From Coniochaeta sp. PMI_546 (lineage: Eukaryota > Ascomycota > Sordariomycetes > Coniochaetales > Coniochaetaceae): 64,000 nt of DNA. How positions within the stretch are numbered: the first letter of the stretch is position 1; each line of letters begins with the position of its first letter. The notes under the pieces are model-generated. The model was not told where the DNA came from, did not search any database, and was given only the letters and a program-made list of their open reading frames with translations. This document shows positions 1-64,000 of this stretch, one piece after another. The stretch spans positions 1,980,606-2,044,605 of the forward strand of contig MU271144.1 in assembly GCA_021432605.1 (NCBI GenBank). The letters are read 5' to 3'. Position numbers and translations under genes: made by a program.

Positions 1-3000
1 ACTGTAGACCGTCCAGGTTCGGCATCTGGATGTCCATGAAGATGACATCAAAGTGCCGGTTATCCTCCATGTTGGCCTTGACCAGGTCATATGCTTCCTG
101 TCCGTCCTTGGCTATCGTCACGTCGTAGATGTCCTCGAGCTTCAGCATCTTGCTGACCACCTCAATGTTGGTCGAGTTGTCGTCGGCGACCAGGACCCGG
201 AGCTTACCCTGGTCACCTTTGTTCGCTCTGGCTTTGTCGATAGCAGCGAGTTGGTCCGCTTTGCTTGGTGGGACCGGTTGTGGGTTCGCCGCGAAAAACG
301 GCTGGCTCAGACCGACAAGCCGCGGTTGCTTGTCCAGCACCGTACTCTTCTGCTCACTTAGGACACCGCTCTTCGTCTCGGAGCTCTGTTTGCCGCTAAA
401 GGAAGTCCGGAGGTTTTCGCCATCCGCAGAACCAACGCTTGCTGGCCGAGACTTCATGCTGCTAGATGCAGTGCTCGATGCGCTGCGAAGAAGGCAGATT
501 CGTTAGTTAAGCAGCTTAGCAACGCTCGTTCCACGGAGGGTTTAGCTTACCGATCTTTCACGTATTTTAGCGGTATCTGCATTGTGAAAGTCGTTCCGAC
601 ACCGACAGTACTCTTCAGACCGATGGACCCTCCCATCAATTTGGCAAGTTGCGAGCAGATGCTCAAACCTAGACCCGTGCCACCGAACTTCTTGCTCAGG
701 CCCAAGTCACCCTGTACGAACGGCTCAAATATCTTCTCCTGCATGTGTTCCGCGATACCGGGGCCTGTATCTTCGACTTCAAATTCGAAGATGTACGACT
801 TGGCGTTAGGCGGCGGCGGAGTAGGTGACCTCTCTCGGATGTGGACATGTGGCGTCGCCTTGTCATCCAAAGGGTTTATCGCGAGGGCGGTGCCTCCCTT
901 CGGCGCCACCGCCGAACCTGCACTCCTCGATTGCGCCGAGATGGTAGACCCGGACCCGACCCTGTGGCGGGTGCGACCAGCTCGGTCAGAGTTTCGGTTC
1001 GAGAACGACGACGTCCTGCTTTCATCGCTGCTTATGCTCTCGAGTTCGCGGACGCATCGTATCCTTAGCTCGACCTTCCCTCCTGCTGGGGTGAACTTCA
1101 AGCTGTTGCTGACGAGGTTAATTATGACCTGCAATATCCGGTGCTGATCACCCCAAAGACACATATCCTTAAGCCTCCCTGTACCTAACGGTCCGAGGGC
1201 AGGTAGCCTGTGCCTTTCCAGGTTGGTCCTGTCGGGACTGCTGCTCTCTATGCTATCTGTGCCGACGAAAGTGACCGTGAAATTGATGTTGTTTTCTCGG
1301 ACCTGTTTATCGAAAATGGATATGATCTGGGACCTGATCTCCCCTAGTCTGAATTCCCTCTCCTCCAGGCTCACTTGTTGCCCAATCTGGTTCTTGGAGA
1401 AACTAAGGAGATCCTCTAGCAGATGGAGGAGAAGGTCACCTGCGACGGATTAGCCAACGAACCTTGGGCGACCGGCATGCCTCGCAATAAACTTACCTGA
1501 TTTGTACAGTGTCTTGAGAGACTGTTTGATCCTAACTATATCATCCTCTTCCATGCATACTGCACACATGCCCATGATGCCGTTGAGAGGTGTTTTCAAT
1601 TCGTGCGAGATGTTCGCAATGAACAGAGTCTTACTCTCGTTTGCCGCCTCAGCGGCCTTTTTGCTGATTTCGAGCTCCCTCGTGCGTGCGGCAACCTTTT
1701 CGTCTAACAACGTGTACTGCTTGTATAGCTCGTCCGTCATCTCGTTGAAGGTTTCGGTCAGTTCCGTCAGCTCGTCGGTAATATAATGTTTGCGGTCCCG
1801 CACTTTGCCGGGAATCTTGAACACCCGCCTGTTTGAACTCTCGTCCATCGCAGCTTGCGCCCTAGCCCTCGCACGCTTTCTCTTCCTGAGCCGGCGCTTG
1901 ATGTTGCCTATGATGCCTTTCTCGGACAGTTGAGATAGGGTCCCGCCAGAACTCGGGTCTTCCTCGTCATAGTCGTCGCCAAATTCGTCCTCGTACCCTG
2001 GCGGAAGAATAGACTTCTCCGTGGCCGACTTGAGCCTTCTGATGGGCTGAACGCTCAAGTGTGCGCAGGGGATGATCAAAACCAGGACAAGTCCCGCAGT
2101 GCCAAAGACACAACCAAGTAGGATTCTTCTAAGCTTCGCAATGGGTGCGTAGGCTTCGCTGTGGTCCTGCTCCACGACCACAGCCCAGGTTGCAAGTGAG
2201 GTTTGCGGCCGAGCGACACCAACAGCCACTGAATACCCCTGTTCGTTGGTGGTTGAGAGGAAGCTCGTCGCGTTGTTGACTTTTGGGTTCTTTGAATAGA
2301 ATACGTCCAGCGCAGCCGGATACTGTTTGAGCTCGAAGTTGTCCATAAATCCGCCGGTCGCCCAACTTCTAATTGCATGGCGGTCGGTCTGACTAGGCGC
2401 AGGCAGTGGCGGCAGTACAAAATGGACATCCTGCTCCTGGAAGGGTTCGAGAGGTGGCTGGTAGGTCGCATTACTGGCAGGTAAAGTGACGTTGAAGTTG
2501 TTCCAGAGGTTCGTTGAGCCAAGCATCAGTACCACGCCCGTGGATCCCAACCCTTCTCGTGACATCTGGATGTTGATCAGAGAGGCGGCAGACGCGATGA
2601 GAGTCATATAACCAAGAATGAAGCCAGGGATCTCATTGGACCTAACGGGGATAGTGATTGACAACAGAGCGAACGTCTCGTTGATGACGAGCGGGCCTAG
2701 CAAGAGACCGCCATTGTTACTGAGCCTGACATCGGGAAAAGCGTTGGCGGCAAACGCTGGTGTTGAAGGCACATATGGGTTGGCGTACCCAAGGTCTTGA
2801 TACGTGATGTTGGGGTATAGCATGGGCGGGTAGCCGGACGCCGTGTCGCTGAGATTGACTTTCAAGCCATTCGGGTCCAGATAAGGCAGCTCGATGTTCA
2901 CCGTCTGATTCCCGATCCCGGTGCCCGTCACATTAAGAAGGCCCTTTGGGTTGCCGGTTGTGTTTCTGGAGAACAACCGGGCCTGCAGCAGACCAGATAC

Positions 3001-3327
3001 GCCGCCGGAGGCCATGGCGCTCTGTAGGTCTCTGCGGGCATCGCCGAAGGGGTCAGCGGACTGGTTGGAAGTCTGATTGTAGAAGTCGCTGAAGGCTTTC
3101 TGCAGTAGCAACCGTGTTGAGATGGTCTGACACGTAGTCTGCACAAGGTCGATTTCGGAGGCAATGCGAGCAGCCTTGAGGGACGCGGTCAGGGCCAGGC
3201 CATCGGATTCGACACCAATGACGAAACTGTTGACATATATCCAGGTCGGAATGGAGACGATAGCAAGGGAAACCAGAACGGTGAGTATGACCAGAGCAAT
3301 GAGCTGCTCCCGGATGGCGATCCTCAT
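1..3327 (-). CDS. sln1: SLN1-type hybrid histidine kinase (osmosensor), C-terminus cut by window edge
   Basis: Membrane two-component kinase, probably the osmosensor that feeds a phosphorelay to the HOG MAPK cascade through an HPt protein (family knowledge). Exons read on the minus strand are 3327-1497, 1439-551 and 482-1, with introns of 57 and 68 bp; the frame is open through both. In 1067 visible residues I see a first membrane segment (about 9-32), a large extracellular loop, a second membrane segment (about 400-422), a HAMP/coiled-coil linker, the HisKA site [11 protein letters not shown] with phospho-His575, the N-box around Asn722, the G1 box DTGPGI (834-839), the G2 box GGTGLGLS (863-870) and a receiver domain with phospho-Asp1057 in [12 protein letters not shown] Ser-rich insert of about 100 residues separates the N and G1 boxes. 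The receiver continues past position 1. The ATG at 3327 precedes the first membrane segment directly. The SLN1 assignment rests on architecture: two membrane segments, HK and receiver, no PAS repeats. Confidence 0.9.
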
Positions 3328-4782
3328 CTTTGCCAGGCTATGAGGAAGTCGACGGCGCGTCTGTATGTATTCATTCTTGTGCCATGGGTTCGTGCCGCAA
3401 AGAGAGTCGTCTGCCGTCGGTCGCGATCGAGTATTGGTCGAGAAATCAGGCTTGATGCAATCAATCGGCGCGCGTCGAGAGGATGACGCCTAGGCTCTGC
3501 CAAACTTGGAGGCTCAAGTGACTCAAAGTCTCAGCAGTCTCAGGGGATCAGTCGCTCCAAGATGGATGGCTGCAGCAGACCAAGACAAAAGAGTGTACGA
3601 GTTTGGAGTTTGAGCGACAAGTCATGCGGAGAGAAAGCCACCGTGCGGGACGAAACACCGTTGATGATGCTGAGCAAGATCGTCAGTATCGTCCAGCGGT
3701 AGGAATGCGCAAGAGATTCGCTCAAAACAGCCTTGTTTCTTGGAGTGGAGGTTATGAGGTCGCTAAATCTGGGTGTGGAGCGTATGGATGGATGACGGAG
3801 AGCCGAGAGCTGAATAACGGCAGGTCCAAGTCCAGACCACAACAGCCAATGTACCCTATAACAGAATTGGAGGGGGGTGAAAGGCTGATGTCGCTCTACG
3901 TGTACTCTACGGTAGGGAGGAATTGGCGACCCTGTCGGAAGATCTGGGAGGTAACAACAGCAATACGTCCTAGAATTGACAAAGCCTGGTCAACCTGAGA
4001 TCTGCTATGCAGTAATCGACAGAAGTTCTAGGCCAACACGAAGAAGGTACTTGAATACGTGTAGGGAGCACCGGAGAGGGAGGAACAGCAATTGAACTTT
4101 TTCCCCGTACGTGTACGGTACGTGGACCAGAGTACACTGTACCTGCTCAGTGGATTGCGACTCGGTCAACTGACTCCACCCAGCGTGCCGGATCAGAAAG
4201 AGCGCTGTGCCCTGGTTGGTGGTGGCGAGCTCCAGGCGGAGCACAAACCACCTGGCAGAAAACCAAGGATTTACGTCTCCACTACTCACTCCATCGACGC
4301 GATACCTAATACGGTATCATAACGACCTTGGAGTCCTTGGACTTCCCTTGGACTCTTGTTGGAGTAGTGTATAGTACGAAAGTACGTGGAGAGGCCTACT
4401 ACGATCATGTGAGGTCTCGTCCGGGCTGACTTCACATTGACCCTGCTTGGCACGATCGGCCTCTCGGCTCTAGCCGCGAGTTTCTGAAGCTTGCATCCCA
4501 AACAGGAAATATCGCTTGCCAATTGCTTGTCATCATCGCCGGACCTCAGTTACCGGCACTCTCACCAGTACCCAGGAGAGAAGTACGCAGATTGAGTCAA
4601 AAGGTAAAATTCATTACAAGTCATAAGCCCCTAAGGCCATCCGCCGACATCCAAAAGATACACATAATCGCCAGGCAAAGCCCCAGGATCCCAATGAACG
4701 TCATTCAACCACACCGTACCAACCATATACCTGCAGCATAGCACAACTGTTAAGCCCAAAATCCCCACATGCTGTTCCTACT
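3328..4782. other. Intergenic: kinase promoter side and F-box gene 3' side
   Basis: No supportable gene; the short ORFs here lack protein-like composition. The region upstream of 3327 should hold the kinase promoter and 5' UTR. Local sequence oddities are a GTACGT/ACGTAC-rich palindromic patch at 4106-4125 and CCTTGGA-type short direct repeats at 4326-4365. Confidence 0.6.
4326..4365. repeat. Short imperfect direct repeat, CCTTGGA(G/C)T type
   Basis: Four tandem copies of roughly 9-11 bases built on CCTTGGAGT / CCTTGGACT / TTGGAGT, seen directly. They lie in the intergenic region between the kinase and F-box genes. Function is unknown and chance duplication by slippage is possible. Confidence 0.5.
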
Positions 4783-7506
4783 TCAAGACCGACTAAACAT
4801 CAACGGCACAAACGCGCTACTCGCGCTCTCCACCGTAGTCCGGTGGTCAGCATGCACGCCTCCAAGTCCCATACAGCTCCCATTGCCATGTCCATAGACC
4901 CCGTATCCTCCACGATAATGGTTGACGTTTACCGCCGACGACCCCGTCGCGATCCCAATACTCCGCCCAAACAGGCCCTCCCTGAACCTACTCAACCCCC
5001 CTCCGTTGCTGACCGCCGCGGGCGGCGCACCCATCACCGTCCCCAGAGACAAGGCAGATAGACCAGACAGCCCCAACACAGCCGCCGAGTCCTTGTCCTT
5101 TGCTTGCGCAGCCTTGCGGCGGACGAATTCGCGGGATAGCTTGGCTAGCACGGCCTCGCGCGCTCGCTTGAGGGCGCTGTTGCGGGTGGCTGCTTCTTCT
5201 GCCTCCTGCTCTGCGGCGAGGAGAAGCTCAGCTTCGATGTGCCGCTGGATTGGGGACAGGCCGTCTTCCACGGCACCGTCGGTGGTGTGTGCCGTGGCGA
5301 GGTCTAGGGTGGACTTGTTGGATCTCGTGGACTTGAACGAGTTGTTCGACTGGTTCGACAATGTCCTTGCCAGTGACGGTTTGTAGGACGGTGACTGTGT
5401 GGCAGCGGTATTGGTTGGCTGGGTACTGATAAGCGGTCCGGTCTTGGATGACGGGTCGTACACTGTAGGCTGGAGGAGGACTGGCAGTGGATCCGGGTTG
5501 AGGATGGGCGCAGAGATGTTCGCGTCAGGGATCGGGTCCTGCGGCGTCCTCGGCCTGCTGTTGCTTCCACTCCTCTTGCTGCGGAGCGAAGCTAGCGAGA
5601 TGGCAGCTTCATCATCTGACGCCAGCACTTCAGCAATAAAGTCTGGCATCCGTGGTACTTCTGGTGCCTCGTCTGAATGTCGTCGCCTGCGGTGAGGCCC
5701 ACGATGCTCACCCCGGTGCCTTGAGTGCGACCTGTCGCGACTGCGGCTATGCGAGCGATCATGGGTCTCGTCGCTGCGTGAGTGCTTATGGCTCTTGGTA
5801 TGGTGGCGCTTACTGCTGCTACTGCCAGCTTCGCTACGAGCGGCGGCTCTGTCATCGGCTGTTTCCTCGGCGTCGGACGTGGTACCATCTCTGCGATGGT
5901 GTCTTCGCGACGTCTTCTTCCGAATACGTCGCTTCTTCAGCTTCGTGCTGAAAGCTAGGCTGGCTTCCTTGGCAGCCTCGATGTCGGATGCCAGGCCACC
6001 ATCGTCTGGCTGTTTCTTGCTCTCTTGGTGATCTGCTCCCTCGTCGGCCTCGGGCACCGAGGGCATTGGATCAACCATAAACCCATCATGAGCAGCGGCT
6101 GTCACGCCGCGTGCCCATTCCTCGACACCGGCCTCGAGCACATCAACATCGTTTGGTCCGCCAAGCATCATGCCCTCCAGGTCAACATCTAAGAGTTCCT
6201 TGCTGGCAGCCGCCGCCGCAGCTGACGGGCTTGGTAGCTGCTCATCATCATGAGACGGCACGGCGGCAGCGGCGGCGCCAGACGAACCAGATAGCGATCT
6301 GACCAGCCCCGGGCGGTCGCTGCGTACACTGCCTCCAATGGAGTAGCGCGACCAGGAGTTTCCCCCACCGTCTTTCAGGGGCTCAAGCGCCTCATCCCAA
6401 CTGCCGTTATTGATAAGTACGACATTCTCAAAGTCGAACTCTCGCACCGACTGCTTGTGCGCCTCGACCAAGTCCCTCAGTTGCGGTGCGTTCATCGTCG
6501 CGTTGCGCACCTGCATGTAGCGCAGGCGCGGCATGATGAGCGGCCGACGCGATGGCCGAGGTGGAAGAGGCGACATGGGCGACGTCACTTCGGCGAAGAG
6601 TTTCTTCGTGCTGCGCGGTGGTGCGAAGAGCGGATCAGCCGACAGAGCAAGCGGGCAGGGACCTCTGCGACCGAGCCATGAGAAGTGAAATTTTTCCACT
6701 GTCTCGGCGAAGAAGCGGATATAGTCGTCAATGATCTTCAGGTGGTCCAGTCCCGGTGAGGCGCCGTAGAAGTCCCACGACTCTACTGATATGTAGAGCT
6801 TGCGGATCTGCCGCCACCGGCGCGTCCCTGAGGGCGAAGAGCCAAATCCCGGCGCGGGACGCAGGTAGTTAAACGCCGTAGGATGGACTCCGGAAAGGGA
6901 GAGCTTAGTTAGCTTGGGAAATGCCGTCCTCTCCAAAGTAACGCGTAGGCTGATGAGAGCGTAGTCAACAATGTCACGCCGGTAACGTTCCTTGGGGTCC
7001 TGACCGGGGGTCTTGATTGTTAGGTGGCGCATGTTCGGCATATGCTTCATGGCGTTGATGAAAGACGGCACATTGGTAGCAGCATGGAAGAGCGGCGGGT
7101 ACTGCTGTGTCAGGATGTCGCCCAATTCCGTGTTGCCGTACTTCGGTCGCGCAAGCACAGACGCCATGGATGTGTGTGGCGTGTATAAATAGCTAATCTC
7201 TTTCCCAGTCAGGGGATGGATGAGCGGTGGCAGGAAAGTCGCGTCCGAGTGAGCAAACTGAAAGGTGAGATGCTCAACGTGGTGCCCTATCCGAGAAAGA
7301 GCCTGGATCCGGCTAGGTTTGGTGAAGGTGTTTGCTGTAAAGGTTATGGTGGTTCGCAAGAACAGACGCTTGGTAACGAGGTTGCAGCATGCCGAATTGG
7401 CGATCCTGATAGAGCAGATGTCCTCCTTGGACAAGAGCCCGAAGAGCCTCTCCCTGACTGCCTCGTTCTGCCAGAGACAGTAAAATGCTTGTGGTGAAGT
7501 TGCCAT
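4783..7506 (-). CDS. F-box-like protein with Arg/Ser/His-rich disordered region
   Basis: Intronless, 907 residues, ATG at 7506. Residues about 10-55 (LWQNEAVRERLFGLLSKEDI... then CCNLVTKRLF) fit a degenerate fungal F-box, which would bind Skp1 and place the protein in an SCF ubiquitin ligase (inference). Residues about 60-400 have leucine-rich-like strand patterns resembling the C-terminal region of fungal F-box proteins. From about 430 onward it is low complexity: Ala/Ser/Asp runs, then at about 540-640 a basic stretch rich in RS, RH and HR dipeptides (RSHSRSRDRSHSRH and similar), as in nuclear speckle or RNA-associated proteins. A helical, charged segment near 770-810 (ALKRAREAVLAKLSREFVRRK) follows, then a Gly/Ser-rich tail. 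No neighbour suggests a pathway. The coding call is strong; the F-box call is moderate because the motif is weak by eye. Confidence 0.8.
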   Translation of the reverse strand: MATSPQAFYCLWQNEAVRERLFGLLSKEDICSIRIANSACCNLVTKRLFLRTTITFTANTFTKPSRIQALSRIGHHVEHLTFQFAHSDATFLPPLIHPLTGKEISYLYTPHTSMASVLARPKYGNTELGDILTQQYPPLFHAATNVPSFINAMKHMPNMRHLTIKTPGQDPKERYRRDIVDYALISLRVTLERTAFPKLTKLSLSGVHPTAFNYLRPAPGFGSSPSGTRRWRQIRKLYISVESWDFYGASPGLDHLKIIDDYIRFFAETVEKFHFSWLGRRGPCPLALSADPLFAPPRSTKKLFAEVTSPMSPLPPRPSRRPLIMPRLRYMQVRNATMNAPQLRDLVEAHKQSVREFDFENVVLINNGSWDEALEPLKDGGGNSWSRYSIGGSVRSDRPGLVRSLSGSSGAAAAAVPSHDDEQLPSPSAAAAAASKELLDVDLEGMMLGGPNDVDVLEAGVEEWARGVTAAAHDGFMVDPMPSVPEADEGADHQESKKQPDDGGLASDIEAAKEASLAFSTKLKKRRIRKKTSRRHHRRDGTTSDAEETADDRAAARSEAGSSSSKRHHTKSHKHSRSDETHDRSHSRSRDRSHSRHRGEHRGPHRRRRHSDEAPEVPRMPDFIAEVLASDDEAAISLASLRSKRSGSNSRPRTPQDPIPDANISAPILNPDPLPVLLQPTVYDPSSKTGPLISTQPTNTAATQSPSYKPSLARTLSNQSNNSFKSTRSNKSTLDLATAHTTDGAVEDGLSPIQRHIEAELLLAAEQEAEEAATRNSALKRAREAVLAKLSREFVRRKAAQAKDKDSAAVLGLSGLSALSLGTVMGAPPAAVSNGGGLSRFREGLFGRSIGIATGSSAVNVNHYRGGYGVYGHGNGSCMGLGGVHADHRTTVESASSAFVPLMFSRS

Positions 7507-8335
7507 AGCTTTCGCATGTCGTCAAGACACGGAACTGGTGGGAGATAGCGGTGCTTGGAGGGTCGTTCCCAGGTGCCTTGGAGACTCTGTGCACACTCGA
7601 TGAGAAGAAGCAAGTGTGGAGGTCGACTATAAGTTGCGTGTGATTTAACAATGTGAAATAGGTTATGCAGAGGATGATTGCAAAACAACGTGAAGGTCAA
7701 CCGCTTTTCATTGTCTGGAGACTTCTATCGCGCAACAGATGTAAGTCAAGTCTCCTCAATCAGCCAACCCATGAGGTACGAACAGAATCAATGCCGAAAA
7801 GATCGAACTATGAAGAGCGACTTCAATCCAGAGTATTATACCCAATAAATCCACCTCAACAGCCTCCTCCTTTTGGTCGCGCATCTTTTCTGCTCTAGTC
7901 TGTGGCGAGCTCCTGGCGTCGCTCAACATCTGCATAGACCAGAATCGATTGGCGATGGTGAGTCATGCCACGGTTATAGGTCACCTGCAAGAGCGAACGG
8001 AGCATCCAGAGATGTCGCGACCGCGACCGAATTTGGGACCGCGCTGGACCGTTGGACTGGCGGTCTCCCGTGGGGCCTCCATGCATCCTATATGCAGCAT
8101 CTGCAACCGTCTCGAGGGCGAGATATCGGCAGCCAGTCAAGCCCGTCAGGAGGGCCTGCACCTGCAGACTATTGCAGCTTGCCATTGCAGGACAAGCGCG
8201 AGAACAGCGTGGGAAAAGGAAGAGGGGCTATCTTGCCAGTGCAGTAGCCAATGAAACACCCTGCAGAGGTTGTGCATTTTGGGGGCTTGGTGTTTCGTTC
8301 GCGTCTGTTTGGCGATTGTCGTGGCATCCACGCGC

Positions 8336-9050
8336 TAGACGCTGACGCGCTGTCGCTCTCCCAGAGTGCCACATGGCAGTATAAAACAACTAAGCGCCCC
8401 CGGTTTCGATCCGGCCTTCAGAGACCAAAATCTGGGGGGATGGTCTCCTAAAGCGGCCAGTCTGGTGAAGCTGCCAGATGTGATCCAGTCTGTCGGGTAA
8501 TAGTTGCCGTCATAGTCATATACTTCCACCGGAACAGGACGGTCGTCGAGGTTGAGTGTCGATGCGTTGAAGGGCTTGCAATAGATGATCGCATCCCAAC
8601 CTCGAGATAGAGGGGCCAGTCGTATTGATCGCGTCGCTGAATGTGTTCAAGAGCAGGACAACACCACGGTATACACCTAAGGTTCGCGACGCGTCCGGGG
8701 TGGATGCACCTGTCTGTCTGCACACTGCCACTCCACAGTGCCACAAGACTAAGCGGTCAAGCAGCGCACACCATCAATCACCGTCAACGCCTAAGGCACT
8801 CCGGCATATCTGCATGTTTCGAAACATTTCCCCCACGACCAGTCGTCGGCACTTGCCTGAACATTGGGGAAGGGCGGGATGAAATAAAACGAGTCAAAGC
8901 TCCGGATCACGGCGCCTGCGCCCCAGGACGGGTGGCTGGGTGTGTCTCCGAACGACACTCTGTTGGTGGACGTGGTTCCCCCAAGTTTCAAGCGTAGGAC
9001 TCCGGTGCCATCGTCTATAATAGTTATACCGAAGACAGGAAGTGCTAATT
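8336..9050 (-). pseudogene. Coding-like minus-strand stretch; unidentified gene or gene remnant
   Basis: Two blocks read like real protein on the minus strand. The upstream block (about 9050-8790) includes the segments VLRLKLGGTTSTNRVSFGD, FDSFYFIPPFPN and SADDWSWGKC and ends at a stop. The downstream block (about 8650-8336) begins after a plausible acceptor (ACATTCAG) and includes SRGWDAIIYCKPFN, LNLDDRPVPVEVYDYDG and YYPTDWITSGSFTRL before a stop. I could not join them with a convincing donor site, and no start codon with a signal peptide is evident upstream. It could be an intact multi-exon gene whose first exons I missed, or a decaying copy. I do not recognise the family. Confidence 0.3.
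8413..8458. repeat. Imperfect inverted repeat (hairpin)
   Basis: GAGACC (8421-8426) pairs with GGTCTC (8442-8447), extended outward by GGCCTT pairing with AAG..GGCC across small mismatches; the loop is about 15 bases. It lies inside the coding-like stretch on the other strand. No poly-T tract or neighbouring gene end suggests a terminator. Confidence 0.4.
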
Positions 9051-9805
9051 TACCTGTGGATTAAGGGACTGTATGTTGTTTCTAGAACGAACGGGTTACA
9101 CCTGGTTGACAGCTGCCACCACCGGAACGTACTTTCACCAGTGTTGATGTTGACTTCAATTTCATTATATCAATGTGTCGCCCTAGCCTTGCTTCACCCC
9201 GCCCCGGTGCGATAATGACTAGTTTGTTTGTTTCCAGCTTTGCTTTGGATTCGTGCCATTTGGTTGTGACAAGATGCCATCAAGCTTCCGCACTGGGTCG
9301 TTTCACCCGACCAAGACCAAGCTCGCACCAGGCCGGAACCGAGGTTGTCCTCCTGCACCTGTCCGACGAGAGCCTTGCGTGACTCGACGTCTCGCAACTG
9401 GTGCGTACCGTTCTACGTCAGTAGATATGCGGCTTCCAGTATCTTCTCCAAGATGTAGACATCAGATTCAGATTCAATCCTCTGACCAGTCGTCGGGCTC
9501 CTCTCCTAGGCAGCCCGTGTGTCAAGGTCATATGTGAATGATATTTCAGCCTTGCGATCCATTGGCGGCAAGAAGCGCGTTTGAGCCTAACCTCATCATT
9601 ATCTTGTGAGGCTCATCTGTGGTCTCTGATTATACGCCTTTGCTCCAATGGGCTCGGCTGGCTCCTTCCCGTTCCATCTCAAAGCTCACCCTAACTTTGC
9701 AGGCGGCTGCCTGAACTCAGTCTCAACTTTTCATACTTCTCTCGGATACTTCGTCTTTAAGCGAACTCACAATCCTACATCGACCAGCCCTCCAGTACTC
9801 TCATC

Positions 9806-10702
9806 ATGTCCGCATCGTCTCATCGACAAGGTGGCCGTAGCGGTGTGCCAAGCGGCCCGAAACAACCTCCCGAGATGCACTGCATCGTCTGCCAGTGCCC
9901 TTGCGCCGCAGGGCCAGATGGTGACCAGCTGTATAAGCTTCTTCCTTGCAACCACCACCACTGCACCCGCTGTCTGCGCTTCAATTTCACCATGACTTTA
10001 CGAGCGAAACCTTTCTCGCCAGCTCGGTGCTGCGGCCTCACGCCCAGCATCGACCCCGAGAGCCTCATAGCTGCAATGGACCCTGGAGAAGTCAGCAAGC
10101 ATATGGAGACATATCTCGCTAAGCTCGACGAGTACAATTGCAAAGACAAGCTATACTGCTACATCAAGAACTGCAGCACCCATATCCCCATGGCTCGAAG
10201 GTCTCAGAGGGTCGGCACCTGCCCGAAGTGCTCATGGAAGACATGCAAGAAGTGCAAGGCAAAGTCGCACTGGGGTGCTTGTTCGGCTGAGAAACTCAAG
10301 GACCTCGAGGGTGACGAGCAGCTCCTCGCACTTGCCGAAGAGAGGAATTGGAGACAGTGTCCGGACTGCTCGACGATGGTTGAGAGAATGGAAGGCTGCC
10401 CACATATGACGTGAGTGAATACCGCTTTCTTACTTTCTTTGCCACATGCTCGTCCATTCGTCCGAATAGTACCTTGTCTTCTTCACGCTTTGGTCTCTTC
10501 GCACCATCGTGTCGTTACAGCCTGTATCATGGAACCTTCGATTTCCAGCTGGCGCATACAAACGGGAACAATGTCTCATATGCAAATATCTAACTCTACC
10601 CACAGGTGCGTTTGCGGCTGCGAGTTCTGCTATAACTGCGGGCGCACACCCTTTGATAGTCATGGATGTGGAGCAGAGTTGGAAGGCGAAGAGCTGTTGT
10701 AG
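9806..10702 (+). CDS. RBR-type (RING1-IBR-RING2) E3 ubiquitin ligase, short form
   Basis: Exons 9806-10410 and 10606-10702 give 233 residues; the intron of 195 bp has a GTGAGT donor and a CCACAG acceptor. RING1 residues include C26, C29, C48, H50, C53, C56 and C75/C76. The IBR block spans about 118-159 (C118, C123, C139, C142, C147, C150, H155, C159). RING2 is CPDC at 185-188, then GCPHMTC with C203 as the predicted catalytic cysteine, then CVCGCEFCYNCG. RBR ligases take ubiquitin from an E2 onto the RING2 cysteine before transfer to substrate (family knowledge). The protein is almost only the RBR module with no extra recognition domain, so its substrate cannot be inferred. The intron interrupts the reading frame immediately before the catalytic cysteine, so intron retention ends translation at TGA just before it. 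The ATG has good context (CATCATGTC). Confidence 0.88.
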
Positions 10703-11496
10703 GAGGAAGGCGGAGGTCGACAGGTTCGCAGTGTCACCATCTATGAAGATGTCTCTGACCGCTCTGGAAGCTGAGACGGGCCATGGTATCCCTGGAACCA
10801 ATCACAGAAGATGAAGCCGCCTTGGAGAGTCACGGCCTAACCCCTTTCTACTTTGAAGTTCGGATCAGCGTTTGTGTTCACATATTTGGTTCACAAAAGT
10901 TCGGCACTCCAGGATCTCAACCGCGAGCAACCAGCTTTCCTGGCGGTGTTGTGGCAGGAGGAACGAACAATAAAACCTTTGAGGAACACGGCCATATTCT
11001 CGGCAAAGTGCTGGGTCGGCCGAGACAGGTTGAAATAGGGACGCTGGAACCTTGAAGATCTAGAGAAGCTGGGCTGGATGGATCACTGGAAAATATTCGC
11101 TGGAGCAACCATGTTAGCAGCGTATTCTCGACCATCATGCAGCTATCGGCGAAGAAACAACCTACATAGACAGCGCATCAAGAATGCAAACATTAATTGC
11201 CTACCGAGCCGGCCTACAATGTGGACCTTTGCTCATATCAACGGTCGTAGTTGGGGCCACATCTTGAGCGGTAAGTCTTATGCGCAGTGGTGCTCACAGA
11301 AACATTAAAAGAACCATGACCAGCAGCCCTTAGCCCATTCACTATATAGGATATCCAACAACCAACTCACCTAGCGCCAAACATTCCGAAGCCGCGCCTG
11401 TAGCCACAAGCTTGGCGAACGCCAACCAACTCCGACCAAAGTGTTGCCAAAACGCCGAAGAAATTCTCGGTTATACAAATACGCATCCTTCTCCTC
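10703..11496. other. Intergenic: 3' sides of RBR ligase and beta-glucosidase
   Basis: Two converging gene ends. A plus-strand stretch at about 10783-11100 looks protein-like in pieces (for example EPITEDEAALESHG, then in another frame LNREQPAFLAVLWQEE, then WNLEDLEKLGWMDHW) but needs frame changes and has no start or splice logic I can defend. It may be a remnant or an unannotated 3' exon set. Confidence 0.35.
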
Positions 11497-14442
11497 CTAC
11501 AACACAACCCTCCCCTCAAGCTTCAAGTCTCGACTACTCGCCCCAACCCAGATACCCACCCCGGGCTCGCCCAGTGGCAAACGCCACTTTTGAGCGACAA
11601 CATCCCAAGTGCTCAGATCCCGCCTCGTCAGGCCGAACGCGACCGTCTCCGTACGCGTAGCGTTCAAGAACACCTTCTCAAATCCCCTCAGCTGCCTCAC
11701 GGCCGCGGCGCCGGGAACACCAACGTAGAGCTGCGCCACCTCGGCACCGTCCGCGTCGCCGGTGTTGGTTATGTCTGCTGATACGTTGACAAGAACATCC
11801 CATAAATCCGCTTGACCACCTTCCGCTATCTTACCGGTTGGGAACTCGCCCGTGTTCAGCGTCGCGTTGGACGATGAAGTTGACGAATTCGCCTTCGTGA
11901 CGACCAGGTTGGAGTAGTTAAACGTCGTGTAACTCAGGCCATACCCAAACTCGAACCTTGGCGTGATATTCCTCGCGTCAAAGTGCCTATAGTCGACCAG
12001 CGTGCCCTCGGTAAAGTTACTCTGCGGGAAGAGCGCAAACTCTCCCTCCGGTATACTGGGGTTGAGGACATCGCCGTAGTCGGACTCGTTCCGGGCTATC
12101 GTGTACGGCAGTTTCCCGGACGGGTTTGACTTGCCATACAAGATGGATACGAGCCCTCGGCCCGAGTCTTGGCCGGGAAGATGCGCGAAGATGAGGCCTG
12201 TTACGTTCGGATGGTCGATGAACGTGTCCACCAGTCTCGGCCCGGCGTTGTGGAAGACGACGATGGTGTTGTTGCATGCATCGGCAACGTGCTTGATGAG
12301 GCCATCTGTATAATCGTCGTGAAGATTGGGACGATCGAAACCCTCTGACGCAAAGGCGTTGACAATGACTAGACACGCATCAGAGGCGGCGTCGACGTTA
12401 GGTGTGGGGTTGGAGAGGTCCCAGAAGAGAGCTGTATCGTCATCGTAGGCTTGTTGCGTTATTGCATCAAGTGGGGTGCTGATTAGTGACATGGAGACGG
12501 CGCCCGAACCGCCTCCTGATATGATTGTGCCGTTGATGGCGATGGCCGTGTGGTTTCCTACTTCTCCGGCAATAAAGCCGGAGAAGAACTCGTTGTAGTC
12601 GAAGGATTCGACCCCAAAGGTCCATGGTGAGAGGCCCCCGCCAATGTTGTTCTGGTCAGGCGCCTTTGCGGAATAGCCGAAGATGGACAGGAGACGAGGA
12701 GTCTTGAGCGGGAGGGAATTGTTCTTGTTTTTCAACAAGACATGGCCTTCCACCGCACCATCGAAGAGCACCGACTTGAACGACGAATTCCGCGCGTCGA
12801 CGATCTGGTGAGGCTTGGCGAAATCTAAAGGCATGCCCACGCCGGGCTTGGGAAAATCCTTGTCTTGGCCCATCAAGTAATAAGAAGCTATGGTTCTAAT
12901 GACCATATCATCGATGCGCGCTTCAGGGACCGTGCCGTTCTTGGTTGCTTGGGTGAGATTTGCTCCCCAGAGGCCAGCACTCCCTGGCATGGCCATGTCC
13001 AGACCGGCAAGGGCGGCCGCGGCACCACCATGTAGGGCACTCCAATCTGAGACTACGAACCCCTGGAAACCGAGTTCGGTCTTCAGAAGCCCATTGAGGG
13101 TTTTGCTATTTTGACAGCCGTAACTGTTGTTGACTCGGTTGTACGAGCACATGATACACGCAGAGCCGGCGTGGACGGCGTCCTGAAAAGGCCTAGAATC
13201 CCATCAGCACAATGGTAGTGGTACAGATGCAAACACGCAGTCTTACCATAAGTACAGCTCGTGGAGTGTCTGATCGTCGATGTTAGACGAAACGGACTCT
13301 ATGTTGTTGCCCCCTGAGCTCGTCGGATTTCGATAGTCCTCTTGCTCGTTTCCGATATAATGCTAGTAGAGCCTGTGAGCATATATCTTCTCCACCTGGC
13401 AAGTCGCGGAAACGTACCTTAGTGCTAGTTATCACTCCCACGCCTTGGGCGGCGATAATAGTCTCATATGCGAGAGCGCCAGACAGATATGGATCAATAG
13501 AGAAGCCTACACACGTCAGCACCAGTATAAAGTGAAGCCAATCGACCTAAGCTTACCTTCCCACATTCGCCCGTCAGTCACAACTCGTCCTAGAGGGCCA
13601 ACGACGGGCCCTAAAAGGACATTGACACCCTTCGTCTTGAACTCGCCACCCATACCAGCGGCTCTCCTTGCGGCAAGTTCCTTGTTCCAGCTACAACGTA
13701 ATCAGCATCAGACTTCTTCTCTGCGAGGGCATCATGACTGATCCTACCTCGCGCCAACATGCAGACCGCTCGGCCAAGCGCTGACAAAGTCCGTAGCCCG
13801 GACACCATTGCCAGCATCATGGAGACAAAGACCGGAGAAGTTCAAGCGTGGAATGGCCGCTATATTCCCGGCGCAACCGTTGTTTGCGCCAGTACCGGAC
13901 GTTAAGCTGATCTGCTCCTCACCATCAGCATATGCTCCAGCCATGATCATCCCACAACACCCACCTTCTCATCCAAGGTCATCCGCGCAACGAGCGCCTT
14001 CGCCCTGGTATAGGCATCCGCCCATGCTCCAAGGCCAGTGGTTTCGGCTGTCATACCAGTCAGCTATTTATCCTTCGGCACACCTATAGGAACAGAAATG
14101 ACTAAAGGCGAGATGAGACTCACGGGAAGGGTAAACAGCCGGACTCTGCCCGTAGAAATAACTGTCGTCCGTAATCTGTCCGCTACTGCCGCCGCCACCA
14201 CCACCACCGCCCGAACCACCTCCGCTCTGCTCTCCATTGCGATGCTTCGGCAAAGCTGCAAGACCAGCTAAGCCACCTCCGATGATAACAAGTATCACCA
14301 GAACAGTAATGATGATGCCCTTCTTGGTATGCAGGAAGGGGAACCTGTGCGCCTTTGCCGAGGATTTGCTTGGGTCCTGAGCGGGACCTGGAGGTTGGCC
14401 ACTGGGGTGTGGTGACAGGGGCACGGACTTATAGGACGACAT
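11497..14442 (-). CDS. Membrane-anchored GH3 beta-glucosidase
   Basis: Seven exons on the minus strand: 14442-14124, 14047-13965, 13911-13748, 13690-13557, 13506-13418, 13362-13247 and 13192-11497. Introns are 50-76 bp and the sum is exactly 867 codons (866 aa). Residues about 1-40 are cytosolic, about 43-65 form one hydrophobic segment ([20 protein letters not shown]), followed by a Gly-rich linker and then the GH3 catalytic domain: a type II membrane protein with the enzyme outside, not a secreted one. The nucleophile is predicted as Asp351 in GFVVSDW. The second GH3 domain follows, then a fibronectin-III-like C-terminal domain (about 730-840). GH3 beta-glucosidases hydrolyse cellobiose and other beta-glucosides from the non-reducing end (family knowledge). 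The anchor would keep glucose release at the cell surface (inference). Cell-wall glucan or glycoside metabolism are alternative roles. Confidence 0.93.
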
Positions 14443-15922
14443 TGCCGCTGATCAAGATAAGATATGGTGGTGTAAGTGATGTGGATCGCACTCCGTCTCA
14501 GAGATCCGAATGTGAATACTGCCTGGCATGTGCCATATGTGAGACTCGGCCGAGTAAGTGCCTGATAAGTGCACGATAGGTGACCGAAGAGCCTGAGAAT
14601 ACCAGAGCAGATCGTGCTAGGAGAGTTCAGGGGGAGGTGGTTGTAAGTTGTAATTGTTAACGGTTGAAGTTCGGGGTGATTTTGTTTGTGTAGCTACTGT
14701 GCGTGGGCAGCCAGAGTACCAATGTCACAAACCACATAAAGCGTGCAAAAAGCCTACAAAATGGATGGAACACAATATCAGTTGATATGCAAAGCTGACG
14801 ATGCTTCTCAGTTGCTAGAATTAAGGTACGGTCGAGGTAAGGCAGATCTCGTATCAAACCGAATGTTTTGCGGCTGTTCCCCAAATTACGGTTGACCGGG
14901 CAAGAGCGCCACAGACTACCTAAACAGACCCCTGCACCATCATACCGGCAAAATCTCGGATGCAGGAGACGGCTCGTGTTGGTCGTTGCGATGCAATCAC
15001 AGATCTTGCAAAACATGCTCTGCGAAGATCTTCCTTAAGGGTATCGAAGTTTCAAGCTCATCTGGCTTTGATGTTGCTGTCCGACATCATATACATAGTG
15101 TCCAACGTGCATTTTGGTACACAACTGCCACAGAGTTTTCCACATTTCATGTCCTCTGAAGGCTGTACACCTCCGAGACACAGAACCAACAATTTACCCA
15201 AACTCGCCATGAGAGATCCGTCGCTACTGATCCCATCACATCTCAAAGTTTCCTCTCGGTTCGGTAGGGACCGATAGCCGGGTATTCCAACACCTTTGCA
15301 TGGTCTCCGCTGGAGCTGGCCACGCACTACATCCAAAAGCTGTATAACACAAAAGTCATGTGTACCACTAGCCGGTCTCCGACATGACGGTCAAATAGAG
15401 CGACGACAATCAGCTTGAGGACCTAACGATTGTGAGAGAGACCACTTCCAAAGTTCATCAACAAAAGCAGTAACGAGAAAAGAGAGAAATTGGTATTCTA
15501 TTCCGCCTGGATATCCATCCGAGGTCAATATGCAAACGTAGTAGGAATTGCTGCTAAGACACGCAAAGAAGAGCCACACCAACAACTATAGGCCAGGGGG
15601 GGAGTATGAACAATGAGGAGACGTCATTATAGTCATCATGACAAGCAGAAGACAGGAGGTAGTATGGTATAGTATAGTGCGAGGTCGATATTAAGGGCGT
15701 CGGCTAGGCGAGACTTGACTGTTCCGACAGCGAGACGGTAGTGAGTATTGAGTATGGTGTGTTGAAGACATTGTGTTGCTGTCGATAGCAAGGTTTGGGA
15801 GTACCTAAGTCGGCGGATAGGAAGGTGTGTCGAGGGCGTAAATTTCGTGTGCTATAGCCTCCCGACAAAGTGTTGGAGAGCAGCGCCAACTCGAGCGGAC
15901 AGGCATCATTGAGACAGGCTGC
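14443..15922. other. Intergenic: beta-glucosidase promoter and G-alpha 3' region
   Basis: About 1.5 kb between two minus-strand genes. The left part lies upstream of the beta-glucosidase ATG and should hold its promoter; the right part should hold the G-alpha 3' UTR. The small ORFs show no protein-like content, and I see no repeat or RNA gene. Confidence 0.6.
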
Positions 15923-17343
15923 TTATAGGATGAGGTCCTTGAGGTTGCGCTGGATGATCATGTCCTGTACCGAGCCCATGGTGATCTTGAGCAGGTTGGT
16001 GTCCGTCGCGTTCGTGAAATGGCCGTATATCTCCTTGTCCGGGTTGCGATTCAGTGCTCGGAACTTATCCATGAAGTACTTGCTCGCCTGCTTGGTGTCG
16101 TCCGGAGGACCATGGTAGTCGGTGAAACCGTGCGCCGTGATGGGGCTCTTGGCGAGCTTCTCCTTGAACAGGTCCATTTTGTTGAGGAAGAGGACAAGTC
16201 CCGACTTCGCGAACCAATGTGAGTTCGCAATCGACTCCCACAGCATCAAGGCCTCGTTCATTTGGTTCTGTATGCCAGGTCAGCTATATGTTTAAAATTG
16301 CAACTGGCGGCTGCTTTATCTTACCCCGTCCTTGTCCTCGACCAGACATTGATCGTAACCGGAGATCGCAACCAAGAAAAGGAGACAGTTGACGTTCTCG
16401 AAGCAGTGAATCCACTTCTTCCGTTCTGATCGTTGACCTCCAACATCGAACATTCGATATGTGAGCTGTCCAAGATCGAAGATGGTCTCGGTAATTCCTG
16501 TCGTCCTGAGTCTTGACCGCAGCAGATCCTGATCTGTGGGGATGTAAGCCTTGTCCCATATCCGGTCCAAATCGTCGCAGAAGCTGCGTAGAAGAGGTTA
16601 GTTGATGTCAACACGGGAAGCTGCAGGCCGAGTCGAACGCACTATTCTAAGTTATCGTGCAAGGCGTACTCGTTGCCCTTCGCTATTGCCTGTTTGACGC
16701 CCTCATCCGCCCATAACCGCTTGATTGGGTCGAGATAATCGGCTGGTAGCGGTTCGGTTGGACTGAGTTCGTAGTCGACCATGATGTGGGCCATTGCTTT
16801 CTGCAGCAAGCCGTTCCAGTTAGGGGTCCGGTCCTTACTTGTATTTTGGAGACGCAGAACTGCAGACGGAAAAATTTGGCAAGGTAAGGCAGTCCTCGCC
16901 TCGTGACCAACATATGCTAGTATGCACTTACCTCATTGTCCTCAGAATCCAGCTTCAGCCCAAGGTCATTCATGGCGTCGAATATCAGGCGGAAGGACTG
17001 AACAATATTGTTAAATACGACGGGTTTCCACTCCAGCTTCTCCGTCTTGCTGAATCCTTGTGCATATATCAACTTCATCTGCTTCAACACTGTCGACTTC
17101 CCAGACTCGCCGGCACCTGAAGAGGCGATAGGTCAGTTACGGGTCTGTTAGAGAGGGGTTCGCAGGACACACGACAGCATGTCCGAGTGGACTGGCCCAG
17201 AGTGAGGGTGTGGTTTGCGTACCGAGCAACAACAGCTTCACCTCTCGCTGCATGCGCTTCTCATCCGCGCGGATGATCTTGTCCAGCTCCCTCGACTTAG
17301 CTGCCCCCTCCTCGTCCACTTTATTTCGACTTCCGAAGCACAT
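15923..17343 (-). CDS. gna-2: Heterotrimeric G-protein alpha subunit, fungal group II (GNA-2 type)
   Basis: Five exons on the minus strand: 17343-17223, 17116-16932, 16800-16643, 16583-16325 and 16267-15923. They total 356 codons (355 aa), the usual G-alpha length. The P-loop is GAGESGKS (41-48). Switch I has [10 protein letters not shown] with the GTPase Arg, switch II is [13 protein letters not shown]4 is NKMD and G5 is TNATDT. The sequence starts MCFG and ends NLKDLIL, which from memory matches the Neurospora GNA-2/MagC group rather than group I (ends CGLI) or group III. There is no Gly2, so N-myristoylation is not expected; Cys2 could be palmitoylated. G-alpha cycles GDP/GTP at the plasma membrane downstream of GPCRs. 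The 131-bp intron before KAMAHIM could hide a 7-codon mini-exon, but skipping it gives the better family length. Confidence 0.95.
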
Positions 17344-20300
17344 TGGGAAGGCCTGTATGCGAAGAGCGAGAGGCCTGGAAGCCTAGGGCAGAGCTATGGG
17401 GTTCAGAGATAACTGGAGTCGAAGTGCGAAACTTTACTGCTCCCGGCGCTAGATAAATGACGAGCGAGAAGTCGACAAAGCGACAACGAGGTGCCCAGAA
17501 GCTAGATTGGCAACGGCGACAGCTACTAAAATGAGTATCTCGGAAGTGATAGTGGGGGTTGGCGTCCAACTGTTGATGCTCGTCGCTCGCGGACAACAGA
17601 TTATGGAGTTAAGGAGCTGTTTCCGTTTCCAATCCGCAAAAGCTAGTGCTGAGTGTTCGACTCTAACAGAACCTAGCAGATGCTGCCAGAGTGGTCTGGG
17701 TTCCAGGGGATAATCCGTCTCGTCAATGTGCTCTCAGACGGTTTATCGGTTTATCGCATGTTTGTTCGGTTGGTCAGAATATGGGAAGATCAGACGGGGA
17801 GAAGCGGCACAGAAGGTCGCAGGTGTGGACACAGTGAACTTCTAGGCAGAGGAAGACAGCTTGGACGGTGGAAGAAGCATGGAACAAACACAAGGTCGAC
17901 TTGGATGCATAAGTTTGAGACGGCGAGGAGAGCGCATGTTAATATTATCCGTCTGCTAAGATCTGACCGGGGTCACCTTCACCTTTGAAAACGACAGGGG
18001 AAGAAATTCAAGGTGCTTAGCTAGCGTGGTCGCACCACCCCTACCCGGTACCCGCACAGCCCGTATGCAGCGCATGGAGTCATCGCATTGACTAGTGGTC
18101 GAGGGTGTCAAATCCTCTAACTTTTACACATCGAGGCGGAGACCAAAGGGCACCTGACTCTGAACTGTATCGAGCAGTTGGCAGTTGACGATGCTCTCCC
18201 GTAAAGTATGTACAGAATGCAATGAAAACAGCTTGCCGTCGACGTAACAGGACCGACACCAAACTACCTACCTACACTACCTTTGGAGAATCCACTCTCT
18301 CGTGGGCACTCTCCGTACCTAGCTTAGTCGAGGCCTCAGTGTTTCACTCAACAGGACGATCAGCATGGCAATAAAATCGACACTCCACACTGGCGTGGGT
18401 TCGCCGTTGAAGGTTCGAACATCCAGTCCCTTTTCTCAGCTTGCAAAAGGGGGAGGAAGCACGGGACACATATATATCCTCCTGCGCAGTCTGCGACAGC
18501 GGGCTTTTCAACAATTGAGAACGCCTCCAATTCGGCATAGCTACGGTACATTTGACGACCTCTGAGGCGTTGCGTCCTGCATCCCACCATCTCTTCGTCA
18601 TGGCCAGTGCGGTCAGCCACTTCAGCGGAATGTTGTACCCACGTTTCCGTCAACCCAGCCAAATCGGCTATGAGGTAATGAGTAAAGCAAATAATCTGCA
18701 CTGCAGCAAGGGAAAAGAAAAGAAGAAAAAATGAAAGCAGTTTCAGAACCCGGAGGATTTAGTTCTTGGAAGAGACCCGGCATTTGGCCGTTGGACGATG
18801 TCACGTCGTTAGTGTTGGACGTTCTTCAATTCCACGTCGCCAGTGGGGTCCCGTCCGTTCGCATCCGTGTTCCTCCCTGGAAGCAGTGGAAGGAGGCCCC
18901 ACAGTGTTCGCGGACTCATCCGGGCCCACCTTTACCATCTTTTTGGGATCCATCATCAGCGGTGCTGAGTGCACAGATCCGCGTCTGCTAATTGGACAAT
19001 TCTCTCCTTTTTGGCTAATGCCATGTGCTCGGGGCGAGGGAGGGTGAACAGGGCTCAGGGTTTCAAACTCGAATGGGCGGAACAAATCGCATCGATCAAG
19101 CCATGAATATACGAATATAGCGACTCGGAACCGTCAAGACCTTGTCGAATCTTGCTTGGCAGGTGCAGCAGTCTGAGCAGAAAAGGAAGAAAGAGTAAGG
19201 GATTTTCAAGGTAAATAGATACCTTAGGTAAGGTAGGTACAGGTAGGCAGATAGGTAGCAGTACAGCTAGATTCCCCTGAAAGGAGCAGCCGCAATTTCC
19301 TCGCTCGGCTTGCAGCTCGATAAATCAAACGGCCTGCAGTTCAGGCCGCAGGTGGATGATTCTGACTCGTCTGATTTGCACCTTGACCGCCATTGGCGAT
19401 ATTATTCGCAGGCCATCAGTCTAGACGACAAAAAGCAAAAAGACGGAGCAACCCTTGACCGTTGTATTGCAGAGACCACACGGTTTGCAGTGTGCTCTCA
19501 TTCAATCTCCAGCAAGCTGGGTCTCATTGGTCCCGATGACGTTTCCCGAGTTCCTTTCGCGATGTGGTGGGCGTTGGGAATGAGCTATGGTACCGTCGTC
19601 AGTATCCAGTGAACTGGTATAAATACCAATAGGCAGGGCGCGAGAATAGGCCGCAAGCTGTGAGGTGGATGCGAAGCCGAAACTGATAGATGAGACGTTC
19701 CGTATCATCATCATTCGAATGCATGTGGCAGCAGCGTTGATTTCCACCTTCATATCAACAAGGTGGCCAAGGACTTTCTCCGTCTCTACGTGTAGTTAGC
19801 TCCCAGGATATCACAGCACGTGTAGACCTCATCCCCGCGATTCTTCAGTGTATGCACTCAAGGTAACGCTGCGGAGCTTGCAAGCGGCTTCATCGCCATG
19901 ATCTTCCCGTCCGCCCAGCAGCAAGGGATCCAGGGAACAAATATGACGGGACCGAGAAGCTACACTAAGAGGCGTGCCTGGTAGTCAGTTTGAATCAAAT
20001 GAGCTTGGGGAGCCGTAAATGGCAACATCAACGGCGGCAGTCTGACGCTCAGACGGTCTGTTCGCAGTGGCGCCATGCAGCCTTGGGTTGTGGAGAGTGA
20101 TCAGATCTGACGATCACGACCGATGACGATGGGCTGCTTTGCACTGTACATGCTTGCTGTTGAACCACACATAGTAAGGTTCACCTGCGAGTATAGCCTT
20201 GTCGAGACGAGCTTGGCGATTCGTGATGTCGAAGGATTTCATGATCCAAGGAGTTTAAGGTGGGCGAGATGGCTGCAGATTCGATCGACGCGAACGGAAA

Positions 20301-20776
20301 TCCCAATTGCTTTTCCGTCGTTACAAATCACAAATGTTAGGCCTGCAGTCTGACAGCTGATTGATCGCTTACTTCGTATACCACCGACCATAGTACGTGA
20401 CTTTTAGGTAAAATGCATATGATTGCATCAACGTCAGTAGCAAGCCGCAAACTCTAAGTTCGCTCCAGCCTTTTTCAAGTTATTCTCTCCACAAAATGGA
20501 TCAGATGCAAGCAGCAATTGGTTCAATCTATCTCGTTGAAGTGGAATGGCTCAACGCCGTGCGACCTTATCGCTCCTAGGCCACTGCCGGAGCAACGCCG
20601 AAAATTTTTGCCCACGAGCTTCATTCGTCGCAGGAAATCTATCGCAAACCATCCGGGCCATATCTTCTGATAAGAGACAAGATATATCTCTATTGAAGGT
20701 ATCTTCAATCCTCAGCCTGATCGTATACAATCCTACTGTCTGTGTCTAACGCATACGCCAGAAACTACCAGCAACA
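17344..20776. other. Intergenic 3.4 kb, no gene supported
   Basis: Left part is the G-alpha promoter, right part the spermidine synthase promoter. The middle has only short ORFs without protein-like composition. Visible elements are an AGGTA-rich patch at 19221-19258 and a palindromic TATA-like site GGTATAAATACC around 19615-19627 with no recognisable ORF immediately downstream. I found no tRNA. Confidence 0.55.
19221..19258. repeat. AGGTA-rich degenerate short repeat
   Basis: The tract holds five near-copies of AGGTA (TTAGGTA, AGGTAGG, AGGTAGGC and similar) spaced 4-12 bases apart. Such TACCT/AGGTA tracts occur in ascomycete intergenic DNA; any regulatory role here is unproven. Confidence 0.4.
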
Positions 20777-22245
<1,469 letters not shown>

Positions 22246-22515
22246 AGGATGTAGAATCGGGCGGAGGAATTACGCATAGGGTCAGCCCACGTGGGCATGT
22301 CGCATAGATGACTATGGGCGGGACCGTCGTGCGAGGAATCGGTTTCGGACCAAGCCCTGTACATGGAAGGGAGGCATGACTAGACGTTACTTCGACGTCT
22401 CCAAGGTGAAAAATCGTTAAAAATGCCGCGGGTGTCCACGACAGATACCAAATTTACAGTTTTAAACAAGGCTTGCTTATGCCTTCAATTGCACCCAGTC
22501 ACGTTCATCTGCTCC

Positions 22516-23580
22516 TCATTTTTGCAATCCATCCTCTAACTTCACACCATCTCCCGCACTGACATCGGGATAAACATCAAACCTCCTCTGATCCCTCAAG
22601 GGTATTCCCTTCCTCGTCTCCTCAATCTTGTCTCCATCAAGTTGAGCGCTGACAATCGTCTCCCCCTCCTCCGCCTCGACCAATACCTGCGCCATCGGGT
22701 CCACAATCAAACTATGTCCCCAAGCATGATACGTGGCACTCATATCCCTCGCAGGACTACAAAGCGCCACATAGATCTGATTATCCATCGCCCTCGCCTG
22801 CCCCTGCAACCTCCAATGCAGCGGTCCCGTCGTGGTATTGAACGCCCCGGGACAGATAAAGGCGAACGCACCCCGCCTCGCCGCAACAGTAGCCAGCTCC
22901 GGGAACCGGATATCATAGCATATCGCCACGGCGATCTTGCCGTACTCCGGCAGATCCACTATCGTGATCTTGTTGCCCGCCGACAACACATCCGACTCCT
23001 TGAACCTGATCTTGCCCGGTATATCGATGTCGAACAGATGCACCTTCCTGTGCGTAGCGAGCAGCTTGCCCTCGGGGTCGAAGACGAGCGACGTGTTGTA
23101 GTAAGTCTTCTTCTCCTCCTGCTCGTCCTCGCTCCATTTCCCCTCGCCCGCCGCGGGGCCGACTGCTAGTTCCGGAATCGACCCGCCGACGAGGTACACG
23201 CCCGCATCGCGCGCCGCCGCGGAAAGGGCGGCGAAACTGGGCGATCGGTCGGGCGGCGGGGGGAGCGGGTGGAGTTGCTCTGCGTAGGAGGGGAAGTAGT
23301 CGCACCCGTAGGGGCTGTTGAAGCACTCCGGCAGCACGACGATCTTGGCGCCTTGAGCTGCGGCTTCGAGGACCTTGTCGCGCGCGTGGGAGAGGTTGGC
23401 TGACTTGTCTGCGCCGGAGGCTAGTTGGATGCAAGCTATCTTGACGGGCTTTTTGAGAACGGGGGGGTGTTGGGTTGACATCTTGCGGAGGCCCGGTAGG
23501 AGGTGACTGGTCAATGGTTGGCTTGCGGAGGAAGCAAGTGAGGATGAGAAGGCTCGAAGTGTTCGCAAGCTTCTCATGGT
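22516..23580 (-). CDS. NIT3: Omega-amidase / Nit2-Nit3 type carbon-nitrogen hydrolase, probably mitochondrial
   Basis: Intronless, 354 residues from the ATG at 23580. The catalytic triad of the nitrilase superfamily is visible: Glu84 (VLPECFNSPYG), Lys178 (HRKVHLFDID) and Cys220 (ICYDIRFPE). The RFPE and HLFDID segments match the Nit2/omega-amidase branch, which hydrolyses alpha-ketoglutaramate or related monoamides (family knowledge). Residues 1-32 (MRSLRTLRAFSSSLASS...) look like a mitochondrial presequence. A second ATG at 23484 (MSTQHPPV) would give a cytosolic form, so dual targeting is plausible. A Glu/Lys-rich insert at about 138-157 is unusual. An in-frame extension to 23793 exists but begins far from any family homology, so I did not use it. 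Confidence 0.93.
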   Translation of the reverse strand, partial: TMRSLRTLRAFSSSLASSASQPLTSHLLPGLRKMSTQHPPVLKKPVKIACIQLASGADKSANLSHARDKVLEAAAQGAKIVVLPECFNSPYGCDYFPSYAEQLHPLPPPPDRSPSFAALSAAARDAGVYLVGGSIPELAVGPAAGEGKWSEDEQEEKKTYYNTSLVFDPEGKLLATHRKVHLFDIDIPGKIRFKESDVLSAGNKITIVDLPEYGKIAVAICYDIRFPELATVAARRGAFAFICPGAFNTTTGPLHWRLQGQARAMDNQIYVALCSPARDMSATYHAWGHSLIVDPMAQVLVEAEEGETIVSAQLDGDKIEETRKGIPLRDQRRFDVYPDVSAGDGVKLEDGLQK

Positions 23581-24062
23581 TTGGTCAAGCTGATGGCGCA
23601 CAGCAAGGTTGACACGTCGTTGCTCATCACAATCGTTCGCTATCGTGGGTGGAGGTGGGGTTCTGAGCTCCGAGAGTGGGCTGGGGCCGGTGACGCAAGT
23701 GACACCGTGTGGTTCGCGACAATCCATGGCCGTTGCGCACTGTAAGTGCTTGACATAGCAACAACCCCCTTGAAGATACCTATCAACAACCATTTGGGCA
23801 ACCCCTGGTGCGTCCTAGGTGAGGACCCTGCTTTCCAATGCTTCCTGGTTGAGCATAAGGTTCTTCAATCCGAGTTCCTGACAATGTGGCTGCATGCGGA
23901 TCCATTTCAGGGAAGCTACATGTCTATCACCTAGCTGTCTACCACGCGTGGTCTATCAAAAACTTTTGACTGCCCCTAAAGTGGCCATGGAACTTTGCCT
24001 AGGTATTCGCTGCCGGTCTATGGTTGTTCTTAGTCCTCCTCTCCAACGACTCCTCTGCTTCT
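23581..24062. other. Intergenic 480 bp between two minus-strand genes
   Basis: Holds the nitrilase promoter and 5' UTR and the 3' UTR of the Phe-tRNA synthetase gene. Nothing else is supported. Confidence 0.6.
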
Positions 24063-26123
24063 TCACAAGAACACCTCTAGATTTATCTCTAAGGTGCTCA
24101 CCGGGTATCTGAAGAGCAAGTTAGTAACAACAACTTCCCGACGTATCATGTGGGATGGCTTACTTCAGGTCGAACTTCTCCAACACCGTGGGGTGCAACA
24201 CTCCGAACTCTCCTATCCGCCTAGTCTGGCCATCAAATCGAAGGAAGATGGCCGCAGCGCGACCTTCAAAGAAGGTCGGCTCGTGGATCTCTTCGATGAA
24301 ATAGCCATCCTCCTTGCTCGGGTGATCAGTGATTTTGAAGTCGACGGTCTTACCAGCACCGAGACCCTCCTCATGTGTGATAAGGGCAACACGGAGCATA
24401 GCCAGAACCCGGTCCAGCAGACCATGGACAATCTCGAACCCGCTAGTCTTGCCATAGTAAGCAGCGGCAAAATGCCTTTCGTTTCTTGCCTGTTGTCGAA
24501 ATAGTCAGCACATGGCAGGAATCTAGCAAGATGAGTGGTGTTTCCGTACCTTGCGCTCCAGACTTTCATCCTTGAAGACAACATCTGAAGTCTCAAAGAT
24601 CTGCAGAGGCAGCCGCATGGCCTTGTTCTCGCGGAGCGTCTTAAGCAGACCTGATAGGAGTGTCGTCCGGACAACCTGAAGAGCAAGTTAGTGACTGCGA
24701 AGACACGCGCAGAGCAAATCACTCATTAGGTACCTGATATTCGGCGGTCTTTGGATTAGCTAGCCTCACAGCCGTCTTGCCATCATCCTTGCGATTGAGC
24801 CACGCGAAATTCTCGTCATGAGAGCAAAGAATCAGCGGCATGACTTCAAGCCATCCAGCCATGGCACTCTCGTTCCGGACAATGTCAGCGAGTTTGTTGA
24901 TCTGCAAAGGCGACCCCACAGTCATTGTCTTGTTCGGCGATGAGCGAGGTAGATCGTTGAAACCCCAAGCGATAGCAACATCTTCCATGACATCACATTG
25001 GTGCAGAACGTCTGCTCTCGTGGGCGGCACCGCCACTTTGATGATGTTACTGTCCTCCTTTGAGGGCTCAGCCGTATAAGCCATCCTGTTCAACAACTTG
25101 CAGATGGCTTCGGGTGATTCTGAGAGACCACAGCATGAGTTGACATAGTCCACCTCGACATCCATAATCCTCGACGTCAAGCTTGGCGTGATGCGTGTGG
25201 TGCCGTTGTGTTCAGAGATGATCTTTACCGGCTCGATAGTGAACGGCTTAGCACAGTACTTTGAGAACATAGCGACCATGATGTTGCAGACAATGTCCAG
25301 CTTAGTCTGGTCTGTGGCCGTGATCTCGATGAAGACGTTGGTTGTATCCAGGGTGATCTTGGAATGGTCCCCGTTGATGATGGGGGGAAGGGAGCACACG
25401 ACCTTGTTGGCGTCGAGGATATAAGGATATACTGGCTTATCTTTGATAATGTGCAAGTACCGCCCAAGATGCTTGTCCGTCTCGTAGAACTTCATCAATT
25501 CCTCCCCGTTCATCTTCTGGGTTTGGTTTAGAGGGACGAAGCTGATGTCTTTAGGCGGGTGCGCTTCGTAGGTGAACGGACCCTTGATCGTGTCAAGGTC
25601 GTGGGTACCAATGGACACCAGCGTTCTCTGCCTTGCCAAGTTCTGGTGTAGCTTGTCCTGGAGGCCGATGAAGGAGTCGTAGGTGGCTTGTGTGAACTTG
25701 ACGTTGCGGAGGATGGCGCCAGCGACATATGGGCGAACCCTCGCCGTATCTTCAGTTACAGTTATGCTCTGCATCTTGTTCTCCGGAATATCGATCAGCT
25801 TGTATTTTGGGGTCGCTTGCTTCCCCCGGAAAATGTTCAGATGCAGCGCGATGCCTTCGAAGCAGAGCATATCGTATCGGTTCGCCGGAATCTCGATTTT
25901 AAGCACGGGCGCTTCGTCCTTCGGCCGCTGAGGATCATCTTCGGTATCTTCGTCAAGCTCGATGCCGAAATCGAAGCATAGGTCCTGGAAGCTGTCGGCA
26001 GTGAATCTAGAGAAGGGAGTTAGCATCTAGACTCTTGGGAGCGCAAGGCGGGATGGTGGGGTAGCTTTACTGTTCGCCCAGCTCCTCAAAGAGGGCATAC
26101 TTGTCGACGTCAATGGTAGGCAT
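24063..26123 (-). CDS. FRS1: Cytosolic phenylalanyl-tRNA synthetase beta subunit
   Basis: Five exons on the minus strand: 26123-26071, 26006-24734, 24675-24550, 24489-24164 and 24108-24063. They sum to 608 codons (607 aa), close to the usual eukaryotic beta-subunit length. With the alpha subunit (not in this window) it forms the alpha2-beta2 enzyme that charges tRNA-Phe. The N-terminus [17 protein letters not shown] and the segment [12 protein letters not shown] are typical. The B3/4 (editing) region covers about 90-260, B5 about 290-370, and the catalytic-like core is C-terminal ([34 protein letters not shown]). The last 46-bp exon encodes [14 protein letters not shown]; without it the protein would end early at a stop inside the last intron. 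It shares a divergent promoter of about 670 bp with the AT-hook gene. Confidence 0.95.
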
Positions 26124-26793
26124 CGTGAGCCTTCTTCGGAGAACTGTTTCTGACGGTACTTAGAGGGAATTGAGTTGATGCTGAGTACCGCGAACGTCCA
26201 CAGTGGTTTGTGAGTTGGGTCGTCAAGATGCGGCTTGAGTCACCTCGAATTTCATGCGTCCCGTCACCAAAATCTGAGTGGGGCTTCTCTGAGACTCCAA
26301 GGCCGGGCCGTGAGCCCAGCCACTGCAGGCCCTTCGGAAAAGAACATCTTCAATGGCGGGGATGTAAAAAGACCGGTTGCACTTTTCTCCGTTCAACGTC
26401 CACCTTACCGGGAGGTGTACAAAGGTATAGAAGGTAACTCCCGTTGCGAGGCGAAAAGACTGCTGAGCACCGCAACTTCCCTGCATCGCAACTTGGCTGC
26501 ATCGCGACTTCCCTGCATCGTAACTTCCCTCTAAGGGATCTTGCAGACTGCACCCCATAATCAGGGCATAAAATGTAAGGCTGTATCAAGTGATCGCTAA
26601 ATGTTCCCTGCCGTAAGGTGCCTAAAGAGTCTTCCTGCACCACTTCTTCCATATCATCATCTCAAGCCACAGGACCCTGTATCTGGGAACAGGTCATAGG
26701 TGTATGCTCATATTCCAATGTTATTGTTCTCACAAAACCTCGACAACTTCCTGCACGTATGATTAGGAGTATGCTTTCTTTGCGTTTGTGTCA
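26124..26793. promoter_or_regulatory. Divergent promoter region with 16-bp tandem repeat
   Basis: The 670 bp lie between the ATG of FRS1 (minus) and the ATG of the AT-hook gene (plus), so both promoters must be here unless long 5' UTR introns exist. A four-copy 16-bp tandem repeat sits at 26472-26535. Confidence 0.5.
26472..26535. repeat. 16-bp tandem repeat, four copies
   Basis: Unit GCAACTTCCCTGCATC: copy 1 exact (26472), copy 2 differs at two bases (26488), copy 3 at one base (26504), copy 4 diverges at its 3' end (26520). Seen directly. Its position in a shared promoter makes multiple protein-binding sites plausible, but replication slippage alone would explain it. Confidence 0.85.
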
Positions 26794-29444
26794 ATGAACT
26801 GGACCGAGGGCAAGCTTGCTCGCCACTCTCGAGCGAGGCAAGGCAAGCAGAGCAAGCAGACTCGTTTACGCCAAAAGGAGCATTTTGCCAAGGCGCGCGC
26901 CGGCCTGCTTCCGAATGCTTCCCACCACATACCTCCTTCCCAACCGCTGTTTTCTTGTGGTGCATCTCATCCTGACGAAGTGTCCCCATTCCGTGCCACA
27001 CTGCATCATACCGTGGCTTCAGGTGACAACCCCGAGCGGCTGAAGAGACGTCGTTCATCGCCTTCAACGCATGGTTTTAAGTCAGTCGACCAGACAAGTT
27101 CTGCTTATAATTTGAACCACGGAAAGGATGGATCACGCATTCCTGATGCTTTGTCCCTGGGACAACTAGACGATACTGCGATCCGCGAGAAGAGACAGAA
27201 GCTGCTCCGTGAGCATGATTGGGCTGGCATCCGTATGCAGAAACCAATACCGGTCCGCTTCGAGCAGAGAATCTCAGGCGCCAGTAGATGGGCCACGAGA
27301 CACAGATCCAAAGCCGGCGGAACAAGACACCAGATCAGCATGGGATATGATCAGACGAAGGGAGTCAATGACAGCATCACACACCCTCATAGGGGTCAGC
27401 ATGTGTACATCACCGTGGGAAGCCAAGAAGTACGACTTGGTGGAGGAAGCAGCGTTCGCAAATCCGACGACTATGCGCCGATTGATCCTGAAACTTGCCA
27501 CACATATGGAGCTGCTTCTATGCCTGGCACTTCCCTCACATCGAGCTCAACCAGTAAATTATCTTCCGGGCATCTCCTTTGGTGAATATGCTGAACTGAT
27601 TCTCTTCAGTGACAGATCCCATTGAGAAGCTTAGAAATCGGAGGCAACGAGCAAGGCGGCGTAATTCATATTTCAGTTCTGTCTCAGAGTCCAGCAGGAG
27701 CCACCATGCCAAAGACGATAGCGGCGGACGACGACATCTGAAGGCCCCAATGCCTGTTCGCTACTTGACTGGGCTTCCCAAGTCGCTCATTAACGAGTCA
27801 GTTGACTATGGTGATGATGACAGCATGGTCGCAGGAAATGGTAAATTCGCCTCACCTGTAGCAGCATCAAGGACTGAAGACAACGAAGTATGGAGAAAGT
27901 TTACTGCACTGTCACAGAGCAACCACGACCATCAACACTCGACATTTGATGAACCGACAAACAGATTTTCACATCCGCGCATAAGTCCCGGTGTCAGCGC
28001 GCGCTGCCACCAAAAGACCCCAAAAGCCATAATCCAGTATGACCCTATGAATTCTGTTGCTGCGGACATGTCTGGTAGTCTCAAGCACACGTCAAATGAC
28101 ACCTGTTGTCAGCATGACAGCCATTCGGGCCAAGCAACGTCCTTGTCAAGTGAACAGAGCACTTTACAACATAGCACCAATGTTTCTCGAATTGGTCAAG
28201 AATCAATCAGCTATGACCATGCTAAATGTGGACCAGCCACCGTTCTTGGAAGTCTTGACCACTTAGCTGAACAAAACGACTCGGGGAGCCAATCTGCTGC
28301 TGACACCCGAAGCAGCCTAGGCGGTACGGCGGCCAGCCCTTCTTCTGAAGCTACAGATTGTCTCTCCCCAGACTTCAATCTGCAGCACAGTGGTTCTTCG
28401 GGCTCCACGGCTTCTGCGACGGATAGTGTTGACCAGAGAGTTGCCGACCTTCGTGAAATTGCACTCAAGCTAATATCGCGCCGTGCTGTAACACCACGGA
28501 GGGATGAAGGAAGGGCGAGCGTTGATAGAGTGGCAGGAACCCTCCAGGATCCCACCGCAGATTGCAATGGCTACTTGGACCGGCAGCCGCCGGAGCCTCC
28601 ACAGGAGACAATGGCAGGGCCTGTTCACGACCAATCACCTGACACGGACCCGGATGATATCTGGTTCAAGTTCGTGTTCTCCGATAACAACACCGACGAT
28701 CTGCACAAGCAAGTGCTAGCTGAGGCCGCAAAGGAACCCGCCAATGGTCTCGTAGGGCAAGTTGATGGTGAAGACCTGGGTACGACTACGGCGTCGGAAT
28801 TGGGATACAACATGTCGACAGTAGCAACACATGGGCAGCCGTCAATCGGTGCAACGGAAACAAGCCATGATCTCACATCAGCCTCCACAGTTGGTACAAG
28901 CCACAGCGCCCCCCTTGGCTCTCCTGTCACGATCCAAATGACTGGTACTGTATTTGATGATTGGGAGAGTCTTGACGGGCCCTCCCATGCAGCGCCAAGT
29001 ATGCAGGGAAGCATGAGTTTAGGCCCTACTGATCGAGGACAGCAAGACGGCATCGATAGTGGGTCGACAAGTGTTCAGACAATGAGCCAAGGTATCACCG
29101 ACATCACCTCCAGCTTTTCGTCCAGAACCGTCGAACCTCCGCAGTCTACTGCAGGGAACACTATCGCAAAGGAGGACTTCATCTTTGCACCGCCAAAGCT
29201 TTTCGTTGGCAAACTCTCCGAGTCAATGCCATCAGACCGTCCTGTCACCGCAGTCAAGCCGGTCACATTGACGAAAAATAAACGAGGGAGACCGAAAAGG
29301 AAAGCCCTGGATGGACGAACTAACATCAAGAGCATTCCTATGTACCACGGCGATCCTATAGAAGACTTCGACGAGCTTGGGGCGCAGGCACGGGTTGAGC
29401 CGTCACTGTTTGGGTCACTGTTTGGGTCACTGGACGTGGAGTAG
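26794..29444 (+). CDS. Uncharacterised disordered protein with C-terminal AT-hook
   Basis: Exons 26794-27553 and 27610-29444; the 56-bp intron has a GTAAAT donor, a CTGAAC branch and a CTTCAG acceptor, and the total is 865 codons (864 aa). The ATG at 26794 follows an in-frame GTG, which I did not use. The protein is mostly polar and Ser/Thr/Gln-rich. Two conserved-looking islands stand out: EKRQKLLREHDWAGI with KPIPVRFEQ near residues 130-155, and an AT-hook KNKRGRPKRKALDG near 823-836. An AT-hook binds the minor groove of AT-rich DNA, so a nuclear role is likely (inference). The basic start (KLARHSRARQGKQSKQ) could be a nuclear signal or could mean the true start lies farther downstream. I do not recognise a named family. 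Confidence 0.75.
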
Positions 29445-31146
29445 GGGGGAGGACGGCACAGACAAAAAGTATACTTGAAAATCTGGTCATGCTCACATGG
29501 GAGTTAGTCGTTGTTAGAGTCTAGTTGGCGAGATCTAGACCTATCTTAGCTTACTCCAGAGCATCTCGGGTTCAAGGCACCGATATCAAACATGGTTACT
29601 TTGCTATCCGGGGTAAGGCTATAGTTCTGATTATAACTAGAGCTATAATCCAGCGCATTCAGCAGAATAGCTCTCAGGGAAATCCCAGCAATAGGTCACG
29701 CGAGGGGAACATGTGAAAATGAGCATGAGCAAACGAAGTACTCTGCGCTTGACGTCGAACCTATTGCTAACCTGATCGTCCCAGTGGCTGGCCACCAAAT
29801 GGTTCCCCAGCCCCCAAGGGACCTCACTACTGCGGTGTCGGTACTAGAAAGGTTGTCCAGCGTGATATCGTCAAGTCTCACTACCCGGCCCGCCTGTACG
29901 CGGGCGTCAAGAGTAAGTGATAACAGTCGCTTTGGTGTTTTCATGGGACGAGTGCTGACCGCATGTTGTAGTATCGTGGGTGACTACCTCTGGCCTCTCG
30001 CTTCCTCCTCGGTGCTGTTGCAGAGTAGCTATGGGTCGAATTGAGAGTCTAGACACCTTTCTTACGTGTATACCTTACCTCTAGTTCTACGGTGCTTCCT
30101 GCAAATGGACTTTATGAGTTGTCTTGTGCACACTGGCCGCCCCTTCTACAAATGAATGCAAGGCGATGAAGATGGAATTTCTGACATCAACGCTGACTAC
30201 CCCTACCTTAAGGTACAGTAGCTGACAATAGTGGTGTGGCCGGACTTTGTTTCTCTGGGAAATTGAAACAAAACATGCAGAAACGTCTGAACCCGGACCG
30301 CTGGTGTTACCGTACCTTATGTAAGGGACCGGGAAGTTAAGGTACTCAGACAGAGCATGGGTCCAGAAGCTGGGCTATCTTATTCTCGATGCCACAGAGC
30401 GTCGATGCTTGACTTTCAGACTGGATGGACAACATACAGTCTCATCCAGTCTTGTCATTCAGTAGATTCGAATAGTCCAGAGGTTCCATGTCAGCTTCAA
30501 AATCAAACAAGAAGTGTAGGTAGTAATGTGTGTCTGACACGTGAAGCTCGTGTAATCTCCTGACACCCCGCCGTTGATTTCCGTCCTATCATGCATGCCT
30601 GTTGATATCCGCGCCATCGCGTCTCCCAAAAGTTCCAGAAATTGTTGACACGGGACTCTCATTTCCTCGGACAACGAACCCAAACATGACCAAGCCAACA
30701 CTTCGAACCAGCCCATTCTGAGCAATTTCGCATCACCGTATGGTCACCAACTTATGACGTTAACAACATTAGCGATACTCACTAGACACTATATCGTATA
30801 CGAAGCTTACCAACTCCGATCCGCTGCCGTTCTGCTCACGGCTTTCGGCCAAGGCCACTAGTATCTCGAAAGTCACTACCGCCGACCCTCACGAGTTTAT
30901 CGACGACAAAGCCCACTCCGGGGCTAGGATGAAACCTGACAGCATCTTGCGTCGCAGCTAGCATATGCAGGAAAAGGGGTTCGTCGGATATTCGACTTTG
31001 TTCCCTTTCGAGTCGCATTTCGACAAACCCGACTTCTCCGCCCTCCTGGCGCGGAAGGCGGAGAGCGACTTGACGGGCACCTCCAGTCGCATCACCGAGC
31101 CGGCTGCACGAACGTACTAGCGGGCGTATTCAAACATTAAGCAGCC
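29445..31146. other. Intergenic 1.7 kb containing a glutamine synthetase relic
   Basis: Apart from the pseudogene at 29727-30047, this holds the AT-hook gene 3' UTR and the kinesin promoter. The remaining short ORFs are not protein-like. Confidence 0.6.
29727..30047 (+). pseudogene. Glutamine synthetase fragment, decayed, intron retained
   Basis: Several consecutive segments match the middle of eukaryotic glutamine synthetase. KYSALDV (about 29739) stands in place of the usual EYTLLD. DRPSGWP (about 29784) stands for DRPYGWP. Then come [18 protein letters not shown] and [12 protein letters not shown] (to about 29912). A canonical intron 29913-29971 follows (GTAAGT donor, GCTGAC branch, TTGTAG acceptor), then GDYLW and, in another frame, RFLL..VAE followed by a stop. 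The stretch that normally lies between LYAGVK and GDYLW (about two dozen residues, including the NAEVMP motif) is missing, and frames shift at least twice. No start or C-terminal half is present. The retained intron points to a DNA-level duplication rather than a retrocopy. Functional glutamine synthetase must be elsewhere in the genome. Confidence 0.8.
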
Positions 31147-34100
31147 ATGGCACCGAGCGCTGGCCCCGCAGGGGGCGGAAACATCAAGGTGGTGGTGAGA
31201 GTGAGGCCGTTCAATTCGCGAGGTTCGTCGAGTCCTTTCATGAGGTCGCAGGCCTTGGGATTCGCAGGCGTGCGGTCGTTGTGCAAGAAGGAATACTGAC
31301 ATACTCCCTTGACCAGAGATTGACAGAGGGGCGAAATGTATCGTTGAGATGCGGGACAACCAGACGGTGCTCACGCCTCCACCGGATGCAACAAACAAAG
31401 GAGGCAAGGGAAACAAGGACCACGAGCAGAAGGTCTTCGCTTTCGACAGATCGTACTGGTCGTTCAACAAAAACGATCCGAACTATGCCGGACAGCAACA
31501 CTTGCATCAGGACCTGGGGAAGCCGCTGCTTGACAACGCGTTTCAGGGTTACAACAACTGTATCTTCGCCTACGGCCAGACCGGTTCAGGGAAATCGTAC
31601 TCCATGATGGGATACGGCAAGGATGCGGGTATCATCCCCATGATCTGCCAGGACATGTTCAAGCGGATTGAGATGATGCAACAAGACAAGAACCTGCGGT
31701 GTACGGTCGAGGTGTCCTATCTCGAAATCTACAACGAAAGAGTCCGGGATCTGCTGAACCCGGCGACCAAAGGGAATCTCAAGGTCCGAGAACATCCTTC
31801 GACGGGCCCGTACGTCGAGGATTTGGCAAAACTGGTGGTTGGCAGTTTTCAAGAGATTGAACACCTGATGGACGAAGGAAATAAGGCGCGCACAGTGGCA
31901 GCGACAAACATGAACGAGACCTCCAGTCGAAGTCATGCTGTTTTCACGCTCATGCTTACACAAAAACGCTTCGATCCCGAGACCAAGATGGAGATGGAAA
32001 AGGCGGCAAAGATCAGTCTGGTGGATCTCGCAGGCTCTGAGCGGGCGACGTCGACAGGCGCCACGGGAGCGCGACTGAAGGAGGGTGCCGAGATCAACAG
32101 ATCACTGTCAACACTTGGTCGTGTCATTGCTGCTCTGGCTGACCTTTCAACTGGCAAGAAGAAGAAAGGGAACGCCGCCACTCAGGTCCCCTACCGGGAC
32201 AGTGTTCTGACATGGCTCCTGAAGGACTCGTTGGGAGGAAACAGTATGACTGCTATGATAGCAGCCATCAGCCCCGCTGATATCAATTACGACGAGACGC
32301 TTAGTACATTGCGATATGCCGACTCTGCGAAGCGGATCAAGAATCATGCTGTGATTAACGAGGATGCCAACGCTCGCATGATTAGAGAACTGAAAGAGGA
32401 ACTATCACTACTCAGAAGTAAGCTTGGGGGAGGTGGTGGCGGTGGTGCTCCAGTACCGGCTGAGGAGGTCTATGCCGAAGGGACCCCCTTGGAACAGCAG
32501 ATCGTCAGCATCACACAAGCAGATGGAACAGTGAAGAAGGTATCCAAGGCTGAAATCGCCGAACAACTAAATCAGAGTGAGAAGCTCCTCCAGGATCTCA
32601 ACCAAACCTGGGAACAGAAGCTGGCCAAGACAGAGGAGATCCATAAAGAGCGTGAGGCTGCTTTGGAGGAGCTCGGTATCAGTATTGAGAAGGGGTTTAT
32701 CGGCTTGACGACGCCGAAGAAGATGCCTCATCTTGTCAACCTGTCCGACGATCCGTTACTGGCCGAGTGCCTGGTCTACAACCTCAAGCCAGGATTAACA
32801 ACTGTAGGAAACGTTGAGTCCAACGCCGATCACCAAGCCAATATCCGTCTCAATGGTTCGAGGATCTTGCATGAGCACTGCGTCTTCGAGAACGCAAACG
32901 ATGTTGTTACTCTTATTCCGGGTGAGGGCGCCGCTGTTATGGTCAACGGCAAACGGATCACGGAACCAAAGCAACTCCACTCAGGATATCGCATCATATT
33001 GGGCGACTTTCACATTTTCAGGTTCAACCATCCGATGGAGGCTAGAGAAGAACGCGCCGCGCAACAGAGCCTACTTCGACAGTCCCTGACTGCACAACAA
33101 CTACAGGCCCTCGAAAGGACCTCGCCGACTCCAAGCCCGCGGCCTGGACACGAGAGGTCTTACAGTAAAGCTACATCCGATTTTGGCGGCGTCAGCCGTC
33201 CAGAATCACCCGCACCGTTCCAGGGCAGCGGCAGGGACTCTGACTGGTCGTTTGCACGGCGAGAAGCTGCGCCTGCAATACTCGGAACCGACCAGAACTT
33301 CGCAAGTCTTACCGACGAAGAGCTCAATGCGCTTTTTGAGGATGTACAACGAGCGAGAGCTGAGCGTGTAAATGGCCGAGAAGGGGACGAAGACATGGAG
33401 TCCATGGCGTCGTACCCAATCAGAGAAAAGTATATGTCGACGGGTACTATCGACAACTTCTCCCTGGACACTGCACTCACTATGCCTTCCACACCGAAGC
33501 AAGGCGAAGTGGAAGACAAACTTCGAGAGGTGCGGGAGGAGATGCAAACGCAGCTCGACAAACAAAAGGAGGAGTATCAGGATCAGCTCAAGACTGCAGA
33601 GGCTGCGAACGTTGAGGTCGAGGAGATCAAAAAGGAAAAAGTGCGGATGGAGGAGACCTTGAAGCAGATCAAGGAGGAAATGCAGAAGCAGCTTGAAGTG
33701 CAGAGGCGGGAGTTCGAGGAAAAGATTGAAAGGTTGGATCCGCTCAAGAGACGAAAGGCTAGTCCGAAATTGTCCGAGGACGAGATAGAGAGGGCAAGAT
33801 TGGTTGTCAAACACTGGAGGAGTCGCCGCTACGTCCAGATGGCAGAAGCGGTATTGCAGAACGCTTCGACCCTGAAGGAGGCGCAGGTCATGAGCCACGA
33901 ACTTGAGGAGAGCGTCGTGTTTCAGTTCGCCGTGGTGGACGTGGGCCATGCCCTCTGTTCGTCGTACGACATGGTCCTCAACGGACTATCCGGTGAGGGT
34001 GATGACGTTGCGCTCGAGGAGGCACCGAAACCATGTATTGGCGTTCGGGTCATTGACTACAAGCACAGTGTCGTCCATCTCTGGAGCTTACAGAAACTCC

Positions 34101-36430
34101 ATGACCGGGTCCGGCAAATGCGCCAGATGTATCAATACCTGGACCAGCCGGAGTATGCGCAGCATCTGAGCCTCGATAATCCGTTTATTGAGACTTGCAT
34201 GCCTCAGTATTCCCTGGTTGGTGAGGTTGACGTCCCCTTGATGGCGGTCTTTGAAAGCCGGGTGCAGGACTTTACGCTCGATATAGTGTCCCCGCATACA
34301 TCTCACGCCATCGGCATCATCAAACTTGCTCTGGAACCCAGCAGTGCACGGGCGCCTACCAACACTTTGAAATTTAACGTGGTCATGCACGAGATGTTAG
34401 GCTTCGCAGAACGAGAAGGTACCGAGGTGCACGCGCAGCTGTTCATCCCTGGCATATCCGAGGAGGGTGGCATCACGACAACACAAATGATCAAGGACTT
34501 CGACGAAGGGTCCATCCGGTTCGAGAGCGTTCATAGTATGAGCGTCCCTCTCTTCGCACCTGTGGACACGACACTGAGAGTGGCCATTTTCGCCAAAGTC
34601 TCCGCTATGCACCTGGATAAGCTTCTAAGCTGGGATGACATGAGGGAAGCTGTGCCGAATTCGCAGAAACTAAAAGGGGCGAGGATCAATGAGTCCCAGT
34701 TCTTCCGGGAGGAAAAGCACGATCTCCTCGCGCGCGTCCAGTTGTTAGAACTGAATGAGAACGGTGAATACGTCCCTGTTGAAGTTACGCAGACAAGCGA
34801 GCTAGACAGCGGGACTTTTCAGCTCCATCAGGGCTTGCAGAGGCGGATCGCTATCAACTTGAGCCATGGCTCAGGCGACGCATTGCCTTGGGACAACGTC
34901 ACGTCTCTCCGTGTGGGAAAGATTCAGCTGCTGGATCACGCTGGCAAGACACCGGATCTCGGTTCCGCCACACCCGACATTGCATTGAAGCTAGTGTCTA
35001 AACCAGTCTTCCGCATTAACGCAAATGGGACGCGGAACATCACCATGGTTGGCCAGTGGGACTCAAGTTTGCATAACTCGCTACTGCTCGATCGTGTCAC
35101 TGCAGATAAGTACCGCGTGCAGATGGCAGTATCGTGGGAGGTGAGCTCGGAGAAACTGGCTGAACCGATGAAGTTTTCTATGAACGTCTGCTGCCAAATA
35201 CTCTCGAGATCATTCGTCCGGCAGACGTCCATGTTCTCTTCACTGTGGCAGAACGTGAGGATCGTCAAGTCTTCCACAGCCATCTTCACATTGCAGATGC
35301 GGCCAGCTCCCATCAAGCGCGTCGGCGACCTGTGGAGGATGAGTAGTCATCATGACTATGTCAAGGGCGAAGAGAACCTCGTTGCGTGGGCGCCTCGTGG
35401 GGTTTCCTTGGTTAGCGACTACATCACTGCCAAGAAAAAAAGAAGGAGGCTATCGCAAGTCGGGGCGGTTATGAACCTCCTTGGCCGGCTCGGTTACCTC
35501 TCACCTGTTGAGGATCATCATGGAGAGGAAGAGGATGACGCACCGCCTCCGCCACAGCCATTGGAGGACTCCATTGCAGACCTTCTGAAAGACACCCCTG
35601 AAAACTCAGAAGCGCCTACCCCAGAAGCATCGCAACAAGAAGACGACACGTTGATAGTTGAGCAACCTGAACCCACGCCCACCTCAGAATACTCCCAGCA
35701 CCAACAGGATCTAATCAACAAATGCCTAAAGCTGTGGCTCCGGTATCCCGATCCGACCACCAAGATCCTCGGTCCGGCCAACACGGACCCTCCGGCAGAT
35801 GGCGCCACGCCTGACTCCCCCATGCAACCATCCTTCGTGACGACTATTATCCGGGTAGCCAAGAACCCAACGGTGCTCAAAGGCGGCTACCTCCTTGTCC
35901 CTAACAGCGACTCGACCCGGTGGGTGAAGCGCTTCGTCGAGCTGCGACGGCCGTATCTGCACATCCACAGCGTCACGGACGGCGACGAAGTAGCTATCGT
36001 CAGCCTCCGCAACTCCCGCGTGGACAGCCAGCCCGGCATCTTGGGTTTGCTCGACGGTGGTAACCACAACCACCACGAATCGGCCGAGAACGGAAACGCC
36101 AACGGCTCCGAGTTCACGCCGACACACAGACGCACCGCCTCGGGCCGCGTCATCTCGACCATCTGGACGGGGTCCAGCAGCGCGAGCGCCAGTAATGGCG
36201 GTGCCGGCGGTATCGCGAGGCTGAGCGACCGCCTACAAGCTGGAGTGTTCGCCGTCTACGGGACGGACAACACATGGCTGTTTGCGGCGCGTAGCGAGAG
36301 GGAGAAGCTCGACTGGATCTTCAGAATTGATCAGAGCTACAGCCTCTCGTCAGCGGCCAGTCCAAGTGGGCAGGGGAGCGGTGCTGGCAGCCCCCTGGCC
36401 GGGGCATACCCAGGCGATGATGATTACTAG
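31147..36430 (+). CDS. uncA: Kinesin-3 motor, UncA/Unc104/KIF1 family
   Basis: Exons 31147-31222 and 31317-36430 give 1729 residues; exon 1 supplies the start of the motor (NIKVVVRVRPFNSRE). The motor domain covers about 1-365: P-loop GQTGSGKS (112-119), switch I NETSSRSHAVF, switch II VDLAGSERA, and neck-proximal LRYADSAKRIKNHAVINED. An FHA domain follows at about 515-592 (NGSRILHEHCVFEN), coiled coil at about 758-833, the KIF1-type central region, and a PH domain at about 1544-1697 (GGYLLVPN... LDWIFRID). This order defines plus-end-directed kinesin-3 motors that carry early endosomes and vesicles on microtubules, with the PH domain binding phosphoinositides (family knowledge). The PH domain has a Gly/Ser/Asn-rich insert in a loop, common in fungal homologues. 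The intron donor GTTCGT is weak but the join restores the motor start exactly. Confidence 0.96.
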
Positions 36431-38612
36431 GGCTCAGCGACAAAGCTAGTTGGAAGGGGAGGTTTTCGGAGGAGAACGAATTGTACAGCAAGCGTTCATG
36501 ATGCTTACGGCTCTTGATTTAACGGCGGCCATATTCTTTCCTTTTTCTTTTGCGCTACTAATGAGCTCCACGGTTGGACATCTTTTTCCTTTGTCAGACG
36601 TGTACCACAACTTGATAGAAAGCTTATACCCCCGAAGACCGAGAAGACTCGGCTTTGCACAGCGTCAGAATATGGGTGGTTGGATGGGTATCCCTTCCTA
36701 GTCCGATACGTATATAGTTCTTTTTGGCTTTCTAGACGAAGACTGGGACGCTGGATACCCCATTTCCATACGGTGTCGGGCCAAGCCGCTGTATGATATC
36801 TCATCATGGACAATGAATGCATTCTTGATCCAGGGAAGGGTCTTACTCTTCTTCCTGTTGCCGTGGTCACTGGCCAGTCTTGTCAGTCGCTTCGTGATTA
36901 TCATCGCCCTCCGTTGTCCCGACACGATCCTAGGAACCGGGCAAAGGAGATCAACGCATCCAACTGCGCACTGACTGACTTCGTTCTGCCCCGGTGGTCC
37001 ACCTCTGTGAGGGCATTTAGGGCATTGACGCTGTGGCACGACGACTGTACACGTGTAATCAACGTGAGAAGTTGCCATCACCTACCACAGTGGAGGTCAT
37101 TCATGCCATGCTGCGGGATTCCTGACCATGCTGTTGCCACCGCCATGGCGTCGCCTGTGGTCCGGCAGTCTCCTCTCCACATAGATCATCCTTTATCGTT
37201 CTGTGCCAAATATTGACTATGCTCGACAGGCTCGGAATACTGCGGCATTAACAATCCTCTTTTCGGTTCCTCAACGAACATCACCAGGCGTTGGGTGGGA
37301 GCCAATGACTCCATCGTTCGCCACCGACAATCCAAGGCTAGCAACTTTGTTCAGACTGTCAAAGCAGTCAGATGATAGTGGCGTGAATCAAAACCAGTGA
37401 TGTCAGCATCTCAATGCAAAGGGCGGTTCCGCAACGCAGCAAATGTCAAAGCACACGTGGGAATCCTGAGACGTGGGACCGCGACGATCTGCCACGCCCC
37501 TGGTGAGGCTATTGTCGCGGGCAGAGGGGTGTGCATATTATCTGGACTGACTGTTATCATTGAAGAATAAGCGCGATATCAATGCGATATGGCGATCTGG
37601 GCGATCTAGCCCTCTTTCCGCGAGAAGGAGATCATCAGATTGTAGACGATCCTGGGTCGGTGTTGTTGGAAGGCATTGAGCGAAACGTCAGGTTTTGTCC
37701 AGAAGAGATCGTGTGGCATGTCACATGAGCGGAGCGCAACAAGACATCAGGGCGAGGATGATCGACAACATGTATCGATACTATTGCAGGTTGCATCGGG
37801 TTATTTTGCTCCCTGGGAGTGCTATTGTACATGGATCAGGAAGCGAGTCGGCAGGCTCTCGTTAGACTGCCGCTTTCCGTCTTCGATATTGCAAGGATAT
37901 TGTTATGCCGTCTTGCACATCGGTACACACGAGTTCAACAGTGAACAAGAATGATGCTTCTGAACAGATGGCATTTGTGAGATTGGTACTTCTTTTCTGA
38001 CCAAGGCCTCGTTGAAGGAGTACCTGATGATCCCAACTCGGTGCCCACCCCCCTTCCTGTGTGGTATGCTCTGCACGCGTCCTATATATTCCCCTCTCAA
38101 TTGACAGTAGTGCAGCTTTTATAAACAGAAAAGTAATATGCCAGAATGACAAGAATAGGTAAGACTAGGGAATCCGCGAATCTGCAGTACTCGATTCGCA
38201 TGAATGGTAGCGAGGCCGTTATAAGTATCTTGCGCACTGGGTATGTCGGCGGCCGTGAAAGCATAAGAGCATGCGCCCAAAAAAGTACAGTTTTGAAACT
38301 CCGAATGATGATGATACAAACGTGCAAGTACAAGGAACAGAAAGATGAATGACGAAGTAATGAATGCAAAAGTGAAAGGTAGATAGAATGGGTATGATGG
38401 TTCAAAGGAGCGTCCAGAATGGGTATCAAAAATATGCTATCATGAAGTGTAAATGCGGTGAAGGATTGTATGCGGGTTGGCCGTTGCATCATATTCAATG
38501 AGCGTGTAGAGTCCAGTCGTCAAGACGTTGAAGCAAAAGATATGTCAAAATTGAGCAAAAGAAGGACGAAAAGAGGTAAGGGCATCCATCATGTCTGGAT
38601 GGTTGTCGACAA
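36431..38612. other. Intergenic 2.2 kb between convergent genes, no gene supported
   Basis: Only gene 3' ends border this stretch, so little promoter function is expected, yet it is longer than two 3' UTRs need. The short ORFs have no recognisable content and I see no RNA gene. Confidence 0.55.
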
Positions 38613-40675
38613 TCAAGCCGGAATGGTACGTTTTTGAGGGCGGAAAACGGCACTGGTGAGGAAGATTTCCTGAGGCGCATCTGCCTTTGGCTGCGCGGAT
38701 TCGGTCCTCGATGGGGAAGAGGACTCAGTAGGTGTACCATTGAGGATCTCCTGGCTGTGAGCACGGTGAAGTTCCTTACGCTCGTCGTCCGAGAGAGCAG
38801 CTTCCTTTGAGGCAGTTGCTGCAATGTCACCACTCATCTTCGTGATCTGGTTCTCGACGTCAGCCAGGAGGGCATAGACGTCATTGTCGGCGTAGATGCG
38901 GATAGTCTCTGCCCGACGAATAGTTGCAGCGGCGTCCTCAGCTCTTGCTGCAATAGCAAGGCCGATGGTAGCTGCTTCTTCAAATAGCGGCTGCTCCAGA
39001 ATCGTGGATGGCACCTGAGCCACAACCCGTTGGGGCGATGGGGAGGATGATAGGGTATGAGTGTAGGTTGCCTTGGTCGGACTCCTTGGGGGTGTGGAAA
39101 TGAGATCTGAACTGTTGTTAGGGCGGACGCCCATGGCGAAATGCAAAGATTCAGTGACCCCGACGATTGGGGAGACCGGGAGTGTCGCGGCGGCGGCGAC
39201 ATGCTCGAGCAGCTTTTGCCGAACTCGTGTGCGCCGATTCTCAGCCTGTTCGAGCTTGGTCACCCAGTCATCAATAGAAGCATCAAGCTCAGCGAGGGCT
39301 TCCTCCTGCTTGAGCATCGACACTTCGTTGAACTTCGCAGTGCGAGGTGAGCGTAGATATTGACATATTCTTGAATGAAGATTGCGTCGGCCGGCTCGGA
39401 GTGAAGTATACGTGCGTCGGAGATATTCGGTTCGTTCATCAAGATGTCGTAGTTCCTGAATTATGAATAGTCAACATACTGTTCCTCAGTGTCAAGAGTT
39501 ATAGGACGTACCCTTGAAAGATTATCGACGTCCTCCTTCCTTAGGACTTCGAACCTTGCGGCCTGTTGCAACGCCTGCTTCTGTACAAGAGCAGCCTCGG
39601 ACTGATCCATCATCTTTATCGCATCGCCAACCTTCCACCCCTTGGGTAGCTGCTCAAATGCCCGGCGCTCCGCACTTTTACTTCTCTTCGACCCTGTTCG
39701 CTTCAGTGGCCCTGCTCCCAACTTTTCGCTTCTCTTTCGTGGCCGACCCCGCTCCATAATGCTGCCAGACTCCGACTGATTCCTTCTGTGTCCCAAAGCC
39801 TCCATCTTGGGTGTAGGGGCGGCTTCTGATATAGCATCCTTGGACGCTTCAACTACGGTCTGGTTAGAAGGCCTATCCCATGGCTTGGGAGACGACCGAG
39901 ACTCGATAGGCGCCGAGACAGGAGTCGGCAGCGTTGATGCCGTCATGGCAGACAATGGCGCCGACCTCGGTGTCGCAAGGGTTGTCGATGCCGAGAGAGG
40001 CGTGAAAGGGGTTCTCGTCAAAGGCGAATGTTCAGTCCGGGCAGAGCGGATGGTAGGTTCCAGCGGCGTACTCCCCGACCGCAGCCGGCTGAACGACATC
40101 TGTCTTGTGAGGTGAGAAGCAGTTGAAGTGATAGGCGGAATGACCAGCGGTGTCAGTGATTTCGGTGAAAGAGGCTGCCGAGCGGCAGAGGTGGGTGGTA
40201 GCTGGACCACGCTCGCTTGGCTCCCTGCTTCCAACTCTGGCCTCTCATCGAGAATATGAGAACTGGAGAATGTCATGCATTCAGCAAGGTGGTGAGTCTT
40301 CCAGGAAGCGCCGTTTGGAGCACTGATAGAGCGTTCATGCATAGGAGGTCGACCAGGTATCGTTGCTGCAACATGTGTCAGTGTGCATAGTCGCATACAA
40401 AGTCTTGGTCGTTCTGGGGACTCACGAGAATCCATAGCAACTTCCTGGACTGTTGTCATCGGTCCAAGTTCAGGGACGCTGGCCTTCCGTCGTCGGATGA
40501 GGTTGTGCTCCTTGATACGTATCCGCAGCCCAGGGCCGCTCGAGGGCTTCTCTGTTTTCTCTCCGTTCTGGCCCATTGCAAGCGCGAAGGCCTGCTCAGG
40601 ATCCAGAGACTTGCCTGGGGAGGAGGCAAGCTTATCCTTGGGAAAGAGTTGGTATTTTCTCTCTGGTTGATGCAT
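38613..40675 (-). CDS. Uds1-like (up-regulated during septation) coiled-coil protein
   Basis: Exons on the minus strand 40675-40426, 40365-39512 and 39455-38613; introns are 60 and 56 bp and the total is 649 codons (648 aa). The first half is Ser/Pro/Thr-rich and disordered. From about residue 325 to 445 a conserved helical block follows: LPKGWKVGDAIKMM, FEVLRKEDVDNLSRELR, SLRAGRRNLHSRICQYLRS and SIDDWVTKLEQAENRRTRV. From memory this matches the fungal domain named after fission yeast Uds1, a septum-associated protein up-regulated during septation, so a role at septa is inferred. The 60-bp first intron is a multiple of three without a stop, so retention would add 20 residues and both forms are possible. 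Another upstream exon cannot be excluded. Confidence 0.75.
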
Positions 40676-43600
40676 CCTCCAAAGGAAGGGCTTCTCTGAG
40701 CCTGTAGTGAAGGAAGATGCGTTCTCTTTCAGCTATAGTAGGTGCAGGTGTAAGTAAGCTATGGCCAACGGGAAGGGTTTAAGTGGTTGCATGTGGCATA
40801 CCGAGTCATTGGAAGATTGTGGGGAGACAGCCTTTGCTATATAATTATTAAGGCTAAGGGTGAAGTCGTCCGCATTGCCATCCAGCATGCAGTTCACAAT
40901 GTGAGCCATGGCGTGTGGGCAGGGAGTGCTAGTGTAAGACGTATATAGCCAGCACTGGCACGGGAGATGAGGTGCAGCTAAGCACCGGGAAATGATAAAA
41001 GGCTTGCAATATAGGCGGGTGGCAGGCCGGGAGGACGTAGGTGAAGCTATATATGTATGCACTTGACACAGGCCGTTAGAAAAGAAAAGAGGATGGTACC
41101 CTGTTCGTCGACCTCCAGGATGTTGGTGGAGTAGTATAGGGTTCCACTACTGTGGTAAGAACGAGGTGAATATGACAGGGAAACAAGGAGCCTCGTGAAC
41201 AAGGGAGGTGTAGGAAAGAAGAAAAAAGACTATGCGAAGAGAGTAGTCCAGGTAGGCCTTGATACCCGAGAGTGTCTGGTCATGTACTTATTCTACGAGA
41301 GAAGCTCGTCAGACTCATCCTCGCAGGGACCTCGAAAGCTCTGAAAGCCCATGTCACTACACTAGTACACGCGATACTCAGTAATCACTTCCAGGTCTTG
41401 GTAGATCGCTCAGCTTGGGCCCAGAATCGACGAGGACTCTCAGGCAAGGCCAGTGGAGCTGGATGTATCTCCGCACACTGCATCACTGCAACGGTGACAA
41501 AGGAGGTCCGAGACAGACCATTCGCTTGCACCGGTGTCGTGTCCGCGGGTGGTCCCCAATCCTCAGAGCAAGGGCCTGGGACAGAGGCAAGGCACACGAA
41601 AACATACTGCGTATGTACGTACAGGATGGTGAGGTCGGGCAGTTGTCGAAAAAGGGGATAGTGGCGAGAGTGAAACCGCTTAGGCCCTTAAGGTTCCTGT
41701 ACGGGCAGCTGTGGCAGGGGTCTGGGGAGCATTAGCGCAACCACGGCAGGGGTTGCCGCATCCTATGCTTGTCTATATCTGACCTCGTGTTAAGCCCTCC
41801 ATTCCGAACTGCTCCTGCTCCCCTGTCGCCGCTGGGAGCTATGCATCTCGTCCAGGCACGGCCATCACCACGAGGAGAAAGTCTAGTCTCGCGTGTTCCG
41901 ATTGCCACCAGTACACCTTGCATGAAAGAGGCAAGTGTACGGAGACGGGTCTGGAGGCAGGATACGATCCTGCACAATCTCAGCGCTGGGTAAGGACTCA
42001 ATTGGCAAAGACGGTAGAAAGGCTTGTGCTTAGAAAAGTCGTGGTAGGTGGTAACATGCTGACATTGTGGCTCTCTCATCACCCTCTCTGGCTTCCTCTG
42101 TCACTCTTCACTGTCCTCGAGATCTCGCCGTTCTGCATGCCGGTTCTCCTTGTGACTTATGCTGCTTCACCTCGCCGGCGGTATTAGCCTGACCCCGCTC
42201 CTCCGAAGACGTTTCGAAGAGGCCTGAGAGTCGCTTGTTTCTAAGCGAACCTGTTTACGGTACAAAGTGGAGAGCTACCCTTGTCCGTCAAACTTATCCG
42301 TACGTGGGGTCTCAAATCTTAGTGGCAGGTGCTAATATAGAGGGTCGTGGACAACTGTCAACGACTTTCATAGCACTACACTACTACTCTGCTGGGACAG
42401 TATACTGGCCGGAACAGAAACAGAAAGAGAAGCAGAGATGTGACGAGCGATTTACGGAGACAGAAAGGACGGGGAACTCCAAATGTTTATCTGGTTCATA
42501 CACTACACTAATCGAGGTTACGTTCTATTCGAGTCCATTGTTGTATGGTCAAAATGGCCAAAATGGCAGGGGCACGGGTCTTCAACCAGACATGAGGTCA
42601 GCAAGCAAACCAATCGGAGCACACGCTTTAAACTTGGCACTCTAGTCTTCTTATGGAACAGTGCAGAAACTGCCATGTGGGACTGCCACAGTAAGAAGCG
42701 GATCCGAAGTGGAAACAAGCGCGGCCGAAACAGCCAACAATGGCTCCCGTGGTGATACTGCAGTGTAAATTCTCCGGCCCTGCAAGCAGTTGATTGTTGT
42801 TCAACTTGTTCTTCTGAGCCTCAAGTGAAGATCGCTGCCGCAAATGGACATTATGTGACGCCAATACGGGCTGATGTGCGACTTCTGCTGTGATAGGAAA
42901 GCATGCGATGTCATTAACCCCAAAATGCCGTCCCTACACGCCAATTGCCGGCATGCGTTTTGTATGTGTAGCTTCCAGGTTGCGCTGTCCTTCTGCTCAC
43001 CCCGGATCCCATCACCAGCTCCCTCACACGTCTCACTCGCTGAACAAGAGCGTGGCCGATGCCGGTCGTTAATCTCGAGCATGGCCCAAATTGGATTGAT
43101 CCTCGCTTCAGCTCTCTTGCGAGGGGTTCAGTTCTCGCGCGTTTACTACATGTCCCCGCGCACTTCGCTTACCGGGCAAAGACGCCGTCAACGGCACGGT
43201 TGATCAAGCCACGGCATCATATTGCTTGTACAGTCGCGCAATCTGTTCTGGCTATCTTCGTCTCTGACTCGCGGTTTTGTTCCAGCAGAGTGCGTACGTC
43301 GTGGACCTTGGCCAAGTATGCAGTAGCATTGGGTCGGCAATTGGAGTGATCTGCCATTTCAACCAGGTTTCGTGCTTCACCTCAACCTTGCGGTTTCACC
43401 TTCTCTCCATCCTGTTCCTCAAGTCTACACCTGAGGATCAACTGCCGGAGTCACTGATCATTACATCAGGCTCGATGTTGAGAATGGACTTGGTACTACC
43501 CGTGTACTGTCCATCGCTTCGCGACTCGGGTCCACCACAAAGCCTGGCTGGGGTACGATCGATATCGTGAGGTAGTGTACACAGGACACTAGTTTTCAAT

Positions 43601-46600
43601 ATACCCCGGGATCGTCACATCACAGTGATTACACTTCAGATAGGACGTGCAGGGACTGGCGTCGCACTCTTGTCCATGGCTCTGCAGTAGATATAACGTT
43701 CGAAGTCGTTACTGAATCCCTCCCCTAATCGAATGGTGTCAGAGTCAAACTGAGCGGAGTTCCTGGGCTTCCACGTGCCGGAAGCGTTTTAGGTCCCAAG
43801 AGCTACTAGGCCATCTATCATCCCGAAGCGCAGTCTCGCTATAACTTTCACGCCAGATGAAATTCGTGACTGCAGCAAAGTATGTATATCATTCCACCTC
43901 CGCTATCGACTTGGACTCTCTGTCCAGGTGAAGCTGAAGGATCATGTGGCGGAATGTACCTAGCTCCGCGGAGCATGCAATCAGAGAATTCAGTACATGC
44001 AAGTGATGCGAAAGCATCACCGTCAGTGCGGGCCGATCCCACCCAGGTGCTTTGGCCTCCAGTACCGGACTGTTACTCGATGTTTGTACTGATGAGACTG
44101 CGGTATCCCCATTTTGATGCACTGCACAACGGCTGTACATCGCTGCATGCAGGTCTCAGGCGATTCTAATCTAAGATGCAGAAGATTGACAGTCATAGCA
44201 CAACATCTAGACCAGCGACCCGAACAGCCTACCGGGCCATACATCTCTCAGATCAACTCTTTTACAGACAGGACATACAGTAGCATTTAACCCGAAGATG
44301 CGCTGACCTGGACCTCTGCCAGGATCAGATAACGTGCGGACTAGGCCAGGCAAGAGAGGGATGTCGGTGAACATACTGTCGTACAATGCATTGCCGACAC
44401 AGAATCGTGTTTCCTTCGATGTGAACTACAGCACAGGCAGAGGCTACCGCAAGGTATGCTTCATCGTAAAAAGTTAGGATGAGAAACTACTGTAGTAACA
44501 AAGAGCCCAAAAACAAAACACCCATTGCGACATTCTTGTCGTCTCGTCTCGTGGCTCAATGCGGGGGTCGAAACGGTGTTTCACCAGCAAGTACTTAGCA
44601 GTTAGCGCTGCCATTGGTCAATTCCAAGCTTGCCCTTCCTTGTCCTCATCTCGAACTTCAAACCCACCACGGCACATTATAGATTTTCACTCCTGGCAAG
44701 GCAGCGTTCATCAGCGTAAATCCAGGTAAATGAATGCAGCGGAAAGATCACTGGCAAACTCCGAACACCGAGATCGCCCGGCTTGGAGACCGCCTGGAAA
44801 TACATAGTAATGCAAGCACTTAACACATGGACCTGGTCGAAAGCATTCTTCCATTTGTTGCGACAAGCTTGATGCGGGCCACAGACGAGCACGGTGGTCC
44901 GAGCCAACTCTGAAGCCAACATCACGGCTCAAAAGGAAACGCCGTATTGTAGAAATGCACTTTTGACGAAGCAGCCGCGAGAACCTCTCGGCCGTCAGGT
45001 ACAGATCTTCTTTGTGCATTGCATACTTGTTGCAATCCGCTCTGCATCTTCCCGTCCCCCTCATTGAGCCTACATGTAGTGAATGCCTCATGTGCATAGG
45101 GATCAGACCCTAGATTGCGGCACGAAGCTCGAGACCATCCAGACTAGCAGCTCACGAGACCTCAGACTGCATTGCTGCTCGACCTATGTCGAATCTAGTG
45201 TTCGCTGAGCCGTGGTTGAACTTGAAGTTACGGCAGCTGCTTGTATGGCTTGTGCCCCAATCAAATCTTGATACTACATTCGGGGACACTAAGATCTGGA
45301 GATCAGTCCAAGGGTGGATGCCAAGATCTCACAGAGAACGGGCATGTGTCTCTAATCCTCCTAGGCCCATCTGGCACCGGTATCAGAATGACAAGCTTTG
45401 TCCGCCGGTTGGACTTTCCCCGATTTTCCAGGGCTTAGGACTTGGAATGATTAATCATGCGCTGGGAAGACACCTTCTCACCCTCCCTTCTTACTTCAAA
45501 CTTGTTACACCATGCCGTGGAATCCAGGCCAGCCGTAGGGAGCTTTACAGGAATCCGAAGTATGGAAGCTCCTTCATGTGGATTCCGACCGGACAATAAA
45601 GCGGAGGAACAGCACGTTTTCAGCAAAGCGTCATGATTGCATCCTTCTTTCCAGAAGCCTCATTCCAAGTTTCCACCATCATCTTATTACCACAGGTGGA
45701 TCTTTGCAATGCGCGAGGAATCAAGGCAATACGCGTGGGATAGGTGAGAGTGCACTCTAGGCGAAGCACCCCGGCCAGTGGGGTTTGGGTGTCTCAGAAA
45801 CCCTGCCTGGAGCTTGTTCACGCATCGAAGCGATGTGCGTAGAGTGCTTGCAGCCCCTGGGACGGTGGACCTTAGCAGGGGACATCTGAGACTTGGGATG
45901 AAGCTTGTATGCCATCGTTTCCTATTGGATAGCCTTGAACAAGAGATCGTCTCGTGTGCGAGGGTAAAAGAAGCTCTTGAAACATCGAAGAAAACAAGAG
46001 AAGGCCTTCAGCTCCGGCGAAAATTAGCTACTGTGATGATGAATCATGCCGGAGAACTACAACTTTGGGAGAGGCCACTCCGCCGGAGAGGAATATAGGA
46101 TGGACATTTAGAGCCGTGACTTGCCTAGTGTAGGCTTGTGTTCTATGAAGGTGATGTCGCATGTTGGCTGCAAGGTTGTGAAAGTGACGAGTAGTCTCCG
46201 ATATCTTGTCATGTCCCGTCGCAGCATTAATAGCATTGTTCTCCAAATTTCGAAACGAAACACTTCCTATATTACAACCCCAGATATGTTACTCCCTTAC
46301 CCAAACCAAACAACAGTCCCTCCTAGTATGCCGTTATAACATCGTCCACTATAACACAGCTCGGATCATATAGCTAACGAGACGACATATAGCTGTCAAG
46401 ATGCACCACGGACCATTGGCGATCGAGGGTGCCATCACCCCTTCCAATTTGCTATCGCGCGGGGTTGACGATGCTAACTGTTAAGCTCATGATCGTGGGG
46501 CCTGCTCTTCCGTGGTCTCAAGTTGCCAAGACACCTAACACTTGCTACCAATACTTAAGTCGGATCACATCTGCAATTTCGAAGACCCCTATCCTCAACA

Positions 46601-48223
46601 TGCATACCTTAGGAAATTACCTGACAGAGCGAAGTAGAGTTTGCGGGAATCTCAGTTCTTGCGAGACTAAAGGCTACCCCGGTGAGCGCTCACGCTGTAT
46701 AGGAGCTTTCCTTCTCGGCCCGTGTGGCACACACCTTTCCTCCATCTAGGTCGTGAATAGCTGGTAAACTGCCTTCGGTCAAGCTTTAGGCCAGGCTAAG
46801 CGGCATCATGCGGAGCAATTTGAGCAAAGACCACCCGGTGTTAAGGATGATCCAGCTGAGACCCGTGAGCCTTGATGTCCGCGGAACACGAGACTACCGA
46901 ACTGGAACTCCCTTCCTCAAGAGGAGAAAACATACTGGTGTATCTGCACGTTATTTGCGACAAATGCTACAACTCCTAGCGCACGCCACCGCGCCGATAC
47001 CAGGCGGCGCAGCATCACACAGCAGTTACACATATGCCTATCCGAAATGATAAACATAGCTTGGATCAGCAACTGTCATGATGGCACAAGATCACCGCCG
47101 CAGCCAAGGTAAGTCGTGCGGCCGTGCTGCTCACGGCCCGCCTCTTCTTTTGGACGAAGGCAGCGTATCAACAGCGCAAACAGAGCACAATGCTCAATGT
47201 GCCTCGAGCCATCAGCCATCGAGTTCTTGGACTGTAGGTGGAATTGCAACATCCCTCTGGAACTGACCCGAGGCCCTCACATCTGGTCGAGAGTGTTCCG
47301 GAGTCAAGCATGGCCAGTCTGAAGCGTAGTAGAGGTTGCTCGAGAGCAGCAGACCTCGCGACTCGAAATAGGGCTGGGGCTTAACTCCCCATCATCCCAT
47401 GTCCGCGTCCATATTAGAACCTTCATGCCTTCCTTGCCTGTATAGTAACCATTCCGTGCGTCCTTCGGCCGTCATTTCATCTGATAAAAACATAATGCTG
47501 CCGGATACTGCTTGACCTGCTTTCATGGTTACGAGAGACGCCCTGTCAACCGATAATGATCCTCGCCACCCGTGCTATGCCACTTTGCGCTATCCCTGAA
47601 GCGAATTTCTGCTTTGCACATCCTGTTTCAGGAGCGAGGGCGACGCTATTGCCATGATCCAGTGTGGGCGAGAGGGGGGCAAGGAGGAAATGGTTGCTCC
47701 CGGCGGGCTTTTCTCAGTAGGCACGGTTCGTTTCATCATCCATGGTCTAGATTGATAAGAACAACCGCAAGCTTCCGCGATGGTCTTATCACAGACTCAT
47801 GAGCTACCAGACCAGGACCGAGCCGCGCAGTGCGGCCCCGACTTCGGGGCTGTGTGGCACGGGATGATCTTGAAACATGTTTTGCACCTGCCGCACCGGG
47901 TCACTCACTCGGTGCCATTTGCGAAAGGCCTCATTCTCAAGAAAGAGACGCCTATCCAGCTGCAAAACCGTCGATATGCATAGCCAGAACTTTGAGATTG
48001 ATGACAGAGCCAGCGACTTGTTTGGTCGTGAGTTGCGAGGTCCACATCAGAAAGGGCTGAGAAGGACTGACCGGACTGGCCACGTGATTAGAAGCATGAC
48101 CTAGGGTAGCAACTTCCTCTTTGGGACAACACGAGATGTGCCTCAACATCAGGGCACATTCGGGACAGGCAGGCTCTGACTGCATCTTAACTCGCGCTAA
48201 TAGAAACAACTCAAACGAGTTTG
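40676..48223. other. Gene-free region, about 7.5 kb
   Basis: I read this stretch in both directions and found only short ORFs with no recognisable motifs, no plausible exon chain, no terminal inverted repeats, no tRNA and no rRNA. Base composition looks ordinary, not the extreme AT richness expected of heavily RIP-mutated DNA. The far left holds the promoter of the Uds1-like gene and the far right that of the aminopeptidase. Decayed elements or long noncoding transcripts could be present but cannot be shown from sequence alone. Confidence 0.5.
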
Positions 48224-50504
48224 ATGCGTCATCTTCAAAATTTGAGATCAAGGCTACTTCCGCCCAGGCTTGCAGCCCGAAGATCAGTTTCCATCTCCTC
48301 ATCCAGCACCTTGCACATCCGCCTTTTCACCACAACAGGCACCATGGCGGCAAGAGATCAGAACACAAACTCAAACTATACCGCCTGGCGGACACAGCAC
48401 ACGACCGCCAACCTAACCATTGACTTCACCACCAAGCGTCTCCGCGGCAGCGTGACGCTGGACCTAGTCAGCCAGACAGATCGGGCCAGCAAGGAGATCA
48501 TCCTTGACACCTCGTACCTAGACGTGTCCTCGGTCAAGGTGAACGGCTCACCTGCCAAGCAATGGGAACTCAAAGCCCGTAAGGAGCCGAATGGTTCCCC
48601 ACTGTACGTGTCCGTCCCAGACGGCGCGGACGAGGGCGCCACCGTTTCTGTGGAGATGGAAGTTGCAACTACCGACAAGTGCACGGCGCTGCAGTGGCTT
48701 AACCCCGAGCAGACGGGGAACAAGAAGGCACCCTTCATGTTCAGCCAATGTCAAGCCATCCATGCTCGCAGCTTGTTCCCTTGTCAGGACACTCCCGATG
48801 TGAAGGCGACAGTGAGCTTCAACATCAAGAGTCCGTATGTGGTTCTTGCCAGCGGCGTTGCGGTTGGTGAGGCTGAGAAGGGTGAGGGCTCTGAGAAGTT
48901 GTATCGCTTTGAGCAGAAGGTGCCTATCCCGTCGTACCTTTTTGCGCTTGCCAGCGGTGACATCGTCACGGCGCCGATTGGAAAGAGGTCCGTTGTTGCG
49001 AGCGGGCCGAACGAGCTTGAGGCATGTAAATGGGAGTTTGAGGAGGATATGGACCGGTTCATGGAGGCGGCGGAGAGCATCACCGGCGTGCCTTATCAGT
49101 GGGGGGAATACAATGTGCTTGTGGTGAGTCAGGCCATACCCGGATCGGGGTGCTCTGAGACCCGAATGAGTGCTGATGAATGTGATAGCTACCGCCAAGC
49201 TTTCCGTACGGAGGTGAGTGTCATGAAGACGGCTTCTGCGCTACCTGAGGAGACTAATAACATGATTAGGCATGGAAAACCCTGTCTTCACGTTCGCGAC
49301 TCCGACTATCATAAGTGGTACGTGATAATATGCATTTCTGCGACGGCCGGGGAGACGAAAATTGACAAGCCTACTCAGGGGACCGCCAGAATGTGGACGT
49401 TGTTGCTCATGAACTGAGCCACAGCTGGAGCGGCAACTTAGTAACAAATGCTAGCTGGGAGCACATGTTCCTCAACGAAGGCTGGACGATGTATCTCGAG
49501 CGGCGCATCATCGAAAAGGTCCACGGTGGCTCGGCTCACTTCCATTTCTCAGCCATCATCGGATGGAAAGCACTTGGTAAGCGAATAAGCCTGTGCTTGT
49601 TGATTACACGACAGTACTAATATCGAATCACAGAGGAGGCAATCAGCGGCTTTGGTGCAGACCACGAGTTCACGAAACTCCACATCAGCCACAAAGGGGA
49701 AAACGGGCAGCCAATTGACCCAGATGACGCCTTCTCGACCGTTCCCTACGAAAAGGGCTTCCATTTTGTCTGGGACCTTGAGCGTCTGGTGGGCCGAGAG
49801 GCCTTTGACAAGTTCATCACGTTCTACTTCACGAAGTGGTCGGGGAAGTCCCTGGACAAGGACGACTTCAAGAACACATACCTCGAGTTCTTCAGCAGAC
49901 CCGAATACGCAAGCCTCAAAGACAAGATTGCCTCTATCGACTGGGAGGAGAAGTTCCACAGTACAGGGTTGCCTCCCAAGCCCGAATTTGACACGTCGCT
50001 TGTCGACGTCTGCTACGAGCTTGCCAATAAGTGGAAGAGCAAAGACTTCAAGCCCGAGGCATCGGACGTAGCATCTTGGACCGGCAACCAGAAGCTGGTG
50101 TTCCTGAACGCAGTGCAGGGTTTCGAGGAACCCCTGACGCCGACTCAATCCCAAGCGCTGGGCAAGTCCTACGGTTTTGTCGACTCACAAAATGTCGAGC
50201 TCAAGGCGGCGTACTATTTGATCTCGCTCAGGGCGAGGGACGAGCCCACCTATCAAGGGGTTACTGAACTACTTGGAGGTGTGGGCCGGATGAAATTTGG
50301 TGAGTTGGTTGATCGTATCTGCACCAGTTGACGTGGAAACTAACTGTTCTTGTGAAAGTTCGTCCCCTGTTCAAGAGCCTCAACAAGGCGGACCCGAAGC
50401 TGGCTCGATCTACCTTCGAGAAGAACCGTGACTTCTACCACCCGATTTGCCGGCAGATGGTTGAGAAGGATCTCGGCCTATCCGAGGTGAAGGCGGCAGC
50501 TTAA
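48224..50504 (+). CDS. LAP2: Leukotriene A4 hydrolase-type M1 aminopeptidase
   Basis: Six exons: 48224-49123, 49189-49213, 49270-49317, 49379-49576, 49634-50299 and 50359-50504. They sum to 661 codons (660 aa). The substrate-binding exopeptidase motif GGMEN is at 308-312 and spans exons 2 and 3. The zinc site is HELSH (335-339) with the third ligand Glu358 in NEGWT, giving the HEXXH-x18-E pattern. The C-terminal helical domain typical of LTA4 hydrolases follows. The enzyme removes N-terminal residues from peptides and has epoxide hydrolase activity in some homologues (family knowledge). Residues 1-40 ([21 protein letters not shown]...) are basic and hydroxylated like a mitochondrial presequence; the ATG at 48344 has a stronger context (CACCATGGC) and gives a cytosolic form of 620 aa. 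The 25-bp second exon is notably small. Confidence 0.95.
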
Positions 50505-50897
50505 TCTCAATGATACTTATGGTAGGACTGCTCATGTTAGCGCAGTTGACGCTTCCATTACCAGGAAACATTCACCCCAGCGTGGCCCTCTGGTCGTCTG
50601 TCTAATCATCTGTTCGCACTTGTACGCAATCCTACAGCAGGTGTACAATAACAACAGCAACAAAGTCACATTCCATTTAGGACCATGTTGAACCCGAGTA
50701 GATGAGTCTTATAATGCTTGCGAACCCTCTGTCTGCGAATATCTATCTGTATTAAATGCTGTCTAGTATGCAGTGGTCGACTTGCGTCAGGGAGATCTCT
50801 TATGCATCCAACTGAATCTTACAGCAGCCCCAGGCCTGTCTCTCTATCACGACCTTCATATCGCTAGCTCCCTATGCCCTGTTTGTCGTCCCCCCTT
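50505..50897. other. Short convergent intergenic region
   Basis: 390 bp between two convergent gene ends. No further feature is supported. Confidence 0.6.
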
Positions 50898-51311
50898 CTA
50901 GTCACAAGCGCGCTTCATCTTGTTGATGCAATCCGGGTCCAGTTTGACGTCGCAGGCGCGTTTGTTGATGCAGCCTGCTTCGTCTCGCTTGTCCTCTGGG
51001 GCACGCTTGTTGATGCATCCATCTGGTGAGTCGCATGCGCGCTTGTCCACACCCTCCACCTCTGCTCTTCTGTTGATGCATCCGTCCGGCGAGTCGCAGG
51101 CGCGCTTGGCGAAGTTCGCCGCCTCTTCATCTCTCTTCTTATCACATGCTCGGATCTTGTTGATACACCCGGGGTCCTTGCTGATGTCGCAGGCTCGCTT
51201 GTTGATACAGCCTGCCGTGCTTGCTTCTTCTCGCTTCTTGTCACATGCTCTCTTATAGATACAACCTCCGTCCTCTCGCTTCCGGTCACAAGCGCGCTTA
51301 TAGATGCAGCC
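50898..51311 (-). repeat. Peptide-level tandem repeats ACD...GCI(N/Y)-KR
   Basis: Encodes residues 48-184 of the precursor. All sixteen cysteines of the protein fall in the ACD and CI(N/Y) motifs. Two near-identical DNA copies coding for ACDSPDGCIN, differing mostly at synonymous positions, indicate duplication followed by selection on the peptide. Confidence 0.85.
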
Positions 51312-51452
51312 GTCCTCGCCTATATAGCGAGCCGGCAGAGATGAGCCTACATCAGCGAAGCGGGCTGCGATAGGGGCATTGGAAGCGTCCGACAGGGCTA
51401 GAGAAGGAATGGCGGACAGGAGGAGGACGACAAGGGGGGCTTTGATATACAT
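50898..51452 (-). CDS. Secreted Kex2-repeat peptide precursor (candidate RiPP or pheromone-like)
   Basis: Intronless, 184 residues, ATG at 51452. Residues 1-21 form a clean signal peptide (MYIKAPLVVLLLSAIPSLALS). A short propeptide (about 22-43) precedes repeats running to the last residue. Eight ACD tripeptides and eight (G/D)CI(N/Y) tetrapeptides alternate, mostly joined by KR. The full decapeptide ACDSPDGCIN occurs twice (118-127, 139-148); ACD-ISKDP-GCIN and ACD-VKLDP-DCIN are longer variants. KR, KKR, RKR and RR sites suit cleavage by the Golgi protease Kex2 (kexin), releasing short peptides with two cysteines that could form a disulfide loop. This layout is known from fungal alpha-type pheromones and dikaritin-type ribosomal peptides, but the WC...CW pheromone core and the aromatic dikaritin cores are absent. 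No UstYa-like oxidase or other tailoring enzyme lies next to it. Product and role are unknown. Confidence 0.88.
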   Translation of the reverse strand: MYIKAPLVVLLLSAIPSLALSDASNAPIAARFADVGSSLPARYIGEDGCIYKRACDRKREDGGCIYKRACDKKREEASTAGCINKRACDISKDPGCINKIRACDKKRDEEAANFAKRACDSPDGCINRRAEVEGVDKRACDSPDGCINKRAPEDKRDEAGCINKRACDVKLDPDCINKMKRACD

Positions 51453-52829
51453 TGTCGAAGATATTGAGGCCTATACGGTCTATTAACGAAGATCTAGGAA
51501 ATCTGAGCTGATAGGAATGAATATTCGACTGTATAGAGCTGTATGTGTGGTTTTGAGCCTGTGATGAGATCGGTGATGGTCCAAAGACAATGCCATTGTG
51601 AGCTCGCGCAACTGTTTATATGCCCCTATGAATTCTGTTGCCTGTCTATGACATCTAGTAATTTTTGTAAACATCTCCCTATGTTTTCCAAGTATAGACG
51701 CCGTTGCTCACGCGTGATGGGAAGAACGTGAGGCTGAGCTTTCCTACTTAGGCATCCGGGTGTCAGCTATGGTCAGCATCGTATGTGGGCTACCTCGCCA
51801 AAAATACGTGCAGTGCCTGGCAGCGCCTTAACGTGTCAGATTCCTTCTAAAAAATTCCCCGTCATCACTCAAAAGATGAGTATAGCGGCCGCATCGCGCC
51901 AATTGACGAATGGTGAATACGCCTTTTGCTCACCGGAGACACCGTGGCTGCGGCGGATCTGTCATAGGCCGAGGTAACAAAAATCTTTGGTGATGGATCA
52001 ATGTTCTACGACTGGATCAGACTTCATGTTGACTCCGTCACAACCTCGGTCCCATCTCTTCAGCTTGGTGCCTGGATGGAACTTTGCAAGGGACACTACC
52101 ATGTCTGCGGATTCCTGGATGGGGAATGCGGCCGGAGGATGAACGGTTGGTACGTCTATCACCAACGTCAGCGGCTCTGCGCGGCCGGCGGGACGTCGTG
52201 GTTGCGCAATGATACGCTGGTAAGTGACTGTGTCCGACCCATCGGTGGACCCAACGGCGATGTGACGATAAGAGGGCTCGGCGGATTTCAGGAAGTTGGA
52301 CGCCGGGCCATGAGACTGGACAGGAAACTGCCTACGCATCCCGTTGTTGGAGTCAACCGGGTGGCAGCGGAGTTGGTGATCATGCGGCTGCACATGTGAG
52401 CCTTGGAATATTCCTGGAGCAGTTACAATATTATCATTGGAGGAAGATCTCCATAGGCCAGATCACAGTCACAGCAGGATGAACGGGCATGGTAAGGAAG
52501 ATTCACATGTCGATGATGAGAGGCAAACGAAGGCAGCAACCTCGATTGATCAGAGGACAGAGAACCCATGTGGGAAGCTAACGCCGTGTCTAACCATGCT
52601 ATATGACAACCACGCTCGATGCTCCCTGTCGGTCTGGTGAACCTTTGAGCTCGTCGTCTAATGCAATGCATGACCACCCTGCCTACCGGAATGCATCGAC
52701 TCTCTGACCCGCATCCGGGTAGGGCTGAAGTGGAGATCTTTCCCAATCCTTGAACCATGACCGCATGACCGCACGAGGTCCTACGTATACTCCAACGAAG
52801 GTATGCTTCCGCGAAAGAGGTGCGAGTTC
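51453..52829. other. Intergenic 1.4 kb: peptide-precursor promoter
   Basis: The left part is upstream of the peptide precursor and carries a good TATA box. The right part borders the zinc-knuckle gene 3' end. ORFs within have no protein-like features. Confidence 0.55.
51615..51620 (-). promoter_or_regulatory. TATA box of the peptide-precursor gene
   Basis: On the minus strand the context reads GGCATATAAACAG, about 165 bp upstream of the ATG at 51452, leaving room for a 5' UTR of about 130 nt. A strong TATA box fits an inducible secreted-protein gene (inference). Confidence 0.5.
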
Positions 52830-55172
52830 TCACCTTCTCCCCCCTCTCGCTCGAGTTGCACCACCCCGGATGCGGAATCCACCACCACCACCACCACTGC
52901 CGCCGCCGCGCCCATTCTGCTGACCATTACCACGACCCTGGTTATGCTGCTGGGACGGTTTAGGCTTCCTAGGTCGCCTCCCATTGGGCTGAGGAGGCCT
53001 TGCCGGCAAACCCGGCGGAGGCCCGGGAGGCAGCGGTGGATTGCGTGCCTGTTGAGCGAGAGACGAGAAGCCACCACGGCCCTGACGGCTGACATTGATC
53101 TGGCCATTCTGCTGTTGTCTCTGAACGGGTGGACGGATGAAGCCCTCCTCGTCATCCTCATCGTCGTCTTCGAAGATTATGTGCGTACGAGGCACAATAC
53201 TCTTGCCGAAGTCCGGTCTGCCATTGGCATCATGAGCGTAAGCGTTACCGCCCGCGGCAGAGTCCCACGCGATAGCTTCCTCGTTCGAGTTGGGATCGAC
53301 GTACTGCTCCCAATTTTCCTTGCTCCAAATCTCTACGAATGCCGTCTTTGTTGGCGCAGGGTTGAGGCCACATATTGTGCCGTAATGTCCCTCGTTTCCA
53401 CAGCAGTAGCAGAATATCGGAATGTGCTTGACCTTGTGGATAGTCTCTGGGCTGGGTCGATATGTGCGGAAGAACTCTGTGCAGTCAGATTCCGTGTGCT
53501 CATTCGACGCACAGAAGGCGCACTCCATTCCCTCTCCCGGAGCTAATGCCAACTTCTCTCGACAGGTTTCTTTGACGTGGCCGAGCTGCTTACACTTGGA
53601 GCAGCGCTGTCTCGTCGGGCAACCAGGGCCCATATGCTCGGTATTTCCGCAGAAGCGGCAATTGGCTTCAGGGCAAGAATGGCTGCTGTGGCCGAAAGTG
53701 GCACATGATATGCAGAACACCTGATCGTCAGCGATACCGGGATAATACCGCTCGCGGAAGGCCTTCTCGTCCGCGTCCTCCATCTTCATATGCCCTTGGA
53801 GATCCTCTGTATGCTCTGATATCTCGCCTGATGACTTGCTTGATCGTGAGTTCTCCTGCGAGACTTCTGGCATGGAGGATGTCGCGTCTGCTTCTATGTC
53901 CGGCACAGCAGGTTCGAGCGCAGTGCTCGCCACTCCATTGACTCCAGGTCTCTCGTCTTTATCAACCGCGCCTTCTGCCTTGGAACGTGTTGCAGGCACA
54001 CCTGGCTCGGAAAGAGGGGGCATGGGCGACATACTCTCTCCTTGAGCTAGGTTATGCTCAATCGTTGAGACAAGAAGGGGAAATTTGTCTTTGCTCCTGT
54101 AGTCCAATAGCGGAAGTCCTGCTTTCTTTTTCCATTCCTTGCCCACCTGCCACCGACCGTAGCCATCTTGCAATACTGAGAACACGCGTTTAGGATCACG
54201 GATCACTTCCAAGTGCTTCTCGTCATTGTTGAGAGCAATGAAATCCTGCACCCACTGCTCAAATTTGAACTGCCAAGTACGGCTTTCGTCGAAACCCCAT
54301 TCAGGACCTGGAGGGCTGGGCAGTTGCCATGTCTGACCACAGAACTTGTAACGCCGATTCCTTTGCTTGCGAGACACGGCCTGCTGGTTGTTCGGTTCTT
54401 CTTTGACATCGGCTGGCGCGAGCTGCTGTGTGCCATTAGCGGCAGCCGCCGCAGTTGCAGCTGCAGCCTCTGCAGCCTTTTTTGCTCGAGCGCGTCGACC
54501 TTTCTTTGGAAGCGGAGCTGCTTCAGCCGGTCCAGAGGATGGCTGCTCACCTGCCACGGTCGCGGCGGCCGCTCCAGCTTCTGCGGCCTTCTTGGCTGCT
54601 TGAGCCCGAGCTTGTCGAATTTCACTCGGCAGCCACTCTTCCTCATCTGCAGCAGCTGCAGCTTGCCTCTCTGCTCGACGCCGTTTCTTGGCGGCCGATT
54701 TTGATAAAGGAGCTTCAGCTATAGGAGGATCCTGCGCTGCGGTAGTGACTGAGGATGTTTCTTCTTCTTGATTGGTAGGAACTGTGACCTGCTTTGATAT
54801 GGCACTAGTGGCTCTAGAACCAAACGAGGTTCGGAGACCTGCCGGTTTCACTCCCGCGTTCCACCCGAGATGATGTGGAGGAGGAGTGGGTGCTGGACTG
54901 GAAGTCTCTCGTGAGTTGACCTTCGAATCCATGTCAGGGACTTCTCCATCATCGAGTTCGACCTGAAGGTGCTCGTCGTTCAGTTGAACCGTCCGTCTCT
55001 TCTTAGACGGTGGCTGCTGAATCTCATCAGTGTCTAGCTTTTCAGCGAGCTCGCTGGGCTCACTCCCACTCCTGCCGCGTTTGTTGTCGGAAGCCATGTC
55101 GAGTTGACCGGCCTCATGTTGTGAGTCTTGAGGCGTCCTGCTGACCCAACCAGTCAAGGTTTGTTGATCCAT
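52830..55172 (-). CDS. AIR1/2-like zinc-knuckle RNA-binding protein
   Basis: Intronless, 780 residues from the ATG at 55172; the open frame extends farther upstream only from a TTG. A second ATG at 55097 (MASDNK) is also possible. Five CX2CX4HX4C knuckles are visible in the middle: CISCATFGHSSHSC, CRFCGNTEHMGPGC, CSKCKQLGHVKETC, CAFCASNEHTESDC and CYCCGNEGHYGTIC. In yeast Air1/Air2 such an array binds RNA and the Trf4/5 poly(A) polymerase in the nuclear TRAMP exosome-adaptor complex (family knowledge). Upstream is a conserved-looking globular block (FCGQTWQLPSPPGPEWGF... DGYGRWQVGKEW), flanked by Ala/Lys-rich basic helices. The C-terminus is Pro-rich then Gly/Arg-rich (RGG-like), typical of RNA binding. 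The protein is far longer than yeast Air proteins, as expected for filamentous fungi. Confidence 0.85.
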   Translation of the reverse strand: MDQQTLTGWVSRTPQDSQHEAGQLDMASDNKRGRSGSEPSELAEKLDTDEIQQPPSKKRRTVQLNDEHLQVELDDGEVPDMDSKVNSRETSSPAPTPPPHHLGWNAGVKPAGLRTSFGSRATSAISKQVTVPTNQEEETSSVTTAAQDPPIAEAPLSKSAAKKRRRAERQAAAAADEEEWLPSEIRQARAQAAKKAAEAGAAAATVAGEQPSSGPAEAAPLPKKGRRARAKKAAEAAAATAAAAANGTQQLAPADVKEEPNNQQAVSRKQRNRRYKFCGQTWQLPSPPGPEWGFDESRTWQFKFEQWVQDFIALNNDEKHLEVIRDPKRVFSVLQDGYGRWQVGKEWKKKAGLPLLDYRSKDKFPLLVSTIEHNLAQGESMSPMPPLSEPGVPATRSKAEGAVDKDERPGVNGVASTALEPAVPDIEADATSSMPEVSQENSRSSKSSGEISEHTEDLQGHMKMEDADEKAFRERYYPGIADDQVFCISCATFGHSSHSCPEANCRFCGNTEHMGPGCPTRQRCSKCKQLGHVKETCREKLALAPGEGMECAFCASNEHTESDCTEFFRTYRPSPETIHKVKHIPIFCYCCGNEGHYGTICGLNPAPTKTAFVEIWSKENWEQYVDPNSNEEAIAWDSAAGGNAYAHDANGRPDFGKSIVPRTHIIFEDDDEDDEEGFIRPPVQRQQQNGQINVSRQGRGGFSSLAQQARNPPLPPGPPPGLPARPPQPNGRRPRKPKPSQQHNQGRGNGQQNGRGGGSGGGGGGFRIRGGATRARGGRR

Positions 55173-56475
55173 AGGAGTAGAGGGTGTTTTCCCAACTTGA
55201 ATTGATACCTTCGAGAGTTGTGGGTCCCAAAGACAAACTTTGTGGGTTTCAGTGACGGTTATGGGATGCGTGTGATAATCTGAGGTACCAAGGCGAAGCC
55301 TCGAGACGCGTTTGAAAATCTGAAAAGTCTCGTCATATGAAACCCGCAAGAAGGTTCGAAGTGGGCAAATTCAGCTTCAAAGGTTCCGAAGTTTATAGCA
55401 TCACACGTGAAAGATGTCGATGATCCAATATACTTGAACGTAGGATCAATGTAGATCTTAGTTCATGTTTCCATCTGGAAACGAAGTTTGAGATTGAACT
55501 CGCCTTCTTTTACCTTTGTAAGACGATGGTACTGCACCAAAGGTCGGGTAGGTAGAAGGCAGATTTCGAGGTGGGTCCTACTTTAGGTAACAGTAGTAGT
55601 AGCGAGCGAGACGAGTTCGGCCGTGCTTTTGCCGGTGGCTTTGTGCAGGGGTAGAGGCCACGTTCTAGATTTTGGATTGGTAGCTGTCTGTTAGGGTGAA
55701 ATCATAGTGACTTACTTCATTGCTATGTAACGTACCGCAGGCGAAGTACTGTTCAGCTAGTGCCATCTTGTCGACATCGGAAATGCATCAAACTCCACTG
55801 GCGTCGTCACGAGCCTCTCTGGGCTTCCGGACTAAGCTGGTTGAATCTCGTTTCCCCTTGCCTTTCACGTCTCTCCCACGACCTCAACGAAGCAACTCCC
55901 CAGAGCAGCTCAGGGCAGGCCGTCGAGCAGAAAGGCATTATTCTACTTGCATTCTTTGTCACTCGTTCAGTGAAGTGCGGTTTTCGGGTCAAACGCGGAA
56001 TCACGGCTTTTGCCCTGTTTCGTTTTAGTTTTTTTTGTTTAAACTTCGCGGCCACTACATCGCTTCAACCGATTTCGCTGCGGACCCCAACATCTACTGC
56101 AGAACTCAAGCTTTCCGCCGTCCTCCGATACGCCCGAACAACTTCGTCACCGGGCCTATCGACGAGAATAGTCAGACAAGGACAGTTATTGCTGTCGTCT
56201 AACTTACACACACGGCAACCGTCACGATCGTCTGAGGCTGTAGACTGCAAAAGTCCTTGGGCGTCCCCCTTTTCTCCGTGTGACATCATCTCGACACCGC
56301 ACCTCTCAACAGCAGCGAAGCCTTTCTGGCTCGACCGCTCTCGCGTCCCACCGCGAACTCCATAACGGCAGTCCTTGTTAATACCGTCAAGCTGTCTTCC
56401 CCAATCCTTATCCAGCGTACCGTCTCGTACGACCCGGGCGCAAACGGTCCGCGTCGAGAGAGCGCATACAACTCC
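55173..56475. promoter_or_regulatory. Divergent promoter region, zinc-knuckle gene and ORM1
   Basis: 1.3 kb between two divergent ATGs. The stretch directly upstream of ORM1 (about 55990-56475) is pyrimidine-rich on the plus strand and may be a long 5' UTR. Short ORFs here are not convincing, although some could act as upstream ORFs. Confidence 0.45.
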
Positions 56476-57171
56476 ATGGCGAACCAAAGCCAAGGGGGCC
56501 GACGGAGGCGGTCGAGTAGTATTCTTCAGGTCTACCAGGAGCCTCCCGAGCCTTTGGAGCAACTTAGTGATCAGGCAGCTTTGCCTAACCTCAACGCTAA
56601 CTGGGTGAACGCGAAAGGTAAGCTTAACCCTTGCGGCCCCCGCCCGGGCTTCTCATACTTTCGTTCCTGACTTCCACTGACACACGTGCGTACAGGTGCA
56701 TGGGCTATTCACATCGTCCTGATCCTCCTTTGCAAAATAATCTATGATATTATCCCTGGAGTTTCTCAGGAGACGTCATGGACGCTGACGAATATCACAT
56801 ACATGTTTGGCTCGTACATCATGTTTCACTACGTCCGAGGAGTACCATTCGACTTCAACAGCGGAGCATACGATAACTTGAATATGTGGGAACAAATTGA
56901 CGACGGGGCTCAGTATACGCCCGCCAAGAAATTCCTTCTCACCGTTCCTATCATGCTATTCTTGTTGAGCACGCACTATACGCACTACGACATGACCTAT
57001 TTCACCATCAACTTCCTGGCTCTCCTGGGTGTTATCATCCCCAAGCTTCCCTTTGTAAGTTCGGCATTGCAGTTCCACTATCCATCGCCGTATCACGGGC
57101 ACGATACTAATCAGACCTTACAGAGTCATCGGATGCGTGTTGGTTTGTTTTCAGGAGTCCCCGAGGACTAA
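56476..57171 (+). CDS. ORM1: ORM1/ORMDL family regulator of sphingolipid synthesis
   Basis: Exons 56476-56617, 56696-57054 and 57124-57171 give 182 residues, the usual ORM length. ORM proteins sit in the ER membrane and inhibit serine palmitoyltransferase; phosphorylation of the N-terminus relieves the block in yeast (family knowledge). Here the N-terminus is RRRRSSSI, a likely kinase target. The core has the family pattern NLNANWVNAKGAWAIH, then hydrophobic segments (IVLILLCKIIYDIIPG, NITYMFGSYIMFH) with the hallmark VRGVPFDFNSGAYDNLNMWEQID, and two more membrane segments near 115-165. The last exon encodes a short tail (SHRMRVGLFSGVPED). Introns are 78 and 69 bp. Confidence 0.96.
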
Positions 57172-57930
57172 TTGCATGGATCGCGTTCTGGCGTTTGTGG
57201 GTTTTGCTTTTGGGAACGCCGGAAGTTGCGAGGTTTGGTCAGCGAGCATCATGTGTAAGGGAACCGATAGCATTGGATGAAGGACGAAAATAGAAGAGCA
57301 GAGGTCGAGATCGCCATCTAGCAGGACTTTCAAAGTTAAATATATGGTCATCGGTGCGTTTCGAGTTCCACATTCTTCCACGCTATCTTGTCCGTCTGAT
57401 CTTGTCCCGGAGAGACCTGTGCTCTAAACCCTTTCTCACATGCCCCGTCGTGCTGTGGGCATGACCGATCCTGACGGTAGGATTGAAAATAGGATAGGAT
57501 CGACTGACACGCTGCGGTAGTCATCGCTCAGATTTCGCCGACCGCTATAAGGCCTCAGTGGCGTATGTCAAGCGGGGCGCTGTCGTGTTTGAGTTCGTCA
57601 CTATCCGCATCGACATCTTTGACGATGATGCTGCACTTGCATCTTGTCCAAGGACATGCACATGTCGGCGAGCTTCTACAATTAGGAGAGTTAACATTCA
57701 CTAAAAAAAAGCTTGTGACCTGGCTTGAAACCCGCTTCTTTGAGGGGTTGGTCGTATTTAACGGCTATGAGCTGCTCTGCTCTCCCCCCTTCCTCTTTCT
57801 ACAGTGTTCACACTTGTTGCACATATCTCAGAGTCTCAGCTGCACCAACTGCTCACCAAAAAAGACTGTCTTGTCACCTCTACTTGAACTACTCTTCCAC
57901 GAACACAAGTCACCTTCAAGAAAGATTACA
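57172..57930. other. Intergenic: promoter of the GPI-repeat protein gene
   Basis: 760 bp. The frame of the next gene stays open upstream from 57565, but that extension has no conserved feature and would bury the signal peptide, so I treat it as 5' UTR. No other gene is supported. Confidence 0.5.
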
Positions 57931-59427
57931 ATGGTTGCAAAAACAATCCTCCTAGCTTCGGCGCTTGCCGCGCGTACCCTGGCCCGGCCACACAATGATC
58001 CTCACTCCCTAGTCGGCGCCAGGGACGAGAAGGCCGATCTCGAAGCCGCAGCCCTGGCCAGCTGGCCTCCCATCATCGTCGGTGCCGTCCAATACGGCGG
58101 TGGCGAGAAGAAGGAAGAGGCAGCTTACGTCAAGTTGACCGAGAGCACAACCAACAAGGAAGCCGGGAAGATCTTCGGAGATAAGTCTTTCGGCGGGTCA
58201 ATTCCGAAGAAGAGCTCTTCGTCCAAGTTCTCCGAGGAGACGATCTCTGCCTCTGCCTATGGTACTTATGGTGGCGGGTTCCCAGCTGAGAAGACCTCTT
58301 CCAATGGCAAGGGTCACAGCTCCAAGCTTGCGTCGAAGACGAGCTCTGCTTCCAAAGAAGAGAAGACTTCATATCATGGTGGTTATGTCGGTGAGTCTGC
58401 TTCAATGAAAGGCAGCCCATCATCGAAGGAGAGTTCGGAGAAGGAGAAGGCTTACACAACTGAAAACCCAGGTCTTGAGGACCAACTTCATACACCCGGG
58501 ACAGAAAAGGGTCCTATCAAGGGTTCGAAGGACGAGCAGGATAAGAAATTGGAGGTAGAGCAAGAGAAGACTAAGGAGCAGTACCACGGTGCTGAATATA
58601 GTGCCTCCAGTGGCGAGGCTACCGAGTTCAAGCAGTCGAAGGGATCCAAGGGTCAGCAAGGCTCTGAAAGCAACTATGGCCAGAACAGCTATGGTGTAAC
58701 CTCGGATGAAGAGCAATTCAAGACCCAGAATGAGTCCAAGGAGCAACACAAGTATGGGTCTGAGAACAACTACGGTCAGAGCAGCTACGGTACTAGCTCA
58801 AAGAACGAGAAACCTGTGGCGTCAACTGTGTCTAATGAGCAACCCAAACCTCAAAAAGACTATGGTCAGTACAGTTATGGAGCTACATCTAAGGAAGAGC
58901 CGTCCAAAGAGCAAAAACAGGCCCAGGAGAACTATGGCCAAAACAGCTATGGTGCTGTCACCGGTGAGGAGCAGTTCAAGGAGAAGCACGAGGAATATCA
59001 AGACCAATCAGCCGAAGAGCATAAGCAGGTGCACTATGGCAGTGCCAAGGAGGCGGAGGAGTGCCAGGAGGATTCGGCTGAGGCCGACAAACAGCAGAAG
59101 GGGAATCAACACAAGCAAGGGGCGCAGTACGAAGAGAGTGATGAGAAAAATCATCACCATGAGCATCACAAGCTGGAAGACCATGAGAACCACCAGGACC
59201 AGCAGCAAGCTGAGGAGACTGAGCCAGAGGGATACGCTGATGAGACATCCGGTAGCGGTAATTACTCTGCCGTGGAGAGCACAGCGTCCACCGAGGACAA
59301 GGCCATTGAGACTGATGAGGAGATGAAGCCTAGCTACGTCCAGGTTGCCGGTTCGAACTCTGTGTCCGTCAAGACAACCCTGGCCCTGCTGGTTGGCGTT
59401 GCTTCAGCCATAGCTCTTCTGAGTTAA
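57931..59427 (+). CDS. GPI-anchored cell-surface protein with YGQNSYG repeats
   Basis: Intronless, 498 residues from the ATG at 57931 (ACAATGGTT context). Residues 1-18 (MVAKTILLASALAARTLA) form a signal peptide. The last 20 residues (about 479-498) are hydrophobic after AGSNS, a typical GPI attachment signal. The mature part is hydrophilic, rich in Lys, Glu, Gln and Ser, and includes four copies of a YGQ(N/S/Y)SYG module (NYGQNSYGV, NYGQSSYGT, DYGQYSYGA, NYGQNSYGA) each followed by an acidic or Lys/Gln-rich spacer. A His-rich stretch (NHHHEHHKLEDHENHQD) comes later. Almost no cysteine is present. The layout suggests a wall-linked, disordered surface protein; the Tyr/Gly/Gln modules resemble low-complexity assembly-prone sequence (inference). 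I recognise no named family. The ATG at 57565 would add 122 residues without conserved features. Confidence 0.8.
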   Translation: MVAKTILLASALAARTLARPHNDPHSLVGARDEKADLEAAALASWPPIIVGAVQYGGGEKKEEAAYVKLTESTTNKEAGKIFGDKSFGGSIPKKSSSSKFSEETISASAYGTYGGGFPAEKTSSNGKGHSSKLASKTSSASKEEKTSYHGGYVGESASMKGSPSSKESSEKEKAYTTENPGLEDQLHTPGTEKGPIKGSKDEQDKKLEVEQEKTKEQYHGAEYSASSGEATEFKQSKGSKGQQGSESNYGQNSYGVTSDEEQFKTQNESKEQHKYGSENNYGQSSYGTSSKNEKPVASTVSNEQPKPQKDYGQYSYGATSKEEPSKEQKQAQENYGQNSYGAVTGEEQFKEKHEEYQDQSAEEHKQVHYGSAKEAEECQEDSAEADKQQKGNQHKQGAQYEESDEKNHHHEHHKLEDHENHQDQQQAEETEPEGYADETSGSGNYSAVESTASTEDKAIETDEEMKPSYVQVAGSNSVSVKTTLALLVGVASAIALLS

Positions 59428-60228
59428 GTCTCGGGACTTGTTTCCCTGTCTGGGCCCGTCACTTAAGGTAGTGTTCGCTTACGGTCTCCTTCGCCTTCTT
59501 CGCCTTCTCTAGCGGTGGTTTGCCATATTCATGATGTGGTGACGCGAAGCAGTACGCATTTCGGATCATGGAACGGTTTGCGATACACAAAGGGCAATCC
59601 GCTGCTTGGAAAGAAGCAATAGATCCAGAGGTTCCGAAGGGTATTGCAAGGTTGTTGGTTTGTCTTCGTGTGTCGCCATTCGATAGCAGTGTGTCACTTC
59701 GTCACTTCACTGTCTGCGGATCAGACCACTCCTTTCGCAGAGAATAATGTTTAGAGATAATGTTTACCATAGATTCAACAAGTCGGCCATGGATGTACAT
59801 GTGCGCCAGCTGAATGGCGAAGGTGGTCGTAACTCCGCGTCTTCTCCGGCGCCTATGATGTCGTGATCGTGCACTAAACAGTGACAACGGGAAGTGGGGC
59901 TCGGCTGCCCGAGCTGGGTTATTCATCATCAACACTGCGATTCCGGAGGCATTGACTAACCGTGACTATAAGAAGCTTCAAGCTGCTGTACAATTGGAAG
60001 GTCCAAGACAAGCTGTTTGCCATACGAGGTAGCTTCGTCTTACATTCTGGACTGTTGAGGTTGTACCTTCTCTCAAAACGGGATAAACCTTATGACATAG
60101 AAAGGTGGAGCTCCTTCTCACAATCATCGCTCACCCATCGCATAGCTATATAAGCTCGGGTTGACCGTAGACTACACTTATACTCACGAGCATACCCAGT
60201 CAATCGTGCGATCTCAACCCTGGTCACC
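59428..60228. other. Intergenic: O-methyltransferase promoter
   Basis: 800 bp between two plus-strand genes. A TATA box lies at 60147-60154. A CTTCGCCTTCTTCGCCTTCTC triplet-like tract occurs near 59490 in the 3' UTR of the repeat protein gene. Nothing else is supported. Confidence 0.5.
60147..60154 (+). promoter_or_regulatory. TATA box of the O-methyltransferase gene
   Basis: TATATAAG, 75 bp upstream of the ATG at 60229, in the sequence AGCTATATAAGCTC. Position and match are good for a core promoter. Confidence 0.6.
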
Positions 60229-61092
60229 ATGAAAGACTCATCACCCGTTCTCTACCCCAATGAGCACGTGGGCAAGAAGGTCACAGAGTACTCGGAGGAC
60301 CACACCTTGTCCCTGCCAAAGGAGCTCATCGACTTCCATTCCTGGATTCTCGAGACCCAGGAAACAGCCAACTACACCATCTCTACCTTTCAAGCCAAGA
60401 GTCTCGTCTGGCTAGCTCGTCTCGCTGGTGCTAAACATGGTAACCACCCCGTTCATCATCCCTGACCAAGGATCGGTGACTAACAACTGCTCAGTCCTCG
60501 AGATAGGCTGCTACCTCGGCTTCTCCGCTTCCATCTGGTCTCACGCCGTCGGTCCAAACGGCACCGTGACTGGCCTAGAGTTCGACCCGGAGTACGCCAA
60601 GATAGCCGACTCAAAGCTCGCAGGACTGGGCATCAAGAACGTCGAGTTCAAGATTGGAGCAGCCGCTGATTCGTAATCTTTCCTCCTTGTCCTCCCTATT
60701 CAACCTCTTGCTAATACTTCTCTAGCCTCAAGACTCTGTCACCCTCAACCCCCTATGACCTCGTCTTCATTGACGCCGACAAGTCCGGCTACCCCGGCTA
60801 CCTGTCAGCCCTCCTCTCCCGCTCGCAGCCCGGCTCGAGCGACAGGCTGCTGCGTCCGGGCGCCCTCATCGTGGCGGACAATGTCCTTCGTCGCGGCATT
60901 GTGGCCGATCCTAGCGACGCGAATCCGCATGCCGCGGCGCAGGCGCAACGCGCTGCCAAAGCGCATTACGGAAAGGACACGGATCTGGCTGCGCTGGACC
61001 AGTTTAACAAGGAGGTGGCGAGCAACAACCGGATTGAGAGCTGGTTGATCCCGCTTTGGGACGGTGTCATGGTTGGGCGTTTGCTTGATTAG
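60229..61092 (+). CDS. Class I O-methyltransferase, CCoAOMT-like
   Basis: Exons 60229-60439, 60495-60672 and 60726-61092 total 252 codons (251 aa); introns are 55 and 53 bp. The fold is the cation-dependent, SAM-using methyltransferase family 3. SAM motif I is VLEIGCYLGFSA (about 71-82), and LEFDPEYAKIA is the acidic SAM-ribose loop. The metal-binding aspartates are in FIDADKSGY (D146, D148), followed by VADNVL with the Asp-Asn pair. The C-terminus LIPLWDGVMVGRLLD matches the family. Such enzymes methylate catechol-type hydroxyls of small molecules (family knowledge); the true substrate is unknown. No biosynthetic core enzyme lies beside it. Confidence 0.93.
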
Positions 61093-64000
61093 GCAATGTG
61101 TGATTGTGATCGGGTGTGCGTCATGGTAGATTGCTGGACGCTAGGTGCTGCTCCGGTGTTAGACTCGGCTACGATGGACTACTTACCACGGGTTCCAGGC
61201 AGAGATGAATACAAGATAAAATCACCCAGGTAATGATCGTTGAAGTTTCGACGTGACTTCCTTTGTCAGCCAAAACCTTGGGTTGAGTGTCGGGAAAGAC
61301 TGCCCATAACCATCATGGTTGGACGGCTCTATGCCACAGTGAGACATACCTTTAGGAAGGAGCAAATAACTCTGGTGCCGACGCAAGGAGTGAAAGATGT
61401 AGTCTCGACCTCCATGAGCAGTGTTTCGGCTTCCCACGTGTTGATCTCGTGGTGCGCTTGACCAGGATTGTCGAACTTGACGGCTGTCCCAGTAGTGCTG
61501 GCCACTTTTCGACGCCGCAACCAAACTTATTGATGTTCTTGCTCCTCTAACATGTGCACGAAGGGTCTTGGGTAAAACCACTGCACGGGTGATGTCTCTC
61601 TGGCCGAAGAGCGTGAGTGAAGCGGTAGCTGACATAGGAGATCTTCACTAAAAAAAAAAACCCTTGCAGCTTACGCAGACGCTTCTGGAGATCTAAACCG
61701 CGTAGCTGTGCTCCCGGGGGCTGAGCTCGATCTTGGAGTAATCTTACAAGGACTCCTCATCTTCCACGCCGGGAGTGCCAGCGATGCGCTCTCCTGCGTA
61801 AAACTTTCCTTCACAAGTGCCATCCTTGTCGATAGGTAGTCGAAAAAAAGATTTCTTTCCGGCGCATAAGCACCTCCCATATCTCGGCTCCTTGCTCCAA
61901 CACATTCAAGAAGGGAGGAAGCCAGGTGCAAAAAAACAGGGCCAACGTAACTCCTGACTGACCGCTTGCTCTCCCAGTCACTTACCAATGTGCGGCTCTC
62001 TCTGCGTCCGACACGCCTGCTAAGGCCACGACATATCCCGCTTAGAAATGCCTCACATTAAAGCAGAGCCTGCCATAACAGAACCTCTGCCCGTACAGAC
62101 ACGACATGGGGATGGAGCAGGACACCTCCCTCTGATCCAGCTGCGAGCCTCGAGTGTGATTGTATCGACAGAACTGGCCTGACAATGCCCGCGGTTACTC
62201 TCGCGGCTGAGATCATAACCCAAACGAGTCGCGCAAGCTCCATTATGTCCACTTTTTTGGAATGACTCCAGCATTTCAACCTTGAGGCTCACGCCTCATC
62301 TGAGTTAGGGAAGAGGAAGCTTTCCCTCTCCGGAGTAAATGAATCGTCTCCATACAACAACAAACAATACCTTGAGGGTGGACCAGTCCAAGCATTTCCA
62401 TTGTGAAGACATCCAAGCAAACAGCATGGCCATCGTCCAGGTTGGAGAAGCTGCTTCAAGCTCAGAAGTTCGGGCTTGGCTGCCCCTATCTCACTGACGC
62501 CGCCACAGCAATAATGACATGGTACCGAATGTCACGTTGGGCAGTCCATCGCAACAATCAGGACATTCCTAACAGTTCCAACGATAGCACGAATGACTAT
62601 TTGGCTCGTCTATTGTATGGACGTCTAGAAATCGGCACCGCAAAACAGATAGAGCAGGACTGGGGACATAACGCTTATTGTTGCAAATGCAGTATGGGAG
62701 CTGTATGTAGCTAGCATCAGTAAAGGTGATAGATTAACCGCTCTTGATCTCGAACTTCAGAATTAGGTGACAGATCTGCTACAGACAACAAGTGACTTCT
62801 AGGTCTACTTGAGACCAATCACAACCATTCAGCTGTGAAGGTGTTACCAGGTCGCGGACCGTGCTGCCAAGCCCATCGATCCCGTGGGGCCATCCGGATG
62901 AAGCGATGTTCGAGCAGTTCTCGGAGGCCACGGGGAGTCACATCCCATTCCATGCTGATGGAAACGCTGTAGTCGATGTTCGAGAGGGCTCTAAAGGCAT
63001 CATTGACCGAGTCAGGTACCGGTATGTAGCGATACGTGTGTTGGACAGCCCAGGGACCGTCACCTTGAGCAGCGAAAGTCTGCAGTTGAAGTGAACAAGA
63101 ACATGTCTCTGAAGGGAGCATGCGGTTGAGCACTGACCCCTTGGTTCTTGGTCCACGAGACCTTGACGACGATCATATCCCGTTGATTGATGTGCGGGGT
63201 AAATACAGAGGTGCGATAACATGAGACATGCAGGCCGATCCGGCGCGCCTGGGACCTGCTTTGTTCCGCGTCATTGCTTCCCATGAGATTCTTGAGGAGG
63301 ACAATCTGGACGCTTGGGGTGCGTTTGGGACACGGCCATGTCGGCCAGGAAGGTGGCAGGTTTTAGCTGGTGCAGAGAAGAGGTGGAATGAATCGAGTGG
63401 TGGTCTTGCCGGCATACCTAGTGGCTTGTCTTTATCGCAAGTTTTGAAGGGACTTGTCGCTGGTGTGTCCAATATTTGCAATTACAAACAGTCCATCGAG
63501 TTGAGGGGGTTTGAACTCCATGCAAGCGGCGGAGCTCAGACAGTCGTGCAGCTCAGACGCAAACCAAGTCGTGGTGGCAACAGCGGCGCCGAGTCAAAGA
63601 GAACGACATGCAGTATAACTGATGATGCCAACGCAGACTTCTGCTCCTGGCCGTTGTTCCGCTTCTCGCATTTGGCTCGTGGGAATGTCTAACCGTGTTT
63701 GTGCGCCACGGGTATCTCAAGTGGCCAGGAAGTGACCGTTATGGCCTTGGTGGTAGGCGAGGAATGTAGCCTTCCGTGGCAGCCTCACGGGAACTGATTA
63801 TCCTCGGGTGCCTACAGTTGGTCTGGGATTGGACATCGCGAATGCATGTCAAGTGCAACTACATACTGTGCATACCTGCTCCATTATGCATGTCAGTGTT
63901 GTACCTAGACAGATAGATATTCGGAGGTAAGAAAGTGGCACAAGGCGACTTCACAAGCGGACCATGGCTCTTGCTAGATCTTGAAGTCATGAGAACGATG
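61093..64000. other. Gene-free right end, 2.9 kb
   Basis: Only short ORFs without recognisable motifs on either strand. A poly-A run occurs near 61651. I cannot support any gene, RNA or mobile element here. Confidence 0.5.

Follow-up and report, generated by a model that had tools for sequence, protein, structure and literature searches.

The gene at 50898..51452 on the minus strand probably encodes a secreted Kex2-processed repeat protein that would release short ring and two-chain peptides acting outside the cell, a reading to which we give a probability of about 55% from its sequence and those of its relatives. The window is the whole 64-kb stretch of DNA analysed. Within it the open reading frame runs intact from ATG to stop as a single open frame of 184 aa plus stop codon. 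The gene is single-copy in its own genome (33.5 Mb, 24 contigs) when either its own protein or the homologue P0004 is used as the query, and the two matches found with P0004 (333 aa) both lie within it. The gene and its leader are located as follows.

50898..51452, minus strand: whole precursor gene (open reading frame; sole match in its own genome with itself as query)
51393..51452, minus strand: signal-peptide-like start, residues 1-20, MYIKAPLVVLLLSAIPSLAL (hydrophobicity; alignment conservation by eye)

Protein database searches yielded four homologues, giving a family of five sequences with the window protein.

P0001: 198 aa
P0002: Coniochaeta hoffmannii NKR19_g1108, 169 aa, the sole named homologue, listed as 'hypothetical protein'; going by it, the window DNA is probably from Coniochaeta or a near relative
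P0003: 130 aa, on a 4.4-kb contig
P0004: 333 aa, on a 2.7-kb contig

None of the five family members matched Pfam at the curated cut-off, and P0003 and P0004 gave sub-threshold matches only. In the family alignments the leader is little changed and is, by eye, the most conserved region, and members differ in how many repeats they have and how these are ordered. The 12-mer of highest hydrophobicity begins at residue 7 in all five proteins, with a mean hydropathy of 2.2-2.6 in the leader against at most 1.04 past residue 20. Beyond residue 20 the window protein carries 12 KR sites (mean of 2.0 when its residues are shuffled) and 13 KR-or-RR sites (shuffle mean 3.8), and at least 13 were reached in 0 of 5000 shuffles. 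The dibasic excess extends to the homologues, where the observed count was reached in 0/5000 shuffles for P0001, 10/5000 for P0002, 240/5000 for P0003 and 0/5000 for P0004. The signal-peptide-like start and this excess of KR sites over shuffles support the original prediction of a repeat-peptide precursor with a putative signal peptide and KR-bounded repeats, and its statement that all cysteines fall in ACD or CI(N/Y) motifs is exact, all 16 being accounted for by eight R-A-C-D and eight C-I-N/Y motifs.

To describe how the cysteines are arranged, we classed them as CD-type ([ATS]-C-[DN]) or CI-type (C-[IVFML]) and paired them consecutively from the first cysteine of each protein. Every pair then joins one CI-type and one CD-type cysteine, in 40 of 40 dyads over the five proteins (window protein 8/8, P0001 8/8, P0002 6/6, P0003 4/4, P0004 14/14). 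Two of the 28 cysteines of P0004 (CAN and CTV) belong to neither class and were assigned to CI by default, and therefore 38 of the 40 dyads hold on motif alone. The alternative pairing register gives 5/7 for the window protein, 5/7 for P0001, 3/5 for P0002, 2/3 for P0003 and 9/13 for P0004. Cysteines lie 4-8 residues apart within dyads (n = 40) and 7-20 apart between them (35 gaps), the two ranges touching at 7-8. Because the five proteins are related, the dyads cannot be counted as independent events; what they reveal is the unit that has been kept and copied.

The dyads are of two kinds. In type A (n = 26 in the five proteins) the order is mostly C-I-x-K..R-[AT]-C-D, with an arginine inside the loop in 26/26 and a KR or RR pair inside it in 19/26. 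In type B (n = 14 in the five proteins) the order is [AT]-C-D..C-I; an arginine lies inside the loop in just one of the 14, and a dibasic-x-Cys sequence stands immediately before the loop in 12. The window protein has the following dyads, all recognised by the cysteine dyad count.

51288..51308, minus strand: type A dyad 1, CIYKRAC, residues 49-55
51243..51263, minus strand: type A dyad 2, CIYKRAC, residues 64-70
51189..51209, minus strand: type A dyad 3, CINKRAC, residues 82-88
51144..51167, minus strand: type A dyad 4, CINKIRAC, residues 96-103, with IR for KR (dyad count and alignment)
51072..51101, minus strand: type B dyad 5, ACDSPDGCIN copy 1, residues 118-127, after AKR (dyad and copy comparison)
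51009..51038, minus strand: type B dyad 6, ACDSPDGCIN copy 2, residues 139-148, after DKR (dyad and copy comparison)
50952..50972, minus strand: type A dyad 7, CINKRAC, residues 161-167
50904..50930, minus strand: type A dyad 8, CINKMKRAC, residues 175-183, at the C terminus, which ends KRACD

Type A thus supplies six of the eight dyads, with an in-loop KR in five and IR in one. The position of that IR, in dyad 4, is occupied by IR or VR in three of the four homologues and by KR in P0004. The C-terminal ends of P0001 and P0002 are likewise formed by a type A dyad, there with KGKRTCD. A single ACD..GCIN core had been proposed as the repeating unit; the exact ACDSPDGCIN does occur twice, but there are two kinds of dyad and six of the eight belong to the other kind. 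The accompanying idea of units split by a KR between their cysteines agrees with the five of six type A loops that contain one. The loss of KR sites and cysteines from homologues had been named beforehand as evidence against the prediction. The cysteine dyads are kept in four of four homologues and most dibasic sites are kept as well, the exception being P0003, which has no dibasic site ahead of either type B loop, has three dibasic sites past residue 20 and displays a weak excess. At the DNA level the two ACDSPDGCIN copies differ by four synonymous and no non-synonymous changes, and the eight RACD copies give a pS of 0.80 and a pN of 0.02, a low pN that is partly built in because the copies were selected by their amino acids. 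It is safe to say that the DNA of the repeats diverged long ago and that the motif persists.

In our preferred reading, the precursor would enter the ER by way of its putative signal peptide, and neighbouring cysteines would pair as CI-CD dyads to form small loops. Disulfides normally form in the ER. Kex2 in yeast resides mainly in the late trans-Golgi network (PMC8528282), so that disulfide formation would precede its action. In the late Golgi, Kex2 would then cleave after KR or RR, and the basic ends would be trimmed by Kex1. The genome contains one match to the P-domain of Kex2-type proteases (PF01483). The predicted products are very short peptides, acidic or neutral: trimmed fragments of the window protein have net charges of -3 to 0. 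Acidic spacers such as EETEGVDKR lie between the cores of the C. hoffmannii protein, in favour of this reading. Type B dyads would give ring peptides such as ACDSPDGCIN. Where KR lies within a type A loop, a Kex2 cut would leave two short chains held by one disulfide; alternatively, the tight loop may shield the site and resist cutting. AlphaFold predicts no folded protein for the window sequence (mean pLDDT 40.3), although with only four sequences aligned this lends weak support. Against this reading, 7 of the 26 type A loops have no dibasic site and 2 of the 14 type B loops (both in P0003) have none upstream, so the family has not kept a cleavage site at each repeat. The STE13-type XA/XP dipeptides, found after 1 of the 13 dibasic sites of the window protein, likewise count against it. 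The family gives exact predictions for mass measurement, namely ACDSPDGCIN (computed [M+H]+ 992.3448 oxidised, 994.3605 reduced) and disulfide-linked pairs from the type A dyads, such as EDGGCIY with ACD.

A bolder version, which we regard as rather improbable, is that one precursor yields two peptide classes according to where the Kex2 site lies, with a site outside the loop giving closed rings, a site inside it giving nicked two-chain peptides, and the replacement of KR by IR determining which loops remain closed. The list of alternative P2 residues for Kex2 in PMC8528282 includes Ile, and we infer that cleavage would be weaker at IR than at KR. If true, this would amount to a miniature of the two-chain maturation of insulin, based on Kex2, which we did not meet in the consulted parts of the repeat-protein papers (PMC6339444, PMC7329392), and the words cysteine and disulfide have no occurrence in the main text of PMC9769878. 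Two-chain products, if real, would mean that in-loop proteolysis gives a single short gene a second means of varying the peptides it secretes.

The arginine of the type A loops also favours the main rival, which holds that the protein stays intact, secreted or wall-bound, as a series of small modules closed by disulfides, either helical hairpins or loops, in which KR is mostly uncut and the Arg before [AT]CD is a structural or binding residue of each loop, as in surface proteins with tandem disulfide loops such as Blastomyces BAD-1. All 26 type A dyads retain that arginine, including those that have lost the dibasic pair, and type A dyads frequently follow one another in tandem, 7-9 residues apart. 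For P0004, AlphaFold predicts helices in series over the CIDKAKRACD-type repeats with moderate confidence, the block-mean pLDDT reaching 76 in a model that overall has a pLDDT of 55.6 and a pTM of 0.21. Residues 142-333 of P0004 carry tandem DCIDKAKRACDKKRD-type modules modelled as moderate-confidence helices, and the between-dyad gaps there are mostly 7-8 or 17-20 residues. Such helices would be easier to reconcile with a folded protein than with a row of small rings. A disulfide cannot be closed by two cysteines that lie eight residues apart within the same helix. If the P0004 helices are real, the bonds would thus form from one helix to the next and the protein might remain uncut. No PDB fold gave a meaningful match. 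We consider the intact protein a possible but distinctly less probable account, perhaps one chance in a handful or slightly better, than that of released peptides.

Returning to released peptides, these would most likely act extracellularly, as a signal specific to the lineage or in interactions with neighbours and not as the mating alpha-pheromone. Loop lengths varying from 4 to 8 fit poorly with a strict receptor ligand, which counts against our preferred reading. One proposal, compatible with that reading, is that the peptides serve interaction (by antagonising other microbes or affecting a host) and not signalling within the fungus. Consistent with this proposal, the sequences are few and lineage-restricted, with varied cores beneath a little-changed leader. 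Typical antimicrobial peptides are cationic, unlike the window fragments, whose charge does not rise above 0. Knocking out kep genes in Coprinopsis gave no detectable phenotype, and the authors of that work suggest a role with the biotic environment (PMC9769878). We hold this proposal tentatively, as something that may well not apply.

A further rival is that the gene encodes the sexual alpha-pheromone precursor of this fungus, and such precursors do resemble the window protein in being secreted, with a signal-peptide-like start and KR-bounded repeats with two cysteines per core. However, the window protein contains no Trp anywhere and hence no W-C..C-W core, as had been noted originally, and the XA/XP signature of STE13 follows only 1 of its 13 dibasic sites. 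The genome has a separate, ordinary alpha-pheromone locus on contig C8 (980.7-981.5 kb) with seven WCL(T/V)(K/P)GEPCW cores, together with STE2 on C19 and STE3 on C3, which contradicts a pheromone role for the window gene and leaves it extremely improbable. The C8 cores lie in two open reading frames, in different frames, with three and four cores (G000:C8:980692-981466, L013), and are possibly two tandem precursor genes or one intron-containing gene.

Precursors of dikaritins such as ustiloxin and phomopsin, whose cores are cyclised by UstYa-family enzymes, have the identical layout of a signal peptide followed by KR-bounded cores, and the genome has 34 matches to UstYa (PF11807; DUF3328), 31 of them marked as over the curated cut-off. 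Against this, none of the 34 lies within the 64-kb window and the nearest on the same contig is ~429 kb away, which agrees with the earlier remark that the cores are not of the aromatic dikaritin type. ACDSPDGCIN has no aromatic residue, and the near neighbours are a peptidase and a gene that looks zinc-knuckle-like by eye. A dikaritin-type precursor is accordingly very unlikely here. UstYa matches are grouped elsewhere, for example near C4:567-574 kb and C1:2345-2357 kb, suggesting that the genome may hold several dikaritin-type clusters. The peptidase is the convergent neighbour, of the leukotriene-A4-hydrolase-type M1 family by Pfam, and its stop codon lies 393 bases from the precursor frame by eye. 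Upstream on the same strand, 52830-55370(-) has several CCHC zinc-knuckle-like motifs by eye, in the manner of Air1/2, and no Pfam match at 1e-3. Further along, 57508-59427(+) is a stop-to-stop frame of 639 aa in which one sees by eye an internal Met followed by a signal-like stretch, YGQNSYG-like repeated units and a hydrophobic, GPI-like C terminus, again with no Pfam match at 1e-3.

Among other known systems, the h-type pheromone precursor HPP1 of Trichoderma shares Kex2 sites and cysteine-containing repeats with the family, but as described there its repeats are (LI)GC(TS)VM with a CAAX end (PMC3068285), whereas the family has CI(N/Q/Y/D) and R-[AT]CD, and the window protein has CI(N/Y), ends in KRACD and has no CAAX box. 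BAD-1 is a fungal surface protein of many tandem disulfide-closed loops, a feature that the family would share; its loops are of 17 residues with WxxWxxW in the account consulted (PMC3708853), and those of the window family are shorter and bounded or split by dibasic sites. Plant alpha-hairpinins offer a parallel in that several cysteine modules are cut from one precursor, and their helix-loop-helix is one possible fold here, but compared by motif their C-X3-C-Xn-C-X3-C (PMC7191063) differs from the C-X(4-8)-C found in 40 of 40 dyads.

The closest likeness is to the Kex2-processed repeat proteins (KEPs), with which the family has in common a signal-peptide-like start, numerous KR/RR sites, short units that recur and no known domain. 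These proteins are common in fungi, with 1193 counted in 226 species (Le Marquer 2019, PMC6339444) and 7878 in 1345 of 1461 strains, as 838 types and 2560 stand-alone proteins (Umemura 2020, PMC7329392). KEP-derived peptides have been detected in Coprinopsis and edible mushrooms, and Coprinopsis KEPs have been expressed in Pichia pastoris (PMC9769878). Most of the thousands of fungal KEPs have unknown products (PMC7329392, PMC9769878). One survey asks for at least four fragments between KR/RR sites (PMC6339444), and the window protein has 14. For at least three similar repeats covering at least 15% of the protein, CD..[GD]CIN occurs in four fragments (10 x 4 / 184 = ~22% by hand), a count judged by motif, where the published pipelines use FIMO (PMC6339444) or 40-residue seeds (PMC7329392). 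With ten residues, ACDSPDGCIN belongs to the 9-24 aa class (PMC6339444, PMC7329392). For Coniochaeta, PMC7329392 gives pheromone type G-2 and type G-8. The conserved KEP motifs EDYXI, DADAATXYV, YVW, SPPHKT, QKLKVD and XSDW, as given in the parts consulted, do not match the window family, and no CD..GCI motif occurs in the parts of the survey text consulted (PMC6339444, PMC7329392), whose supplementary tables may nevertheless list the family. The claim of an undescribed system therefore stands for the family, seen in five sequences, which appears undescribed, and not for the class, which is known and in which new types are common. As far as searches go, the gene is best filed as a putative member of a lineage-restricted, undescribed family of Kex2-processed repeat proteins. 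What sets it apart from other KEPs is that it has two kinds of cysteine dyad with a dibasic site in the loop of most type A dyads. Its unusual part is this position of the apparent Kex2 sites, which fall within the loop in one class of dyad and beyond it in the other.
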